This document shows positions 1-64,000 of a DNA stretch of 64,000 nt, piece by piece. The position numbers and the translations under genes are program-made. The stretch covers positions 62,001 through 126,000 of the forward strand of contig JAKLIY010000005.1 of NCBI GenBank assembly GCA_022709365.1. Direction: 5' to 3'. Source of the stretch: Pseudomonadota bacterium. Lineage in GTDB: Bacteria; Pseudomonadota; Gammaproteobacteria; Competibacterales; Competibacteraceae. Within the stretch, counting starts at the first letter, position 1. The number at the start of each line of letters is the position of its first letter. The notes under the pieces were generated by a model that saw only the letters and a list, made by a program, of their open reading frames with translations, searched no databases and was not told the origin of the DNA.

Positions 1-119
1 AGACGCTGCTCGCTACTGTGGCTGGTTTCACGCAGGGTGGCTAAATCGCGTGAGTTTCCCTGCAAGTATTCGCGCAGGGCATTCAGCACATGGTTCAATG
101 ATTCGTCGGGTATGTTCAT
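1..119 (-). CDS. Hypothetical protein, N-terminal part only (runs off the window)
   Basis: An open frame on the minus strand begins with ATG at 119-117 and is still open at base 1, giving 39 codons (begins MNIPDESLNHVL). An in-frame TGA lies 12-17 bases upstream, so the start is ATG or a nearby ATT. The peptide is hydrophilic and probably helical. It is divergent from aroK across about 95 bases. I do not recognise the family, and no good Shine-Dalgarno sequence is visible, so this is a tentative gene. Confidence 0.4.
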   Translation of the reverse strand, partial: MNIPDESLNHVLNALREYLQGNSRDLATLRETSHSSEQR

Positions 120-215
120 GAGGTCAATGTCTCACTACGGGTTTTGGTATGGTGATGGTTTAATGATGACCACAAAGTCTAGTGGTTTCTCCAGCATGAT
201 TCCCAGGAGCGAGCA

Positions 216-764
216 ATGCCGCTGAATGCCATTCCCCGGGTTTTCCTGGTCGGGCCGATGGGCGCGGGCAAAACCACCGTCGGTCGCCGGTTGGCGCAGG
301 CGCTGCGGCGGGATTTTATCGACAGCGATCAGGAAATTGAGCAGCGCGTCGGCGCCAGCATTCCCCTGATCTTTGAGGTGGAGGGTGAAGCCGGGTTTCG
401 CGCCCGCGAGAAAGCGGTCATTGCTGAATTGACGCAGCGCCCCGCCATCGTACTGGCCACCGGCGGCGGCGCCATCCTCGATCCGGAGAACCGTCGCTGT
501 CTGGTCGGGCGCGGTTTCGTGATCTATCTGCATACCTCGGTGAACGAGCAGCTTTGTCGCACCCGCTACGATAATCACCGCCCGCTGTTGCAAACTGCGA
601 ATCCTCGCGCCCGCCTGGAAGGGCTGTTTACCGTGCGCGATCCACTCTATCGGGATGTCGCCGATTTGATTATCGCTAGCGACGGTCAGTCACCACGGGC
701 GATTATCCAACGGATTCTCAAACATATTCAGGAGGATAGCCCATGTTTTATTCCCACTCCATGA
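216..764 (+). CDS. aroK: Shikimate kinase
   Basis: Phosphorylates shikimate to shikimate 3-phosphate in the cytoplasmic chorismate pathway. The 182-residue protein has the Walker A loop GPMGAGKT at residues 13-20, the shikimate-binding DSD motif near residue 37, an FRxxE element near residue 60, the glycine triplet ATGGGA near residue 81 and the lid arginine in RPLL. Length is normal for AroK. The start is set by AGGAGCGAGCA just before ATG. The 3' end overlaps aroB by 22 bases, so the two are translated from one message, as in most gammaproteobacteria. The pil genes that often precede aroK are not seen in the short upstream stretch. Confidence 0.97.
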
Positions 765-1837
765 AGACGCTGCACGTTGAACTCGGCGATCGCCGCTACC
801 CGATCCATATTGGTCCCGGCCTGTTGGGGCGGCCCGAACTGTTGCATCCCTACATCGCCGGTCGGCAGGCGCTGGTCGTCAGCAATACCACGGTTGCTCC
901 GCTCTATCTCGAACCGGTGCGCGCCGCGCTGGACGGGTTGCGTCATGACGTGGTGATCCTGCCGGATGGTGAACAGTACAAGACGCTGGAGACGCTCAAC
1001 GCGGTTTTTACCGCCCTGTTGAATGATCGTTTCGACCGGCATTGCACGATTATTGCCCTCGGTGGCGGGGTTATCGGTGACCTGGCCGGCTTTGCCGCCG
1101 CCTGCTACCAGCGCGGCGTGCCGTTCATACAGATTCCCACCACGCTGCTGGCTCAGGTGGATTCCTCGGTGGGCGGCAAAACGGCCGTTAACCATCCACT
1201 CGGCAAGAACATGATCGGCGCGTTTTATCAACCGCAATGCGTATTAGCCGATACCGACACGCTCGCTACGTTGCCGGATCGCGAGTTAAGCGCGGGCCTA
1301 GCCGAGGTGATCAAGTACGGATTAATCTGCGATCTGCCGTTTCTGGAATGGCTGGAGGCGAATCTGGATGCCTTGCTGGCGCGTGACACCGCGGCGCTGA
1401 GTGAGGCCATCGAACGCTCCTGCCGCAACAAAGCGGAGATTGTCGCCGCTGACGAACGGGAAACGGGCGAGCGGGCCTTGCTCAATCTGGGCCATACGTT
1501 TGGCCATGCGATTGAAACCGGAGTGGGTTATGGAAAATGGCTGCATGGCGAAGCGGTCGCAGCGGGGATGGTCATGGCGGCTGATTTGTCCGCCCGGCTG
1601 GGCTGGTTAAGTGGGGAGCAGGTGGAGCGGGTGCGAGTGCTACTGACTCGCGCCCGTCTGCCGCTGGCACCGCCGCCGGCATTGACGCCCGAGGATTTCC
1701 TGCGGCTGATGGCGGTGGACAAGAAGGTCAAGGACGGTCAGTTGCGCTTGATCCTGCTGCGCGAACTGGGGCAGGGCGTCATCGCCAGCGCTGTCGATGC
1801 TCAGCGGTTACGGGAGACGCTCGATCATGCGCTTTGA
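743..1837 (+). CDS. aroB: 3-Dehydroquinate synthase
   Basis: Converts DAHP to 3-dehydroquinate, the second step of chorismate synthesis, using NAD+ and a divalent metal. The 364-residue protein shows the NAD-binding [11 protein letters not shown] segment, the [13 protein letters not shown] active-site stretch and the metal-ligand histidines in GHTFGHAIE and HGEAVAAGM. The ATG at 743 follows a strong AGGAGG inside the aroK coding end; an internal ATG at 761 would give a start closer to many homologues, but it lacks its own ribosome site. Overlap with aroK indicates translational coupling. The gene ends 21 bases before the convergent CBS-domain gene. Confidence 0.97.
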
Positions 1838-1858
1838 CACCCATGAAGGCGCGATGAT

Positions 1859-2485
1859 CTACTGTTCCAAATCAGCGCTGGTGATGGGGTAATCGATTCC
1901 AGCCCGTTCCAGATCGGCGAAGGTGGTCGGTTGCCGCGCCGGATCGATTTCCAGTCCGAGTAACAGGCCAATCTGCGACAGGGAGAACAGCCCACGCACT
2001 GCGGGTTGTCCGGTGGCCGGGTCGATATCCAGCACCATCGCATGTTGCCGGTTGACCTGTCGCAGCGTGGCGATGATGTCGCCCACCCGCGCTGTCGCTA
2101 CGTCCTCCATCAGCAGGACCTCCAGCTTGGGCTTGAGGGTCATGATATCGGCGACCAGTAAATCCTCCCAGACCCCACCCGCCTTGGTCAGGATGCGATC
2201 CGGTTTTTCTCCTTCGATGTCACGGCTGGTGATCAACCCAATGATTTGACGGTCCGCGTTCTGCACCAGCAGCAGGCGCACCCCGCGCTTGACCATGATT
2301 TCCAACGCCTTGCTCAGCGGAGTAGCGAGTTCCGTGGCGTAGGCGGTGACCAGGCTGAGATCGGTCATGACCGACAGGGCGGGATCGTCAGTCGTGACCT
2401 GATCGGGCAAGGATTGTTTCGGGCGAAAATACCCGGCGCCAGCTTCCAGGCGATGAAAGAGCAGCAGCTGGTAAGTAGGAGACAT
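1859..2485 (-). CDS. CBS-domain protein
   Basis: A 208-residue soluble protein with a CBS pair, a module that usually senses adenine nucleotides. Recognisable CBS features are the ATPLSKALEIMVKRGVRLLLV and GLITSRDI segments of the first motif, followed by a second, more degenerate copy (ADIMTLKP, GDIIATLRQVNRQHAMVLD, VRGLFSLSQIGLLLG). No fused catalytic domain is present. The start MSPTYQLL was chosen over an upstream ATG because GGAGG lies 9 bases before it. The gene is convergent with aroB and divergent from pckG, with which it shares a 262-base promoter region. The target pathway is unknown. Confidence 0.8.
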   Translation of the reverse strand: MSPTYQLLLFHRLEAGAGYFRPKQSLPDQVTTDDPALSVMTDLSLVTAYATELATPLSKALEIMVKRGVRLLLVQNADRQIIGLITSRDIEGEKPDRILTKAGGVWEDLLVADIMTLKPKLEVLLMEDVATARVGDIIATLRQVNRQHAMVLDIDPATGQPAVRGLFSLSQIGLLLGLEIDPARQPTTFADLERAGIDYPITSADLEQ

Positions 2486-2747
2486 CGGGGGCGACCTCCA
2501 AGAGAAATGTGGTTGCGATATCAAAAGAGTCTACACGGAACCGGTCGATTGGATAAGCCAGTTGCTGCGGTCCCATTTCAACCCTGACTGATCTGGGTAG
2601 CAACCCGGCCCGCTTAATGATAACCTTACGCTTCATGGTAAAACCGGCCCGGCCCGGTCAATACCCAACGCAAACGGCGGCATCTCAACCCCCGTTTGGC
2701 GACTCTTCAACCCTACCGCAATTGATAACCACAGGAGAGTCTATAAG

Positions 2748-4601
2748 ATGGCAATCACTCATGATAGCAAGAACCGGACCAGCAACACCAAACTACTGAA
2801 CTGGGTCGACGAGATCGCTGCGCTAGTCCAGCCTGATCGCATTGTCTGGTGCGATGGTTCGGAGGAAGAATATCAACGCCTGTGCGACGAAATGGTCGCT
2901 TCTGGAACCTTCACTAAACTGAACCCCGAAAAGCGGCCGAACTCCTATCTCGCCCGGTCGCATCCGTCCGATGTGGCGCGGGTTGAAGACCGCACCTTCA
3001 TTTGCAGCCTGAACAAAGAAGATGCCGGCCCGACCAACAACTGGGCGCCGCCGGATGAAATGCGGGCGCAGTTGAAAGGACTGATGAACGGCTGCATGAA
3101 GGGTCGCACCCTGTATGTCATCCCTTTCAGCATGGGGCCGATTGGCAGCCCGATTGCCCAGATTGGCATCGAGATCACCGATTCGCCCTACGTCGTGACC
3201 AACATGAAGATCATGACGCGCATGGGAACCAAAGTTCTTGAAGCCCTGGGCAGCAATGGCTTCTTTGTACCGTGCGTCCACTCGGTCGGCGCGCCGCTGG
3301 CTCCGGGCCAGAAAGATGTACCGTGGCCGTGCGAGCCGGATATTGGCCGCAAAGCGATTGTGCATTTCCCCGAAACCCGCGAAATCTGGTCCTATGGATC
3401 AGGCTACGGCGGTAATGCCCTGCTTGGCAAGAAGTGCCTGGCGCTGCGCATCGCTTCGTCCATGGCCCGCGATGAAGGCTGGCTGGCCGAACACATGCTG
3501 ATTCTGGGCCTGGAAAACCCGAAGGGCGAAAAGACCTACGTCGCGGCGGCGTTCCCCAGCGCCTGCGGTAAGACCAATCTGGCCATGATCGTGCCGCCCA
3601 AGGGCTTCGGTAACTGGAAGGCGCTGACTGTCGGCGACGATATTGCCTGGATTAAGCCGGCTGCCGATGGCACGTTGCGGGCGATCAATCCCGAAGCGGG
3701 TTTCTTTGGCGTCGCCCCCGGCACTTCCTATGATTCCAACCCGATGGCGATGGAATCCTGCAAGGAAAATTCCATCTTCACTAACGTCGTGCTGACCGAT
3801 GATGGCGACGTATGGTGGGAAGGCATGGGTGTCGAGCCGCCGGCCCACGGTATCGACTGGCAGGGTAACGACTGGACCCCGGATTGCGGTCGGGTCGGCG
3901 CCCACGCCAACTCCCGCTTTACCGCCCCTGCGGCGCAATGTCCGACGATTGATCCCGCCTGGGAAGATCCGGCGGGCGTGCCGATTTCGGCCTTCATCTT
4001 TGGCGGTCGTTTGTCCAAGACCTTCCCGCTGGTCTACCAGGCTTTCGATTGGAACCATGGCGTGTTCATGGCGGCCACCATGGGTTCGGAAGCGACTGCT
4101 GCGGCCATCGGCGTGACCGGCATCCGGCGCGATCCTTTCGCCATGCTGCCGTTTTGCGGCTACAACATGGCGAGCTATTGGGGCCACTGGATCAACATGG
4201 GCAAGAAGCCGGGCCTCAAGCTGCCGCAGATCTTCCGCACCAACTGGTTCCGCAAAGGCCCGGATGGCAAGTTCGTTTGGCCGGGCTACGGTCAAAACAT
4301 GCGGGTTCTCAAGTGGATTGTCGAGCGTGTCAACGGTCAAGTCGGCGCCGTAGAAAGCTCGTTTGGGTTGATGCCCCGTTACGAAGACCTGGACCTGGAA
4401 GGTCTGGATTTCTCCAAGGCGCAGTTTGAAACGATCACGAGCATCAGCCGTGCGGATGCGCTCAGCGAGATCGAGGAGATCAAGGACTTCTTCGCCAAAT
4501 TTGGTGCACAACTGCCGCCGGAACTCGAGAAACAGCGTCAAGAGTTCGGCAAGCGCGCTGAAAAAGCTCCAGAAGTGTGGAGCGTTGCTGAAGCGGCCTG
4601 A
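2748..4601 (+). CDS. pckG: Phosphoenolpyruvate carboxykinase (GTP)
   Basis: Interconverts oxaloacetate and phosphoenolpyruvate with GTP, the entry step of gluconeogenesis. The 617-residue length and sequence are those of the GTP-dependent family, not the shorter ATP-dependent family. The P-loop (kinase-1a) motif [12 protein letters not shown] carries the hyper-reactive Cys at about residue 273 and Lys 275. Metal and substrate segments such as [10 protein letters not shown] and a PEPCK-specific RHGVFM-like stretch (WNHGVFMAA) are present. The start has AGGAG 12 bases upstream. It is a single-gene unit closed by the intrinsic hairpin at about 4650. With fbp at 31 kb it supports a gluconeogenic, storage-polymer metabolism. 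Confidence 0.96.
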
Positions 4602-4646
4602 AGTCCAGGCCGGCGTGGACGATAAGACCACGTTTTAGAAGTGCAT

Positions 4647-4676
4647 AAAAAAGCCGGCGCAAGCCGGCTTTTTTTG
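4647..4676. terminator. Bidirectional intrinsic terminator
   Basis: AAGCCGGC-GCAA-GCCGGCTT forms an 8-bp stem with a GCAA tetraloop, flanked by an A-run on the left and a T-run on the right. It therefore terminates pckG rightwards and the argG-gloA-small-protein operon leftwards. Confidence 0.92.
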
Positions 4677-4688
4677 TTAACCCAAAAT

Positions 4689-4844
4689 TCACGCTTCCGG
4701 CGACGATTCCGGGCTTGGCGTCTCATCTGGCGAAACATTGCTCTTGTCCTTGCGTTGACGCTTCTCTTGCTGTTTTTCTTCCTGCTTCTTTTTCTTGGCG
4801 AGATCTTTCTGGCGCTTCTCGTACTGGTAGTTAGGCTTAGCCAA
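4689..4844 (-). CDS. Small highly charged conserved protein (51 aa)
   Basis: A 51-codon frame starts with TTG at 4844 (MAKPNYQYEKRQKDLAKKKK) and stops with TGA at 4689. AGGAGA lies 5 bases before the TTG. The first two thirds are a Lys/Arg/Glu/Gln-rich helix; the tail is acidic and Pro/Ser-rich (DETPSPESSPEA). I recognise this as a small protein of unknown function that recurs in proteobacteria, from memory of its MAKPNYQYEKRQ start. It is the last gene of a leftward argG-gloA operon, 29 bases after gloA, and is followed by an intrinsic terminator. No function is assigned; a nucleic-acid or ribosome contact would fit its charge but is a guess. Confidence 0.8.
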   Translation of the reverse strand: MAKPNYQYEKRQKDLAKKKKQEEKQQEKRQRKDKSNVSPDETPSPESSPEA

Positions 4845-4873
4845 GCTATTCTCCTGACAGTGGTTTTCGAAGA

Positions 4874-5257
4874 TTACTTTTTTCCAATTAACTCAATCGG
4901 ATAGCCATCGGGGTCTTCAATAAACGCGATAACCGTCGTCCCTGCATTCATGGGACCCGCTTCACGCAGAATTTTGCCGCCCCGGGTTTTTACTTCCGCA
5001 GCAGCTTGGTAGACGTCATCGACCTCAATGGCGATGTGCCCATAACCGGTGCCGATCTCATAACGATCCACGCCCCAATTGTAAGTCAATTCGATGACCG
5101 TATGGTTGGATTCGTCGCCATAGCCCAGGAACGCCAGGGTAAATTCACCGGCGGGATAATCCTGGCGGCGCAGCAACTTCATGCCCAGAATTTCAGTGTA
5201 AAACTGAATCGAGCGATCCAGATCGCCTGTTCGCAGCATGGTGTGAAGAATACGCAT
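4874..5257 (-). CDS. gloA: Lactoylglutathione lyase (glyoxalase I)
   Basis: Isomerises the methylglyoxal-glutathione hemithioacetal to S-lactoylglutathione, a cytoplasmic detoxification step. The 127-residue protein has the tandem beta-alpha-beta-beta-beta glyoxalase fold, with metal ligands expected at His in MRILHTML, Glu in [10 protein letters not shown], His in GYGHIAIEV and Glu in [10 protein letters not shown]. This is the Ni-type short form. The ATG at 5257 gives the conserved MRILHTM start; a TTG five codons upstream is possible but unlikely. It lies between argG and the small charged protein on the same strand. Confidence 0.95.
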
Positions 5258-5289
5258 GAGCTTTTCTCTCAAGATGCATGATGGGTTGA

Positions 5290-5318
5290 AGCCGGTGAGC
5301 CACGAGGACTCACCGGCT
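5290..5318. other. Perfect 10-bp hairpin between argG and gloA
   Basis: AGCCGGTGAG, a 9-base loop and CTCACCGGCT form a perfect stem in the 68-base spacer. There is no T-run on either side, so it is more likely an RNA processing or stability element, or a weak terminator that lowers gloA expression, than a full intrinsic terminator. Confidence 0.6.
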
Positions 5319-5325
5319 GACTGAT

Positions 5326-6543
5326 TTACTGCCGCCCCTTCAAGGCCGCAATCCGCATCCGCAGCGCGTTCAGCTTGATGAAACCGCCGGCATCCTTCTG
5401 GTCGTAAGCGCCGGCATCGTCCTCGAAGGTCGCGATGTTCATATCAAACAGACTGTCCTCCGATTGGCGCCCGGCCACAATGACATTGCCCTTGTACAGC
5501 TTGATCCGCACAGTGCCGTTCACCGGGGCCTGCGAGGCGTCGATCAAGGTCTGCAACATCTTCCGTTCAGGACTCCACCAGTAACCGTTGTAAACCAGAC
5601 TGGCGTAGCGCGGCATCAGATCATCCTTGAGGTGTGCCACTTCCCGATCCAGAGTCAGCGATTCCATGGCCCGATGCGCCTTGAGCATGATCGTGCCGCC
5701 GGGAGTCTCGTAGCAGCCACGCGATTTCATGCCGACATAGCGATTTTCCACCAGGTCCAGCCGACCGATGCCATGCTCGCCGCCGAGTTGATTCAGCCGG
5801 GTCAGCACCGCAGCGGGACTGATTGCTTCGCCGTCAATCGCTACGATGTCGCCATTGCGGTAGCTCAGTTCGAGATAGCGCGGCTGATCGGGTGCTTGCT
5901 CCGGCGACACCGACCAGCGCCACATCGCTTCCTCCGGCTCATTCCACGGGTCTTCGAGAACACCACCCTCATAGGAAATGTGCAGCAGGTTGGCGTCCAT
6001 GGAATACGGCGATTTTGTCCCGCGCTTCATCTCGACCGGGATACTGTGCTGTTCAGCATAGGCCAACAGTTTCTCCCGCGAAAGTAAATCCCATTCCCGC
6101 CACGGGGCGATGATTTTGATATCCGGTTTCAAGGCATAAGCGCCCAGCTCAAAGCGCACCTGATCGTTACCCTTGCCGGTGGCGCCGTGGGAAACCGCAT
6201 CCGCGCTGGTCTGCACCGCGATTTCAATTTGCCGTTTGGCGATCAACGGCCGGGCGATAGACGTGCCGAGCAGATATTCGCCCTCATAAATGGCATTGGC
6301 CCGGAACATGGGGAAGACGAAATCGCGCACGAACTCCTCACGCAGGTCTTCGATAAAAATATTTTCCGGCTTGATACCCATCTGCAGCGCTTTCCCGCGC
6401 GCTGGCTCCAGCTCCTCGCCCTGGCCCAGATCAGCGGTGAAGGTCACGATTTCACACTGATACACGTCCTGTAACCATTTCAGGATCACTGAAGTATCCA
6501 GGCCGCCCGAATAAGCCAGCACGACTTTTTTCACGTCCGACAT
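5326..6543 (-). CDS. argG: Argininosuccinate synthase
   Basis: Condenses citrulline and aspartate with ATP to argininosuccinate in arginine synthesis. The 405-residue protein begins [20 protein letters not shown], which contains the ATP-pyrophosphatase P-loop SGGLDTS, and carries the conserved [13 protein letters not shown] and [11 protein letters not shown] segments. The start with GAGGAATATT before the ATG at 6543 is preferred over an ATG six codons upstream. It heads a leftward operon with gloA and the 51-residue protein and is divergent from pyrC. Confidence 0.97.
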
Positions 6544-6703
6544 AATATTCCTCATGTTCATTCATTAATTTCAACCCGAACAGCCCGAACCCCGCTGGCT
6601 CGAACCGTGGCAAGCCCGTTAGCTTAATGGCTGGCCCCGGTACGTCAAGGCAAGCGGAGCGTATAATCTGCTCTGACTTTCCAACATCCCAGCGAAGCCG
6701 GCC

Positions 6704-7741
6704 ATGGACACCCTCACTTTTACCCGCCCTGACGACTGGCATCTGCACGTCCGCGATGGAGCTGCGTTGCAGGCGGTCGTTCCGCACAGCGCCCGCCAGT
6801 TCGCCCGCGCCATCATCATGCCCAATCTGCGCCCACCGGTGACCACCACCGCGCAGGCGCTGGCTTACCGGGCGCGGATTTTGGAGGCCGTGCCGGATGG
6901 TGGGGATTTTCAGCCGTTGATGACGCTGTATCTGACTGATCAGACCCCGCCCGGCGAGATCCGCCGCGCCAGGGACTCCGGTCAGATCGTCGCCGGCAAA
7001 CTGTATCCCGCTGGCGCAACGACTAATTCTGATTCCGGGGTTACAGATATTCGCCTTATCTACCCGACGCTGGAGGCGATGCAGATGCAGAAGATGCCAT
7101 TACTGGTGCATGGCGAAGTGACCGATCCCGAGGTGGATATTTTCGACCGGGAGGCAGTGTTTATCGAACGTGTTCTGATCCCGCTGATCCGTGATTTCCC
7201 GGCCCTGAAAATCGTCATGGAGCATATCACGACCCAGAATGCGGCGGATTATGTGCGGGACGCGCCAGCCACGGTCGCAGCGACCCTCACCGCCCATCAT
7301 TTGTTGTATAACCGCAATGCCATTTTCCAAGGCGGCATCTGTCCGCATTATTACTGCCTGCCAATTCTCAAACGCGAGCGGCATCGGCAGGCGCTGCTTC
7401 AAGCGGCGACCAGTGGCAACCCCAAGTTCTTCCTCGGCACCGACAGCGCGCCCCATCCCCGCTCTGGCAAGGAAACCGCCTGTGGTTGCGCCGGCTGTTA
7501 TACCGCCTACACCGCCCTGGAACTGTATGCGGAAGCATTTGAAGTCGCTCAGGCGCTAGAGCGGCTCGAAGCCTTCGCCAGTTTTAATGGCCCGGATTTC
7601 TACGGCCTGCCGCGTAATGTCGGAACGATCACCTTGCAACGCCAACCCACGCCGGTTCCGGAATCATTCCCCTTCGGCGAGGAGCTGTTGATTCCCCTGC
7701 GAGCCGGTGAAATGCTCGGTTGGCAGATGAATTCCAGATAA
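6704..7741 (+). CDS. pyrC: Dihydroorotase
   Basis: Catalyses ring closure of carbamoyl aspartate to dihydroorotate in pyrimidine synthesis. The 345-residue protein is the E. coli PyrC type. Zinc ligands are visible as HLH (residues 13-15) in [10 protein letters not shown], the carboxylated Lys 99 in [11 protein letters not shown], His in LLVHGEVT and MEHITT, and Asp in LGTDSAPH. The last residues QMNSR follow the conserved GEMLGW and run straight into the AT-rich inserted segment. A divergent second copy of this 3' end lies at 13168-13273, so the present C terminus may have been rebuilt during insertion. A TATAAT at 6662 could be its -10 box. Confidence 0.96.
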
Positions 7742-7760
7742 AATTTATTTTAAATAAAAG

Positions 7761-7780
7761 TCCTGATTGCTATCAGGAGG
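7761..7780 (+). promoter_or_regulatory. Hairpin occluding the Shine-Dalgarno site of the giant gene
   Basis: TCCTGAT (7761-7767), loop TGCT and ATCAGGA (7772-7778) form a perfect 7-bp hairpin. The right arm contains most of AGGAGG (7775-7780), the ribosome site for the ATG at 7786. This would limit initiation unless the hairpin is melted, for example by ribosomes ending at the pyrC stop 20 bases upstream or by a regulator or temperature. Confidence 0.65.
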
Positions 7781-7785
7781 ACGTT

Positions 7786-10700
7786 ATGAGAAAAAATTTT
7801 TGGCAATTGATCGAAGCGCTGGAAAATCTGGGTGTTGAAGAAATTCTTATAAAAGAAGTGGTTGATAATATCCAGCAACATAAAGTTGATGTGATTTATT
7901 GGAATGACGATGATAAAGATCGCATCATTCTCCACGCATTTTTTCTAGCCCGAGCAAAATATTTTTTGCAAGATTTTTTAGCAATTCAACCCGATGAGCG
8001 GGAAGTCATTGAAAAATATATTCAGGAAATAGATGAACATGTCGCCAACCATCAATGGCCTACAGATATTCCAGAAGATGATCCGGTCTTGCTCAAACAA
8101 CTGTGGCGTCAAAAAAATATTGAGATCAATCTCGTAAAACAGTCTCCTGATCATGTTGCCCAAGCCGCCCATATTCTGGCTTTAACAAGCGAGAGCAACC
8201 GTATCCTCCGCATCCTACTGAAACTTCCAGTCATAACGTCTGCTTATGGGCAGTATGAACCCGTACTCACCCGTGATTTGGTTTCTGCAATTCAAAAGCA
8301 AACCAATGAGTTCACTAAAGCAGTGATTGAGGAAGAGCTACAGGGACGTTATCCGGATGCCTATAATTTTCTTACCGCATTATATGGACACCGAAATATT
8401 GCTAAGCTCGACCAGTTGATTGATTTAAAAAAGATCAGCAGTCGCGGATTTCTGAAATCCATGGTTCAAAGCAAGGATGCTTTGATAACGCTGATTGATA
8501 ATCTGGCGATTGCGAAGAATTCTTTAGGGGAAATAAATTTTATTAAAATTACAGCATCTTGGGATACTTTAAATAAACTTCGGTTTATAGCTATCCTTGA
8601 TATACATCATTCAGGGGTAAGATTTAATAGATATCAATTAAATTATTCGTTGGAATATTCTGAATTACAAATGCCACCATGGATGCAAGATAGTACTGCA
8701 GGCGAATTAAAAAGTGAAATTACTGGTAGCACAGGAGCTTATGTATTGCTTTATGATAACGCAGTCACTCCTGTATTTAATGAAAAATCCAGGAAGGAAT
8801 TATGTACACACTATATTAATATTCAGGATGACCTGATTAAACCGAACTACGATGCCCTCCAGTTAATTGTCACTCATGCTGATAAAATGACTAAAATGAC
8901 GGCGCAGGCAATTTTTTTATTGCTCGCTAAAATGGTAGAGGCTTACCAGAAAATTGTGCCTCCTGTTGAGGGGGATTTAGTACTCAATCAATATAACTTA
9001 CTCCGGCAAGAATTGGAAATTTATTGGGAAAAGTTGTCTGAAAAAGATGAATTATCGAATGATTTAAGAAGTAAAATTACCAGCCTTAAAGAGTCGCCAC
9101 TTTCTGAAATACAGAGTGTTCACTCTTTAATACGTTTTCTGCATGAAGCTGGGAATCAGGCATTAGAAAAGAAAATGATCCTAGCCCGAGCAGACATAAC
9201 CGTAACCATCGGTTATCTCGGGTCTGAAGAGATCAAAGAAATTCAATTAGCCAAATTGGATGATGCGCCAATTATAGTTAACGGATTGATCCGGCATCGG
9301 GCGATTGCCGCAATTATATCAGCTAGTCGGCAAATCCCAGCACCGATACGCGGCACGTTTGTTGTGATCAATAATCATATTACTTATAGTGTAAAACTTG
9401 GAGAACACCGTGCAGAGTTTTCTGCCAATATTGAGCATCCAGACCAAGAGGGATTTGTTCGATTACAGAGCTATCAGGGAGGTATAGAAATAGAGCAGCA
9501 GTTGCGAGGGGCTTTTGTCGAAAGGGTTCTAAAAGAAAAAGGGATGACGGTTAAGTGTGAACAAGAAGGTTTAGTCGATTCGCTGGTCAGTGGGATTCTA
9601 GATAAGGATCATGGGGCGCGGACTCATAAGCAGATTGAAGAGACTATTATATTTGTATTGCGTTTGATCGGCTCTCTTCGTGATTTAGACTATGCCATGG
9701 CGTATATTTTTTCTCAGGAAATTCTGTCGAATAGTGGCGCAAATCAGATAGATGTCAATAAAATCGATAAATTTGCAGCCTTGTTTGCCAGTATGTTTCT
9801 AGTTGAGGGCATGATCCCGTTTCCGTATGGCGGTGAAGGTATGCCGTTAGCGACCTATTGTGAGTATAACGGACCCAGGATTTTGCAGGACTTTAAGGCC
9901 TATCATTCCAATGAACAGCGGATGCTTCGCCATCGCCTTTATTTTTCGATTAACGCTTTGTTGCGCGCAGTTGAACTGCCTATTATTCAACCTGGCAAAG
10001 GCGGAGTAGGACAGGAGGTGATTGATGAATATTTTAATAAACCTTTGCGAAATGCATTAGGTCGTAGGGAATTGAAGATTAACAATTGGGGATTCATCGA
10101 GAAGAATTCTGACTATCAACCAGTTAAGGAAATTATCGGTAAGGTTATCACCCATGAAAATGAAGCATTGATGATGGCAGTTTTGTTAAAAAAGACTGAT
10201 CTGTATTTAGACTTTAGTATTATTGGCAGTGTTGACCAACTTACGCTGATGAGAGCGCAGCAAGAAATAGCGCCTAACAAATGGCTGGTCGTATATGGTT
10301 TAGCTGATGAAGAAAATCGTGCGATATTATATGCATTCAGTAAGTATTTGAAAATGCAATCAAATGGAGAATGGCTTTCGATTAACGGTCTCAGGAAGAT
10401 ATTGCGTAAGTCGAGTTATACTGCCCTTGGAAAGATTCAAATTCCTGGTTTTCAAAAAGTGGTTTCTCATCGTTTATTAATTGGACAACCGCATGAGTTG
10501 ATTAAGATTATCGGTACATCGGTTAGAGGTTTATCAGCCTCTGTTGGCGATGGATCAGTTCGTATCGGACGCATTACCTTTGACCGCAATTATTATATTA
10601 ACCGACGGGTTCACGATAGGCGCATTCTGTTAGTTCCATTTACGACTCCTGAAGATATTGAAGCGATTCGGTCTGCTGATGCAGTCCTGGTAACTAGCGG

Positions 10701-13152
10701 TGGTTTGTTAAGTCATGCTGGAGTCACTACCCGGGAATTTTCTATTCCTGCTTTGATTCTTCCACATGCCGAATGGTTTCAGTCATCAGAAGGCACTATA
10801 GTTCGTCTTGAAGAACGCTATCCGAGTGAGAAGAAGAAAAACGTGGAGGGATTTTGGGTAAGTGAATCGATAGTTTCTGAAATAGTAGAGGTACATGAAG
10901 GTGATATGATTCTGGTTTGGGCATCGCAAGGCATCGTATCGATTATGTCCATGGGTGAAGATCATCTTGAACAAGTACATAGTTTGATTCAGGGAATTGT
11001 ATTGGATAAAAACACTGCTGTTAATCTTGAATTTCAATTGGCTGGCATTCTACTGAGTATCAGTGCACAAGAGGGGTGGGAGCAGATTGCATCTGATATT
11101 ATGGGTTTGGTATTAGCTGAGGCATTATGGGATAGGCGTATTAATCCTGGTATGCGTAAACAACTTATTGATATTGTACAACACGCCTGTACTGGAATTT
11201 GGATAGACGGTAAGACTATCAAGCTTTCTGAAAAAAGTGCTGCTTATGTTAACACAATGGTGCAACAGTTAACCGGGAATGCTTTGACAGAACTCGAAGG
11301 ATTATTGTCCGAAATCGAGCACAATATATCTAAGGTTAACGTATTATGGAGAGCGCTGATTATTATTGCGGTAGCTGAGCGTCATTGGATGCAAGTTATC
11401 ACTTTAATGAGTAGTTTAAATTTATCCAATCAGCGATTACGATTAATTGAAGAGCGTATTAATAAATTGCGTTACCATCCACGAATAGCTTTACTCAGGG
11501 CATCCGTGCTTAATGAACTAGAATCCTTGTCATCAAAGAATTTGACAGAAGATGATTTGCCACGGGTTCGGCAAACCTTGCGTCGTCTTGGTCATAAGCG
11601 GGATAGTAGTAAATGCCCAAAGATTTTGCTGGTATGTACGGCTAATGTTGACCGTAGCCCTATGGCTGAATTTTTATTGAGAAAAATACTTTTTGATGAA
11701 AAAATAAGTGGTGTTGAGGTCATTTCACGTGGTGTAGCGGCGATTGAAAATAGTCTTATGTCTGAAATAGGTCAAGCTGTACTTTTATCGGAAGATGGAA
11801 TACATGCTGAAACTCACCGTAGTGGAAAGATTACAGAACTGGATATTGAAAGAGCTGACATTGTTTTGACGATGGAATGTTTTCATAGAGATTTGTTGAA
11901 AGAGAAATATCCTTATGCTATGGGTAAGATTTTCTTGCTCAGCGATTATGGGAATATCAAAGAGATTGGCGATATCAAAGACCCGGCAGGTCAGTCAGGA
12001 GACGCCTATCATCGATTAAGGCGAGAATTGCAGCTTTGCTTGACTGGCGCTTTTAAGCGTATGAAAGAAGAGGGCTTATTGGCCAAGGCGATGGTTGAAA
12101 ATTTGCGGATTAAAGCTGATGAGTTGGCCAAAGTAAAAAGACAGCGAGTTGCTGAGTCCGGTCGGATTGTTGTACCAATGGAAGATGTTGATGCCGATTT
12201 TGTCGAGTTAGTCGGTGGAAAAGGCGCTAATCTTGGGGAAATTGCACAGATTGTTAAGCAGCATGGCGCTACTATCCCGCCGGCATTGATGGTGACGACT
12301 TTTGCTTTCCAGCGGTTCCTCGAAGAGAATAGTCTGCTGGATGCCTATGCGGAGATCATAGCGGCTATCGACGCTGTTTTAGTGGCTACAGGAATTTCAT
12401 CTAAGGATCAGTATAGAAAAATTGTCGATTTATTGGAGAAAATTCGAATTTTGATTCTCCAGGGGCGTTTGGAGCCTACTATAGGAATAGGCCGTGAAAT
12501 TATGGAAGCAGTCGATAGTTATAACTTAAAAGATGCTTATCTAAGTGTGAGGTCTTCCGGTTTACAGGAAGATACTGAAGAAGCCTCTTTTGCTGGAGCA
12601 GCGGAGACTTATTTGTATGTTAGCCCTACTGAGTTGTTAGAATGTATAAAGAAAGTATGGGTGTCTTTTTGGCTGATTAGGGGAATTTTGTATCGGCATG
12701 ACCGGATTATTCAGCAAGGACCTACTAAACCGGCAGTTGTTGTGCAGAAAATGTTTCATTCACAGGTCTCTGGGGTAATATTTACCACTGACCCTGTTAG
12801 TGATAGAGATGTGATTGTGATTGAAGCGGGCTATGGGCTTGGTGAAGGAGTCGTTTCTGGATTAGTCGATGTCGATCGGTATTATGTGAATAAATTCGAT
12901 GGTTCGGTGATTAATATCCATATCGGTAAAAAAGCTTTTAAGGTTATGCAACATCCTTCAGGTAAAGGAACATATATAGAATCTGTAGATAATAGTTTGC
13001 GTGATGTTCCTTGCTTAAATGAACAGGATATTAATATTAAAATAGCTATGGCTTTAGAAGAGCATTATGCTTTGTCTCAAGATATTGAGTTTGGTATTAA
13101 TAGTGGCAAAGTGAGTATTCTGCAAACCAGACCGATCACAACGCGTGGATGA
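7786..13152 (+). CDS. Giant permuted PEP-synthase-like phosphotransfer protein with internal LMW tyrosine phosphatase domain
   Basis: 1788 residues. The start is the ATG at 7786, 5 bases after AGGAGG; an in-frame ATG at 7720 lies inside pyrC. Residues 1 to about 920 are mainly helical and unrecognised. About 935-1020 is a swivelling phosphohistidine domain: LVTSGGLLSHAGVTTRE, with His 977 in the position of the phospho-His of PEP synthase/PPDK. About 1280-1430 is a low-molecular-weight tyrosine phosphatase domain: loop CTANVDRS with Cys 1284 and Arg 1290, and the general acid in KDPAG (Asp 1399). About 1465-1788 is a PPDK-type ATP-binding domain: VGGKGANLGEI, SVRSSG (Arg 1589) and the terminal QTRPIT. 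No PEP/pyruvate TIM barrel is recognisable. No signal peptide or membrane segments are seen, so it is probably cytoplasmic. It may autophosphorylate on His 977 and pass phosphate to an unknown acceptor; this is inference. AT-rich codons suggest transfer. Confidence 0.85.
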   Translation: MRKNFWQLIEALENLGVEEILIKEVVDNIQQHKVDVIYWNDDDKDRIILHAFFLARAKYFLQDFLAIQPDEREVIEKYIQEIDEHVANHQWPTDIPEDDPVLLKQLWRQKNIEINLVKQSPDHVAQAAHILALTSESNRILRILLKLPVITSAYGQYEPVLTRDLVSAIQKQTNEFTKAVIEEELQGRYPDAYNFLTALYGHRNIAKLDQLIDLKKISSRGFLKSMVQSKDALITLIDNLAIAKNSLGEINFIKITASWDTLNKLRFIAILDIHHSGVRFNRYQLNYSLEYSELQMPPWMQDSTAGELKSEITGSTGAYVLLYDNAVTPVFNEKSRKELCTHYINIQDDLIKPNYDALQLIVTHADKMTKMTAQAIFLLLAKMVEAYQKIVPPVEGDLVLNQYNLLRQELEIYWEKLSEKDELSNDLRSKITSLKESPLSEIQSVHSLIRFLHEAGNQALEKKMILARADITVTIGYLGSEEIKEIQLAKLDDAPIIVNGLIRHRAIAAIISASRQIPAPIRGTFVVINNHITYSVKLGEHRAEFSANIEHPDQEGFVRLQSYQGGIEIEQQLRGAFVERVLKEKGMTVKCEQEGLVDSLVSGILDKDHGARTHKQIEETIIFVLRLIGSLRDLDYAMAYIFSQEILSNSGANQIDVNKIDKFAALFASMFLVEGMIPFPYGGEGMPLATYCEYNGPRILQDFKAYHSNEQRMLRHRLYFSINALLRAVELPIIQPGKGGVGQEVIDEYFNKPLRNALGRRELKINNWGFIEKNSDYQPVKEIIGKVITHENEALMMAVLLKKTDLYLDFSIIGSVDQLTLMRAQQEIAPNKWLVVYGLADEENRAILYAFSKYLKMQSNGEWLSINGLRKILRKSSYTALGKIQIPGFQKVVSHRLLIGQPHELIKIIGTSVRGLSASVGDGSVRIGRITFDRNYYINRRVHDRRILLVPFTTPEDIEAIRSADAVLVTSGGLLSHAGVTTREFSIPALILPHAEWFQSSEGTIVRLEERYPSEKKKNVEGFWVSESIVSEIVEVHEGDMILVWASQGIVSIMSMGEDHLEQVHSLIQGIVLDKNTAVNLEFQLAGILLSISAQEGWEQIASDIMGLVLAEALWDRRINPGMRKQLIDIVQHACTGIWIDGKTIKLSEKSAAYVNTMVQQLTGNALTELEGLLSEIEHNISKVNVLWRALIIIAVAERHWMQVITLMSSLNLSNQRLRLIEERINKLRYHPRIALLRASVLNELESLSSKNLTEDDLPRVRQTLRRLGHKRDSSKCPKILLVCTANVDRSPMAEFLLRKILFDEKISGVEVISRGVAAIENSLMSEIGQAVLLSEDGIHAETHRSGKITELDIERADIVLTMECFHRDLLKEKYPYAMGKIFLLSDYGNIKEIGDIKDPAGQSGDAYHRLRRELQLCLTGAFKRMKEEGLLAKAMVENLRIKADELAKVKRQRVAESGRIVVPMEDVDADFVELVGGKGANLGEIAQIVKQHGATIPPALMVTTFAFQRFLEENSLLDAYAEIIAAIDAVLVATGISSKDQYRKIVDLLEKIRILILQGRLEPTIGIGREIMEAVDSYNLKDAYLSVRSSGLQEDTEEASFAGAAETYLYVSPTELLECIKKVWVSFWLIRGILYRHDRIIQQGPTKPAVVVQKMFHSQVSGVIFTTDPVSDRDVIVIEAGYGLGEGVVSGLVDVDRYYVNKFDGSVINIHIGKKAFKVMQHPSGKGTYIESVDNSLRDVPCLNEQDINIKIAMALEEHYALSQDIEFGINSGKVSILQTRPITTRG

Positions 13153-13167
13153 CCTCTTTATATCCGA

Positions 13168-13273
13168 CTTTACAGCGTCAGCTAACGCCCATACCGGCGC
13201 TTGCCCCTTTGATCTCGATGAGTCGACTCCCTTACCGGTTGGCGAAATGCTCGGTTGGCGACTGGCGAGTTGA
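13168..13273 (+). pseudogene. Decayed duplicate of the pyrC 3' end
   Basis: Read in one frame the DNA begins TLQRQLTPIPA, matching [11 protein letters not shown] of intact pyrC. After a frame change it continues PF..ES.PLPVGEMLGWRLAS and a stop, matching [22 protein letters not shown]. The spacing of the conserved residues is kept, and GAAATGCTCGGTTGG is identical in both copies, but overall identity is only moderate. It is therefore an old or foreign copy, not a fresh duplication. It marks the right side of the inserted giant gene. Confidence 0.75.
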
Positions 13274-13440
13274 ACATTTTCCCCCGCACCGTTGACGTCT
13301 CTCCTTCAAGAGAAGCGGGGCATCCGGTAGTGTGTTCACTCTAATTTTCGTTGCTAGATTACGCTCCAACATCCGTTGAAACCCGCCGGTAACCATGAAA
13401 ACCGGTATTTTGATCAAGACCTTGTGTCGAGGAGAGTATC

Positions 13441-13830
13441 ATGGCAAACGTTGCACTAAAAAATATCACTGAAGCTCCGGCTGTCGCCAACATCCGTGAA
13501 TCGGCCAATCGCATCTGGCTGGCAGGATTGGGCGCTTTCGCCAAAACCCAGGAGGAAGGCGAGAAGCTGTTCCAGGCTATGGTGGAAGAAGGTGAAAAGA
13601 TTGAGAAGCGCACCAAGGAGACAGCCAGCGCCCGGGTCGAGGAGGCTAAAGGCAAAGTGATTGAATTCCGGGGCAAGGCCAATGAGCAGTTTGATCGCCT
13701 GGAAGAAATGTTCCAAGAGAGGGTCGCCCAAGTGCTGCATCGGTTGGGCGTCCCTACCCAGGACGATATTCAGGAGCTGACCAAACGGGTCGAAGCGCTG
13801 AATGAAAGCGTTATGGCGCTGAAGAAATAA
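13441..13830 (+). CDS. Phasin, polyhydroxyalkanoate granule-associated protein (PhaF/PhaI type)
   Basis: A 129-residue amphipathic helical protein without cysteine or membrane segments. The N-terminal part (ANRIWLAGLGAFAKTQEEGEKLF) is the signature of granule-associated PhaI/PhaF-type phasins, followed by a coiled-coil region ending in LTKRVEALNESVMALKK. It would coat polyhydroxyalkanoate granules and control their size and number. There is no Ala/Lys/Pro-rich DNA-binding tail, so it is the short form. GAGGAGAG precedes the ATG, and an intrinsic terminator follows, so it is a single-gene unit. A second, unrelated-type phasin occurs at 31.8 kb. Confidence 0.88.
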   Translation: MANVALKNITEAPAVANIRESANRIWLAGLGAFAKTQEEGEKLFQAMVEEGEKIEKRTKETASARVEEAKGKVIEFRGKANEQFDRLEEMFQERVAQVLHRLGVPTQDDIQELTKRVEALNESVMALKK

Positions 13831-13889
13831 ATAATCCAGCAGCAGCTTAGCTCCCTACTCTCCCCCGCCAAGAGGAGGGAGCGCCGCGA

Positions 13890-13915
13890 AGCCCTGTGAT
13901 ACCGCAGGGCTTTTT
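13890..13915 (+). terminator. Intrinsic terminator of the phasin gene
   Basis: AGCCCTG-TGATACCG-CAGGGCT followed by a T-run. A second, less regular GC-rich inverted stretch (CTCCC..GGGAG) precedes it at about 13852-13881. Confidence 0.85.
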
Positions 13916-13939
13916 CATGTGGGTTCGGTTCAAAAACTT

Positions 13940-13958
13940 GGGTGCGCAATGCGCACCC
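13940..13958. repeat. Short palindromic repeat GGGTGCGC-AAT-GCGCACCC
   Basis: A perfect 8-bp inverted repeat with a 3-base centre, followed by TACCC, lies between the phasin terminator and yajR. It resembles REP-like intergenic palindromes that occur in many copies in some bacterial chromosomes; only this copy was noticed in the window. Confidence 0.6.
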
Positions 13959-14079
13959 TACCCGACTGTTGGTTAGTGAAGCTCTCCGGCTGCGGCGCAT
14001 TCAACAAGGCGCACAACTCAGGCAGGAATAGTTGATAATTGTTTTTCAATCAACTCAACATAGGGACTCAGCGCAACCC

Positions 14080-15465
14080 ATGAAAGCTGGTCGTTTGACG
14101 GATGAGCCGATGACCGCCAGCGAACGCCAGGCGGCCTTCTGGCTGGCGGGGGTCTTTTCGCTGCGGATGCTGGGCTTGTTCATGATTCTGCCCGTATTCG
14201 CGTTGTACGCCGAACATCTGGAAGGCAACACCCCGGCATTAGCGGGATTAGCCATCGGCGTTTACGGCTTCAGCCAAGCGCTTTTTCAAATTCCCTTCGG
14301 TTTCCTGTCCGACCGCTACGGCCGCAAACGGATCATTTACCTGGGCCTGCTGATTTTCGCCCTGGGCAGCGTGGTCGCTGCCGTGGCCGATTCCATCGGG
14401 GGGGTGATCCTGGGCCGTGCCCTGCAAGGCGGCGGCGCGGTATCCGCGGCAGTAATGGCGCTGGCGGCGGATCTGACCCGCGAAGAGCATCGCATCAAGG
14501 TCATGGCGACTATCGGCATCACCATTGGTCTTTCGTTCGCCGCCTCGATGATCATCGGCCCGGTGCTGAACGGCTGGATCGGCGTGCCCGGCATTTTCTG
14601 GTTAACCGCACTGCTGGCCCTGTTCGGCATCGCCGTGGTGCGCTTCCGGGTGCCTGATCCGGTAGCAAGCCGTATTCACCGCGACGCCGAACCAGTGGCC
14701 TCACAATTTGGGCGGGTGCTGAACAACGGGCAATTGTTACGACTGAATTTCGGCATTTTCATCCTGCACCTGCTGCTCACCGCTACCTTCGTCGCCGTGC
14801 CGCTGGCTTTGCGCGACGCCGGGTTGGCCAGCGGCCAGCATTGGCGGGTCTATCTACCGGCGCTGACGTTTTCCATGGCTATCATGATTCCCTTCATCAT
14901 CCTCGCCGAGCAGCGCCAACAACTGAAAGCGGTCTTTCTGGGGGCGATTTTGACCCTCGCGCTCGTGGCATTCGGCTTGACCACCCTACCCGACACCGTG
15001 CTGGAAATCACGGCGCTACTCCTGGTGTTCTTCACAGCCTTCAACCTGCTGGAAGCGACCCTGCCCTCATTGATTGCCAAGCTGGCCCCCCCTGACGCCA
15101 AAGGCACCGCGATGGGTATTTATTCCAGCAGCCAGTTCCTGGGCGCGTTCGCGGGCGGTGCTGTGGGCGGCTGGTTGAATGGCCAGTTCGGGCCGCATGG
15201 CGTATTTGCCTTCACCACGCTGGGTGCGTTGGCCTGGCTGCTGGTCGCCTGGACTATGCGCGAGCCGCTCTATCTGAGTGGTTATCTGCTGAATGTCGGT
15301 ATCCTGGATGAGGTCGAAGCGCGGCTGCTGATGCTGCGGCTGATCGAAGTGCCTGGCGTGGCTGAGGCAGCGGTCGCCGCGGATGAAGGTGTGGCCTATC
15401 TCAAGGTGGATCGGCGGACGCTGGACGAGGCAATGCTGCGCCAATTTGCAGCGGATACTCCATAA
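14080..15465 (+). CDS. yajR: MFS transporter, YajR type with C-terminal ferredoxin-like domain
   Basis: A 461-residue inner-membrane protein of the major facilitator superfamily. Twelve hydrophobic segments are visible, with the motif-A loop GFLSDRYGRKR between TM2 and TM3. After TM12 a soluble tail of about 60 residues (LDEVEARLLMLRLIEVPGVAEAAV..VAYLKVD) matches the YAM domain that distinguishes YajR. Probably a proton-coupled drug exporter; substrate unknown. Start is uncertain: ATG 14080 is used here, but ATG 14110 (MTASERQAAFW) aligns better with E. coli YajR. It is followed 44 bases later by ssb. Confidence 0.88.
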   Translation: MKAGRLTDEPMTASERQAAFWLAGVFSLRMLGLFMILPVFALYAEHLEGNTPALAGLAIGVYGFSQALFQIPFGFLSDRYGRKRIIYLGLLIFALGSVVAAVADSIGGVILGRALQGGGAVSAAVMALAADLTREEHRIKVMATIGITIGLSFAASMIIGPVLNGWIGVPGIFWLTALLALFGIAVVRFRVPDPVASRIHRDAEPVASQFGRVLNNGQLLRLNFGIFILHLLLTATFVAVPLALRDAGLASGQHWRVYLPALTFSMAIMIPFIILAEQRQQLKAVFLGAILTLALVAFGLTTLPDTVLEITALLLVFFTAFNLLEATLPSLIAKLAPPDAKGTAMGIYSSSQFLGAFAGGAVGGWLNGQFGPHGVFAFTTLGALAWLLVAWTMREPLYLSGYLLNVGILDEVEARLLMLRLIEVPGVAEAAVAADEGVAYLKVDRRTLDEAMLRQFAADTP

Positions 15466-15509
15466 TGCTTAACTTATTACCTTGAAACTTCTCGAAGGAG
15501 CAGCACCCC

Positions 15510-16004
15510 ATGGCCAGCGTCAACAAAGTCATTCTGATCGGCAATCTGGGCAAGGACCCGGAAGTGCGTTATATGCCCAGCGGCAAGGCGGTCGCCAATG
15601 TGTCCATCGCCACGACTGATAGCTGGAAAGATCGGACGACGGGCGAAAAGCAGGAGCGCACCGAATGGCATAACTTGGCATTTTACAGCCCCTTGGCGGA
15701 AATCGTCGGGCAATATCTGCGCAAGGGTTCATCCGTGTTCGTGGAGGGACGCCTGCAAACCCGCAAATGGCAGGACAAGACGACCGGCCAGGATCGCTAT
15801 ATGACCGAAATTGTCGTCAACGAAATGAAGATGCTGGGCGGCAAGAGTGACCGTTCAGGCGGCAGTGCGCCGTTCGGGCCGGAGGGTGCGGAGGAAGGGT
15901 ACGCACCGGCGCCAAAACCACAAAATGCTGCGCCGGCGCGGACTCCATCCCCGCCGCCGAGCGGGCCGGATAATAACGGCTTCGACGACGATATCCCGTT
16001 CTGA
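15510..16004 (+). CDS. ssb: Single-stranded DNA-binding protein
   Basis: A 164-residue SSB with an N-terminal OB fold ([20 protein letters not shown], aromatic DNA contacts in WHNLAFY and RKWQDK) over about 110 residues, a Pro/Gly-rich linker and the acidic C-terminal tip DDDIPF that recruits repair and replication partners. It acts as a tetramer at forks and repair sites. GAAGGAG lies upstream of the ATG. The usual divergent partner uvrA is not here, but uvrB lies 5 kb downstream. Confidence 0.97.
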
Positions 16005-16132
16005 GTGGACTGGTTACTGCTGACGTGGACGGTGGAGGCCGGCTCGGCGAATCCGGGGTTGTACCCGCAGAAAATCCTCCTGCGATCATCCGACCCGGTT
16101 GGCAAAAAAACGCGAGCGCCAACAATTCTGTA

Positions 16133-16756
16133 CTAAGGTGAACAGCGCCGCAGGGCGACATGGGCGGCAATCAGCTCGGGAACCCGCCCCCGCCATGCTT
16201 CATCGGCACTACCCGCCAGCAGTCGGTGGAACAGTCCGCTGGCGAAAGCCCAGGTATCCAGCGCGATGAGACCCGGCTCTAAACCAGGACGCAACGTACC
16301 TCGTTCCTGCGCCCGGCGGTAGGCGACCTCGACCTTGTTGAGGAAATCCAGCACCGGTTTATTGACTTCGGCCTGCAAAGTGGCGAATTCATCCACGTAT
16401 TCGCAGCGCAAGACCATGATCTCAAACATCTGCTGGACTTCCGGGCAGGCTTCCAGGCTGTGAAAGAACTCTTTGAGCGCCTGTTCGACGCCATCCAGTG
16501 GGTCGAACAGCCCTTCTGCCAGCAACAAGCTGTCCGTCCGGGCCAGCAGGGGCAGTGAGGTCTGTTCCCTCATGGCAAAAAATAAATCTGCCTTATTGGC
16601 GAAATGCCAGTAGACCGCACCGCGCGTCACACCCGCCGCCTTGGCGATGTTTTCCAGCGAGGTGCGGCTCACTCCGCATTCGTGGAACACTTGGCGGGCG
16701 GCCTGGATAATCTGCTGGCGGGTGTGCTCCGCCTCTTCCTTCGTTTTTCGAGCCAT
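16133..16756 (-). CDS. TetR-family repressor, AcrR/TtgR type
   Basis: 207 residues. The N-terminal helix-turn-helix (TRQQIIQAARQVFHECGVSR..IAKAAGVTRGAVYWHFANK) is closely AcrR-like; the C-terminal ligand-binding domain spans about residues 70-205. It is divergent from the membrane-fusion and RND pump genes. A palindromic AcrR-like site lies over the pump promoter, so it very likely represses the pump and is released by bound drugs. The start MARKTKEEAE is typical of this family. Confidence 0.92.
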   Translation of the reverse strand: MARKTKEEAEHTRQQIIQAARQVFHECGVSRTSLENIAKAAGVTRGAVYWHFANKADLFFAMREQTSLPLLARTDSLLLAEGLFDPLDGVEQALKEFFHSLEACPEVQQMFEIMVLRCEYVDEFATLQAEVNKPVLDFLNKVEVAYRRAQERGTLRPGLEPGLIALDTWAFASGLFHRLLAGSADEAWRGRVPELIAAHVALRRCSP

Positions 16757-16793
16757 GCACTATTTTTCCGGCTGAATCTGTTGAATGAACCCT

Positions 16794-16821
16794 TTTACAT
16801 ACATACACGATTGTATATAAT
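16794..16821 (+). promoter_or_regulatory. Efflux-pump promoter with overlapping AcrR-like operator
   Basis: TTTACA (16794-16799), 16-base spacer and TATAAT (16816-16821) form a good sigma-70 promoter for the pump operon. The spacer contains TACATACATACA and the palindrome ATACA-CGAT-TGTAT (16803-16816). The half site TACATACAT matches the E. coli AcrR operator. Binding of the divergent TetR protein here would block the -35/-10 region. Confidence 0.75.
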
Positions 16822-16852
16822 ACTGCAACTATCGTCGATTTTGGAGAACACT

Positions 16853-18091
16853 GTGTCCCGCACTCGAATCCCGTCTGGCCGTTCCCTCGGGGGGCATCCC
16901 TTGCTCTACAGCCTCACCCTCCTGGTGGCACTGGTCTCCGGGTGTTCAAAATCCGGAGCCGATGCGCGCAATACTCCCCCCGCTGCGCCGCCGCCCCTGC
17001 CGGTGACGGTGCTGACCATACAGCCGACCCGTGTCCCGATCACCGTCGAGGTCATGGCGCAGACGGAAGGCGCTAAGGAAACCGAAGTCCGCGCCCAGGT
17101 CGGCGGCATCCTGATCAAGCAGCTCTATCAGGAAGGTGCGCCCGTAAAAGCGGGGCAACCCCTGTTCCAGATTGACCGGAAGCCTTATGACATCGCCCTG
17201 GCCCAAGCCCGCGCCAACCTGGCTGAAGCCAAAGCCAAGGTCGAACAGGCGGCGCGGGAAGAGGCGCGTTTTCAGGGGCTGCTGGACAAGCAGTACATCA
17301 GCCGCAAGACCTATGACGACGCGGTCTCCGCGAACGCCATGGCCCGGGCCGAACAGCAATCGGCGGAAGCCGCCGTGCATCAGGCGGAATTGAATCTGTC
17401 CTACACCACAGTGGTTGCGCCGGTGGCCGGGATTTCCAGCCGCGCCGTGAAATCGGAAGGAAATCTGATCTCGACGGGGGATGAAAGCCTGTTGACGTCG
17501 ATCCATCAGTCCAATCCCATGTGGGTGCGCTTCAGCCTCTCTGAAAGCGACATGGCCCGCCTGCCGGGGGGGCGCTTGACCCAAAAAACCGTGACCGGAG
17601 TTGAATTGAAGTTGCCCGACGGCTCGATCTATCCCCTGAAAGGCCAGCTCAATTTCCTGTCCAGCAGCATCGATGCAACCCTGGGTACTCAGCAGTTTCG
17701 CGCCGAGTTCAAAAATTCCGACGGCGCGTTGCTACCGGGCCAGTTTGTCCGCGCCCGCATCTTGGCGGGTGAACGGGAAGGGGTGTTTCTGGTGCCCCAA
17801 GCGGCGGTCGCGCAAACCGAACAGGGCTATCTGGTGTTCGTGGCGGATGCCGAAAACAAGGTTTCGCCCCGCCCGGTGCAAGTGGGGTCATGGCAAGGCA
17901 AGGACTGGGTGATTCTCGGCGGACTCCAGGCCGGGGATGCGGTGATTGTGGATAATCTGATGAAGTTGCGCCCTGGCGCGTCGGTCGCTCCGCATCCACC
18001 GCAACCCGCGCCCGGCGCAGCCCCGGATAACAAGAGCACGCCTCCCACTCCAGCAACGCCCTCGGCGACTCCCGCCGAGCGTAAGAGTTAA
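16853..18091 (+). CDS. RND efflux periplasmic adaptor (membrane fusion lipoprotein, AcrA type)
   Basis: 412 residues from a GTG start at 16853 (GGAGAACACT just upstream). A signal peptide ends in the lipobox VSGC, so Cys 31 is likely lipidated and anchored in the inner membrane. The body has the biotinyl-lipoyl halves (VGGILIKQLYQEGAPVKAGQPLFQID and YTTVVAPVAGISSRAVKSEGNLIS) around a long alpha-hairpin, then beta-barrel and membrane-proximal domains, and a Pro-rich tail of about 30 residues. It links the RND pump to an outer-membrane channel. Thirteen bases separate it from the pump gene. Confidence 0.95.
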   Translation: MSRTRIPSGRSLGGHPLLYSLTLLVALVSGCSKSGADARNTPPAAPPPLPVTVLTIQPTRVPITVEVMAQTEGAKETEVRAQVGGILIKQLYQEGAPVKAGQPLFQIDRKPYDIALAQARANLAEAKAKVEQAAREEARFQGLLDKQYISRKTYDDAVSANAMARAEQQSAEAAVHQAELNLSYTTVVAPVAGISSRAVKSEGNLISTGDESLLTSIHQSNPMWVRFSLSESDMARLPGGRLTQKTVTGVELKLPDGSIYPLKGQLNFLSSSIDATLGTQQFRAEFKNSDGALLPGQFVRARILAGEREGVFLVPQAAVAQTEQGYLVFVADAENKVSPRPVQVGSWQGKDWVILGGLQAGDAVIVDNLMKLRPGASVAPHPPQPAPGAAPDNKSTPPTPATPSATPAERKS

Positions 18092-18103
18092 ACGGAGCGC
18101 GTC

Positions 18104-21100
18104 ATGTCCCGATTTTTCATCCATCGACCGATTTTCGCCTCGGTCATCTCGATCATCATCGTCATCGCCGGGCTGATGGCGGCGCGGGTGCTGCCCATCG
18201 CCCAGTACCCGGACATTACCCCGCCAACAGTGATCATTACTGCGACCTATCCGGGCGCTTCCGCCGAAACGTTGATCCGGACTGTGGCCGCGCCGATTGA
18301 AGAACAGCTTTCCGGCGTCGAAAGACTGCTCTACTTCAGTTCCTCGGCGGCATCCAACGGCCAGATCGTCATTACCGCTACCTTCGAGGTAGGAACCAAT
18401 ATCGATATGGCCACGGTGAATGTGAACAACCGGGTCAAGATCGCTGAACCCCGGCTGCCGGATGTCGTGCGCCAGTACGGGGTCAACGTACAGAAGCGCT
18501 CCAACGATATTTTGATGGTGACGACCCTCACGTCGCCGGATAACAGCCGAAGCGCTCTGTATCTGTCCAACTATGCACTGGCCAATGTCCTCGATGACCT
18601 GAAACGCCTGCCCGGCGTCGGCGATGCGCAGATTTTCGGCGCGAAGGATTATTCCATGCGGGTGTGGCTCAAGCCCGACCGCATGGCGCAACTGGGCGTC
18701 ACCACGACGGACGTCACTCAAGCAATCACCGCCCAGAACCGGCAGAACGCCGCCGGCAAGATCGGTCAGGAACCCGCTCCCGAGGGTCAGCAACTGGTTT
18801 ACACCGTGACCGCCAAGGGCCGGCTCCTGTCTCCCGAACAGTTCGGCGATATCATCGTCCGGGCCGAAGGTCCCGGCGGGGTGCTGCGCCTTCGGGACAT
18901 CGCCCGCATCGAGCTGGGGGCGCAGAATTACGATGCATCCACGCAATTGCTGGGCAAACCAGTGATTGGCATCGGCATTTTCCTCCAGTCTGGCGCTAAC
19001 GCCCTGGATGTCGCCCAATCGATCCGCGCCCGGCTCGATGAGTTGAAACAGAAATTCCCCTCCGGTATCGATTATGTCGTGCCCTTCGATACCACGAAAT
19101 TCGTGGACGCCTCCATTCGGGAAGTCGTCACCACCCTGGTTGAGGCGCTGCTGCTGGTGGTGGCGGTGGTCTACCTGTTCCTGCAAAGCTGGCGTGCGAC
19201 CCTGATACCGATGATTGCGGTGCCGGTCTCGCTGATTGGGGCCTTCGCTGGTTTGTGGGTGTTCGGTTTTTCCATCAACACCCTGACCCTGTTCGCCATG
19301 GTGCTGGCCATTGGCATTGTCGTGGACGACGCCATCGTGGTGCTGGAAAACGTCGAGCGGCTGATGTCCGAACAAAAGCTGCCGCCCATGGAAGCGGCCA
19401 TCGAAGCCATGCGGGAAGTTTCCGGCGCGGTGGTGGCGATTGTGCTGGTGCTGTGCGCGGTATTCATCCCGGTGAGCTTTCTCGGCGGCATCGCCGGCAA
19501 GCTCTACCAGCAGTTCGCGGTGACGGTAGCGATCTCGGTCGTGCTGTCGGGCATTGTCGCTCTGACCCTGACCCCGGCGCTGTGCGCGCTGCTGCTCAAG
19601 ACCCAGCATGAAGAATCGAAGTTGTTTGCCCCTTTCAATCGCCTGTTCGAGTGGTTCACCCGCTCCTACACCCGCACGGTGAATCTCACGTTGCACCATC
19701 GCATCATCGGCACCGTCGCGTTTACCCTGATCATCAGCGGCTGCATCTTCCTGTTCCGCGCCGTGCCAGGAGGCTTCGTTCCCGCCGAAGATCAAGGGTA
19801 TCTGATCAGCGCCCTGATGCTGCCGGACGGCGCCAGTCTGCAACGCACCCAGGCCGCCGGCCAGCAATTTCAGCAAATGATCGTCCAGAATCCGGCGGTG
19901 GAGCGCGTGTTTGTGATCGCCGGCAATGACCTGATCGGCGGCGGCCAGAAAACCAGTGCCGGCACGGTGTTTATTCCGCTGAAGGACTGGGATGAGCGCA
20001 CCGCCGTCGCTGATGATCTGGCCAAGCAATTCATGGGCCTGGGGATGCGGCTGCCGGATGGGCTGGGGTTGGTGTTCAACCCGCCGGCGATTCGCGGCCT
20101 GGGCGCGGCGGGCGGCTTCGAGGCCTATATCCAGGCTCTGGGCGACAGCGATCCCCAGAAACTGGCGAGGGTGATCCAGCCCTTCATGGACGCACTGAAG
20201 AAGCGCCCGGAACTGACTGGGATCAATACGTTTTTCCGTCCCACTGCGCCCCAACTGTATGTTGAAGTTGACGAAGCGAAGGCGATTTCCCTGGGCATCC
20301 CGGTCTCCGATGTGTACCAGACGCTCCAGGCCACCATGGGCGCGCTGTATGTGAACGATTTCAACTTCACCAACGGCCGCACCTATCGGGTGCAAATCCA
20401 GGCGGACGCCCCTTTCCGCGCCGAGCCGGAGGATTTGGGTCAGGTGTATGTGCGCTCCGCCAAGGGCGCGATGATTCCGGTTTCGGCGTTAATTAACGTC
20501 CAATCTATTGTCGGCCCGGAACAACTGGAGCGATTCAATGGCTTCCTGGCGGCCAAGGTGTTGGGCAACTCCCTGCCCCATATCAGTACTGGCGACGCGA
20601 TCCGGATTGTCGAAGAGGTCGCCAGGGACGCGCTGCCCATCGGTTATGAACTGGCCTGGACCGGTCAGGCGTTTCAGGAAAAGCGCACTGGCTCAACTTC
20701 CGCTGTAGCCTTCGGCTTCGGCATCATCATGGTGTTTCTGATTCTGGCGGCCCAGTACGAGAAATGGTCATTGCCGCTGGCGGTGATTCTGGCGGTGCCG
20801 TTCGCCCTGTTTGGCGCGCTGGCGGCGGTGATGATCCGGGGGATGCCGAATGACATCTATTTCCAGATCGGCTTGGTGGTGCTGATCGGGCTGGCGTCGA
20901 AAAACGCCATTCTGATCGTCGAGTTCGCCGCGCAGAAACAGGCGGAGGGGATGGGCGTCCTGGACGCGGCGCTGGAAGGTGCGCGGCTGCGGTTACGCCC
21001 GATTGTCATGACCTCGCTGGCGTTTATTCTCGGCGTGTTCCCGCTGGTCATTTCCACCGGGGCCGGAGCGGCGGCTCGCAAGTCAATGGGTACGGGCGTG

Positions 21101-21238
21101 TTCGGCGGGATGCTGGCGGCGACCTTCATCGCCACGATTTTCATTCCGATGTTCTTTACCTGGCTGTCCGGGCGCAAGGCGTCACAGGTAGCGATGGAAC
21201 ATGCCCATGTCGCCGTTAAAGAAGAGGTGGCGACATAG
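18104..21238 (+). CDS. RND multidrug efflux transporter (AcrB/HAE1 type)
   Basis: A 1044-residue inner-membrane proton/drug antiporter. It starts MSRFFIHRPIFASVISIII, typical of HAE1 pumps. Twelve membrane segments and two large periplasmic loops are visible. The proton-relay aspartates are in IVVDDAIVVLENVER in TM4. The conserved GLASKNAILIVEFA segment is in TM10-11. Cotranscribed with the adaptor and controlled by the divergent TetR repressor. No TolC-type channel gene follows, so it must use one encoded elsewhere. Substrates cannot be read from the sequence. Confidence 0.96.
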   Translation: MSRFFIHRPIFASVISIIIVIAGLMAARVLPIAQYPDITPPTVIITATYPGASAETLIRTVAAPIEEQLSGVERLLYFSSSAASNGQIVITATFEVGTNIDMATVNVNNRVKIAEPRLPDVVRQYGVNVQKRSNDILMVTTLTSPDNSRSALYLSNYALANVLDDLKRLPGVGDAQIFGAKDYSMRVWLKPDRMAQLGVTTTDVTQAITAQNRQNAAGKIGQEPAPEGQQLVYTVTAKGRLLSPEQFGDIIVRAEGPGGVLRLRDIARIELGAQNYDASTQLLGKPVIGIGIFLQSGANALDVAQSIRARLDELKQKFPSGIDYVVPFDTTKFVDASIREVVTTLVEALLLVVAVVYLFLQSWRATLIPMIAVPVSLIGAFAGLWVFGFSINTLTLFAMVLAIGIVVDDAIVVLENVERLMSEQKLPPMEAAIEAMREVSGAVVAIVLVLCAVFIPVSFLGGIAGKLYQQFAVTVAISVVLSGIVALTLTPALCALLLKTQHEESKLFAPFNRLFEWFTRSYTRTVNLTLHHRIIGTVAFTLIISGCIFLFRAVPGGFVPAEDQGYLISALMLPDGASLQRTQAAGQQFQQMIVQNPAVERVFVIAGNDLIGGGQKTSAGTVFIPLKDWDERTAVADDLAKQFMGLGMRLPDGLGLVFNPPAIRGLGAAGGFEAYIQALGDSDPQKLARVIQPFMDALKKRPELTGINTFFRPTAPQLYVEVDEAKAISLGIPVSDVYQTLQATMGALYVNDFNFTNGRTYRVQIQADAPFRAEPEDLGQVYVRSAKGAMIPVSALINVQSIVGPEQLERFNGFLAAKVLGNSLPHISTGDAIRIVEEVARDALPIGYELAWTGQAFQEKRTGSTSAVAFGFGIIMVFLILAAQYEKWSLPLAVILAVPFALFGALAAVMIRGMPNDIYFQIGLVVLIGLASKNAILIVEFAAQKQAEGMGVLDAALEGARLRLRPIVMTSLAFILGVFPLVISTGAGAAARKSMGTGVFGGMLAATFIATIFIPMFFTWLSGRKASQVAMEHAHVAVKEEVAT

Positions 21239-21243
21239 GGAAA

Positions 21244-21300
21244 TAGCGAGTAGCGAGTAGCGAGTAGCGATTGGTCAGCAAGCCGATCTCGCTACTCGCT
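21244..21300. repeat. Heptamer tandem repeat (TAGCGAG)n with inverted copy
   Basis: Three exact TAGCGAG units plus TAGCGA (21244-21270) are followed by CTCGCTACTCGCT (21288-21300), an inverted copy that also encodes the last residues and stop of uvrB. The arms can pair over 13 bases, so the transcript ends of the convergent RND and uvrB genes can fold into a hairpin. Related repeats occur at 39604, 40437 and 59570. Confidence 0.75.
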
Positions 21301-23319
21301 CACCGGAACGCCCAGCCCGAACTGGCGAATGCGCTGAATTTCATCGCGCAGTTTCGCCGCTTCCTCAAATTCCAGATCACGGGCATGGCGGTACATGGCT
21401 TGTTCCAACTGCTTGATCTTCTTCGCCAGCACCGCCGGGGATTCGCGGGCGTAGGCGGCAGTTTCCTCCGCAACGTGGGCGTAGAATTCCGCAGGCAGCG
21501 GCCCACCGGGATGCGCGCCTTCCAGGATGTCGGCGACCGCTTTCTGGATACCGCGCGGGGTGATGTTGTGCAGTTGGTTATAAGCCAGTTGCTTGGCGCG
21601 GCGGCGGTCGGTTTCCTCCAGCGCCCGACGCATGGAACCGGTGATCTGATCGGCGTAGAGAATCGCCTTACCGTGCAGATGGCGGGCGGCGCGACCAATG
21701 GTCTGGATCAGCGAACGGTCGGAACGGAGAAAACCTTCCTTGTCGGCGTCGAGAATCGCCACCAGCGACACTTCCGGTAAATCCAACCCTTCCCGCAACA
21801 GATTGATCCCGACGAGTACGTCGAACTGGCCCAAGCGCAAATCGCGGATAATCTCGACCCGTTCCACCGTGTCGATGTCGGCATGCAGGTAGCGCACCTT
21901 AACGCCGTTTTCCGCGAGATAGCCGGTTAAATCCTCCGCCATGCGCTTGGTCAGGGTCGTGACCAGCACCCGCTCCTGACGAGTAACACGCTCACGGATT
22001 TCCCCCAGTAAATCGTCCACCTGATGCACGGCGGGCCGCACTTCCACTTCAGGATCGACCAGTCCAGTGGGTCGGACCACCTGTTCCACGACCGCCGAGC
22101 CGGAATGTTTGAGTTCGTAGGGGCCAGGGGTGGCGGAAATGAACAGGGTCTGGCCGCTGAGTCGTTCAAACTCTTCAAAGCGCAGGGGCCGGTTGTCCAG
22201 CGCGCAGGGCAGGCGGAAGCCGTACTCCACCAAGGTTTCCTTGCGGGAACGGTCGCCTTTGTACATCGCGCCGAGCTGCGGGACAGTGACGTGGCTTTCG
22301 TCGATGAAAATCAGCGCCTCCGGCGGCAGATAATCAAACAAGGTTGGCGGCGGCTCGCCGGGTTCGCGCCCGGACAGATAGCGGGAATAGTTCTCGATGC
22401 CGCTGCAATAACCCAGTTCCGCCATCATCTCCAGATCAAAGCGGGTGCGCTGTTCCAGCCGCTGCGCCTCCAACAACTTGCCAGCGGTGTGGAGTTCATT
22501 CAGGCGTTCCCGCAGCTCGTCTTTGATCCGCTCCACAGCTTGCAACAATTGCTCACGGGGCGTCACATAATGGGTTTTCGGATAGACCGTATAGCGCGGC
22601 GTTTTCCGCAATACTCGACCGGTCAATGGATCGAACAGGCTGAGCGATTCGATCTCATCATCGAATAATTCCACCCGCAACGCTTCCTGATCGGATTCGG
22701 CGGGATGAATGTCGATGATTTCGCCGCGCACCCGGAACGTGCCCCGCGCCAGTTCCAGGTCATTGCGGGTGTACTGCAAATCCGCCAGCCGGCGCAAAAT
22801 GGCGCGCTGATCGACCTTCTCGCCGCGCACCAGGTGCAGGATCATCTTCATATACCAGTCGGGATCGCCCAGGCCGTAGATCGCCGACACGGTGGCGACA
22901 GTGATGGTGTCAGGCCGCTCCAGAATCGCCTTGGTCGCCGACAGGCGCATTTGCTCGATGTGTTCGTTGATCGAAGCGTCCTTTTCGATATAGGTATCCG
23001 AAGACGGCACATAGGCTTCCGGCTGGTAATAGTCGTAGTACGAGACGAAATATTCCACGGCGTTTTCCGGAAAAAACGCCTTCATTTCGCCGTACAACTG
23101 CGCCGCCAGGGTCTTGTTCGGGGCCAGCACCAGCGCCGGACGCTGCACGGCGGCAATGACGTGCGCCATAGCGAAGGTTTTGCCGCTGCCGGTCACGCCG
23201 AGCAGCGTTTGATGCGCCAGACCGTCGTTGAGACCTTCAACCAGTTGACGGATGGCCTCCGGCTGATCGCCGGCGGGTTGAAACGGGGCATGAAGCGCGA
23301 ATGGTTTATCGGTTTGCAT
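21292..23319 (-). CDS. uvrB: Excinuclease ABC subunit B
   Basis: 675 residues, the normal length. UvrB is the damage-verifying helicase-like subunit of nucleotide excision repair. Walker A is GVTGSGKT at 41-48; the beta-hairpin region [20 protein letters not shown], the DEAD-like box FIDESHV and helicase motif VI ([12 protein letters not shown]) are present, and the C-terminal UVR motif ([23 protein letters not shown]) binds UvrC. The reading frame stays open 258 bases upstream into integrase remnant sequence, but the real start is [20 protein letters not shown]. No strong ribosome site is visible. The last codons (GTG AGC GAG TAG) are made of the heptamer repeat. Confidence 0.96.
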
Positions 23320-23364
23320 GGCGTTTTGGCCGAGTGAATTTTTCCGTACTATTCGACATTCCCT

Positions 23365-24174
23365 TTTACCATCATGCACGGTCAATACCCGCATCACAAA
23401 ATTCAAGTCCTGCACCCGCAGTTGCAAGCACTCGAACAGCCGCAAGCCACACCCATACAACAACTTTGCCACCAGCGCGTAGATACAAGGGTGCATCGAG
23501 CCGGGCGATAATACGGTCCACTTCTTCCCGCGACAACACCAACGGGATATAAGGCTTCCGCTTGGCGCACACCACATCTGGCGCCAGTCGCCTTGAATTC
23601 CGCCGAATCCGTTCTATCGCTTTGGGAAAGCACCTGCCCTGGGTTCGCAGGCGCGCTCGACGCCCTACCGACCGCTTCCCTTTCTTGCCGTGAAGGCGGT
23701 TGCGACGGCGCAAGTGGGCGGAGCGGTAGCGTAGCTTTTTCCTCGCACGGGGGGATGACCTTGGCCGGTGGGGACGGCGGCGCGAGCGATTCAGTGGGGA
23801 GGTTCCCGGTTGACGGAGGGTGGGAAGGTGAACGCTTCGGAGACACCTGAGCAATCCGTCGAGTCTCGGCGATGTTTTGTTGAGGCGCGGCATCTGTCGG
23901 GGGATGCGGCTTGGCTGCGGCTGGGGAAACCATCTCCCAATAAAGAGCCACGGCATACCCGGCCTGTTGGCACAGGGATTCCAACTGATGCTTGGCCCGC
24001 AACTTTTCCTGAAAAGCCGGCAAACTTTACCGATCCGTTGGCGCGAAGCTATATTTGTGACAAGAGTCCAGGTAATAGCGCAGCCACTTGTGATAATATG
24101 AGTGCTGCCTGGACGTTCTGCTGCGTCAACCGCGCCTCGTAACAACGGGTCAGATCCAGGGGGACAGCGAGCAT
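23365..24174 (-). pseudogene. Broken integron-type tyrosine recombinase
   Basis: Fragments in different frames add up to an integrase. MLAVPLDLTRCYEARLTQQN starts at 24174. After a frameshift comes YHKWLRYYLDSCHKYSFAPT with an in-frame TAA, then AFQEKLRAKHQLESLCQQ. A long Pro/Ser-rich linker leads to [21 protein letters not shown] second frameshift precedes [20 protein letters not shown] and VQDLNF, which is the core containing the first catalytic Arg of integron-integrase-like recombinases. Similarity stops at TVHDGK, so the HxxR and Tyr part is missing. It is certainly inactive. It sits directly upstream of uvrB and beside an accessory gene. Confidence 0.78.
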
Positions 24175-24325
24175 GGCAGGATTTCTGGGGTCGCAAGGCT
24201 TTTGACGAATGTTATACTGATAGTAAAGGCTAGCAAAATCAAATAGTTTTTGTCAACTATGACATTTTACCGTAGATAGGCAGAAATTATCTAATCGTTA
24301 GTGCATTAGGTCTTGGGTACGACGC

Positions 24326-26161
24326 ATGATACAAGTCTGTCCCATTCAAAAGGGGATTGTTGTGGGTGAAGACCTGTCTCGCAAAGAAGGGGAGGCACAA
24401 CGTGCTGTTTTGCGCAGGTGCGAATCCGAGTCGATGCGTAACCTCAGGATGTTCGACGCGATGCCGAATGGCCCCGAAGCTAAGCGTCTTCTGCATGAGC
24501 TTCCACCTGAAGAACGCAAGCGCCTGAATGAGGTAATGAAGCGCATCAACGCCACCTTGCAGGCACAAATGTCAAACGGGGCTGGGCTTCCAGCCGACCA
24601 GCTCGTTCGCTTCTTCCTGGCTGAGTACAACGACAGGCTGCGTCGCTTCGGTGCCCAGTCGATGCCGACCAGCTTCAACATCGCCGAACCGTTTTTTGTC
24701 TTCCCTCGGGGGATTCCCGCATTCCTGCTACGAGACGAGCAGGATGTCTCCTTCAGCTTCACCGACTTTCTCGATTTTGTGACTAGCAGCAATGCACCAG
24801 CACAGGACATGCGGCAAGGCTACACGTTGAAGGAAGGGGTCATTTACAACTTCAACTCTTCAGATGAAATTGGATCCCTCCTGCTGGCGACTGAAAGCGG
24901 CTGTGCTTACGGGTTTTCCGCCGCTGGCATGGTTCGTGTCGGTGACGAACTGTCGATTATGATGGAGTGCGGTGAGCAGCTAACGCCTGAATTGGCAGCG
25001 GAGATCGAGGTTCATGTCGATTGGCCCGATGAGGTAATGATGGCGGGTGCGTCGAACCATTCGATTGATGTAAGCGAGTCCAAGCGAAAAGCGGTCAAGA
25101 TCGGATCAAGCGGCCTTTTTCGGGTCATCCTGTTCATCCGTTTCAACCTTAAGGATGAGCAGATCGACGGCTGGATCTCATACCGTGATATGGGCGACAT
25201 GTTCGATGTTGTCACCAACCTGCGCGAGACCATGTTCAAGCTGCCGCAAGAAGATGAAGATATTCTTGTTAAGCATGCAGAGAGTTACATAGATGATCGC
25301 CCGGTGCTTGTGGAACTCGCCAAGACCCTCACGTTGCTACCCGCCTACTTGGATGCCAAGGTTGGCTCCATTACGTTGAAAAATGTTCGTACCCAGTTGG
25401 GAACATGCCAGTCGTCGCTGAAGGTTAAGCGCACCCTCGCAAAGGCACAGTCGAATAGTCGCGTGATGTTCCGTAAGATCACGTCGATTGAGATCAAACG
25501 CCCGGCACTCATCTCGACGATGAGCGGGCGAGCCTATGTGGCTCCCCGCTACCAAATCCCTATCACGGGCTACTGGCGCAAATTCGCGGATGACTTGCGC
25601 GTCGGTCACGATGAGAGTGGCAACGAGGTTCAGGGGCGGACTTGGGTGCGAGCGCATATCCGCCACAAGGATAAGCCAGCGGCACAGGATCAGCCCAAAA
25701 TCGTCTATGTGAAGGAGTCACTCGCAAAAGCCAAGGCGCTACTTGCAAAGTACCAAAGCGGCCTCATAGGATCCCCTTCAACGCCTGCGCCAACAGCTAG
25801 CGCTAGCCATGTAGCCACATCCGTCGTATCTCCTACGGCTGAAGTTGAGTCGTCCGGCGAGAACGGTGCCTACATCTACGTGATGCGCTGCCCGGCTCAT
25901 GGCACCGACATCTACAAGGTTGGATTTACCACCCGCGACCCTGAGGAGCGTGCTGCGGAACTCTCGCGAAACACTTCAACGCCTGCTGTCTTCCTGGTCG
26001 TTCAGGCATGGGCAGTTACCACAGGTCTTGCGGCTGAGTCAGCAGCCCACCAAGCGCTTGCAGCCCTGCGTATTGCTGGGAATCGCGAGTTTTTCCTTGC
26101 TAAGTACCAGCGGCTGCGTGAGATCATCGAAGGGGCGATCGCTCCCTGGCTTATCTTATGA
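24326..26161 (+). CDS. Large protein with C-terminal T5orf172 (GIY-YIG-like) domain
   Basis: 611 residues. The C-terminal 90 residues (GAYIYVMRCPAHGTDIYKVGFT, TRDPEERAAELSR, and an HQAL..NREFF end) match the T5orf172/Mug113 branch of the GIY-YIG nuclease superfamily: the YIY and YKVGFT pair replaces GIY and YIG, and Arg and Glu positions are retained. Residues 1-420 are an unrecognised soluble region; about 480-510 is a Ser/Thr/Ala-rich linker. GC content is lower than in neighbours. It stands alone beside an integrase remnant and lacks phage neighbours. It could be a nuclease in mobile-element biology or defence; this is inference. The start is uncertain; ATG 24326 is used, and GTG 24362 has a better upstream AAAAGGGGA. 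Confidence 0.75.
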   Translation: MIQVCPIQKGIVVGEDLSRKEGEAQRAVLRRCESESMRNLRMFDAMPNGPEAKRLLHELPPEERKRLNEVMKRINATLQAQMSNGAGLPADQLVRFFLAEYNDRLRRFGAQSMPTSFNIAEPFFVFPRGIPAFLLRDEQDVSFSFTDFLDFVTSSNAPAQDMRQGYTLKEGVIYNFNSSDEIGSLLLATESGCAYGFSAAGMVRVGDELSIMMECGEQLTPELAAEIEVHVDWPDEVMMAGASNHSIDVSESKRKAVKIGSSGLFRVILFIRFNLKDEQIDGWISYRDMGDMFDVVTNLRETMFKLPQEDEDILVKHAESYIDDRPVLVELAKTLTLLPAYLDAKVGSITLKNVRTQLGTCQSSLKVKRTLAKAQSNSRVMFRKITSIEIKRPALISTMSGRAYVAPRYQIPITGYWRKFADDLRVGHDESGNEVQGRTWVRAHIRHKDKPAAQDQPKIVYVKESLAKAKALLAKYQSGLIGSPSTPAPTASASHVATSVVSPTAEVESSGENGAYIYVMRCPAHGTDIYKVGFTTRDPEERAAELSRNTSTPAVFLVVQAWAVTTGLAAESAAHQALAALRIAGNREFFLAKYQRLREIIEGAIAPWLIL

Positions 26162-26175
26162 ATTCAGCGCGGTAG

Positions 26176-26202
26176 GGCGGGTAGAGCGAAGCGTAACCCG
26201 CC
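26176..26202. repeat. Inverted repeat GGCGGGT...ACCCGCC
   Basis: GGCGGGTAGAGCGAAGCGT followed by AACCCGCC forms an imperfect hairpin just after the T5orf172 gene stop, preceded by GTAGG. This is a common type of interspersed intergenic palindrome in GC-rich bacteria. It could also attenuate transcription. Confidence 0.55.
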
Positions 26203-26292
26203 TTTCGGGACACTTTCCCTCCCCTGCCCTTGGGAAGGCGGATTAGGAGCTGACGGCTACTTTGGCTACATTCGTCATAACCGGAGAACGTG

Positions 26293-27273
26293 ATGGAATT
26301 TCTGAGTGAATATGGGATGTTTTTGGCTAAGGCGGCAACCTTGGTTATAGCGGTCTTAGTGGTTGTCGGCGGGATTGTGGTGCTGGTTGCGCACGGTCGC
26401 GGCGATTCGGAAAGCCGGGGGCGGCTGGATATTCGCCATTTGAACGGTGATTACGACCACATGGCTCTGGCACTCAAGTCCGCTATTTTGCCGAAGAAGG
26501 CCCTTAAACGGTTTCAGAAGGAGCAGAAGGCGCGGGAGAAGCAGCATGAAAAAATTGAGCGCCACCGGGTGTTTGTGCTGAATTTCCACGGGGATATTCG
26601 CGCCGCCGCCGTCGCCTCGTTGCGTGAGGAGGTGACGGCAGTGCTGACTGCGGCGCAATCGGAGGACGAGGTGATTGTGCGACTGGAGAGCGCTGGCGGG
26701 CTGGTGCATAGCTACGGGTTGGCGGCGGCGCAGTTGCTGCGCATCCGCGATCGGCGCATCAAGCTGACCGTGGCGGTGGACAAGGTGGCGGCCAGCGGCG
26801 GTTATATGATGGCCTGTGTCGCCGACCGGATTATCGCCGCGCCATTCGCCATTCTCGGCTCCATCGGCGTCATTGCCCAGTTGCCGAACTTTAACCGGCT
26901 GCTGAAAAAGCATGATGTCGATTTTGAGCAGTTCATGGCCGGTGAACACAAGCGCACGGTCACGCTGTTTGGTGAGAATACCGACAAGGGCCGACAAAAA
27001 TTCCAAGAGGAAATCGAGGATGTCCATACCCTGTTCAAGGACTTCGTGAAAACCCACCGCCCGCAGGTTGATCTGGAACGGGTGGCAACCGGCGAACACT
27101 GGTTCGGCGCCCGGGCGCTGGAAAGTCGGCTGGTGGATGAATTGCGCACCAGCGACGACGTCCTGCTGGACGCCAGCGCCAGCGCCGATCTGTATGAAAT
27201 TACCTACACCGGCAAGAAACCCTGGCTGGCGCGGTTACTGGTGCAAACCGGTGAGGCGCTGGGGCGGGCATAG
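26293..27273 (+). CDS. sohB: Inner-membrane peptidase SohB
   Basis: A 326-residue signal-peptide-peptidase-like serine protease (family S49). One N-terminal membrane segment (about 10-33) anchors it. After a charged linker the catalytic domain carries the nucleophile Ser 168 in KVAASGGYMMACVAD and the likely general base Lys 220 in GEHKRTVTLFGE. GGAG precedes the ATG at 26293, which directly follows an in-frame GTG. Length is close to E. coli SohB. It is divergent in context from ampD, which converges from the right. Confidence 0.94.
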   Translation: MEFLSEYGMFLAKAATLVIAVLVVVGGIVVLVAHGRGDSESRGRLDIRHLNGDYDHMALALKSAILPKKALKRFQKEQKAREKQHEKIERHRVFVLNFHGDIRAAAVASLREEVTAVLTAAQSEDEVIVRLESAGGLVHSYGLAAAQLLRIRDRRIKLTVAVDKVAASGGYMMACVADRIIAAPFAILGSIGVIAQLPNFNRLLKKHDVDFEQFMAGEHKRTVTLFGENTDKGRQKFQEEIEDVHTLFKDFVKTHRPQVDLERVATGEHWFGARALESRLVDELRTSDDVLLDASASADLYEITYTGKKPWLARLLVQTGEALGRA

Positions 27274-27327
27274 GAACCGGAACCATGGGTACAGTTTTCC
27301 CGCAGCGGCTTTCCGACAAACGCAGGG

Positions 27328-27969
27328 TTACGAGGGACTTTGGGACTCAATCAGAGGCGCTGACGCCAAGGTTGCAACAGACGGCCTTTCAGAATGCGGC
27401 GCGTCATCCTGAAAGCGCGCTTCGTTTAGCAACCGCCGCAGGCGCGACCAGTCGAAGGCGGGACCTGGATCGGTCTTTCGACCCGGCGCGATGTCAGCGT
27501 GACCCACCAGCCGATCCGGCGTGATGGTCGGATAAGCCTGCCACAGGGTCCGGATAACCGTCGCCAGCAACGGGTACTGGCGATCGTCATAGGGAAGATG
27601 ATCGGCGCCTTCCAGTTCGATACCGATGCTGAAATCGTTGCAACGGTGACGACCGGCATAAACCGACTCGCCGGCATGCCAAGCCCGACGGTGAAAGGGG
27701 ACATACTGCACCACTTCACCATCGCGGCGAATCAACAGGTGCGCCGACACGCACAATCCGGCGATAGCCTGGAAATACGGATGCGCCGCCGGATCGAGCG
27801 TATTAGTGAACAGTGCATCGATCCACGGTCCGCCAAATTCACCCGGCGGCAGGCTAATGCCGTGAATCACGATCAGCTCGACGGCAGTGCCGGCGAGTCG
27901 ATCATCGCTATTGGGCGATGGCGCTTGCCGTGCGGTGTGCAGCAGTCCAGTAACCGGATCGATCCGCAT
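27328..27969 (-). CDS. ampD: 1,6-anhydro-N-acetylmuramyl-L-alanine amidase
   Basis: A cytoplasmic zinc amidase that removes the peptide from anhydro-muropeptides in cell-wall recycling and so affects AmpC induction. The 213-residue protein has the expected ligands His 36 (IVIHGISLPPG), His 157 and Asp 167 (GHADIAPGRKTDPG), the catalytic Glu in IGIELEG and Lys 165. The C terminus has about 25 extra Ser/Pro-rich residues. It lies 6 bases after the FimX-like gene on the same strand, so they form an operon. Confidence 0.95.
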   Translation of the reverse strand: MRIDPVTGLLHTARQAPSPNSDDRLAGTAVELIVIHGISLPPGEFGGPWIDALFTNTLDPAAHPYFQAIAGLCVSAHLLIRRDGEVVQYVPFHRRAWHAGESVYAGRHRCNDFSIGIELEGADHLPYDDRQYPLLATVIRTLWQAYPTITPDRLVGHADIAPGRKTDPGPAFDWSRLRRLLNEARFQDDAPHSERPSVATLASAPLIESQSPS

Positions 27970-27975
27970 CGCTGC

Positions 27976-30462
27976 CTACAACACCGTCTGATCGAAATCG
28001 TAACTCATATCAGTATGCGGCCGTTGCAGGAAAAAGCCTTGCACATAGTCGATGCCGCAACTCCACAGCACCGGCAGGGTTATGGCGTCCTCGATGCCGG
28101 TCACTACCGTGGTCATACCCAGCGCGCCCAAAGTACGTGTTAACTGACTAAGTTCCGCCTGGCGGGACTTGTCGTTCAGCAGATCGTCGGCAAACCGGGA
28201 ATCCAGCTTCACGTAGTCGGCTCCGAGGGCCTGGGCAAGCGCCTGCGAACGCTCATGTCCACTGAAGCGATCCAGCGACACGCCGCAACCCAAGACTTTG
28301 AGTTGACTCAAGAACGGCTGAAGAATCGACTGGTAGAGTTCGGCAGTGGTTTCGGTCATCTCAAACACCAGGCGGGCAGCGGGTACTCCGGTTTTTTGCA
28401 ACCCGCCCTGCAACCAGTTCAGTAATTCTTCATCCTGCAGAATGGTGGGTGAGATATTGATGAACAACACCACCGAATGGCCGCGCATTTGCCGCTCGCG
28501 CAGCACCCGGATGGAATGAGCGATGACCCAGCGATCCAGCACCATGCCGATACGATGGCGCTTGACCAGGCCAAACACGGTTTCCGGCAGTAATTCCCAG
28601 CCTTCGCGATTACGCATCCGCAACAATACTTCATAGCGTTCGACAGCATCGCCGCGCAGGCTGACGATCGGCTGGAATAACAGGTTCATGCGTTGCTGCT
28701 GCACCGCTTCACGAATCTCTTCCAGCAACCGCCGTTGTTGCGGACTGGTCGTATCTTGTTCAACGCCCTGGGCATGATGGACATGAATCCGGGCATCCTT
28801 ACCCTCCCGGGCCATGCCGCAGGCCAAGTCCGCCTGCTGAATGAGCACCGCGGCCTCGCGCAGGTCAGGACTAGCGATGCTGATGCCAATGCTGGTGCGT
28901 AGCTGGAAGTGGACGCTAGCCAGTCGGTAGGCGTCGGTTTCCAGTGCGGTCTGCACCGCCTGGGCCGTAGCCGGCAACGCCTCCTGGTTGGAAAAACCTA
29001 ATAATGCGGTAAAAACCGCGTCACCAAACCGGGCGGCAATCGCATCTGGCCCCAGGACCGTTTGTAGCCGCTTGGCGGCCTGTTCGATCACCTCGTCAGC
29101 AGCAGCGACATCCTGACTTTCCAGTCCACGCAGATTGTCCAGAGTGATCAGCATGATCGCCGCCGACTGGGCGTTAGCAGCAGTGGCGACCAACACCCGT
29201 TCCAGATAGGCCAGGAAATAGGGACGGTTGTACAGGTTAGTCACCGTGTCTCGATGGCTGAGCTGACTGAATTTGTGATGGAGTCCGCGCCCCTGCCGCA
29301 AGCGCCGGGCGACAGCGGCAAACAGTAGTTCCGGATTCGGCGGCTTGCCCAGCAGCGCCTCGCCGCTCAGACCGGTAGCCGCCAGGCGCTGGCCTATGTC
29401 GGTCTGCGCCGATATCAGAACCAACGGTAGTTCGTGATATAATTCATGTTGTTGAATCGCCTGCGCTAAATCCAGGCCGTCGATATCTTTGAGGTCCAAG
29501 TTCAGAATCAACAGATTGGGTTGGAAATTGTGCAGCGCCGGCAAAATCTGCGGCGGTTGAGCCAACACCTGAGTGACCATGCCACGACTTTCCAGCCAGC
29601 GCGCGACTTGGCGAGCGGCTGGCAGTTGATCATCGACGACGAGAATCCGCTGGCTGAGCGGTTTCAGCACCCGGTCGTCCAACGCCTCCAGCAGCATTGG
29701 AATATCAACCGGCTTGGTGAAATAACCGGCGCCACCAGCCTTGACCGCTTCGATCCGGGCGGTAATGTCGCCCCGATCCGCTAGGAAAAACAGAGGAATG
29801 TCTGGAGCCAGCAACGACCGTAGTTCAGCGATTTCCTGAAGAAGGGTGGGCTGATCGGCGGTGTCATCCAGATCGATCAATAGCGCCACGGGTTGCTCGG
29901 CCGGCGCTGATCCGGACTGTTCCAACAATACCCGAATTTCGTTCAGGTTGGCGCACAGCCGGGCCTGGAATCCACCGCGTTGTTCGAGTTTACGCGCCAG
30001 ATCGCTCGCCGATTCGGGCGCCGCCAGCCAGAGCAGCGGCGTGTTCGCCCATCGGTTCATCGGCGAAGAGGGGCGTCCGCTTCGACTCCGATAGGTGAAC
30101 AGCGGGGTCGTGATCGTCTCAATGGGCCGGTGCGTTCGCGGCTCGCTGGTTTGCGCACCGCCACGAGGCATGGAGCGGCAGAGTGCATCCACCACCGCCA
30201 TCAACCGTTCCCGCTCTGCGCCCCGAGGCAGCTCGCCTTTCTCCAGGCACCCGTTGATCTGCTGTTCAAGCCGTTCAGCCAGCGCCACAAGGCGCTGCTG
30301 TTCGGGTATTGGGCGGGCCAGCGCCAGAATGTCCTGCGCCGCTCGCAACAACAGTACAAAGAATTCCTGACTCCATTTAATGTAAACGAGTTTTTCGGCG
30401 AGATCCCCAATGCGTTGCAACTTGCCGATCAGCGCGTCGGGAAAGGCTAATTTCGATTCCAT
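27976..30462 (-). CDS. FimX-like protein: two receiver domains plus degenerate GGDEF and EAL domains
   Basis: 828 residues. The order is: helical N terminus (1-135), receiver-like domain 1 (about 140-260), receiver 2 starting RILVVDDQ (about 265-385), GGDEF (about 400-560) and EAL (about 570-820). Receiver 2 has Asn at the phospho-acceptor position (LILNLDLKDIDG). The GGDEF signature is RFGDAVF and the EAL signature is EVL (YEVLLRM); DDFGTG is replaced by DRFSG, while QGFFLQRP is kept. It is therefore probably neither a cyclase nor a phosphodiesterase but a c-di-GMP receptor like FimX, which controls type IV pili. AGGAGCC before ATG 30462 fixes the start. It overlaps no other gene and precedes ampD. 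Confidence 0.87.
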   Translation of the reverse strand: MESKLAFPDALIGKLQRIGDLAEKLVYIKWSQEFFVLLLRAAQDILALARPIPEQQRLVALAERLEQQINGCLEKGELPRGAERERLMAVVDALCRSMPRGGAQTSEPRTHRPIETITTPLFTYRSRSGRPSSPMNRWANTPLLWLAAPESASDLARKLEQRGGFQARLCANLNEIRVLLEQSGSAPAEQPVALLIDLDDTADQPTLLQEIAELRSLLAPDIPLFFLADRGDITARIEAVKAGGAGYFTKPVDIPMLLEALDDRVLKPLSQRILVVDDQLPAARQVARWLESRGMVTQVLAQPPQILPALHNFQPNLLILNLDLKDIDGLDLAQAIQQHELYHELPLVLISAQTDIGQRLAATGLSGEALLGKPPNPELLFAAVARRLRQGRGLHHKFSQLSHRDTVTNLYNRPYFLAYLERVLVATAANAQSAAIMLITLDNLRGLESQDVAAADEVIEQAAKRLQTVLGPDAIAARFGDAVFTALLGFSNQEALPATAQAVQTALETDAYRLASVHFQLRTSIGISIASPDLREAAVLIQQADLACGMAREGKDARIHVHHAQGVEQDTTSPQQRRLLEEIREAVQQQRMNLLFQPIVSLRGDAVERYEVLLRMRNREGWELLPETVFGLVKRHRIGMVLDRWVIAHSIRVLRERQMRGHSVVLFINISPTILQDEELLNWLQGGLQKTGVPAARLVFEMTETTAELYQSILQPFLSQLKVLGCGVSLDRFSGHERSQALAQALGADYVKLDSRFADDLLNDKSRQAELSQLTRTLGALGMTTVVTGIEDAITLPVLWSCGIDYVQGFFLQRPHTDMSYDFDQTVL

Positions 30463-30530
30463 GGCGGCTCCTGGCGGCACCCTACTGACTCTCCATCCCC
30501 TCTCCCGGAGGAGAGGAGCGCTTTCAACGA

Positions 30531-31550
30531 TTACTGGGCTTCGAGATGGTAGGAGATCACCCGCTCGACCTCGTTCTTGGAACCCATGATGACCGGGCAG
30601 CGTTGGTGGAGGCCGGTGGGTTGCAGTTCCATGATCCGCTGAGTACCGGTTGTCGCCCGCCCGCCGGCCTGCTCAACAATAAAGCTCATCGGATTGGCTT
30701 CATACATCAGGCGCAGCTTGCCTTCCTGGTTCTTGGAACGCAGTTTGCGGTCAATGGGATAGAGGAACACGCCGCCCCGGCACAAGACCCGATGCACGTC
30801 GGCGATCATCGCTCCGGCCCAGCGCATGTTGAAGTCTTTGCGGCGCGGGCCTTCCTTGCCTTCCAGACATTCGTCGATATAGCGGCGCACCGGCGGATCC
30901 CAGAACCGCATATAAGACGCATTAACAGAGAATTCCTGGGTGTCTTCGGGAATCTTCATATCGGGGTGGGTCAGGATGTATTCGCCAATACGCTGGTCCA
31001 AGGTGAAGCCATTGACCCCATGGCCGGTGGTTAGCACCATCATCGACGACGGTCCATACAGCGCGTAACCGGCACAGACTTGTCGAGTACCCGGTTGCAG
31101 GAAGTCCTCCTCGGTCGGTTCGCCTGTCACGCCATCGGGGCGACGCAGGATCGAGAAAATGGTGCCGACCGCACCGTTGACATCGGTATTGGAGGAACCA
31201 TCCAGTGGATCAAAAACCAGCAGATATTTGCCACGCGGATATTGGGACGGCAGATGATAGACGTCGTTCATCTCCTCGGAAGCCAGCGCTGCAACGTGTC
31301 CAGCCCATTCGTTGCGCTTGATAAACAGGTTATTGGAGATGACATCCAGCTTTTTCTGGGTCTCGCCCTGGATGTTCTCAGTATCGGCGGTGCCCAGGAC
31401 CCCGACCAGACTGCCGTAGCGGACTGCGCTGGAAATCGCCTTGCAGGCGATGACGATATCATTGATCAACGCGGTGAAATCACCCGAAACACCCTTGATT
31501 TGGCGTTGTTCTTCAATAATGAATTCAGTGATGGTGGTACCGATAGGCAT
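30531..31550 (-). CDS. fbp: Fructose-1,6-bisphosphatase class I
   Basis: Hydrolyses fructose 1,6-bisphosphate to fructose 6-phosphate in gluconeogenesis. The 339-residue protein starts [17 protein letters not shown] and has the metal-binding DPLDGSSN motif at 114-121, the substrate-binding NASYMRFW and [12 protein letters not shown] segments and the catalytic-region [14 protein letters not shown]. Together with GTP-type PEP carboxykinase it fits growth on acids with glycogen formation. It is divergent from the second phasin gene, and the palindrome at 31688 lies in the shared 217-base region. Confidence 0.96.
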
Positions 31551-31687
31551 AGTGGTTATCCCTGAAGTTGTGCAAAATCATGTATTGCGGTGGCATGAGG
31601 TCGTTTATCGAGCCGCCGTCATTGAATTATATCCGTTTGGCACATTGGTTTCAGGGTTTCCGGGCGGTAGGTTGTGGAGTTTCTTTG

Positions 31688-31704
31688 ATGTTGCGATGCA
31701 ACAT
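31688..31704. promoter_or_regulatory. Palindrome ATGTTGC-N3-GCAACAT upstream of phasin gene
   Basis: Perfect 7-bp arms around GAT, 64 bases before the phasin start and in the fbp divergent region. The same arms around GCC occur at 57574-57590 upstream of the ACP gene. An 11-position-symmetric, widely spaced second copy suggests a transcription-factor site; the factor is not identified. Confidence 0.6.
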
Positions 31705-31767
31705 GGTTTCTGTTATAACCTTAACAGGTCAGCAATTTCAGAATGCAAAATTTTGAGGAGTACATTG

Positions 31768-32115
31768 ATGAACGAAATGCCTGTTGGGTTGAGCGGGTCT
31801 TTTGGACCGCTAGTCGAGCCTGTGGCAAAGGCTAACCGATTCATGGTCTCCCAGGTAGAAAAGGCAGCCGCACTGGGTTTAGACAGTTTGCGGGCGTATG
31901 TCGATCTGGGCGTGGCTCAGGTTAAAGTGGCTTTGAAAGTCAATGATCCGCATGGTTTGCATGAATTCGCAGATAGCCAGTTTGCGGTACTGAGTTTCGT
32001 TGGCCATCGCATGCTGGACGACAGTCGGGCGTTAAACGAATGGGGCATGGAGAGTTGCCATCAAGCCCATCTCCTGGCGCGGAAAAGCATGATGAGCCTG
32101 TTGTTCAAGTATTGA
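31768..32115 (+). CDS. Phasin-family protein (Phasin_2 type)
   Basis: A 115-residue, all-helical protein (MNEMPVGLSGSF..LVEPVAKANRFMVSQVEKAAALGLDSLRAYVDLGVAQVKVAL) with the layout of the PF09361-type phasins that coat polyhydroxyalkanoate granules. GAGGAG lies 8 bases before ATG 31768. It is a single-gene unit with a terminator at 32151. It differs in sequence from the PhaF/PhaI-type phasin at 13.4 kb, so the organism has two phasin classes within 18 kb. Confidence 0.85.
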   Translation: MNEMPVGLSGSFGPLVEPVAKANRFMVSQVEKAAALGLDSLRAYVDLGVAQVKVALKVNDPHGLHEFADSQFAVLSFVGHRMLDDSRALNEWGMESCHQAHLLARKSMMSLLFKY

Positions 32116-32150
32116 TTAGGCTGACACTGGCTCGAAGTCTGCGATGAATA

Positions 32151-32172
32151 AAGCCGCCTTAGTGCGGCTTTT
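32151..32172 (+). terminator. Intrinsic terminator of the second phasin gene
   Basis: AAGCCGC-CTTAGT-GCGGCTT stem followed by TTTTA. Confidence 0.85.
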
Positions 32173-32274
32173 ATGTCTCGATAATGATCATATTTGTTGA
32201 TTTTTTTGATACCGCCAATCTTCAATTTGAGTTCATTATGATAAGATAACGTCACTAATCTGGGTGGTAGATTT

Positions 32275-32976
32275 ATGACACATTTGCATAAGGCGCTCAT
32301 TTTTCTGAGTTTGGTGATGGTATCGATATCAGGCCAAACCGACTACCTGTCGGGTATGGCGGCGTTTGCCCGGGATGACTACCAAACTGCTTTGTTGGAG
32401 TGGCGACCGCTGGCCGAAAAAGGGCAGGCGGAAGCGCAGTTCAATCTGGGTGCGCTGTACGACCAGGGTCTGGGCGTCCAGCGGGATCATGCCCAGGCCG
32501 CCGTCTGGTATCAGCGGGCGGCCGCACAGGGGCATGTTCAAGCGCAGTACAACCTGGCGGTGCTGTACGCTAATGGTCTGGGCGTTGCTCAGAATTATCC
32601 AGAAGCGGCGCGCTGGTACCGTCAGGCCGCTGTTCGGGGTTTGCAGGAAGCGCAATTCAATCTGGCGGTGCTGTACGAAAATGGCTTTGGAACCGTCCAG
32701 GATTATGCAGAAGCCGCCGACTGGTACCGTCGGGCTGCGGAAGAGGGGCACACCGCCGCGCAGAATAATCTGGGGGTGCTGTATGCGAATGGACAGGGCG
32801 TTCCTCGTAATCCGGCCATCGCCTATGCCTGGTACGAAGTGGCGGCGGCGCGAGGCAATGCTAAGGCTCGCGCCAACCGGGACCAACTCACCCGTCATTT
32901 GAGTACAGAACAACTGGCGGAAGGTCATCGGTTGGCTGAGGAGTACGCCCAGCGTTATCGGCCCGCTTTGCCCTGA
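32275..32976 (+). CDS. Exported Sel1-repeat protein
   Basis: A 233-residue protein with an N-terminal hydrophobic signal (residues about 5-20, ending SISGQ), then about four 36-residue Sel1/TPR-like repeats (AQFNLGALYDQGLGVQRDHA, AQYNLAVLYANGLGVAQNYP, AQFNLAVLYENGFGTVQDYA, AQNNLGVLYANGQGVPRNPA), followed by a charged helical tail. Such solenoids are protein-binding scaffolds in the periplasm or outer surface. The partner is unknown. It converges with the SirB2 gene with one base between the stops. Confidence 0.9.
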   Translation: MTHLHKALIFLSLVMVSISGQTDYLSGMAAFARDDYQTALLEWRPLAEKGQAEAQFNLGALYDQGLGVQRDHAQAAVWYQRAAAQGHVQAQYNLAVLYANGLGVAQNYPEAARWYRQAAVRGLQEAQFNLAVLYENGFGTVQDYAEAADWYRRAAEEGHTAAQNNLGVLYANGQGVPRNPAIAYAWYEVAAARGNAKARANRDQLTRHLSTEQLAEGHRLAEEYAQRYRPALP

Positions 32977-32977
32977 A

Positions 32978-33367
32978 CTATCGCCACCAGAGTAGAAAGC
33001 CCAGTGGGGCATGGGTCAGGGCGACGCTGACGATATAGCCAAACACCGCCAGGGCAGCCACCCAGGCTGCCGCCCGGATCAACTTGGTGGGGCCGTATCG
33101 GAGAGCGACACTGCCGAGGATGATGTAGACGATCAGCCCCAATACCTTGGCGGTTACCCAGCCATGGACGAATGGATATTGTTTCAGAATCAGCACTAAA
33201 CCGATAGCGCTGGCCAGCAGTATGGTATCGATCACATGCGGTGCGATGCGTACCCAACGTCGCTGCAACCAGGGGGAATCGAGCAGCATCCAGATTCCAC
33301 GCAGCACGAACAGGGTGAAACTCAGGACGATAGTGGTTAGGTGCAAGTGTTTAAGAGCAAGGTACAC
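32978..33367 (-). CDS. SirB2-family membrane protein
   Basis: 129 residues with four predicted membrane helices (about 7-27, 43-63, 71-91, 97-120). The pattern YLALKHLHLTTIVLSFTLFVLRG followed by RIAPHVIDTILLASAIGL matches the SirB2 family, which has conserved His residues but no established function. It stands alone on the minus strand, back to back with the DUF4280 gene. Confidence 0.85.
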   Translation of the reverse strand: MYLALKHLHLTTIVLSFTLFVLRGIWMLLDSPWLQRRWVRIAPHVIDTILLASAIGLVLILKQYPFVHGWVTAKVLGLIVYIILGSVALRYGPTKLIRAAAWVAALAVFGYIVSVALTHAPLGFLLWWR

Positions 33368-33447
33368 AGTTTCAATTCCTGGCGGTCCAAGGGTGAATGC
33401 GCTATACAGAGAAGATCATTTTCTGCCCGTTTTCGTGAGGTGTCCGT

Positions 33448-33849
33448 ATGCCCATGCATGTCTGTAACGGCGCGACGTTGAAATGCATGTTCGCCGTGCC
33501 TCCGGGGATCAGCACCCTCATCGTGCTCCCACAAAACCGCGTGATGACCAGCAATCAGCCGGCGGCTAATATCATGGACTCTAAACCCATGGTCAATATT
33601 CCGCCCTTTGGGATGTGCATATCGCCGACCAACCCGGCCTTCGTGTCGGCGACTGCGGCAGCGATGGGAGTACCGACGCCCGTGCCCTGTACGCCAGTCA
33701 CGCCAGCGCCCTGGATGCCGGGATCACCGACCGTGTTGCTGGGCAACATGCCGGCGTTGAACAATACTTCGGTCCTGGCGTGCGCTTTGGGCGCTCCTGG
33801 TTGCATCACTATCCTCGTACCGGGCCAGTTCACCGAACAAATTCCTTGA
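33448..33849 (+). CDS. PAAR-like protein, DUF4280 family
   Basis: A 133-residue protein: MPMHVCNGATLKCMF, NRVMTSNQPAANIMDSKPM, VPCTPVTPAPWMPGSPTVLLGN and MPALNNTSVL are hallmarks of the DUF4280 PAAR-like family. PAAR proteins cap the VgrG spike of type VI secretion systems. The Cys-rich, Pro-rich composition fits the metal-containing beta-cone. No vgrG, hcp or effector gene is next to it, so it is an orphan here. GAGGTG precedes the ATG. Its last 20 bases overlap the 3' end of convergent hrpB. Confidence 0.87.
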   Translation: MPMHVCNGATLKCMFAVPPGISTLIVLPQNRVMTSNQPAANIMDSKPMVNIPPFGMCISPTNPAFVSATAAAMGVPTPVPCTPVTPAPWMPGSPTVLLGNMPALNNTSVLACALGAPGCITILVPGQFTEQIP

Positions 33850-36385
33850 GAGATCTGGCGCGTCGGGTCGGAACCGCTGTCCAAGGGTCGTCCGGCCAGG
33901 GATGCTTGGGATAACGGCCCTTTAATTCCTTCTTCACGCCAGCGTAGGTTCGTTCCCAGAACCCGCGTAAATCCTGGGTGACCTGAATGGGCCGTTGCGC
34001 CGGCGAGAGCAAATGCAGAATCACCGGAATCCGCCCCCCGGCGATGCGCGGCGTATCCGCCAGCCCGAACAGTTCCTGCAGCTTGACCGCCAGCACCGGC
34101 GACTCGCCCGGCAGGTAACGCAGGCGAATCCGCGAACCGCTCGGTACGGACAGATGCGTCGGCGTTAACTCGTTCAACTGCGCCTGCTGCCGGTGATTGA
34201 GCAGACCGTGCAGCACCGCCGCCAAATCCAGCCGGGATAGATGTTCCCGGCGGGTAATACCCTCCAGCCATGGCCCCAGCCACTCCGCCAGATGTTCGGC
34301 TAACCAGGCGTCGGATAGATCCGGCCAGTCCTCGTTCGGAAACCAGCACCGCAGCGATAAGACCCGCGCCCGCCAGTCCTGTAGCTCAGGAGTCCACGAC
34401 AGACTGTGCAAACCCAGTTGCCGCACGCCGGTCAGCATGGCTTGGCACCAAACGTCCGGTTTAACGTCGGTCAGCGGCGCGCTGCTCAAGGCCAACGCGC
34501 CTAGCCGCTGTTCCCGCCGGGCGATGACGGCGGCCTGCCGCTCATCCCAGAATACGGCAGTGACCGTGCGCACCCGGCTAGCGAGATGCATCGCCAAATC
34601 AGCGGGATCAACCGGCGCTGCCAGCCAGATGCGGCCTTCGCTGGCCCCGGCGTCCAAGTGCGCTACGGCCAGCCAGTCGCGGTTCATCAGCGGATCGCCG
34701 GTGGTGAGCCGCGCTCCGCGCCCGTTAGCCAGTTGGTAACGATCTGCACTATTTTCGCGACGGCGGGCGACCCGGTCAGGATAGGCTAACGCCAGTAGCC
34801 GGCCAACCAAGGTTGAATCCGGCATGATTTCCGGTGCGGCAGCGGCTTTCAGCCGTTGCCGCCAGCGCCGTGCAACCTGGTCAACGCGAGCGCAAGCGGC
34901 AGGGTCTGCCTGCCAACGCCGTGCGCCTTCACGCCCGTCGCGGCGAAACGCTTGCAGGGCTTCCAGCCGGGTCGTGATATCGCTGCCGAAAGCGTGTTCG
35001 CCGCGCAGCAGATCGCGCTCTTCCAACAAGGCGGCCAGATCGGCGGACAAAGCACCTTGACCGAGCGCCGCCCCGCACCGCAGCAGATGCGCTAACCGGG
35101 GATGGGTCGGTAGTTCCGCCAAGTCCTGACCGGTTGGGGTGATACGGTCTTGGTCATCCAGCGCTTCCAGATCGGTTAGCAAAGTCCGCGCCTGCGCCAA
35201 CGCACCGGACGGTGGCGGATCAAGCCAGGCCAGCGTCGTTGGGTCGGCAACGCCCCATTGCGCCAGTTCCAGCGCCAGTGGCACCAGATCGGCTTCCAGG
35301 ATTTCCGGGATGCGTTGGGGTCGCAGTCGGCGGTGTGTCGCTGTGCTCCACAACCGATAACAGATTCCCGGCCCCAGCCGACCAGCACGGCCCGCTCGTT
35401 GTTCAGCCGCATCGGCGGAAATGCGGATTGTTTCCAGCCGCGTCAGGCCACTGCCGGGATCAAAGCGGGGAACGCGAGTCCAACCAGCATCCACCACCAC
35501 GCTGACCCCTTCAATGGTCAGGCTGGTCTCGGCTATCGGCGTCGTCAAAACGATCTTGCGCCGCCCTTCAGGGTCGGGCTGAATCGCCCGTTGCTGCACT
35601 TCTCCGGGCAGATCGCCGTATAGGGGAATCAGGGCTAATCCGTCGCAGGCCGGTTGGGTTTCCAACCGGCGCTGAACCTGGCGGATTTCCCCGCTGCCAG
35701 GCAGGAATACCAGCAGATCGCCGATATGTTCCGCTAGCGCGGTCAACACGGTGCGAACCACGACGTTAAGATCGAGACCCTCGGGATCATGCGGCAGGTA
35801 ATGCTGGATCACGGGATGAGTGCGGCCATCAGTAGCAATGATCGAAGCGTCGCCGAGCAGTTGCGCGACGGCTGCCCCGTTCAGCGTGGCCGACATAACC
35901 AGCAGGCGCAAATCTGTCCGCAACCCGCGCTGGCTGTCCAGACACAGGGCCAACGCTAAATCGGCGTGCAGGCTGCGTTCGTGGAATTCATCAAAAATGA
36001 CCAACCCGACCCCATCCAACGCCGGGTCGCGCTGCAAACGGCGGGTGAGCAGGCCCTCCGTCAGAACTTCGATACGAGTCTGGTGCGAAATCTGCCGATC
36101 GAAGCGGATGTGATAGCCAACCGTCGCGCCGACCGGCTCGCCCAACAGATCGGCCATGCGCGCTGCCGCGGCCCGCGCCGCCAGCCGTCTCGGCTCCAAT
36201 AGCAGGATGGACCGCCCCGCCAGCCACAGCTCATTCAGCAGCGCCAGCGGAACCCGGGTCGTCTTGCCCGCGCCGGGTGGAGCTTGCAACACCAGTGCTG
36301 TTGAATGGCGCAACGCCGCGCGGAGATCGGGTAACGCCGGTTCAATAGGCAGAGGAGGAAAAGCGGCTGGCGCGTTCAATCGCAT
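33830..36385 (-). CDS. hrpB: ATP-dependent helicase HrpB
   Basis: An 851-residue DEAH/RHA-type helicase. The N-terminal core carries Walker A (QAPPGAGKTTRVPLALL), the FDEFHERSLHADLAL DEFH box, motif III SATLN, and motif VI AEQRAGRAGRLGPG; the C-terminal half has the HrpB-specific domains ending DLRGFWERTYAGVKKELKGRYPKHPWP. Length is normal. Its role in bacteria is poorly defined and probably concerns RNA. It overlaps the DUF4280 gene tail to tail and is divergent from the DUF2173 operon. Confidence 0.95.
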   Translation of the reverse strand: MRLNAPAAFPPLPIEPALPDLRAALRHSTALVLQAPPGAGKTTRVPLALLNELWLAGRSILLLEPRRLAARAAAARMADLLGEPVGATVGYHIRFDRQISHQTRIEVLTEGLLTRRLQRDPALDGVGLVIFDEFHERSLHADLALALCLDSQRGLRTDLRLLVMSATLNGAAVAQLLGDASIIATDGRTHPVIQHYLPHDPEGLDLNVVVRTVLTALAEHIGDLLVFLPGSGEIRQVQRRLETQPACDGLALIPLYGDLPGEVQQRAIQPDPEGRRKIVLTTPIAETSLTIEGVSVVVDAGWTRVPRFDPGSGLTRLETIRISADAAEQRAGRAGRLGPGICYRLWSTATHRRLRPQRIPEILEADLVPLALELAQWGVADPTTLAWLDPPPSGALAQARTLLTDLEALDDQDRITPTGQDLAELPTHPRLAHLLRCGAALGQGALSADLAALLEERDLLRGEHAFGSDITTRLEALQAFRRDGREGARRWQADPAACARVDQVARRWRQRLKAAAAPEIMPDSTLVGRLLALAYPDRVARRRENSADRYQLANGRGARLTTGDPLMNRDWLAVAHLDAGASEGRIWLAAPVDPADLAMHLASRVRTVTAVFWDERQAAVIARREQRLGALALSSAPLTDVKPDVWCQAMLTGVRQLGLHSLSWTPELQDWRARVLSLRCWFPNEDWPDLSDAWLAEHLAEWLGPWLEGITRREHLSRLDLAAVLHGLLNHRQQAQLNELTPTHLSVPSGSRIRLRYLPGESPVLAVKLQELFGLADTPRIAGGRIPVILHLLSPAQRPIQVTQDLRGFWERTYAGVKKELKGRYPKHPWPDDPWTAVPTRRARSLKEFVR

Positions 36386-36498
36386 GATACAGTGGAGTTA
36401 AGTTGCAGCGCGGCGTGCATTGATGAACTGTTTTGGTTATGGTTTAGTCAATCTTAGTGTGTGCATCATACGCCAGTCCCCAGGGGAGGATAACCAGG

Positions 36499-36855
36499 AT
36501 GAGCATCTTGACCGATCTACTGACCCAACCTGGCGTCGTCGCCGCCGGCGAATACGCTTATCGGGGAGACCGGTTTTCCTATCGGGGCGCTCTGAGCGAA
36601 GAACACGCCCGGATGGCGTCTATCATGTGTCGCGCCACCACCATGGGCGCGAACATGGAAGGCGCGATGTTCAATTCCATCCATCCCGGCAATGGTCTGC
36701 ACCCGCCGCGCGGCTGGCTGGTGCGGGGTCCGGTCCACACCGTCTGCGTGATGGCCAATGTCTTCTGCCTGCTTGACCATACCCAGGGTTCGGTCAGCCA
36801 CATTGTCGGATTGATGCGCCAAAATCTGGGCGATGTCCCCCATGAGTTAATCTGA
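36499..36855 (+). CDS. DUF2173-family protein, copy 1
   Basis: 118 residues (MSILTDLLTQPGVVAAGEYAYRGDRFSYRG..ARMASIMCRATTMGANMEG..GWLVRGPVHTVCVMANVFCLLD). I recognise this as DUF2173-like, a small soluble family seen in sulfur oxidisers and related proteobacteria whose alpha/beta layout resembles roadblock/LC7 proteins. The fold comparison is inference. GGGGAGGATAACCAGG precedes the ATG. First of three tandem paralogues, with 36 bases to the next. Confidence 0.75.
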   Translation: MSILTDLLTQPGVVAAGEYAYRGDRFSYRGALSEEHARMASIMCRATTMGANMEGAMFNSIHPGNGLHPPRGWLVRGPVHTVCVMANVFCLLDHTQGSVSHIVGLMRQNLGDVPHELI

Positions 36856-36891
36856 ATTCACCGCCTGCCTACCGGAAGAAGGAGACCGCTG

Positions 36892-37293
36892 ATGGCGATA
36901 CTCGATGAATTGATGCGGCTGCCAGGAGCAATGGCGGCTTTTGAATTTCGCGGCAGCGGCGAACTACTGGAACACCGCATCGCCTACCCTGACCGGATCA
37001 ACCCCGCTACCCTCGACCTGCTCGCGCACATGTGCTCGGCCAATATGAGCATCGCCGCCATGCAGGCCCGGGGTTGGGAGCAAGTCACCGCCATGTCGGG
37101 GTTCTACCCGGTCCAGGAGTTCACTTTGATCGGCTTCGACTGGTCCGTGGTGGTCAGCGCCCTGCGCCGGGAGCAGCATAAACGGGTGGGTCAATCCAAC
37201 CTGCCCCCCTTCACCGGCGTCGTGCTGGCCAATGAAAGCGCCGACTACGAAGCGGCGTTCGCCCTTCTGGAACACCCGGAGCCGGCCGCATGA
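36892..37293 (+). CDS. DUF2173-family protein, copy 2
   Basis: 133 residues with the same opening (MAILDELMRLPGAMAAFEFRG..LLEHRIAYPD), the same central helix (LLAHMCSANMSIAAMQA) and GFDWSVVVS strand as copy 1, but the GW..RGP segment is replaced and it has a 25-residue C-terminal extension. AAGAAGGAGA precedes the ATG. The stop overlaps the start of copy 3 (ATGA), showing translational coupling. Confidence 0.75.
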   Translation: MAILDELMRLPGAMAAFEFRGSGELLEHRIAYPDRINPATLDLLAHMCSANMSIAAMQARGWEQVTAMSGFYPVQEFTLIGFDWSVVVSALRREQHKRVGQSNLPPFTGVVLANESADYEAAFALLEHPEPAA

Positions 37294-37628
37294 GTATGAT
37301 CAGGCGTCTGCTGGCTTTGGACGGGGTCAACGTGGTCTGTCATTTCCGCGATGATGGCAGCTTTGTGGAAGGCTATGGATTAATGAGCCACGATGACATG
37401 GTCCGACTGGCACACTTCGCGCATGACTACCGACGCATGATCCAGGGCAATGCTGATCAACTGGCGATGTTCACCGGTATGCGCGGTTGGACGCCACCAC
37501 GCGGCTGGATCATTCACGGCGCGACGCAGGTAGTCTGTGGCGTCGGTAATCTGGTCTGCGTGGTAGACCGCACTGGGGTGCCACTGAACGATATTCTGCT
37601 CGAACTGCGCGAAGTTTCGCATTGGTAG
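37290..37628 (+). CDS. DUF2173-family protein, copy 3
   Basis: 112 residues (MSMIRRLLALDGVNVVCHFRDDGSFVEGYG..GMRGWTPPRGWIIHGATQVVCGVGNLVCVVD). The GWTPPRGW-IHG-TQVVC stretch matches the RGWLVRGPVHTVCV part of copy 1. Four-base overlap with copy 2. The three products probably form a hetero-oligomer; this is inferred from coupling and paralogy. No terminator with a T-run was seen downstream. Confidence 0.75.
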   Translation: MSMIRRLLALDGVNVVCHFRDDGSFVEGYGLMSHDDMVRLAHFAHDYRRMIQGNADQLAMFTGMRGWTPPRGWIIHGATQVVCGVGNLVCVVDRTGVPLNDILLELREVSHW

Positions 37629-37754
37629 CCGCAGGCGCAAGGGGTCAGCGGTATTTTGTTGTATTCACAGGTCATAAATTGGCTATTTTGATACTTTGTT
37701 GGTATGATGATACGATACGGTATGCCACCCGCAAGCATTAGGTCAGTGATCGCT

Positions 37755-39593
37755 ATGTCCAAACGAATTCTTGTTCCTGTCTGGGTTTGCACCCTGCTGA
37801 GCGCCTGTGCGCTCAATCTCCCGGTCGAGGCGCAAGTCGCCGACGGTCAGACAACGACAGTGCAAAACACAGCCGCCGATACCACCAACGGATCGGTCGT
37901 GGCCAGCTTGCAAGCGGCTCCAGCTCCGGAAGACACCCGCGAAGAAATGGAGCCGGAATCCAATATCGAGGAGTCGTCGCCACCCGCGGAACCGGTCGTC
38001 ACCGGGCCGCCGCCGCTGCCGCCTTGTCCGGAAAGCGCGCTGAGTCTGCGCGACAAAATCGCGGTCCAGCTCTGCCAGCAGATACGCACCGAGCCACCGT
38101 TGACCCGGCTGACCGTCGACAACGACCCACTAAGGATGCTGGATACCCTGATTGCATTCTATGCCGGGCGCGGCTATCAACCAGCTTGGCTGAACACGGA
38201 TGGCAAACCACGGCCAGCGGCAGAGGAACTACTCAAAGCGCTGGGCGAGGCGGATCGCGACGGGCTGCGCACGGCTGACTACCACCGTGCGGCGTTGCGC
38301 AAACGGCTAACGGCGCTCCAGCAGAGTGATGCGGTCGCAGACGCCCGCCGGTTAACTGATTTCGACCTGCTGTTCACCGATACCTTCCTGACCTATGGCT
38401 CGCACTTGCTCACTGGCCAACTATCGCCCCGCAAGGTCGACCCCGACTGGGCGATCAAACCCCGTTCCCGTGATCTGGCTCGTGTGTTGGAGGAGGCGCT
38501 GACTCAGGACCAGGTCGCGGAAGCGCTGCGGGCGCTGGCCCCCCAGGCCAAGGGCTATGTCCAATTGCGTGAAATGCTGCGCAAATATCGGAAAGTCGAA
38601 CAGGAAGGCGGCTGGCCCATCGTGGCCAGCAGCGCTCCGGGGAAAACGTTACGGGTGCGACTGGAAGCCAGTGGCGATTTGAGCGCGGGCGACAAGAGCC
38701 AGTCGGTTGCCGAGGCGGTGCGCCGTTTCCAGAAACGGCATGGCCTGTCCGAGACCGGGACGGTCAACGCCGCCACTCTGGCTGCGCTGAATGTGCCGGT
38801 GTCTGAACGAATCCGGCAAATTGAACTGAACCTGGAGCGGTGGCGCTGGATGCCGAACGACTTGGGTTCCCGCTACATCCTGGTCAATATCCCCAGCTAC
38901 AAGATGCAAGTCTTCGAGGAAGGCAAGCCGGTGATCGAGTCGAAAGTCGTCGTGGGCAAGCAGGAGCGGCAGACCCCCAGCTTCACCGCCAACATGGCCT
39001 ACCTGGTGCTCAGTCCGAAGTGGTATGTGCCGCGCTCCATCGCGGTCAAGGACAAGCTGCCGCAACTCAAGCGCAATTCTCAGGCGCTCGCACGACAGGG
39101 CATTCGCGTCTATAACAGTGCTGGCCAGCAGATCAATCCGGGTTCGGTCAACTGGAGTGCGGTCAGCGCCAGTAACTTCAATTATCAGTTGCGGCAGGAC
39201 GCCGGCCCCCGTAATGCCTTGGGCGGGATCAAATTCATGTTCCCGAATCCCTACAGCATTTATTTGCACGATACGCCGTCACGGGAACTGTTCAGCCGCA
39301 ACCAGCGCACCTACAGTTCCGGTTGCATCCGCATCTCCAATCCGGTTGAATTGGCTGAATATCTGCTCAAGCACGACCCGAAGTGGAACAAGGATACGAT
39401 CAAAACGGCGTCCACCAGCGGCAAGCAACGGGTGGTGAATCTACCTCAGAAAGTACCAGTATATCTGTTGTACTGGACGGCTTGGGTGGACGCCGATGGT
39501 CTGCTGCACTTCCGGGATGATATCTACCAGCGCGACAAGCCGATGATGCGGGCGCTCTATCAGGACGAAAAAGCGAGCGTTAAAGGGGCTTGA
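37755..39593 (+). CDS. L,D-transpeptidase of the YcbB/LdtD type (predicted lipoprotein)
   Basis: 612 residues from ATG 37755. The signal peptide ends LLSAC with Cys 18 as probable lipid anchor. An acidic, low-complexity linker runs to about residue 100. Then come a helical LdtD-like N-terminal domain, a peptidoglycan-binding domain (AVRRFQKRHGLSETGTVNAATLAALN, about 310-350) and the YkuD catalytic domain with His 505 (LHDTPSR) and Cys 524 (YSSGCIRI). It forms 3-3 cross-links in peptidoglycan. The longer frame from 37704 lacks a signal peptide at its start. An inverted repeat follows at 39604. Confidence 0.9.
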   Translation: MSKRILVPVWVCTLLSACALNLPVEAQVADGQTTTVQNTAADTTNGSVVASLQAAPAPEDTREEMEPESNIEESSPPAEPVVTGPPPLPPCPESALSLRDKIAVQLCQQIRTEPPLTRLTVDNDPLRMLDTLIAFYAGRGYQPAWLNTDGKPRPAAEELLKALGEADRDGLRTADYHRAALRKRLTALQQSDAVADARRLTDFDLLFTDTFLTYGSHLLTGQLSPRKVDPDWAIKPRSRDLARVLEEALTQDQVAEALRALAPQAKGYVQLREMLRKYRKVEQEGGWPIVASSAPGKTLRVRLEASGDLSAGDKSQSVAEAVRRFQKRHGLSETGTVNAATLAALNVPVSERIRQIELNLERWRWMPNDLGSRYILVNIPSYKMQVFEEGKPVIESKVVVGKQERQTPSFTANMAYLVLSPKWYVPRSIAVKDKLPQLKRNSQALARQGIRVYNSAGQQINPGSVNWSAVSASNFNYQLRQDAGPRNALGGIKFMFPNPYSIYLHDTPSRELFSRNQRTYSSGCIRISNPVELAEYLLKHDPKWNKDTIKTASTSGKQRVVNLPQKVPVYLLYWTAWVDADGLLHFRDDIYQRDKPMMRALYQDEKASVKGA

Positions 39594-39603
39594 GTCCTGA
39601 TTG

Positions 39604-39626
39604 GCGAGTTGCGAGTAGCAACTCGC
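39604..39626. repeat. Perfect inverted repeat GCGAGTTGC-GAGTA-GCAACTCGC
   Basis: A 9-bp perfect stem with a 5-base loop, 10 bases after the transpeptidase stop and 31 bases before truA. It is built from the same GCGAGTA unit as the repeats at 21244, 40437 and 59570. Without a T-run it is not a classical terminator. Confidence 0.65.
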
Positions 39627-39657
39627 TATTTCGCGATCTCCCTGCGAGAGATGCACG

Positions 39658-40455
39658 ATGCGGGTGGCGCTGGGCGTTCAATATGATGGATCGGGATTCC
39701 GGGGCTGGCAGGCGCAGCAACCGGGAACGCGCACTGTGCAAACTGTTTTGGAGCAAGCGCTGGCCAAGGTGGCGGACCATCCGGTCCGACTGGTTTGTGC
39801 GGGCCGCACCGACGCCGGGGTGCATGGCGTCGGCCAGGTTGTGCATTTCGACACCACTGCGGTGCGCTCGGAGCGGGCTTGGGTGCTGGGCGGCAATGCG
39901 CATCTGCCACTGGATATCAGCCTGAACTGGGCGCGGGAAACGCCAGACGATTTTCACGCCCGGTTCTCGGCGCTGGCCCGCCGCTATCGTTACGTGATCC
40001 TCAACCGGACGCAACGCTCGGCGCTATGGCGGGAACGGGCCACCTGGCATTACCGACCACTGGATGCGGAACGTATGCAGCGGGCTGGCCAGGCGCTGGT
40101 TGGCGAACACGATTTCAGCTCATTCCGCGCTGCGGAATGTCAGGCGCGGCACCCCATCCGGGACATTCACGAACTCACTATCCGCCGACAGGGCGATGGC
40201 GTGGTGTTGGAAGTGGAGGCGAACGCTTTCCTGCATCACATGGTGCGCAATATCGCTGGCGTATTGATGGCGATTGGTGCCGACGACCGGCCGGTGGAGT
40301 GGGCGCAAGAAGTCCTGGAACAGCGCGACCGTACTCAGGCGGGTGTGACCGCGCCAGCGGAAGGACTATACCTAGTGACCGTGCGTTACCCGGAACGATT
40401 CAGGCTGCCGACAACGGTCGAAGCCCTGCCCGGTTGGCTACTCGCTACTCACTAA
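39658..40455 (+). CDS. truA: tRNA pseudouridine(38-40) synthase
   Basis: Converts U38-U40 of tRNA anticodon stems to pseudouridine. The 265-residue protein has the catalytic Asp 52 in CAGRTDAGVHG, the FHARFSALARRYRYVI segment and the LEVEANAFLHHMVRNIAG motif. The C terminus LLATH is encoded by the heptamer-like stretch CTACTCGCTACTCACTAA, so a repeat copy has been used as coding end. The stop overlaps the sat-cysC stop by 4 bases in convergent orientation. Confidence 0.96.
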   Translation: MRVALGVQYDGSGFRGWQAQQPGTRTVQTVLEQALAKVADHPVRLVCAGRTDAGVHGVGQVVHFDTTAVRSERAWVLGGNAHLPLDISLNWARETPDDFHARFSALARRYRYVILNRTQRSALWRERATWHYRPLDAERMQRAGQALVGEHDFSSFRAAECQARHPIRDIHELTIRRQGDGVVLEVEANAFLHHMVRNIAGVLMAIGADDRPVEWAQEVLEQRDRTQAGVTAPAEGLYLVTVRYPERFRLPTTVEALPGWLLATH

Positions 40456-42176
40456 ATCCGTCCCCGGATATAGCCCAGACTTTCCAGTTTCAACAAAATG
40501 CGCTGAGCGGCTTCGCCCGGCGCGCAATCATCAGTGTCGATCACGACCTCGGGGTGTTCCGGCGCTTCATAGGGATCGCTGATGCCGGTGAATTCCTTGA
40601 GGATGCCCGCCCGGGCCTTGGCATATAAACCCTTGCGGTCGCGAGCCTCGCAAACTTCCAGCGGGGTCGCGACATGGACTTCGATAAACCCGCCCAGTGG
40701 CGCGATCATCTCGCGCACTTCGCGGCGGGTGACCGTGTAGGGAGCAATCGGCGCACAGATGGCAATGCCGCCGTTCTTGGTGATCTCGCTGGCGACAAAG
40801 CCAATCCGCAAAATGTTGATGTTGCGGTGTTCGCGGGAGAAACCCAGTTCGCTGGATAAGTGCTTGCGCACGATATCGCCGTCCAGCAACGTCACCGCCC
40901 GGCCACCCAGCTCCAGCAATTTGACCATCAGCGCGTTGGCAATGGTGGACTTGCCCGACCCTGATAGCCCGGTGAAAAACACTGTGAAGCCCTGCCGGTG
41001 GCGCGGCGGATGCGTGCGGCGCAGCTCCTCGACCACGTCCAGGTAGGAAAACCAATCGGGAATCTCCAGCCCTTCCTGCAGACGGCGGCGGAATTCCGTG
41101 CCGGAAAGATTCAATACTGTTTCGCCCGGTTGCGCTTCGTTGGCTAACAGATATTGAGCGCGTCCTCCCACATAAACCATCTCCGGGAACGCCAGAATCT
41201 GAATGCCCAGCTCGTTTTGATAACGGGCGACCAGTTCTTGGGCGGCATACGGTTCATAGAAGGTCCGCCCGAATTGATCCTGGCCCGGCCCGGCGTGGTC
41301 ACGACCGACGATGAAATGGCTGCAACCGTGGTTTTGGCGGATGAGGGCATGCCACAACGCCTCGCGGGGGCCAGCCATGCGCATCGCCAGATTGAGCAGA
41401 CTCAGGGTGGTGGTCTGCTCGGGATAGGCTTTTTTCAGCAAGTGTTCGTAGCAGCGCACCCGCGAATAGTGATCGGTATCGCCGGGTTTGGTCAGACCGA
41501 CCGCCGGGTGAATCAACAGATTGGCTTCGGCCTGTTGCACGGCGCGCACGGTCAGTTCCTGATGGGCGCGATGCATCGGGTTCCGGGTCTGGAACGCCAC
41601 GACCCGCCGCCAGCCCAGCTTGGCGAAGCGCTCGCGCAGTTCACGCGGTGCATCGCGCAGATGGGGAAAATCGTAATGCGTGGGCGGTTCGATACCGCGC
41701 AGCCGACCGCCGACATAGACCGGCCCGGTGCGGTGCAGCAGGTGAAAGACGCCCGGATGCTGGTTATCCGTGGTGCCGAAAACCTGCTGCGCTTCCTGGA
41801 GCTTGTCCGGACACCAGACATCGCCGACCTCCAGTACGGCGATCAGCACCCCCTCGGCATCGCGCAATGCGACTTCGTGGCCGCGACTCAAATCACTGGC
41901 GAAGGCTTCGGATACGTCGAGGGTGATCGGTATCGGCCACAGCGCGCCGTCGCTCAGGCGCATCTCTTCAACGACTCGCCGGTAATCAGCCTGATTTAGA
42001 AAACCCTCCAGGGGTGAAAAGCCGCCGTTCAGCAGCAGCTCCAGGTCGCAGAGCTGGCGCGGGGTCAAATCCCAGGAAGGGTATTCCCGCACCTGAACCT
42101 TGCATTGAGCCGCATCCGCGTCGTTGACATACAATTCCTTAAGAACGCCTCCATGAGGCTCAATCAGATGAATCAT
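40452..42176 (-). CDS. Bifunctional sulfate adenylyltransferase / APS kinase
   Basis: 574 residues. Residues 1-390 are a single-chain ATP sulfurylase (Sat type) with QTRNPMHRAH at 196-205 and GRDHAGPG at 291-298. Residues 395-574 are an APS kinase (CysC) with P-loop GLSGSGKST at 403-411. It turns sulfate and ATP into APS and then PAPS for assimilation. This fused form is distinct from the CysDN heterodimer of enteric bacteria. The kinase part keeps the normal P-loop, so PAPS synthesis is likely. Single gene, with an AT-rich upstream region. Confidence 0.94.
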   Translation of the reverse strand: MIHLIEPHGGVLKELYVNDADAAQCKVQVREYPSWDLTPRQLCDLELLLNGGFSPLEGFLNQADYRRVVEEMRLSDGALWPIPITLDVSEAFASDLSRGHEVALRDAEGVLIAVLEVGDVWCPDKLQEAQQVFGTTDNQHPGVFHLLHRTGPVYVGGRLRGIEPPTHYDFPHLRDAPRELRERFAKLGWRRVVAFQTRNPMHRAHQELTVRAVQQAEANLLIHPAVGLTKPGDTDHYSRVRCYEHLLKKAYPEQTTTLSLLNLAMRMAGPREALWHALIRQNHGCSHFIVGRDHAGPGQDQFGRTFYEPYAAQELVARYQNELGIQILAFPEMVYVGGRAQYLLANEAQPGETVLNLSGTEFRRRLQEGLEIPDWFSYLDVVEELRRTHPPRHRQGFTVFFTGLSGSGKSTIANALMVKLLELGGRAVTLLDGDIVRKHLSSELGFSREHRNINILRIGFVASEITKNGGIAICAPIAPYTVTRREVREMIAPLGGFIEVHVATPLEVCEARDRKGLYAKARAGILKEFTGISDPYEAPEHPEVVIDTDDCAPGEAAQRILLKLESLGYIRGRI

Positions 42177-42305
42177 AGCGCTGGCCTGAGTTTGAACTGG
42201 ATGATGAGTTTATATTTTCTGGTAAAAATAAATCATTATTCAAATAACTTATAGTTATAAATATAGTTGCGCGCTCCTGACAGCTTCATGTGTATAGAGA
42301 CATGG
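42177..42305. promoter_or_regulatory. AT-rich intergenic region upstream of sat-cysC
   Basis: The stretch around 42210-42270 is strikingly AT-rich compared with its surroundings (runs such as TTATAGTTATAAATATAG). It probably contains the sat-cysC promoter read leftwards. No defined operator could be fixed. Confidence 0.4.
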
Positions 42306-42884
42306 TTAGAACACCGCCGCCAGGGCGCGGACTTCCTCCAGCATCGCTTGCCGCTCGGCGTGGGTGACTGAGGGGACCTGATAAAACGCCCGGTGAACGA
42401 CATTGCGCACCCCGCAAGCGCCGAGGACGCCTTCAGCTATGGGCCGCGCCAGCAATTCATCCCAGCGCTCCTGCTGATAGGTCGCTTCATCGCCGCCCAG
42501 GGTGTTGAGGATCAGCGCCCGCTCGTGGGTTAGCAATCCTTTCATCCCGTCAGGGCCAAAGTCGAAAGCAAATTTGCGGGTGAACACCCGATCGATCCAG
42601 CCTTTCAAAATCGCCGGCGGTCCAAACCACCAAATGGGATAAATCAACACCAGCCCCTGCGCCCACTGCACGGCGTCCTGTTCCCGACGGGTGTCGGGAG
42701 TCCAATCGTCGCGCCAGTTCCGCAATAAATCCTCGCCGTCCAGCACGGCGCGAAACTGCATCTGATACAGGTCATGAATCCGTGTGGCATGGCCTCGTTC
42801 GCGCAGGGTGGCGTCGACCGTTTCCAGAATGGCCTGGTTGAAACTACGCGGGTTGGGATGAGCATAAATGATCAGGACGTTCAT
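42306..42884 (-). CDS. Flavodoxin-fold NAD(P)H dehydrogenase (quinone) family protein
   Basis: 192 residues. MNVLIIYAHPNPRSFNQAIL is the FMN phosphate-binding loop of the NQO1/KefF/MdaB family, and LVLIYPIWWFGPPAILKGWIDRVF is the flavin-binding and dimer segment. It probably reduces quinones by two electrons with NAD(P)H. It lies 5 bases after the FAH-family gene on the same strand. A role in redox detoxification is inference; a potassium-efflux ancillary role is less likely because no kefC is near. Confidence 0.9.
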   Translation of the reverse strand: MNVLIIYAHPNPRSFNQAILETVDATLRERGHATRIHDLYQMQFRAVLDGEDLLRNWRDDWTPDTRREQDAVQWAQGLVLIYPIWWFGPPAILKGWIDRVFTRKFAFDFGPDGMKGLLTHERALILNTLGGDEATYQQERWDELLARPIAEGVLGACGVRNVVHRAFYQVPSVTHAERQAMLEEVRALAAVF

Positions 42885-42889
42885 GTCCT

Positions 42890-43549
42890 TCAGGCCACCT
42901 GCGCGGTGAAATCATGATCAGCCAAGCTCAGAATCAGCGTATCGCCCGGCACCAATGGCGCGACGCCTGCCGGGGTGCCGGTCAACACCACATCGCCCGG
43001 TTGCAGCGTGAAATGCGTGGAGATGTAGGCCATCAGCTCAAAAATACCAACCATCATCAATCGGGTGTTACCGTGCTGGCGAACCGTGCCGTTCACTTGC
43101 AGACTCAAGTCAGTGGCTTGAGGCTCTGGCAGCGCGTCGGGTTTCAGGAACGGCGACAAGGGACAGGAACCGTCGAACGCCTTGGCGGTTTCCCAAGGAT
43201 GGCCTTTCTTTTTTAATTCGTTCTGCAGGTCGCGCAAAGTCAGATCCAGCGCAATGCCATAGCCAGCCACCGCCTTCTGGGCCATTGCAGCATCGACACT
43301 GCGCAACTCCCGGCCGACCAGCACCGCCAGTTCCACCTCGTGATGGCATTCGCCTCGTCCCTTGGGGAGCTGGATCGGCTCGCCCAGAGGAGATAATGCC
43401 GTAGCGGGCTTCATGAACAGAATTGGCGTCTCCGGGACAGCATTGTTGAGTTCACGGATATGATCGAGATAGTTGCGACCGATGCACACGATCTTGCCAA
43501 CCGGCAGATCGAGCGGACTGCCGTCCAGATAGCGATGCTGGTATGCCAC
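42890..43549 (-). CDS. Fumarylacetoacetate hydrolase-family protein (YcgM-like)
   Basis: 219 residues from GTG 43549 (GAGGG 8 bases upstream); a longer frame from ATG 43618 adds 23 residues not shared with E. coli YcgM. FAH-family features are KIVCIGRNYLDHIRELN, the metal-ligand HHEVELAVLVG, DLTLRDLQ and GDVVLTGTPAGV. The close match to YcgM suggests an oxaloacetate tautomerase/decarboxylase or acylpyruvase activity; I cannot choose from sequence. First gene of a two-gene operon with the quinone-reductase-like protein. Confidence 0.9.
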   Translation of the reverse strand: MAYQHRYLDGSPLDLPVGKIVCIGRNYLDHIRELNNAVPETPILFMKPATALSPLGEPIQLPKGRGECHHEVELAVLVGRELRSVDAAMAQKAVAGYGIALDLTLRDLQNELKKKGHPWETAKAFDGSCPLSPFLKPDALPEPQATDLSLQVNGTVRQHGNTRLMMVGIFELMAYISTHFTLQPGDVVLTGTPAGVAPLVPGDTLILSLADHDFTAQVA

Positions 43550-43639
43550 GATGATTCCCTCACGCATTGGGTGGATAGCCAAAATGGGTTTGACGCCATG
43601 CGGCGTATTGTCAGACAAGGGGAAACGGGCCGCAATGCG

Positions 43640-43666
43640 AAAAAAACGCCGGCGCGAGGGCCGGCG
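43640..43666 (-). terminator. Intrinsic terminator of the ATP-grasp / alpha-E operon
   Basis: On the minus strand CGCCGGC-CCTCGC-GCCGGCG is followed by a run of seven T, 27 bases after the alpha-E gene stop. Confidence 0.88.
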
Positions 43667-43692
43667 AACAAGGGAAATCCCGGAAATCAGAA

Positions 43693-44667
43693 TTAATGCA
43701 TGAAGTAGGTCGTGGCAATCCGGCTGTGCAGTTCCCCAAAACCGACCTGCAATTCGTCAATAAATTCGTGCAGGCCCTCATGGGTCAGTTCCGGCACGGC
43801 GGCGTCGCCCAGTCGTTGCTTGAGGGCGGAAATACCCGCGAGCAGGGTGCTATGGCCAGGCAGTTCCGACACGCAGATCTCCAGTTGCTGGAGGCAGAAC
43901 GATACAGCGCGGGGGAAGGATTCATTCTGCAATAGAAACTTCAGTACGTCCGGGCCGCCCACCCGCAGTCGCACCTGCTGGCGGTACATCTGATAGGCGG
44001 TGAGCGATTTCAATACGCTCATCCACTGGATGCTCTCAAACGGATCCTGCTCTTCAGGCTGAAGATCGGCACTCTGCGTCTGCATCTGTGTCTGTATCTG
44101 CGTCTGTCCGGCCCGGGGCAGCAGATTAGCCGAGCGCACGTCCAGAATGCGCGTGGTCATGTCAGCCCGCTCCAGATACCGGCCCATCCTTAAAAAACCG
44201 TAGGCGTCAGTGCGGCTCATGGCTCCCGACAGCAGGCCATTGATTTGCTGAGCGCCGTGGATCACCCGGCGCAGGAACTCAAAGCGGCCCCGCCGGTTGG
44301 GGACATGATCGCGGGCGTAGATATAGAGGCCATTGATCTGTTCCCAGGCTTCCTGTGGCACGGCATCGCGGGTGGTGCGCAAGTTCTCACGGGCGGCGGC
44401 CAGGCTGGAGAGAATGGAGCCGGGATGATCACGGTCGCTGATCAGAAAGGTCACGACGTTATTTTCATCGGCCAATCGGTGGGAATCTTTCTCGAAAAAC
44501 AGGTCCTCAGCGCTGACGATGAAAATCAGCGGCAGCCAGCCAAAAGTCGTATTGCGCGGCAGATCGAGCAACAGGTTGGCGTTGACATTGATCAGGCGGG
44601 CAGTGTCTTCGGCCCGCTCCAGATAGCGGGACATCCAATAAATGTTCTGAGCGACGCGTGACAGCAT
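43693..44667 (-). CDS. Alpha-E domain protein (DUF403)
   Basis: A 324-residue, almost wholly helical protein that begins MLSRVAQNIYWMSRYLERAEDTARLI, the diagnostic start of the alpha-E (DUF403) family. A short low-complexity stretch (QTQIQTQMQTQ) interrupts it near residue 190. Its partner is the ATP-grasp protein, whose stop lies 2 bases before this start, so the two are translationally coupled. The family is known from gene-neighbourhood studies to travel with circularly permuted ATP-grasp ligases and transglutaminases in peptide-tagging-like systems; the biochemical role is not settled. Confidence 0.93.
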   Translation of the reverse strand: MLSRVAQNIYWMSRYLERAEDTARLINVNANLLLDLPRNTTFGWLPLIFIVSAEDLFFEKDSHRLADENNVVTFLISDRDHPGSILSSLAAARENLRTTRDAVPQEAWEQINGLYIYARDHVPNRRGRFEFLRRVIHGAQQINGLLSGAMSRTDAYGFLRMGRYLERADMTTRILDVRSANLLPRAGQTQIQTQMQTQSADLQPEEQDPFESIQWMSVLKSLTAYQMYRQQVRLRVGGPDVLKFLLQNESFPRAVSFCLQQLEICVSELPGHSTLLAGISALKQRLGDAAVPELTHEGLHEFIDELQVGFGELHSRIATTYFMH

Positions 44668-44669
44668 GA

Positions 44670-46121
44670 TTAGAAGCCCTCGGTATCAACGATCCAGGTA
44701 TCCTTGCTCCCCCCACCCTGCGAGGAGTTGACTACCAGCGAGCCTTTACGTAACGCTACCCGGGTCAGGCCGCCGGTGGTGACGTAGGTGTTGGGGCCGG
44801 ACAGGATGAACGGACGTAAATCGACATGGCGCGGCTCCATCCAGTCATCGCACAAGGTCGGCGAGGTGGAAATCGACAAAGTGGGTTGGGCCATGTAATT
44901 GCGCGGGTCCTTCTTGATCAGTTCAGCGAAGCGCTTGCGGTCGCTGACCGTCGCATGTGGCCCGACCAGCATTCCGTAGCCGCCGGATTCATTGGCCGGC
45001 TTGACCACCAGCTTGTCCAGATTGGCCAGCACATAGCGCCGATCCTTCTCGTTCATGCAGAGATAGGACGGCACGTTGGGAATGAGCGGGTCCTGATCCA
45101 AGTAATACTTGATGATCTGCGGGACAAAGGCGTACACCACTTTGTCATCTGCGACGCCCGCGCCCGGCGCATTGGCCAGAGCCACGTTGCCGGCCCGCCA
45201 GGCCCGCAGCAAGCCTTTGACGCCCAGCGCCGAGTCGGCCCGGAACGCTTCGGGGTCCAGGAACAGATCGTCAATACGCCGATAGATGACGTCGACCCGC
45301 TCCGGCCCGGCGATGGTGCGCATATACACGCAATCATCATCGCTCACTTCCAGATCGCTGCCTTCCACCAGCTCCACACCCATTTGCTGGGCGAGATAGG
45401 AATGCTCGAAATAGGCCGAGTTGTAGATGCCGGGGGTGAGTACCACCACTGTCGGGTTATCGCCGGGACGCGGTGACAGCGAGGCGAGCATGTCATAAAG
45501 GCGCGGCGCGTAGTCGTCGACTGGCAGAATGCGTTGATGCTCAAACAATTCCGGGAATACCCGCTTGGTGACGACCCGGTTTTCCAGCATATAAGACACG
45601 CCGGAGGGCACCCGCAGATTATCTTCCAGCACATAAATCGTGCCGTCCTTATCGCGCACCAGGTCGGAACCGCAGATGTGCGCCCAGACGCCATGGCGGG
45701 GATTGACGCCAATGCATTGCGGACGGAAGTTGACGGACTGGACCAACACCTCGGCGGGGAAAACACCGTCCTTGATGATCTTCTGCTCGTGGTAGAGATC
45801 ATCAATGAACAGATTCAGCGCCTGCACCCGCTGTTTCAAGCCAGCGTCGGTACGATCCCATTCCTGCTTGGGGATGATGCGCGGCACAATGTCAAACGGC
45901 CAGGCGCGGTCGATGCTACCGCCTTCGGTGTACACGGTGAAGGTGATGCCCATGACCAGAATGGCCAGTTCGGCGGCGGTCTTGCGCTCGCGCAGTTCTT
46001 CGTCGCTCAACGAGGCCAGGTACTCGCACAGGGCGCGGGCGGCGGGACGAGGTCCCGAACCATTGTTGACGAGTTCGTCATAACAGCCGGGAGCAGCATA
46101 CTGTTGCCAGTGGATGGTCAT
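44670..46121 (-). CDS. Circularly permuted ATP-grasp protein (type 2)
   Basis: 483 residues. The segments QCIGVNPRHGVWAHICGSDL, VLEDNLRVPSGVSYMLENR and VKPANESGGYGMLVGP identify the circularly permuted ATP-grasp family (DUF404/DUF407), thought to form amide bonds on peptides. It is coupled to the alpha-E gene and divergent from the transglutaminase-DUF2126 gene; all three together form the conserved set. The substrate is unknown. Cytoplasmic, without a signal peptide. Confidence 0.93.
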   Translation of the reverse strand: MTIHWQQYAAPGCYDELVNNGSGPRPAARALCEYLASLSDEELRERKTAAELAILVMGITFTVYTEGGSIDRAWPFDIVPRIIPKQEWDRTDAGLKQRVQALNLFIDDLYHEQKIIKDGVFPAEVLVQSVNFRPQCIGVNPRHGVWAHICGSDLVRDKDGTIYVLEDNLRVPSGVSYMLENRVVTKRVFPELFEHQRILPVDDYAPRLYDMLASLSPRPGDNPTVVVLTPGIYNSAYFEHSYLAQQMGVELVEGSDLEVSDDDCVYMRTIAGPERVDVIYRRIDDLFLDPEAFRADSALGVKGLLRAWRAGNVALANAPGAGVADDKVVYAFVPQIIKYYLDQDPLIPNVPSYLCMNEKDRRYVLANLDKLVVKPANESGGYGMLVGPHATVSDRKRFAELIKKDPRNYMAQPTLSISTSPTLCDDWMEPRHVDLRPFILSGPNTYVTTGGLTRVALRKGSLVVNSSQGGGSKDTWIVDTEGF

Positions 46122-46429
46122 CAGGTCGTTCCTTAAAGTCCCGCACGGATACGGGCATGACGTTTTTTAAGTAATGGGCGACTTGGATTCAGCAATATCC
46201 GTACCGTTGACGGTTTTTGGTTTTTTTTGAGCGTTCTATGCGCTATCAGGAAACAATGATGCCTGATGGTAGTGCATCAAGTTCTTTAACGCCCTGATTT
46301 AGGGCGCTAGTTGGCATGAACCGACATCGAAACTAACCCCCGATTCATCTTGCATTAAACTTGCATGAATCTGAAGATTCGCTTTACACGCAAACATCGT
46401 AAAACAATCCTCCCTACTAAGGATCGGCT
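46122..46429. promoter_or_regulatory. Divergent control region with phased repeats
   Basis: 308 bases without a gene between the leftward ATP-grasp and rightward transglutaminase genes. At 46342-46371 GATTCAT and ATGAATC form an inverted repeat 16 bases apart that encloses two CTTGCAT direct repeats with an 11-base period (46349 and 46360). GAATC-TGAA-GATTC (46367-46380) overlaps its right end. This looks like a multi-site operator close to the transglutaminase gene start. The rest (46122-46330) shows T-runs but no clear promoter. Confidence 0.5.
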
Positions 46430-49400
46430 ATGGCCATTCGTGTTGCACTCCATCATCAAACTTCCTACCGCTTCGACCGTGCAGTCAGCGTCTCGCCGCA
46501 CGTCATCCGCCTGCGGCCTGCACCGCACACCCGCACCCCGGTTCACGCCTATTCGCTCAAGATCGAGCCGGCGGGTCAATATTTTATCAACTGGTTGCAA
46601 GACCCCTTCGGCAATTTCCAGGCGCGGCTGGTGTTCCCGGAGAAAGTCCGTGAACTGAGCATCACTGTGGATTTGGTCGCCGAGATGACGGTCATCAATC
46701 CTTTTGATTTCTTTGTTGAGGAAGACGCCGAGAAATATCCCTTCGTCTATTCTCCCACCTTGCGCCTGGAGCTGGCGCCGTATCTGGAGATTCAGGAAGA
46801 CAGTCCGTTATTGCTGAAGTGGTTGGAGAGCGTCGACCGTAAACCGCTCCAGATCGTTGATTTTCTCGTCGGTCTCAACCAGCGATTGGGTCAGGACATC
46901 GGCTACATCATCCGTATGGAACCGGGAGTGCAGACCTGCGAGGAGACGCTGGAGAAACGCACCGGCTCCTGCCGCGATTCGGCCTGGCTGCTGGTGCAAA
47001 TCCTGCGGCATCTGGGGCTAGCGACGCGCTTTGTATCCGGCTACCTGATCCAGTTGACCGCTGATCTCAAGTCCCTGGATGGTCCCTCTGGCACCGAAGT
47101 GGATTTCACCGACCTGCACGCCTGGGCGGAAGTGTTTGTACCGGGCGCGGGCTGGATTGGCCTGGACCCGACTTCCGGCCTGCTCGCCGGCGAGGGCCAT
47201 ATCCCGCTGGCCTGCACCCCGACCCCGCCGAGCGCCGCACCCGTCACCGGCTACACCGATGAATGTGAGGTGGAGTTTGGCTTCGATATGCGCGTGACCC
47301 GCATCCACGAAGACCCAAGGGTGACCAAGCCTTATACAGAGGAGCAGTGGCAGACTATCGAGGCGTTGGGTCATGCTGTGGATGCCCAGTTGCAGGCTGG
47401 CGACGTGCGGCTGACCATGGGCGGCGAGCCAACCTTTGTGTCTATCGATGACATGGACGGCGCGGAATGGACGGTCGAGGCGATCGGTCCCACCAAGCGC
47501 AAACTGGCAGGCAGGCTGCTCAAAAAGCTGCGTAAACGCTTTGCCCCGAACGGCTTCCTGCACTACAGCCAGGGTAAATGGTATCCCGGTGAATCGTTGC
47601 CGCGCTGGGCGCTGTCCTGCTACTGGCGTACTGACGGGGCGCCGCTCTGGCATGATCCGCGCTGGATTGCGGATGACGAGACGCCGCAGGGTTTCGGGCC
47701 GGAACAGGCGCACATCTTTGCTGAGGCGCTGACCCGACGGCTCGGCGTGGATGCGGGCTTCATCATCCCCGGCTATGAGGATGTGTATTACTACCTGTGG
47801 CAGGAGCGTACCCTGCCGGTCAATGTTGATCCGCTCAAGTACGACCTCAACGATGATGAAGAGCGGCGGCGGTTGGCGATCCTGCTGGAGCGGGGTTTGA
47901 ACGAAGTCACCGGCTACGCCCTGCCGTTGCGCTGGGATCACGCGATAGATGGTGGTTGGCGCAGCGGGCCGTGGGTGCTGCGCCGCGAGCATCTCTATCT
48001 GATTCCCGGCGACTCGCCGATGGGTTATCGGTTACCGCTGGCCGCGTTGCCCTGGGTGGAAGACACCGACCGGAATATTCCCCATGCGCAGTCGCTGTTC
48101 GAGTTCCGCACTGCGCTGGGCGATAGCCACGGCGAGGTGATGCGCCGTTACAGCGATTTCCTGCGGGGTGGGCCAGCGCAGCGGCACAGTGATTTCCAGG
48201 AACAGCCCGCTGCCGCGCTGGATGTGAGCAAGACCTTGCACACCGCGCTGTGCGTGGAATCGCGTGACGGCCATCTTTATATCTTCATGCCACCGCTGGG
48301 TCAGTTAGAACACTATCTTGACCTGCTGGCCTGTATCGAGCAGACCGCTGCTGATTTGAAAATGCCTGTTTTAATAGAGGGTTATGCGCCGCCTTCGGAC
48401 TGGCGGCTGCGCAAGTTCGCCGTGACTCCAGACCCCGGCGTGATCGAGGTCAATATCCATCCAGCCGGCAACTGGGAAGAACTGAAAAGCAATATCGAGG
48501 GACTGTACGAAGATGCGCGGCAATCGCGGTTGGGGACGGAGAAGTTCATGCTGGACGGGCGGCATACCGGCACTGGCGGCGGCAATCACGTCACCTTGGG
48601 CGGCGCGACGCCTTCGGACAGTCCGTTCCTGCGCCGACCGGAATTGCTGCGCAGTTTAATCACCTACTGGCAGCACCATCCGAGTCTGTCCTATCTGTTC
48701 TCCGGGCTGTTCATCGGCCCGACCAGTCAGGCGCCGCGCGTGGACGAAGCGCGCAATGACAGCCTGTATGAACTGGAAATCGCTTTCCAGCAGATGCCGC
48801 CCGGCGAAGCGCCGCAACCCTGGCTGGTCGACCGGCTGTTGCGCAACCTGCTGGTTGACTTGAGCGGCAATACCCACCGCGCTGAATTCTGCATCGACAA
48901 GCTGTATTCGCCCGATTCGGCCACCGGTCGGTTGGGGCTGGTGGAGATGCGGGCGTTTGAAATGCCGCCCCACGCCCGGATGAGTTTGATGCAGATGTTG
49001 TTGCTGCGCAGTCTGGTAGCGCGATTCTGGGAGCGGCCCTATCCGAACCGGCAACTGGCGCGCTGGGGAACGCAGGTGCATGACCGCTTTCTGCTGCCGC
49101 ACTATGTCTGGGAGGATTTTCGCGATGTGATCAGCGAATTGAACGATGCTGGTTACCCGTTTGAAAGCGACTGGTTCCTGCCGTTCTTCGAGTTCCGTTT
49201 CCCGCACTACGGCAACATCGTGCAGCGGGACATCAATCTGGAACTGCGTCAGGCGCTGGAGCCGTGGCATGTGCTGGGCGAAGAGCAGGCCCTGGGCGGT
49301 ACGGCCCGCTACGTTGATTCTTCGGTGGAGCGGATGCAGGTCAAGGTGTGCGGCATGACCGGCGAACGGCATGTGGTGGCGTGTAACGGGCGACGGGTGC

Positions 49401-49741
49401 CTTTACGTCCGACCGGGATTGCCGGGGAATTTGTCGCCGGGGTTCGTTACCGGGCCTGGCAGCCGCCGTCGGCGCTGCATCCGACGATTCCGATTCACGC
49501 CCCGCTGGTATTCGATATTGTCGATGCCTGGAATCAGCGTTCCATCGGCGGCTGTACTTACCATGTCCAGCATCCGGGCGGGCGAAATCCAGCCGTCTTC
49601 CCGATCAACGCCAACGAAGCCGAAGCGCGCCGTTTCGCCCGGTTCTGGCCCTACGGCCATACGCCGGGACCGATGGTTGCGCCAGTGGAAGACCCCAACC
49701 CCAATTTCCCGTACACTCTGGATTTGCGGCGGCAGCGGTGA
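46430..49741 (+). CDS. Transglutaminase-like / DUF2126 fusion protein
   Basis: 1103 residues. Residues 1-90 are the bacterial transglutaminase N-terminal beta domain; about 160-260 is the papain-like transglutaminase core with Cys in KRTGSCRDSAWLLVQILRHLG, His in DFTDLHAWAEVFVPGAGW and the following Asp (GLDPTSG). About 310-1100 is DUF2126, with MGGEPTFVSIDDMDG and, later, HTGTGGGNHVTLGG, a glutamine-synthetase/ATP-grasp-like ligase region by published family analysis. AAGGATC precedes the ATG. It is the third member of the alpha-E / ATP-grasp set and probably makes or cleaves amide links in an unidentified peptide. Confidence 0.93.
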   Translation: MAIRVALHHQTSYRFDRAVSVSPHVIRLRPAPHTRTPVHAYSLKIEPAGQYFINWLQDPFGNFQARLVFPEKVRELSITVDLVAEMTVINPFDFFVEEDAEKYPFVYSPTLRLELAPYLEIQEDSPLLLKWLESVDRKPLQIVDFLVGLNQRLGQDIGYIIRMEPGVQTCEETLEKRTGSCRDSAWLLVQILRHLGLATRFVSGYLIQLTADLKSLDGPSGTEVDFTDLHAWAEVFVPGAGWIGLDPTSGLLAGEGHIPLACTPTPPSAAPVTGYTDECEVEFGFDMRVTRIHEDPRVTKPYTEEQWQTIEALGHAVDAQLQAGDVRLTMGGEPTFVSIDDMDGAEWTVEAIGPTKRKLAGRLLKKLRKRFAPNGFLHYSQGKWYPGESLPRWALSCYWRTDGAPLWHDPRWIADDETPQGFGPEQAHIFAEALTRRLGVDAGFIIPGYEDVYYYLWQERTLPVNVDPLKYDLNDDEERRRLAILLERGLNEVTGYALPLRWDHAIDGGWRSGPWVLRREHLYLIPGDSPMGYRLPLAALPWVEDTDRNIPHAQSLFEFRTALGDSHGEVMRRYSDFLRGGPAQRHSDFQEQPAAALDVSKTLHTALCVESRDGHLYIFMPPLGQLEHYLDLLACIEQTAADLKMPVLIEGYAPPSDWRLRKFAVTPDPGVIEVNIHPAGNWEELKSNIEGLYEDARQSRLGTEKFMLDGRHTGTGGGNHVTLGGATPSDSPFLRRPELLRSLITYWQHHPSLSYLFSGLFIGPTSQAPRVDEARNDSLYELEIAFQQMPPGEAPQPWLVDRLLRNLLVDLSGNTHRAEFCIDKLYSPDSATGRLGLVEMRAFEMPPHARMSLMQMLLLRSLVARFWERPYPNRQLARWGTQVHDRFLLPHYVWEDFRDVISELNDAGYPFESDWFLPFFEFRFPHYGNIVQRDINLELRQALEPWHVLGEEQALGGTARYVDSSVERMQVKVCGMTGERHVVACNGRRVPLRPTGIAGEFVAGVRYRAWQPPSALHPTIPIHAPLVFDIVDAWNQRSIGGCTYHVQHPGGRNPAVFPINANEAEARRFARFWPYGHTPGPMVAPVEDPNPNFPYTLDLRRQR

Positions 49742-49770
49742 ATCGCTGAGGGAGTCTGTTTGAGTTCCTG

Positions 49771-49797
49771 CCTCCTCCTCCAGTGCGGAGGAGGAGG
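49771..49797. repeat. Perfect 11-bp GC-rich hairpin after the DUF2126 gene
   Basis: CCTCCTCCTCC-AGTGC-GGAGGAGGAGG. There is no T-run after it, so it may be a Rho-independent-like stop of low quality or an mRNA 3' stabiliser. Similar CCCTC/GAGGG inverted stretches lie at about 30490, 54730 and 62345. Confidence 0.6.
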
Positions 49798-49863
49798 TAG
49801 TTGTAATAAATTCTTCAAGAATCAATCAATAACTTAAGATAAATTGATACTGGCGGCATTGAC

Positions 49864-50208
49864 ATGGACTTTGGCAGTTATATTCGATGGCTGCGCCAAC
49901 AGCGTCACCAGTTGAACGGCCGTTACACAATACAGGAAACCGCTCAGCGGGTGGGTATTGGAACCACCTATCTCAGCCGGATCGAACGAAATGATGTCCT
50001 ACCGCCATCAGAAGACGTGATTCGGCGGTTAGCAGCCGATTTGGGAGAAGACGCCGATGTTTTGCTGGCGCTGGCGGGCAAACTGGCCAAGGATTTGCGC
50101 GAGGCGATCATCCAGCGGCCGATCCTATTTGCCGAATTGATCCGGAATTGGGGTGATCTGTCCGATCAAGAATTGGCAGAACGGGTGTACAAGCTTCGCG
50201 GTAAATAA
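49864..50208 (+). CDS. XRE-family transcriptional regulator
   Basis: 114 residues with an N-terminal helix-turn-helix of the Cro/XRE type (IRWLRQQRH..YTIQETAQRVGIGTTYLSRIERNDVLPPSEDVIRRLAADLG), followed by a short helical tail. It lies between the transglutaminase-like gene and a polysaccharide deacetylase gene, 44 bases before the latter. Its targets are unknown. The ATG start lacks a strong ribosome site. Confidence 0.85.
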   Translation: MDFGSYIRWLRQQRHQLNGRYTIQETAQRVGIGTTYLSRIERNDVLPPSEDVIRRLAADLGEDADVLLALAGKLAKDLREAIIQRPILFAELIRNWGDLSDQELAERVYKLRGK

Positions 50209-50252
50209 TGGTAGCGACGGTTTAGCGCGGTTGAACCAGAGGATCAATACCG

Positions 50253-50939
50253 ATGAGAGTTGTGCAGAGCTGGGATGATGGCGTCGTGGACGATGTTCGG
50301 CTGACCGAATTGTTACAGCGTTATCAAGCTAAGTCGGCTTTCAATCTGAACCCGGGTCTGCATCAAAGCCAGCGATCGTGCAGTTGGCGGTATGGCGACA
50401 AGGAGGTTTGGCGCCTGGGCCGGGATGAACTGGCGAACGTGTATGCCGACTTCGAAATCGCCAACCATTCACTGACTCATCCTTATCTGCCCGATCTGTC
50501 GTCGACCGACCTGGAACGGGAAATCCGGGACAGTCGGCATCTTTTGCAGGACTGGTTCCAACAACCGGTACGGGGGTTTTGCTATCCCTTCGGCGGGTTC
50601 AGTCCGGCGGTTAAGGACGCAATCCGCGCCGCCGGTCATGTCTATGCCCGCACCGTGGCTGAGGTCGATCCGGTGTTTCCACTGGCGGATCCGCTGGAAT
50701 TTGGCGTGAACTGCCGGTTTGCCGACCCCGCTTTCTGGACCCGCTACGAACGCGCCAAAGCGGTGAATGACGTGTTTTTCTTCTGGGGCCACAGCTATGA
50801 ACTGGTCAATGAGGCGATGTGGACCGATCTGGAACACAAGATCGCCGCTATCAGCGCGGATCCGGCGGCGGAGTGGGTGAATCTCGAAACCTTATTCGCC
50901 GAGTCGCCCGAGTCGCAAAAGAGCAAAACCCGCCGTTGA
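50253..50939 (+). CDS. Polysaccharide deacetylase-family protein
   Basis: 228 residues with the NodB motifs: SWDDG (residues 6-10) for the catalytic base and metal Asp, HSLTH with His 72 and His 76 as metal ligands, and RGFCYPFGGF for the third motif. No signal peptide is visible, unlike most cell-wall deacetylases, so a cytoplasmic or lipid-linked sugar substrate is likely. Partner genes for surface polysaccharide are not seen nearby. AGAGGATC precedes the ATG. Confidence 0.85.
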   Translation: MRVVQSWDDGVVDDVRLTELLQRYQAKSAFNLNPGLHQSQRSCSWRYGDKEVWRLGRDELANVYADFEIANHSLTHPYLPDLSSTDLEREIRDSRHLLQDWFQQPVRGFCYPFGGFSPAVKDAIRAAGHVYARTVAEVDPVFPLADPLEFGVNCRFADPAFWTRYERAKAVNDVFFFWGHSYELVNEAMWTDLEHKIAAISADPAAEWVNLETLFAESPESQKSKTRR

Positions 50940-51016
50940 TTTCCTGGTGATCAGCCGTGAATTCTACTGCGGGCTATTTTGGACGCTGACGCCTCTCAGC
51001 AGGCGGTACGAAAGCG

Positions 51017-54000
51017 CTATTCTTCCGGTTCATACCCCAGATTGGGCGCCAGCCATTTTTCCGCCTCTGTCCGCGTCCAGCCCTTGCGTTGGGCGTAATC
51101 AGCGACCTGATCCCGATCCAGTCGGCCCACCCCGAAATAACGGGCTTCGGGATGGCTGAAATACCAGCCACTCACCGCTGCGGTCGGAGTCATGGCAAAG
51201 CTCTCGGTCAGATGAATTCCGGCATTGCGGTCCACGCTTAATAACGGCCAGAGCAGGCCCTTCTCGGTGTGATCGGGGCAGGCTGGATAGCCGGGTGCCG
51301 GGCGAATGCCTCGATAACTTTCCGCAATCAACTCCTCGTTGCTCAGCGTTTCATCCGCCGCATATCCCCAGAATTCCTTGCGCACCCGCTCATGCAGTCG
51401 CTCAGCGAACGCTTCTGCCAACCGGTCGGCCAGGGCTTTCAACAAAATGGCGCTGTAATCATCGTGAGTACGTTCAAATTCGGCTACTCGTTCATCAATG
51501 CCAATACCGGCAGTCACGGCGAATGCACCTAGATAATCCGCCACGCCCGATGCAACCGGCGCAATCCAGTCCGCCAGGCAGTAATGCGGCTTGCCCTCTG
51601 GCTTGGGACCCTGCTGGCGAAGATGATGCAGCGTCATCAACACTTGGGTGCGGCTTTCGTCGGCATACAGCGCAATGTCATCCTCATTCACCCGCTGTGC
51701 CGGGAAAAAGCCCATCACCGCTCGTGCAGTTAACCATTTATCCGTAACTACCTGCCCCAGCATCGCCTGGGCATCGGCGAATAATTGCCGGGCGTGCTCA
51801 CCCTGTTCGGGATCGTCGAAAATCGCCGGATAGCGCCCGCGCAGTTCCCAGGCATGGAAGAACGGTGTCCAGTCAATCCGCTCCGCCAGTTCCATTAACG
51901 GGTAGTCGTCAAACGTGTAGATGCCGAGAAAGGTCGGTTTAGGCGGGACATAAGCCGACCAGTCGATATCCGGGCGATTCCGGCGTGCCTGACTGAGAGG
52001 TAACAACGGTTCCCGACTGCGCCGGTTGGCGTGCTGTTCGCGTTTCTGGACGTAATCGGCCTTGGTTTTGGCGATGTAGTCGGCTTTGGAATCCACGCTG
52101 ACCAGATTTTGCGCGACGCCTACTGCCCGCGAAGCGTCCTTGACGTAAATCACCGGGCCGGGATATTGCGGATCGATTTTTACCGCCGTATGCATGACCG
52201 AGGTGGTCGCGCCGCCGATTAATAAGGGGACGCTGAAACTCTGCCGCTTCATTTCTTTAGCGACGTTGACCATTTCATCCAACGATGGGGTGATTAGCCC
52301 GGACAGGCCGATCATGTCCGCTCCATGTTCTTTAGCCGCATCAAGAATCTTTTGTGCGGGAACCATCACCCCGAGATCAACGACTTCAAAGTTATTGCAT
52401 TGAAGCACTACGCCGACAATGTTCTTGCCAATATCGTGCACATCACCCTTGACCGTGGCCATGATAATTCGACCATTCGTGCGGCGCTCGCCAGCCTGTT
52501 CTGTTTCAATGAACGGAATCAGATAAGCAACGGATTTTTTCATCACCCGCGCCGATTTTACGACCTGCGGCAGGAACATTTTGCCCGCACCAAACAGATC
52601 ACCGACCACATTCATACCGTCCATCAATGGCCCTTCAATGACCTGCAAAGGCCGGGCAAACTGCTGGCGGGCGTCCTCGGTATCCACTTCAATAAACTCG
52701 TCGATGCCCTTGATCAGCGCATGTTCCAAGCGCTTGGCAACCGGCCAGGAGCGCCATTCCTGCGCTTTCTCCGGGGCAGCGGCCGTTTCGCCCTCTTTGT
52801 ACTGATCAGCGATTTCCAGCAATCGCTCGGTAGCGTCCGGGCGGCGGTTGAGAATGACATCTTCCACCCGGTCGCGCAGTTCCCGCGGGATTTCTTCGTA
52901 AATCGCCAACTGACCCGCGTTGACGATGCCCATATTCATGCCGGCCTGAATCGCATGGTAGAGAAATACCGAATGAATAGCCTCGCGCACCGGGTTATTG
53001 CCCCGGAAAGAGAATGAGACGTTGGACACGCCGCCGGAAATCAGTGCATAAGGCAATTCATTTTTAATACGCTGCGTGGCGGCGATGAAATCCACGGCAT
53101 AACCGTTATGCTCCTCAATACCAGTAGCGACGGCGAAAATGTTGGGATCGAAGATAATATCCTGGGGCGGGAAACCAACCTGTTCTGTCAGAACCCGGTA
53201 AGCGCGCTGACAAATGGTGAATTTGCGCTCTTCGGTATCCGCCTGACCCTGCTCGTCAAAGGCCATGACAATGGCCGCCGCACCGTAACGACGAATCAAC
53301 CGCGCTTGACGAATAAACTCGACTTCACCTTCCTTCATACTGATGGAATTCACCACCGGTTTGCCCTGAATGCGCTTGAGACCGGCTTCGAGAATCGTCC
53401 ACTTGGAGGAGTCAATCATCACTGGAACCCGGCTGATGTCCGGTTCGGCGGCGATGAGGTTGAGAAAGGTAGTCATCGCGTCCTGCGAGTCGAGCATCCC
53501 TTCGTCCATATTAATGTCGATGATCTGCGCGCCGTTCTCAACCTGCTGGCGGGCGATGTCCAGCGCAGCGTTGTAATCGCCCGCTTTAATCAGCCGCTTG
53601 AACACGGCGGAACCGGTAACGTTGGTGCGTTCGCCGACGTTAATGAAGCGGATGGGCGGGCCGATATTCAGCGGCTCCAGCCCGGCCAGTCGGCAACGCG
53701 GTTCAATGACCGGAACCGGGCGCGGCGGCAGGTCTTTCACCGCTTCAGCAATGGCGTGGATGTGAGCGGGCGTGGTGCCGCAACAACCACCAACGATATT
53801 AAGAAATCCACTTTCAGCAAATTCACGGATGACTATAGCCATTTGTTCCGGCGTTTCATCATATTCACCAAACGCATTAGGCAGGCCGGCATTAGGATGA
53901 GCGGAAACGTGGGTATCGGCGATCCGGGCCAGTTCAGCAACATAGGGTCGTAATTGCGTTGCACCGAGAGCGCAATTCAGACCGAAAGACAGCGGGCGAA

Positions 54001-54709
54001 TATGTGAAAGCGAATTCCAGAACGCTTCAGTCGTTTGCCCGGATAAGGTGCGTCCTGAAGCATCGGTAATTGTGCCGGAGATCATCACCGGCAGACGAAC
54101 GTTGCTGTTGTCAAAGAATTGTTGAATAGCGAACAGCGCTGCTTTGGCGTTGAGCGTGTCGAAAATAGTTTCGACCAATAAAATATCGACGCCACCTTCG
54201 ACTAATGCTTGCGCCGCTTCGGTATAGGCACTGACCAGTTCATCGAAATGGATATTGCGGAAGCCGGGATTATTGACATCCGGCGACAGGCTGGCCGTGC
54301 GGTTAGTAGGGCCGAGAATACCCGCAACAAAACGGGGATAATCCGGGGTACTGTATTGATCAGCGACTTCGCGGGCCAATCGGGCAGCTTCCCGATTCAA
54401 TTCCGGCACCAGGCTCTCCATCTGGTAGTCATGCATGGAGATCGAAGTCGAGTTAAAGGTATTGGTTTCGAGAATATCCGCGCCAGCCTCCAGATAGGCA
54501 GCATGAATCTCACGAATAACCGCCGGACGGGTTAGCGTGAGCAGGTCATTATTACCCTTGAGGTCACAGGGCCAGTCACAGAATCGTTCGCCCCGATAGT
54601 CGGCTTCCTGCAAGCGGTAGCTCTGAATCATGGTACCCATCGCGCCATCGAGAATCAAAATGCGGCGGGCGAGCAAGTCGGACAGTTCAGCAGTGCGGTC
54701 AACAGTCAT
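51017..54709 (-). CDS. metH: Cobalamin-dependent methionine synthase
   Basis: Transfers the methyl group of 5-methyl-tetrahydrofolate to homocysteine via methylcobalamin. 1230 residues, normal length. Order: homocysteine domain (1-330; zinc Cys pair in [11 protein letters not shown]), pterin domain (about 350-620; [14 protein letters not shown]), cobalamin cap and binding domain (650-890; DVHDIG with His 758 as the cobalt ligand) and C-terminal AdoMet activation domain (900-1230; [12 protein letters not shown]). No cobalamin riboswitch is visible in the 69 bases before it. It follows yraN on the same strand. Confidence 0.97.
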
Positions 54710-54778
54710 CAGCGGAGTTCTCGAAAACGCCCCGTTCTCACCGGGGAAGGGGCTGGGGATAAGGGTGGTTTTCAGGCA

Positions 54779-55138
54779 TTAATTCAGTTGAAAGGCGTCT
54801 CGAATCCATTCGATGTTCGGTTCGCCGCCGGACCGGAGAATCGCGACCACGTCGAAACGGCAGGGCGGGTCCAGGCGCTGGCGCTGCAGGTAGAATGCAG
54901 CGGCGCGCAGTAACTTCTGCTGCTTGGCGTGCGTCACCGATTCAGCGGGAGTGCCGTAGCGGGTATAACGTCGGCTACGGACTTCCACGAACACCAGGTT
55001 TTCGCCCTCGCGCATGATCAAATCCAGTTCGCCGGCGCGGCAGCGGAAATTGCGCATGACCAGCATCAAACCCTGGGCTTCCAGATAGCAGAGCGCCAAA
55101 TCCTCGGCGGCGGTTCCCAAAGCTACGCGACTGATCAC
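54779..55138 (-). CDS. yraN: YraN / UPF0102 family endonuclease-like protein
   Basis: 119 residues from a GTG start with CGGAGAC 7 bases upstream. The sequence GTAAEDLALCYLEAQG, RNFRCRAGELDLIMREGENLVFVEVRSRR holds the Glu, Asp and ExK-like (EVR) residues of a Holliday-junction-resolvase-type fold. Function is unproven; recombination or DNA uptake roles have been suggested for the family. The divergent placement against rsmI is conserved in gammaproteobacteria, although lpoA, often between them, is missing here. Confidence 0.93.
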   Translation of the reverse strand: MISRVALGTAAEDLALCYLEAQGLMLVMRNFRCRAGELDLIMREGENLVFVEVRSRRYTRYGTPAESVTHAKQQKLLRAAAFYLQRQRLDPPCRFDVVAILRSGGEPNIEWIRDAFQLN

Positions 55139-55318
55139 AACGGTCTCCGGGAGTCGCCGGGTTCATCGGGTTGCAAACGGAATTGCATTGTAGGGTTTTA
55201 ACGGATGTCAGTCGAATTCAGGGATGGAATGGCGTATACCGCTTTCACCGTGTGGCTGGCGTTTCCCTCGCTCAACCGGCCAGAGAATTCTACTCTTTCG
55301 AGGCATTAGAGGCATTAA

Positions 55319-56179
55319 ATGACTGTTGAATCCGGCGCTTTGTATGTGGTAGCAACGCCTATTGGCAATCTGGAAGACATCAGCGCCCGCGCCTTGCGCA
55401 TCCTGCGGGAGGTCAACGCTATCGCCGCCGAGGATACCCGCCACACCGGCCAGTTGCTGGCGCATTTTGAAATCAGTACCCCGCTGTTTTCCCTGCATGA
55501 ACACAATGAACACGCCCGACTGGCACAGGTCATGGTGCGCTTGCGGGAAAGACAGTCGCTGGCGCTGGTGTCCGATGCGGGCACTCCACTCATCAGCGAC
55601 CCCGGGTTTCCACTGGTGCGCGAATTGCGCCAACAGGGATTGAAAGTCATCCCAATCCCCGGACCGAGCAGCATCCTGGCAGCGCTATCGGTCGCTGGTT
55701 TACCCACCGACCGCTTCGTTTTCGAAGGCTTTTTACCCGCTAAATCCGCTGCCCGCCGCGAGCGCCTGCAAACCCTGGTCTGGGAGGACCGGACGCTGGT
55801 CTTTCTGGAATCCAGCCACCGGATCGCCGAAACTTTGTCGGATATGGCCGAGGTGTTAGGCGCGCAACGTCCGGCGGTCATCGCCCGTGAACTGACCAAG
55901 CGCTTTGAGGAGGTGCAGGGCGCTCCCCTGGTTGAATTGATCGACTGGCTGGGGGCCGATCCTCACCGGAGTTGGGGCGAGTTTGTGGTGCTGGTTCAAG
56001 GTGCACCGGTGGTCACGAACGAGGTGGATACGCCGGAAACTCGCCGATTATTGACCGCCCTGCTGGAGGAATTGCCGATGGGTCGGGCGGTGGCCGTGGC
56101 CGTCAAAGCGACGGGGTTAAAACGCAAGACGCTGTATGAATTGGCATTGATGCTAGGCGAACGGCGGTCAGCTTGCTAA
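55319..56179 (+). CDS. rsmI: 16S rRNA (cytidine1402-2'-O)-methyltransferase
   Basis: 286 residues. The tetrapyrrole-methylase-type fold is shown by LYVVATPIGNLEDISARALRI, AEDTRHTGQLL, LVSDAGTPLISDPGFPLV and the AdoMet loop PIPGPSSILAALS. It methylates C1402 in the ribosomal P site with RsmH. GAGGCATTAA precedes the ATG. It is followed 29 bases later by rnpB, so the RNase P RNA may share its transcription. Confidence 0.96.
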   Translation: MTVESGALYVVATPIGNLEDISARALRILREVNAIAAEDTRHTGQLLAHFEISTPLFSLHEHNEHARLAQVMVRLRERQSLALVSDAGTPLISDPGFPLVRELRQQGLKVIPIPGPSSILAALSVAGLPTDRFVFEGFLPAKSAARRERLQTLVWEDRTLVFLESSHRIAETLSDMAEVLGAQRPAVIARELTKRFEEVQGAPLVELIDWLGADPHRSWGEFVVLVQGAPVVTNEVDTPETRRLLTALLEELPMGRAVAVAVKATGLKRKTLYELALMLGERRSAC

Positions 56180-56208
56180 CCACAGTCCAACGGAGGACAC
56201 TAGGTGTC

Positions 56209-56565
56209 GGGAACCGGCTGGACGGTCGCTGTATCGCATCGCGGTATGGAGGAAAGTCCGGGCTCCACAGGACAGGGCGCCAGGTAACGCCTGGGCAGTG
56301 CAAGCTGACGGACAGTGCCACAGAAAATAAACCGCCCACGTTCCCGCTTGCGGGAGCCGGCAAGGGTGAAAAGGTGCGGTAAGAGCGCACCGCGCGGCTG
56401 GCAACAGGCGCGGCACGGTAAACCCCGCCCGGAGCAAGACCAAATAGAGGAGCATTGACGTGTGGTCCGCACGGCTCCAGGGTAGGTCGCTACAGGCGCT
56501 TGGCGACAAGCGTCGCAGATGAATGACCGTCCTCGACAGAACCCGGCTTACAGGCCGGTTCCCGC
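56209..56565 (+). ncRNA. rnpB: RNase P RNA, class A
   Basis: Conserved class A cores are visible: GAGGAAAGTCCGGGCTCC, ACAGGACAGGG, GCCAGGTAACGCCTGG, AACCGCC, AAGGGTGAAAAGGTGCGGTA, AGAGCGCACCGCGC, GGCACGGTAAACCCC, CGGAGCAAGACCAAATAG and GATGAATGACCG..ACAGAACCCGGCTTA. The ends GGGAACCGGC and GCCGGTTCCC pair as helix P1, which fixes the boundaries to a few bases. It cleaves tRNA 5' leaders with RnpA. Confidence 0.97.
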
Positions 56566-56654
56566 TTCTTTCTGTCCTGACATAAGCGCCTTTCCATGAA
56601 TGGAAAGCGTACCCATCACTTTCCTTGGGGCACTGCGCTATGGGCATAAAAAAG

Positions 56655-56682
56655 TTGCGGGATTGAACTTGCCCGGTATAAT
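56655..56682 (+). promoter_or_regulatory. Promoter for a downstream small transcript
   Basis: TTGCGG (56655) and a perfect TATAAT (56677-56682) are 16 bases apart. The predicted start is near 56690. Confidence 0.6.
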
Positions 56683-56689
56683 TGCAGCG

Positions 56690-56866
56690 CAAAAAAAGAC
56701 CGGGCATAAGGTACCCGGCCAATAACCACCAAAGGAGGGTGTGCGGTAGATCACTACAAAGCAGAAACCACTGCACAGGATGTATTTTGGGACTTCGGAT
56801 TAGAGCAAATACCCTATTTACGATCTGACTCCAAAGCCGATCCTCATTGATCGGCTTCCTTTTTTT
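56690..56866 (+). ncRNA. Candidate small RNA of about 175 nt
   Basis: The segment lies between a TATAAT promoter and a strong terminator and has no convincing gene. Its 5' part contains CCGGG..CCCGG, and GCCCGGT/ACCGGGC (56671 and 56698) can also pair. AAAGGAGGGTGTG could be a ribosome site for a 29-codon GTG-start peptide, so a leader or toxin peptide is an alternative. It matches no RNA family I recognise. Confidence 0.5.
56834..56866 (+). terminator. Intrinsic terminator
   Basis: AAGCCGATC-CTCATT-GATCGGCTT followed by CC and seven T. It ends the candidate small RNA and isolates rnpB transcription from the ABM-domain gene. Confidence 0.92.
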
Positions 56867-56934
56867 CGACACTCGTTGACGCTACGCCATCCGCTCGCGC
56901 TGGAAAAATGGCACTGCGCTAGAGGAGTTCTTCC

Positions 56935-57237
56935 ATGCTGATGACTCTTGCGAAATTCCAGGCGCGCCCCGGAGCCGTTTCGTCGTTGTTGGATCTGGCG
57001 CGGACCTTGGTCAAGCATTCGCGCAGTGGGACAGGTTGCCTGGAATATGGCTGCTATCAGGACATTATAAACAGCGATACGCTGTTACTGGTCGGACGCT
57101 GGACCGGGCAAGAGGCGTTGGAAACACACTATGAAAGCGCACACTTTCGTGATCTGGTACGCCAATTCAAGGATTGGGTCGTAGAGGCGCCGCCCTCAGT
57201 CAGCCTCTACGACGTGATAGAAATGGATCATCTTTAG
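56935..57237 (+). CDS. Antibiotic biosynthesis monooxygenase (ABM)-domain protein
   Basis: A 100-residue single-domain protein with the dimeric ferredoxin-like ABM fold (MLMTLAKFQARPGAVSSLLDLARTLV, GTGCLEYGCYQD, WTGQEALETHYESAHFRDLV). Relatives include YgiN-type quinol monooxygenases, but the small size fits many activities and none can be assigned. GAGGAG precedes the ATG. It converges with the ACP gene, 10 bases apart. Confidence 0.85.
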   Translation: MLMTLAKFQARPGAVSSLLDLARTLVKHSRSGTGCLEYGCYQDIINSDTLLLVGRWTGQEALETHYESAHFRDLVRQFKDWVVEAPPSVSLYDVIEMDHL

Positions 57238-57247
57238 CACAGGGTAG

Positions 57248-57511
57248 TCAAGCGTTCATGCCGATCCGTTCGGTCAAATAGTGCTCGCAGCCCTTTAGCG
57301 TCGATAGCTTCGGGTAGTCGAAGTCGAAAATGGTCACGTTGAGTTCTTTCTCCAGGCTCATCATCAACCGCAGAAAGTCAATCGAGTCCAGTTCCAGTTG
57401 ATCGTGAAAACTGATGTCGGGCTTGATCGCCTGGGTATCGGCGTTCGGGACGACATCGCTGAGCGTACGCAGAATCGTGGTGCGAATCTGCTCGTTGTTT
57501 ATGGCGTTCAT
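57248..57511 (-). CDS. Orphan acyl carrier protein
   Basis: 87 residues with the phosphopantetheine attachment serine at 43 in ELDSIDFLRLM, and the helix pattern of ACPs. It is not the fatty-acid acpP, which has DSLDTVE and a fab neighbourhood. AAGGAAA lies before the ATG. The next gene on the same strand upstream is an acetate-CoA-ligase-like enzyme, 250 bases away, so a link in acyl activation is possible but unproven. Confidence 0.88.
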   Translation of the reverse strand: MNAINNEQIRTTILRTLSDVVPNADTQAIKPDISFHDQLELDSIDFLRLMMSLEKELNVTIFDFDYPKLSTLKGCEHYLTERIGMNA

Positions 57512-57573
57512 AGCAATTTTCCTTCAAGTCCAGGGAAGCTCAAAATCCCGCGTTTGTTGTATCTATCGTCGGC

Positions 57574-57590
57574 ATGTTGCGCCGCAACAT
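57574..57590. promoter_or_regulatory. Palindrome ATGTTGC-N3-GCAACAT upstream of ACP gene
   Basis: Perfect arms around GCC, 63 bases before the ACP start; the same arms occur 64 bases before the phasin start at 31.7 kb. The equal distance suggests one regulator for both genes. Confidence 0.6.
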
Positions 57591-57663
57591 CAGTCTTGCA
57601 TTGTTGTCCTTAAAAATCAAGCAATCCTTATGTGGGTCATAGCCGATAGATATGCAATTTAGA

Positions 57664-57684
57664 AGCCAGATATAATTTCTGGCT
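57664..57684. other. Hairpin AGCCAGA-TATAATT-TCTGGCT in the ACP/acyl-CoA ligase spacer
   Basis: Perfect 7-bp arms with a TATAATT loop in the 252-base gap between the leftward acyl-CoA ligase and ACP genes. The loop could be part of a promoter, or the stem part of a terminator without a T-run. Confidence 0.4.
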
Positions 57685-57763
57685 GAGACTTGATAATAAG
57701 CATACCGCCCAAAATTAGAATAAACCTCCTAACCGCTCAGAATTGCTACCATGCTGCCAAACA

Positions 57764-59524
57764 TTAATTTTCTGATGATTCATTTTCCAACGTAGAGAGA
57801 TCGCCCAGCGGCAGGCCCAATTCACGGGCGCGCAGTAACCGGCGCATGATCTTGCCACTGCGGGTTTTGGGCAGGTCCACCACAAATTCCAGTTCACGCG
57901 GCGCCACGGTCGGTCCCAGCCGGGTGCGGGCGAAACCGATCAGTTCCTTGCGCAGGGCGTCGCTCGGTTCATAACCCGGCTTCAGGGCGATAAACGCTTT
58001 AACGATCTGTCCAGCAAATTCATCCGGCTTGCCGATCATGCCGGCCTCAGCCACCGCGGGATGCTCCAGCAATACGTTCTCCACCTCAAACGGACCAATC
58101 AGGTGGCCAGAGGTCTTGATGACGTCGTCATTGCGGCCTACGAACCAGAAATAACCGTCGGCATCACAAGTTGCCAGATCGCCGCTCAGATACCAATCCC
58201 CAGTGAAGCACTGCTGGTAGCGTTGCTCATCGTCCAGATAGCCCCGAAACATGGAGGGCCAACCCATTCGCAACGCCAGTTCGCCTTCCTCGCTCGGAGC
58301 CAGGAGGTCAACACCGCCTTCCGGTCGCCGTTGAACGATCGCGGCCTCGATGCCGGGCAACGGCCGACCCATGGAACCCGGCCGGATGTCCTGGACGCGA
58401 TAGTTGGCGATCATGATCGCCCCGGTTTCGGTTTGCCACCAGGTGTCATGGAAGGGCCGACCCAGCGTCTCCACCGCCCAGACCACGCCTTCAGGATTCA
58501 GGGGTTCGCCAACGCTGGCCATGAACCGCAGCGCGCTCAGATCGAGGCCCCGCGTCGGTTCCGGGCCAGCTTTCATCAACATGCGAATAGCCGTCGGTGC
58601 GGTATACCAGACGTTCACCCGTTCCCGTTCCAGAATGGCATACCAGCGCCGCACCTCAAATTCAGCCTCGTCCACCACCAGGGTAGTACCGTTGGTCAGC
58701 GGCGCGATGATGCCGTAGGAAACACCGGTGACCCAACCGGGATCAGCGGTGCACCAATAAATGTCACCGGGCCGCAGGTCCAGCACCAGTCGACCGGTCC
58801 AGCGGTGAGCGACGACGGCTTCATGGACATGGATCGCCCCCTTGGGCGCGCCCGTGGTGCCGCTGGTGAAGTGCAACAACGCCCAATCCTCAGGGCGAGT
58901 GCGTGGAGCAGTGCGGCAGTCCGATTCGGCGTCGAGCAGGGCATGGAATGAATGGAGGCCCGGTTCATCGTAGGCGCTATCAGTCAGCAGCACCTGCTCC
59001 AGATCAAGCAATACCGGACGCAATGCCTGCACTTTGCGCTGATACAGTAGTGATGTAGTGACCAGTACTCGCGCCCGGCTGTTGGCCAGCCGCACCCGCA
59101 CCGGCTCCGGGCCAAAAGCGGAGAACAGTGGACAGAATACTGCGCCGGCCTTCAACGTTCCCAGAGCAGTAATGTAAAGCTCAGGAATACGCCCGGCCAA
59201 TACGCAGACCCGGTCGCCCGGGCGGATACCCAGTCGTTCCAGACCGTTGGCGAACTGGTTACTGAGCCGAACCAGTTCGGCATAGCTGAAATCGCGGCGC
59301 TCGCCGTTTTTACCCAGCCAGCGCAATGCTACCCTTTCACCCTGGCCCGTGGCGACCCAGCGGTCCACGGCTTCGAAAGCGATGTTCAGGCCGCCATCGG
59401 GTAGGCCGACCAATTCGGCGCAGGCCTCGGCCCAGGAGAAAGCCGCACGGGCGGTAGCATAGTCCGCTAAATTCGGCGCGGGTTCTTCAGCATTCAGCGT
59501 CTTGGGGATCGGGTTCCAGGGCAT
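57764..59524 (-). CDS. Acetate-CoA ligase-like AMP-forming acyl-CoA synthetase
   Basis: 586 residues. The adenylation motifs are [55 protein letters not shown] and the C-terminal [11 protein letters not shown] with the acylatable lysine. The sequence is acetyl-CoA-synthetase-like (AcsA size) and somewhat short for Acs. It probably activates acetate or another short acid to acyl-CoA via an acyl-AMP. GAGG precedes the ATG. It is divergent from a Pat-type acetyltransferase, the enzyme that inactivates such synthetases by acetylating this lysine. Confidence 0.9.
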
Positions 59525-59569
59525 TGGAGCCTCACGGGAAGTGACTATCGTCGGTGGAAGCGTTCATTG

Positions 59570-59601
59570 TAGCGAGGTAGCGGGGTTGCGAGGTAGCGAT
59601 T
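59570..59601. repeat. TAGCGAGG-type imperfect repeat
   Basis: TAGCGAGG, TAGCGGGG, TTGCGAGG and TAGCGATT follow one another between the divergent acyl-CoA ligase and Pat genes. These are octamer relatives of the TAGCGAG heptamers at 21244. Confidence 0.6.
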
Positions 59602-59644
59602 AACATACCCCGATTGGCCACGATCCTCGACCGAGACCCCCTTC

Positions 59645-62341
59645 ATGACGATTCGCAATCTCGAATATCTGTTCAAACCCCGGTCCATTGCCGTCATCGG
59701 CCGTGGCAAGTCGCCCGGCGGACCCGATGCGACTGTGGAGTTCAATCTGATCGAGGGTGGCTTCAAGGGGCCGGTGATGCCGGTTAACCCGGACCACCTA
59801 TCGATTTCCGGAGTATTAGCTTACAAAGACATCGCCAGCTTGCCAGTCTCGCCGGAGCTGGCGATTCTGACCACGCCGCTGGAGGAAGCGCCCGGTCTCA
59901 TCAGCCAATTAGGTCAGCGCGGCACCCGGGCAGCCCTGCTGCTGAGTCGCGAAGTCCTGCAAGACCATCGCGACGCACAAGCCGCGCTACTCAGTCAGGA
60001 TATGTCGCGCAAGCATCCCGACGGCGGAGAGTTGTTAAAGCAGCAGATTCTGGACGCGGCCAAACCACATCTGCTGCGAATTATGGGGCCGGATCACCTC
60101 GGCTATGCCGTTCCGGCGACTAATCTCAACGCCAGCCTGAGCAGTCAGCGGCCACTGGCCGGCCAAGTCGCGCTGCTTTGCCAATCAGCAGCGGTGATGC
60201 GCAGCGTCATCGACTGGGCTAACAGTCGCAACATCGGCTTTTCCCATGTGATCTCAGTGGGCATGCGCTGGGACGTAGACCTGGGCGATCTCATGGATTA
60301 TCTGCTGCGGGATCATCATACCCGCGCGATCCTGATGTACATGGAAAGCACCCGCAACCGCCGCAAGTTCGTATCCGCCGCCCGCGCCGCCGCCCGCGTC
60401 AAGCCGGTGATCGTGCTCAAACCGCGCGATTTTCGCACCGGATCAGTTGAGGATGCGGTGTATGACGCTGTGTTCCAGCGCGCCGGCATTCTGCGGGTGA
60501 ATAACATCGAGCAATTGTTCGGCGCTGCCGAAACCGTAGCCAACGCCCGGCCGGTCTACAGCGACCGGCTAACGATTATCAGCAACAGTTACAGTCTGGC
60601 CCTGATGACCAGCGATACCCTGTTGCGGCACAATGGCCACCTGGCCGAGATCAGTGAGGCCACCCGCGAGAAGGTGGCGCAAGCCTGCCGGCCCGGCTAT
60701 CCCATCGAGAATCCCGTGGACTTGGGCGACGCCGCCGGTCCCGAAGAATACGGCAAGGCGCTCGATCTGTTGCTACAGGAACCAGGCACTGACGGGGTGC
60801 TGATCATCCACGCGCCGGCGTCGGTAGATCGTTCCTTGGATTCCGCCCAAGCCGTGGTCGAGCGCGCGGCCAAGAGCCGGCGACTGGTCATGACCTGTTG
60901 GTTGGGTGAGTCGTCAGTGGAATCGGCCCGCGATTACTTCAAGAATAGCCATATCCCTACCTACGAAGCGCCCGGTGAAGCGGTCGAAGCGTTCATGCGC
61001 CTGGCGCAGTACCGGCGCTATCAGGAATTGCTGATAGAAACGCCGCCTTCGATTCCCGAGGGGTTCACCGCAGATGCCGAGACCGCCCGCCGCATCATTC
61101 AGATCGCGCTGACCGCGGGCCGTCGCCGGTTGAACGCCTATGAAACCGGCCAGATACTGAACGCCTACGAAATTTCTACCGTACCGCTGCATTTCGCCTC
61201 GACCCCGGAAGCCGCAACCGATATAGCGCTGGAACTCAAGGTTCCGGTCGCGCTCAAGATTCTGTCGCCGGATATCGTCAGCAAGTCTGATGTCGGAGGG
61301 GTGGCTTTCGGGCTGAAAAACCCGCTGGAAGTGCTGGTGGCTGCGACGGAAATGCTCAAGCGCGTGCGCGATCTGGCGCCGTATGCGGTCATCGACGGCT
61401 TCGCGGTGCAGCCGATGCAATACCGCAATAGCACCTACGAACTGATGATGGGGGTGCGCACCGGCAAGCGATTTGGCCCGGTGATCTTTTTCGGTCAGGG
61501 CGGCACCGAGGCTGACGCGATTGATGATGTCGCCTACGCGCTGCCGCCGCTGAACATGCAACTGGCGCGCGATCTGATGTGGCGGACCCGGTTGTACCGC
61601 CGTCTCAGCACCAATCGGGGCCGACCGGTGGATCTGGACGCCATCGCGTTGACCTTGATCAAGGTGTCACAGATGGTGATCGATTTAGGAGAGATCATTG
61701 AAATGGACATCAATCCGCTCTGGGTCAATTCGGATGGGCTGCTGGTCCTGGATGCTCATGTGCTGATTGAACCCAATGCCGAGCCAGCGGCCAAACGGCT
61801 GGCGATTTCACCTTATCCCAAAGAGATGGAGAAACGGTTCACCTTGCCTGATGGCCGTGCTTTCCTGATTCGGCCAATCCTGCCCGAGGACGAACCGGAA
61901 TTACGCGACCTCGTCAAACGGTTGCCGGCAGAAGATGTGCGAATGCGGTTTTTCCAGCCGCTTCGGGAGCTGTCGCACGAAATGGCAGCGCGGCTGACCC
62001 AACTCGATTACGAGCGGGAGATGGCGATTATCGTGACCGATCCGGACGTCCTGCCGGGCAAGGGGAAAATCTGGGGCGTGGTGCGCTGTAATGCCGATCC
62101 GGACATGGAGAGAGCCGAGTATGCGGTGCTGGTGGATCGGGCTGTCACCGGGATCGGACTGGGGCCGATGCTCATGCGCTACATTATCGAGTACGCCAAA
62201 CAGCGCGGCATCAAGGAACTCTACGGCGAGGTTTTGCGGGAGAATGAACCCATGCTGCGGCTCAACCGGGCGCTCAATTTCAAAATCCACGCGACGCTCG
62301 ACGATCCCGGCATACTGCATGTGAGCCTGCCATTGAGCTGA
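59645..62341 (+). CDS. pat: Protein lysine acetyltransferase, Pat type (NDP-forming acyl-CoA synthetase + GNAT)
   Basis: 898 residues. About 1-700 is an NDP-forming acyl-CoA synthetase-like region (MTIRNLEYLFKPRSIAVIGR, ATP-grasp part ALKILSPDIVSKSDVGGV, EMDINPLWV). About 730-890 is a GNAT domain (FLIRPILPEDEPELRDLVKRLP.., GIGLGPMLMRYIIEYAKQRGIKELYGEVLRENEPML). E. coli PatZ has the same build and length. It acetylates the active-site lysine of Acs-type enzymes, and its divergent neighbour is one. The catalytic His expected in active NDP-synthetases was not identified in this read. Confidence 0.93.
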   Translation: MTIRNLEYLFKPRSIAVIGRGKSPGGPDATVEFNLIEGGFKGPVMPVNPDHLSISGVLAYKDIASLPVSPELAILTTPLEEAPGLISQLGQRGTRAALLLSREVLQDHRDAQAALLSQDMSRKHPDGGELLKQQILDAAKPHLLRIMGPDHLGYAVPATNLNASLSSQRPLAGQVALLCQSAAVMRSVIDWANSRNIGFSHVISVGMRWDVDLGDLMDYLLRDHHTRAILMYMESTRNRRKFVSAARAAARVKPVIVLKPRDFRTGSVEDAVYDAVFQRAGILRVNNIEQLFGAAETVANARPVYSDRLTIISNSYSLALMTSDTLLRHNGHLAEISEATREKVAQACRPGYPIENPVDLGDAAGPEEYGKALDLLLQEPGTDGVLIIHAPASVDRSLDSAQAVVERAAKSRRLVMTCWLGESSVESARDYFKNSHIPTYEAPGEAVEAFMRLAQYRRYQELLIETPPSIPEGFTADAETARRIIQIALTAGRRRLNAYETGQILNAYEISTVPLHFASTPEAATDIALELKVPVALKILSPDIVSKSDVGGVAFGLKNPLEVLVAATEMLKRVRDLAPYAVIDGFAVQPMQYRNSTYELMMGVRTGKRFGPVIFFGQGGTEADAIDDVAYALPPLNMQLARDLMWRTRLYRRLSTNRGRPVDLDAIALTLIKVSQMVIDLGEIIEMDINPLWVNSDGLLVLDAHVLIEPNAEPAAKRLAISPYPKEMEKRFTLPDGRAFLIRPILPEDEPELRDLVKRLPAEDVRMRFFQPLRELSHEMAARLTQLDYEREMAIIVTDPDVLPGKGKIWGVVRCNADPDMERAEYAVLVDRAVTGIGLGPMLMRYIIEYAKQRGIKELYGEVLRENEPMLRLNRALNFKIHATLDDPGILHVSLPLS

Positions 62342-62385
62342 TGTTTATCCTCCCTCCTGGCGGGGGAGGGTGAGGGGAGAACGAC

Positions 62386-63126
62386 ATGAATGGGGATGGG
62401 AACAAAACCGTCGTCGAACTCGATGCTGAACGCCGCGCGATTGGCCGACAACACACCACCAGTCTGCTGAAAATGTTGCGCGGCGGCTACGGCACAATTC
62501 TCGAACCGGAGCCGGCTGCGGAAGTCCAGCCGGTCGCCGAATTGAAACCGCCCCGGGTCGCCGATGCTGCGCCAGCCTATGTCCGGTTGGTGGAAACGCC
62601 ATTTCAGCCGACTGCGTCGCCCGCCAGCGTGACCTCCCGATCATCAGCGCCGGCCATTCCCACGGTGAGCGAAGGTCTGCGCCGCCCCACGGGAAGGTTA
62701 AGCAAACTGATCACACGGGTTGATGAGTTGACCGAATCCACCCGGATTTTTCAGGCGTATCTGCGACCGGATTTGCGCGGTCATGCGGTGCTGATCCGGC
62801 TGGATCAAGACGTCTGGACGGTGCAGACTGAATCGGCGGTGTGGGCAACGCGGTTGCGCTATGCGTTGTACGATATCCGGGAGGTGCTGGGCCTGCACTT
62901 CGGCATCGCTCTGCCCAAGCCGCATATTCAAATCGCGCCCGTCGCCCTGCTCCCACCGTCGCCGTCGCCACGGCGGATGCTGACCCAGGAAGCCGCCCGC
63001 TACCTGGAAGAGACCGCTCGTAATGAAACCGACCCGCGTTTGAGCGCCGCCCTGCGGCGACTGGCCCGCCGGGCGGAAGCGACACCTACCGATCATGTTC
63101 TATACCCATCAGAGCAACCGTCTTGA
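62386..63126 (+). CDS. DUF721 (DciA-like) domain protein
   Basis: 246 residues. The N-terminal 100 are low-complexity, rich in Pro, Ala and Glu. About 105-185 (LSKLITRVDELTESTRIFQAYLRPDLRGHAVLIRLDQDVWTVQTESAVWATRLRYALYDIREVL) matches DUF721/DciA, whose members bind nucleic acid and load the replicative helicase in DnaC-free bacteria. The long N-terminal extension is unusual, so orthology to DciA is uncertain. GGGGAG precedes the ATG. Its 3' end overlaps the recC start by 32 bases. Confidence 0.78.
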   Translation: MNGDGNKTVVELDAERRAIGRQHTTSLLKMLRGGYGTILEPEPAAEVQPVAELKPPRVADAAPAYVRLVETPFQPTASPASVTSRSSAPAIPTVSEGLRRPTGRLSKLITRVDELTESTRIFQAYLRPDLRGHAVLIRLDQDVWTVQTESAVWATRLRYALYDIREVLGLHFGIALPKPHIQIAPVALLPPSPSPRRMLTQEAARYLEETARNETDPRLSAALRRLARRAEATPTDHVLYPSEQPS

Positions 63127-64000
63127 AACCCTGACGGACCGTCTGGCCGAGCTGCTTCGTCAGCCGCTGCGGTCGCCGCTGGCGCGTGAAATCATTGTCA
63201 CACAGAGCAATGGCCTGGCCCGCTGGCTGGCGCTGCGGCTGGCCGACCGGCTGGGCGTGTGCGCGCATCTCGATTTCCAGTTTCCCGGAACTTTTCTCTG
63301 GGAGATGGCGCGACGGGTGCTGCACGGATTGCCGCCGACCTCGGCTTTCGACCGGCCGGTGCTGAACTGGCGGGTGATGGCGCTGTTGCAGGAAGTCGGG
63401 GACGAACCGGCGTTCGCGCCGGTGCGGGCCTGGTTGGGTGACGGACGCGACGACTTTCGCCGCTACGAGCTAGCCTGCCGGATCACCGACTGCTTCGACC
63501 AGTATTTAATCTACCGGCCCGACTGGATTGGTCAATGGGAGAACGGTGAAGAGGATCATTGGCAGGCGGAATTGTGGCGACGACTGGCGCGCAGCGGCGA
63601 GACGCATCGGACGCGGGTACAGGCGCAGTTTCGCCGGGCGTTGCAACATAGGGAAGTCGACCGCCGCCGCCTGCCGGAACGGGTGGCGGTTGTCGGCTTG
63701 TCCGCACTGCCGCCGCTGTATCTGGATTTGCTGGCGGAACTGGCGCACTGCATCGATGTGCATTTGCTCCTGCTCAATCCCTGTCAGGAATATTGGGGCG
63801 ATATCCGGGCGGAACGCGACCTGGCGCGACTGGGTGAAGAGGCTGACCTGGAAGCTGAATATTTGACGGTCGGTCATCCGTTACTGGCTTCCCTGGGCAA
63901 GCAGGGCCGGGATTTTATCGACCTGTTGCAAGGCTACTCGCGGGTGGAGTGGGAAGGATTTGTCGAGCCAGCGGGCGATGATCTGCTGCATCGCCTGCAA
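63095..64000 (+). CDS. recC: Exodeoxyribonuclease V gamma chain (N-terminal part; continues past the window)
   Basis: 302 codons, open at the window end. The sequence MFYTHQSNRLETLTDRLAEL, VTQSNGLARWLALRLADRLG, FDQYLIYRPDWIGQWE, GLSALPPLYLDLL and NPCQEYWGDI closely follows E. coli RecC. RecBCD resects double-strand breaks and is modulated by Chi. The ATG at 63095 lies inside the DUF721 gene, so the two are probably coupled. recB and recD would be expected further right. Confidence 0.96.
   Translation, partial: MFYTHQSNRLETLTDRLAELLRQPLRSPLAREIIVTQSNGLARWLALRLADRLGVCAHLDFQFPGTFLWEMARRVLHGLPPTSAFDRPVLNWRVMALLQEVGDEPAFAPVRAWLGDGRDDFRRYELACRITDCFDQYLIYRPDWIGQWENGEEDHWQAELWRRLARSGETHRTRVQAQFRRALQHREVDRRRLPERVAVVGLSALPPLYLDLLAELAHCIDVHLLLLNPCQEYWGDIRAERDLARLGEEADLEAEYLTVGHPLLASLGKQGRDFIDLLQGYSRVEWEGFVEPAGDDLLHRLQ

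Follow-up and report, generated by a model that had tools for sequence, protein, structure and literature searches.

A 1788-residue dikinase-like protein of the Competibacteraceae with a built-in phosphatase domain and a candidate acceptor-side domain

In the dikinases of this superfamily whose chemistry is known, a swinging histidine domain hands phosphate to an acceptor. PEP synthase and PPDK begin with an ATP-grasp domain (PPDK_N), continue with the swivelling histidine domain and end in a PEP/pyruvate barrel. The acceptor domain can be swapped, as it is in rifampin phosphotransferase and in HpeHI (PMC4844700, PMC12167813); these enzymes, and the HpeHI/PpsAB two-component dikinases generally, have the order ATP-grasp, acceptor, swivel, and in rifampin phosphotransferase Lys22 and Arg117 are needed, their mutation blocking function (PMC4844700). 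The glucan, water dikinases of plants and algae (GWD/PWD) have a long N-terminal region, a catalytic histidine domain (His992 in the potato GWD) and a C-terminal ATP-grasp; the moss GWD is about 1420 residues long, with the dikinase domain at its C terminus (PMC12892837, PMC6805951). The plant phosphatases of this pathway, SEX4 and LSF, are separate proteins.

The window (the whole stretch of 64,000 nucleotides that was analysed) holds a single, intact open reading frame that combines parts of this kind in another way. Its frame is open on the plus strand from a TTG at 7720 to the stop at 13152, and the protein start is placed at the ATG at 7786, just 3′ of an AGGAGG ribosome-binding site. The features of the resulting protein are as follows.

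7786..13152, plus strand: giant open reading frame P0001, 1788 residues, in the order N1, X, N2b, swivel, linker, LMW-PTP, ATP-grasp
7786..9075, plus strand: N1, residues 1-430, without a recognised family, the fastest-evolving part
9091..9705, plus strand: X domain, residues 436-640, with an hhalign match to a dikinase-like protein of genome G237; candidate acceptor-side domain
9718..10500, plus strand: N2b, residues 645-905, well conserved among the homologues, without an outside match
10501..10800, plus strand: phosphohistidine swivel domain (PEP-utilizers, PF00391, 5e-9), His977 codon at 10714-10716
10801..11610, plus strand: linker, residues 1006-1275, without a recognised family
11620..12042, plus strand: LMW-PTP domain, residues 1279-1419 (PF01451, 1e-19), with C1284-TANVD-R1290-S and the general acid D1399-P1400
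12169..13146, plus strand: ATP-grasp domain (PPDK_N), residues 1462-1787 (PF01326, 2e-67)

The Pfam matches, PEP-utilizers at residues 944-991 (5e-9), LMWPc at 1280-1419 (1e-19) and PPDK_N at 1474-1787 (2e-67), all exceed their curated cut-offs. At a threshold relaxed to E<=10 Pfam adds nothing to these three, not even the PEP-barrel family PF02896, and PDB sequence matches are confined to the same three segments. An earlier note on this DNA, made from the letters alone, had proposed a swivel domain (H977), an LMW-PTP domain (C1284) and a C-terminal PPDK-type ATP domain in that order, with no recognisable barrel; Pfam confirms the order and the absence of the barrel, and the residues lie where the note had placed them. 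Its description of some 920 N-terminal residues as unrecognised holds for residues 1-920 in Pfam (E<=10), PHROGs, PADLOC and PDB sequences, but not for residues 436-640, which become recognisable when profiles are compared.

The reading frame is not a product of chance or misassembly, because the same order over some 1.8 kilo-residues recurs in four further genomes at 60-65% identity, and the window copy itself lies inside a 130-kb contig. These four full-length homologues (G004, G010, G043 and G050), which represent three other genera and one congener, carry the same three Pfam domains in the same order, bringing the full-length proteins to five in four genera; a broken copy is present in G005. 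Altogether the gene was found in 6 of the 39 Competibacteraceae genomes (one of the six being the broken copy), the sequences coming mostly from metagenome-assembled genomes. Homologues with the same order, which the earlier note had wished to see sought, thus exist (n=4), all within the Competibacteraceae: outside the family there was no match in 369 sampled genomes of the class, 398 sampled genomes of the phylum, plasmids, phages or viral contigs. A contig scan, which used weak patterns, recovered only three loci, all of them known (in Proteobacteria bacterium UBA2383, Ca. Competibacteraceae bacterium CPB_C95 and Ca. Contendobacter SCELSE-3-Con), and the sensitive searches covered the window's own phylum.

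Compared with PEP synthase and PPDK, the giant protein retains the ATP-grasp and the swivel histidine domain, and differs in having no PEP/pyruvate barrel, in placing the swivel before the ATP-grasp, and in having 900 more residues at the N terminus along with an LMW-PTP insert. Its best NCBIfam match, PRK06464, reaches 251 bits against a cut-off of 598, and its ATP-grasp domain is about 29-36% identical to the PEP synthases of its relatives. The source genome encodes other PPDK_N proteins, one of which has 946 residues and a swivel match and is likely PPDK, so the giant enzyme need not serve gluconeogenesis. A further one, an 881-residue protein on another contig of that genome (C131, L029 604-3249), has its PPDK_N match in the second half and, by eye, a RecA/KaiC-like start. 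With rifampin phosphotransferase and HpeHI/PpsAB the giant protein shares the ATP-grasp and swivel domains and a putative acceptor domain that is not a barrel, and differs from them in domain order. No counterpart of the rifampin-binding acceptor domain was found, the rifampin model NF041857 matching the giant protein only at residues 1461-1786. The earlier note had called the order reversed, which is correct relative to PEP synthase and PPDK; as a novelty the claim falls, since the glucan, water dikinases also run from a swivel to a C-terminal ATP-grasp. We found no description of the domain order as a whole: a literature search returned no paper on an LMWPc/PPDK combination, and no plasmid or phage record covers the phosphatase and the ATP-grasp together.

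The Competibacteraceae are sludge bacteria that accumulate glycogen, glycogen storage being a trait of the family, and the giant protein might be imagined as a bacterial counterpart of GWD together with its phosphatase, acting on the stored glycogen. The relatives all belong to this family, and the passage from swivel to C-terminal ATP-grasp, along with the size, is similar to that of GWD (PMC12892837, PMC6805951). Other comparisons make the idea quite improbable. The giant protein lacks a starch- or carbohydrate-binding module (none in Pfam at E<=10) and a match to the GWD-type swivel family PF22973 (none in the source genome at E<=10), and its phosphatase is fused where that of plants is separate. 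The gene occurs in merely 6 of 39 genomes despite family-wide glycogen storage, and no glycogen genes are found among its neighbours.

The residues expected of working catalytic sites are retained. H977, which sits in SGGLLSHAGVTTRE, is conserved in all five full-length proteins, and the five-sequence alignment also leaves C1284, R1290, S1291, D1399, P1400, K1479, R1589, E1768, Q1780 and R1782 invariant. Equated by motif, K1479 and R1589 probably correspond to Lys22 and Arg117 of rifampin phosphotransferase. The earlier note had said beforehand that the absence of the His, Cys and ATP-site residues from close homologues would count against it, and all are kept in every full-length homologue. 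Synonymous change is near saturation for most homologue pairs (pS about 0.7) and nonsynonymous change is low in every domain, with pN of 0.09-0.23 against pS of 0.39-0.78 in the LMW-PTP domain. Since pN is far below pS throughout, phosphatase included, every module is under purifying selection and all parts appear to be used. N1 and the linker are the loosest of the modules under selection, with pairwise identities of 47-54% and 50-59%, respectively, once the close pair G043/G050 is set aside. The broken copy in G005 and the low GC content of the gene (see below) could be taken to mean that the protein is a degenerate, nonfunctional fusion kept by chance; we find this hardly credible given saturated synonymous change beside a protein conserved in every domain and catalytic residues that are invariant in five full-length copies.

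The N-terminal half offers one link to other dikinases. In a dikinase-like protein of G237 (L059, 1059 residues, from the same class), the domain next after the swivel matches residues 436-640 over 194 collinear columns at 27% identity. The hhalign score is 42.2. None of 150 shuffles scored above 22.5, the reversed sequence gave 16.2, the other domains of the G237 protein 12-17 and five PEP-synthase-like proteins 16-21. H446, R450, H453, H541, Q561, R574, R632 and D635 are among the residues that the two domains have in common. The evidence for the X family is the G237 sequence, the one confirmed outside relative of the domain (n=1). In Pfam order the G237 protein reads PPDK_N (131-438), PEP-utilizers (479-546) and then X; it shares the ATP-grasp, swivel and X domains with the giant protein, and differs in having no phosphatase and in its order, the giant protein reading X, swivel, phosphatase, ATP-grasp. 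Because X follows the swivel there, in the position of the acceptor domain of PEP synthase, we regard it as a candidate acceptor-side domain, and the earlier suggestion that an acceptor lies in the N-terminal region gains support from this homology. The X profile also gives low-bit matches among the sampled phylum genomes (E 0.01-2), which are chance, and a resemblance seen by eye between the N1 helices at 345-430 and helices at the N terminus of the G237 protein was dropped when it did not beat shuffles. Structures predicted for residues 1-1010 and 425-905 had mean pLDDT values of 39.9 and 38.4, and neither an acceptor pocket nor a fold for 1-905 is visible in them.

From the presence, order and conservation of the domains, the selection acting on them and the homology of X, we infer an activity, a kind of acceptor and a phosphatase target. 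The giant protein may be a single-chain histidine dikinase that takes ATP to AMP, serves an acceptor other than pyruvate and has its own phosphatase to reverse or edit the transfer; we would put the probability of this reading, drawn from sequence comparison, at about one half. The C-terminal ATP-grasp would cleave ATP to AMP and phosphorylate H977 of the swivel domain, which would then move over to the N-terminal region, where X (residues 436-640) and its neighbours would form an acceptor site. There the phosphate would pass to an acceptor, most likely a small molecule, in place of the pyruvate of a PEP barrel. The LMW-PTP domain (C1284), situated between the swivel and the ATP-grasp, would take the phosphate off the product, or off one made in error, and would leave the chain able to run in both directions or to proofread. 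A more specific version, in which X is the acceptor site and the phosphatase hydrolyses the dikinase's own product, giving a substrate-gated cycle or else proofreading, is offered only tentatively, as something that could well prove wrong.

What the phosphatase acts on bears directly on this scheme. The CX5R(S/T) loop, catalytic Cys, Arg and Asp-Pro acid of LMW-PTPs are present in all five proteins, with the loop C1284-TANVD-R1290-S-P invariant, and the nearest solved relatives of the domain are the YwlE arginine phosphatases (9e-19). It shares with the YwlE branch the CX5R(S/T) loop and the DP acid, and departs from it in being embedded in a giant chain, in having Val at position PX5 of the P-loop, in replacing the vicinal Cys, the second one of the usual C(X)4CR loop, with Asp (D1289), and in reading DPA for DPY/F. 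The earlier note had suggested a self-regulating phosphotransfer switch. In such a switch the LMW-PTP would strip the protein's own phosphohistidine or a gating residue, the chain toggling between charged and uncharged states and signalling to partners. Swivel and phosphatase are indeed neighbours on one chain, both intact in five homologues, and YwlE acts on a P-N bond, that of phosphoarginine. About 270 residues lie between the two domains, though, and we know of no LMW-PTP that acts on phosphohistidine. Position PX5 is V1288 in 5/5 proteins and not the Thr of YwlE protein arginine phosphatase. Thr at PX5 directs specificity to phosphoarginine and Ile to phosphotyrosine (PMC8001253), and V1288 is of the Ile, aryl-phosphate kind. 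A self-regulating switch is possible and on balance doubtful, less favoured than hydrolysis of a product; the phosphorylated acceptor seems a more likely target than the enzyme's own phosphohistidine, and an outside protein could also be the target.

The gene has a distinctive setting, in which three further features matter.

6704..7741, plus strand: pyrC (dihydroorotase; TIGR00856, 4e-142), whose 3′ end is the left edge of the insertion
13166..13273, plus strand: decayed, displaced second copy of the pyrC 3′ end (ESTPLPVGEMLGWRLAS*), carrying a 19-base repeat
13441-13830: phasin (PF05597, 1e-37), a polyhydroxyalkanoate granule protein, beside the insert

Between pyrC and the phasin gene the giant gene forms a trough of GC content, 40% as against 58-59% in the flanks. 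Along window positions 7700-13300, GC is 38-43% exactly over the gene, with a GC skew of up to +0.28, and about 58% around it. The other four copies are GC-poor as well, at 44-50% compared with 53-60% for their loci; repeated transfer could account for this, as could a long stay in these genomes under loose codon use. The 19-base repeat of the displaced pyrC end also occurs, with one mismatch, at 7706-7724. In the sister genome G005 the phasin gene comes straight after pyrC and the interval lacks the giant gene, window positions 7716 and 13324 mapping to 1060 and 1009. Given this empty site and the decayed duplicate, the window gene lies in an insertion or a local rearrangement at the pyrC end. 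The G005 copy (L019 1-360) comes just after the phasin gene of that genome and is broken at residue 79, where a sequence starting MICPNCHSVNVVKNGS follows that looks like the start of an IS1-type transposase. We do not claim site-specific insertion at gene 3′ ends as a general rule: five loci were tested, and the window alone has a duplicated end.

Elsewhere the surroundings differ. In G043 and G050, which belong to two genera, an F-type ATP synthase operon (b/OSCP-like, alpha, gamma) ends with the giant gene, which starts 2-14 bases beyond atpG (L017 5259-14156 and L018 8103-16810). A few genes downstream of the homologue in the first of these loci (L017 16407-17474) is an alpha/beta-hydrolase-like protein that carries bDLD3, a bacterial death-like domain (1e-24); the window itself encodes at 24326-26158 a protein of 611 residues whose C-terminal domain is T5orf172/MUG113 nuclease-like. 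Neighbours thus vary among genomes and suggest no substrate. The giant protein also evolves fast, since its identity lies far below that of PyrC: between the window and G005 pyrC is 87% identical and the giant protein 54% (over 79 residues only), and between the window and G004 the figures are 81% and 65%.

Such a history would suit a fast-evolving accessory protein used as a weapon or in defence, whose target for phosphorylation is an antibiotic, a nucleotide or a host factor and whose phosphatase is a safety device. The patchy distribution (6/39) is in keeping with it, as are a GC content lower than that of the flanks in each of the five genomes, an insertion for which a sister genome shows both the empty site and a broken copy, and 54-65% identity beside 81-87% for pyrC; rifampin phosphotransferase sets a precedent. 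We nevertheless consider it unlikely: no PADLOC family matches up to E 0.1, the genes examined around it belong to metabolism or to ATP synthase, and no known resistance acceptor domain gives a match, the rifampin model covering nothing ahead of residue 1461.

A non-pyruvate dikinase with its own phosphatase remains the reading we prefer. A fusion of this kind, with a phosphatase in the chain, the domains reordered and another domain on the acceptor side, would show that these enzymes are built of freely rearrangeable modules and that a dikinase can hold its own reverse or editing step. If true, a cycle gated by substrate, or proofreading of this sort, would be something not known for any dikinase. 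The finding also points to the X domain, common to this protein and another dikinase-like protein, as a candidate for the acceptor side of both.

Follow-up and report, generated by a model that had tools for sequence, protein, structure and literature searches.

Roadblock proteins have been characterised as small-GTPase partners. MglB, found in Myxococcus and Thermus, is the Roadblock GAP of MglA, and the eukaryotic Ragulator (LAMTOR) complex, a scaffold for Rag GTPases, brings several non-identical roadblock chains together. The family PF09941 (DUF2173) has no assigned function, and is listed in COG as a Roadblock/LC7 domain (COG4831). In actinobacteria, CvnB is an example of bacterial roadblock proteins encoded within conserved gene sets (PMC13343842; PMC4316618). 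In these sets, the conservons, the roadblock gene sits next to genes for a kinase and a Ras-like GTPase. In this study, three tandem DUF2173 genes were analyzed in a 64,000-nt stretch of Competibacteraceae DNA (hereafter the window). The trio differs from each of these systems: it consists of three diverged paralogues, whereas MglB is one protein; no partner comparable to the Rag GTPases was seen for it; and it has neither the kinase nor the Ras-like GTPase of the conservons. No ordered three-paralogue DUF2173 set, and no account of its distribution, was found in the published literature that we searched.

The genes are tightly packed (Table 1), with 36 nt between copies 1 and 2, and they are the only DUF2173 genes in the window's own genome. 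The first-pass annotation, made from the sequence alone, had described three coupled DUF2173 genes. This was confirmed, as all three are open reading frames on the forward strand and their products are members of PF09941 by its curated gathering cut-off of 26.1 bits. The four-base overlap said to join copies 2 and 3 was also found, in the form of an ATGA. The three copies share 24, 23, and 20 identical residues per 106 aligned columns in pairwise comparison. Upstream of the first gene, the TGCATT and TATGGT blocks rank with the best conserved columns among 13 aligned upstream regions (the window and L033-L044), the spacer being shorter in L042. This putative element is promoter-like, and it was absent from the list of a consensus promoter scan.

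Table 1. The DUF2173 locus; positions are those of the window.
Feature	Position	Strand	Evidence
DUF2173 copy 1, 118 aa	36499..36855	+	PF09941 E 5.8e-32, 110.6 bits; copy-1 clade support 90
DUF2173 copy 2, 133 aa	36892..37293	+	PF09941 E 6.5e-27, 94.4 bits; copy-2 clade support 97
DUF2173 copy 3, 112 aa	37290..37628	+	PF09941 E 2.3e-32, 111.9 bits; copy-3 clade support 97
ATGA overlap (copy 2 stop and copy 3 start)	37290..37293	+	Sequence
Putative promoter-like element TGCATT-N16-TATGGT, 5' of gene 1	36416..36443	+	Upstream alignment; inference only

Several other features of the window were recorded. The open reading frame at 7720-13152 (1810 aa) contains, in order, PEP-utilising mobile, low-molecular-weight phosphotyrosine phosphatase, and PPDK N-terminal domains, a combination that is unusual to our knowledge. 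The 611-aa frame at 24326-26161 ends in a C-terminal T5orf172/MUG113 (GIY-YIG-like) domain, and its first 500 residues had no Pfam match at E <= 0.001. A DUF4280 protein, which we take to be PAAR-like, is encoded at 33448-33849 and may be part of a secretion or phage-tail-like system.

The suggestion that the trio might be roadblock-like proved right with respect to the fold. An AlphaFold2 model of copy 3, built from 39 aligned sequences (pLDDT 88.2, pTM 0.82), shows a helix at residues 3-8, strands at 13-19 and 25-30, a helix at 34-62, strands at 73-76, 80-85, and 88-93, and a final helix at 99-110. This a-b-b-a-b-b-b-a order is that of the Roadblock/LC7 fold, which is thus predicted for copy 3 by the model; copies 1 and 2 were assigned by family membership. 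All 49 Foldseek matches in the PDB at E <= 0.001 were MglB, roadblock, Ragulator, or dynein light chain proteins or their complexes. In VIA comparisons, the model reached Z scores of 15.1 over 104 residues with Roadblock 3kye, 14.7 with an Asgard roadblock, 14.7 with the Ragulator p14 chain 5y3a_B, and 12.9 with MglA-bound MglB (6h5b_C; rmsd 2.1, 104 residues, 18% identity). At the sequence level, PF03259 (Robl_LC7) was not matched by any of the three proteins at E <= 5, and a PDB sequence search gave only chance-level matches (best E 0.73).

The trio is a stable unit in the genomes that carry it. The window's family was covered by 37 genomes: three DUF2173 matches occur in 29 (spread over two contigs in G002) and none in 8. 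DUF2173 is present in 46 genomes of an unselected sample of 369 gammaproteobacterial genomes, 39 of them with exactly three copies. The other carriers have six copies (G056, two trios), four pieces on two contigs (G389), or one or two copies (G098, G099, G232, G315, and G335). The two trios of G056, a single-contig genome, are L074 and L075, the latter being much diverged. Within the genome collection, 12 loci had 66-88% identity to copy 2, and all but two of them were named Candidatus Contendobacter or Competibacteraceae. A Competibacteraceae-type trio (copy 2 identity 79%) was seen at L040, on a contig titled Synechococcaceae cyanobacterium SM1_2_3, which is probably a mislabelled or mixed MAG. 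In a wider phylum survey DUF2173 was found in 1 of 398 genomes, the window's own, and the rows listed were all of the same class, so this survey says little on other classes. A tblastn search of plasmids with copy 3 gave no match, and nothing was matched in PADLOC or PHROGs.

A DUF2173 tree was built from 130 rows of 45 loci, 42 of them trios, after eight near-duplicate Competibacteraceae loci were dropped. The first, second, and third copies of the 42 trios formed three separate, well supported clades (Table 1). Each copy label required a single change on the tree, compared with a mean of 35.9 after shuffling, and none of 500 shuffles gave so low a value. The order 1-2-3 was identical in all 42 trios, the gap between copies 2 and 3 was <=0 in 12 and <=30 nt in 37 of them, and the distance between genes 1 and 2 ranged from 18 to 204 nt. 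Across 50 trio loci, mean identity was 55-60% between type-A copies in the same position and 20-26% between copies within one genome. The DUF2173 set is an ancient, ordered, co-inherited trio of paralogues; carriage of exactly three copies together with the three copy clades argues against local triplication, the first reading of the locus having spoken of a triplication. Its recurrence in the same order in many families also makes the trio more than a chance arrangement. A second version of the trio, type B (L076, L086, L091, L095, L111, and L112), splits off in the tree, and none of the 42 trios combines copies of type A with copies of type B. All three type B copies stand apart from type A. 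Two relatives, G005 from the same genus as the window and G028 from its family, carry type B only, in place of type A, so the trio has been exchanged as a block.

The divergence of the copies can also be seen in individual residues. Copy 2 had been said to lack an RGW segment that copies 1 and 3 keep. This holds at the homologous place before strand 3, where copies 1 and 3 read P-P-R-G-W and copy 2 reads Y-P-V-Q-E-F, but copy 2 has an RGW of its own in helix 2 (residues 60-62), with G61 and W62 invariant in all 44 type-A copy-2 rows. In copy 1, neither G72 nor W73 varies among the 44 type-A rows; copy 3 has an invariant W73, and its G72 is kept in at least 90% of rows. According to the alignment, strands 4 and 5 of copy 2 are separated by an insert of Competibacteraceae type.

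The trio is strongly enriched in sulfur oxidisers. Of the 46 DUF2173 carriers in the 369-genome sample, 42 have soxB (called at E <= 1e-100), compared with 107 of the 323 genomes without DUF2173; the odds ratio is 21, with a Fisher p of 1.9e-14. Two of the four carriers without soxB (G092 and G294) have dsrA and the other two are Competibacteraceae, so that every carrier outside this family (44/44) has soxB or dsrA. The link is one-way, since 107 genomes have soxB without DUF2173: carriage nearly implies sulfur oxidation, the reverse does not hold, and the window's family is an exception. Both genes were also looked for in 80 chosen genomes, 40 with and 40 without the trio. Outside the window's family, soxB was present in 35 of 37 carriers, the misses being G092 and G294, compared with 12 of 40 non-carriers. 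dsrA exceeded the cut-off in 11 of 40 non-carriers. Among the carriers, it did so in 26 of the 33 type-A genomes from outside the family, in none of the 4 with type B, and in none of the 3 belonging to the family. soxB is also present in all five one- or two-copy carriers and in G037, of the sister family. In Competibacteraceae, soxB was found in 0 of 37 genomes, and the 4 genomes searched for dsrA and DsrE2 yielded neither, with no dsrA match in G000 and weak matches below the cut-off in the rest; soxB, dsrA, and DsrE2 were all looked for in the window's own genome and none was found. FCSD (PF09242) was rejected as a sulfur link of the family, for which it is suggestive at best: of the family's 29 trio carriers 10 have it, none of the 8 remaining genomes does, and it is missing from the window's genome. 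Methanosarcina acetivorans, which is not known to be a sulfur oxidiser, carries DUF2173 as well (control). The single paper found to name DUF2173 reports a DUF2173 membrane protein that is upregulated on sulfur in two Sulfolobaceae, by 99-fold and 32-fold (PMC11323534).

The gene neighbourhoods gave no functional hint, because only generic genes cluster there. ORF clustering around 45 loci revealed no conserved neighbour and none linking the trio to sulfur genes, and type B and single-copy loci had equally generic surroundings. The neighbours recognised by eye are what we take to be lptFG, an RDD protein gene, pepA, valS, pcnB, and pan genes. The link to sulfur oxidisers, in which a neighbourhood survey had been proposed as a check, is strong from carriage to soxB or dsrA but not in the converse direction, and the window's family is an exception.

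Such generic housekeeping neighbours would also suit a trio that is a phylogenetic passenger, that is, a vertically inherited housekeeping or stress module of certain gammaproteobacterial clades rich in sulfur oxidisers, with sulfur being incidental. The window's family, in which soxB and, where tested, dsrA were not detected, points in the same direction, as 29 of its 37 genomes keep the trio. However, the association is complete among the sampled carriers outside that family and extends to G037, and soxB is found even in all the one- and two-copy carriers, of which those included in the tree fall outside the three trio clades. Shared ancestry was also considered with a RecA tree. It covers 75 of the 80 chosen genomes, the other five being dropped as their recA match was absent or below the cut-off. 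On the best tree, a dependent model of trio and sox/dsr was preferred over an independent one (LR 24.7, 4 df, p 6e-5), the p value being approximate since this tree was used regardless of support and the sample was of case-control type. The RecA tree is poorly resolved, so its supported branches yielded only 2 independent pairs, a number that gives no power and does not exclude shared ancestry. We consider the passenger explanation doubtful, at perhaps the weight of a serious minority view.

The trio might instead be an MglB-like regulator, acting as GAP or GEF of a Ras-like small GTPase whose gene lies elsewhere in the genome. MglA-bound MglB and chains of Ragulator are indeed among the closest solved folds, and heteromeric roadblock complexes regulating small GTPases have been described (PMC9481161). 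However, when 55 trio genomes were searched with PF00025, a full-length match in a short frame (165-183 aa) was found only in G085, G167, and G400. The PF00025 search of the other 52, the window's genome included, gave no small-GTPase-sized match: where anything matched at all, the match was partial or fell in a longer frame, and the longer frames, judging from their length, may be those of IF-2, Der, and similar proteins. In addition, the listed neighbourhoods showed no recognisable GTPase gene next to the trio. As just 3 of the 55 genomes have a stand-alone GTPase of this family, an MglB-like role is unlikely, a partner outside PF00025 being possible, and a regulatory complex in the MglB sense would be missing its customary partner.

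Three independent homodimers merely sharing an operon, as the homodimeric state of several solved relatives in their structure titles (Asgard Roadblock2 and 3, MglB) might suggest, are improbable on the indirect grounds that the genes nearly always occur as fixed-order threes, with one or two copies in only 5 of 46 carriers, and that type A and type B copies remain unmixed in the 42 trios of the tree.

Taken together, a GTPase-free scaffold or sensor fits our data best. The three Roadblock/LC7-fold subunits would not be interchangeable and would work as one set, most likely assembling through roadblock-type dimer surfaces into a hetero-oligomer. This would be a small non-enzymatic scaffold or sensor, kept by lineages that oxidise inorganic sulfur and probably acting without a dedicated Ras-like GTPase, unlike the usual roadblock role. 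We infer that the subunits assemble physically, that they act as a scaffold or sensor, and that this role is tied to sulfur metabolism, and we put the probability of an obligate three-part roadblock hetero-oligomer of sulfur-oxidising lineages at roughly one half. A hetero-oligomer had already been suggested in the first-pass annotation, and the fixed order of the trio across many families is as expected for one; the two-copy model failed, as copies 1 and 2 fused by reading through the intervening stop gave a pLDDT of 45.3 and a pTM of 0.36, which is neutral on contact. Competibacteraceae hold the trio though they are without sox and, where tested, dsr.

The conserved cysteines are split between the subunits. 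In the 50 trio loci, Cys44 of copy 1 is present in 50, Cys83 in 44 (all 44 of type A), and Cys90 in 46. A helix-2 cysteine occurs in 50 copy-1, 46 copy-2, and 6 copy-3 proteins, the last being type B alone, and cysteines in strands 4 and 5 occur in 44 and 46 copy-1 proteins, 46 and 46 copy-3 proteins, and no copy-2 protein. Helix-2 cysteines are thus shared by copies 1 and 2, and strand-4 and strand-5 cysteines by copies 1 and 3. This split gave rise to a far more speculative reading, in which the roadblock complex would sense sulfur chemistry directly, with persulfide or thiol chemistry on these cysteines switching the assembly of the three-subunit scaffold without a GTPase. Buried strand cysteines are common, so the split is a mere lead, and direct sensing of this kind seems a long shot.

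The association already offers a handle for annotation, as DUF2173 outside Competibacteraceae goes with soxB or dsrA in all sampled carriers. The trio would also be a clean target for gene removal. A widespread bacterial set of three distinct roadblock chains that works without a small GTPase and is nearly confined to sulfur oxidisers among the sampled Gammaproteobacteria would be an unstudied component of a major element cycle.
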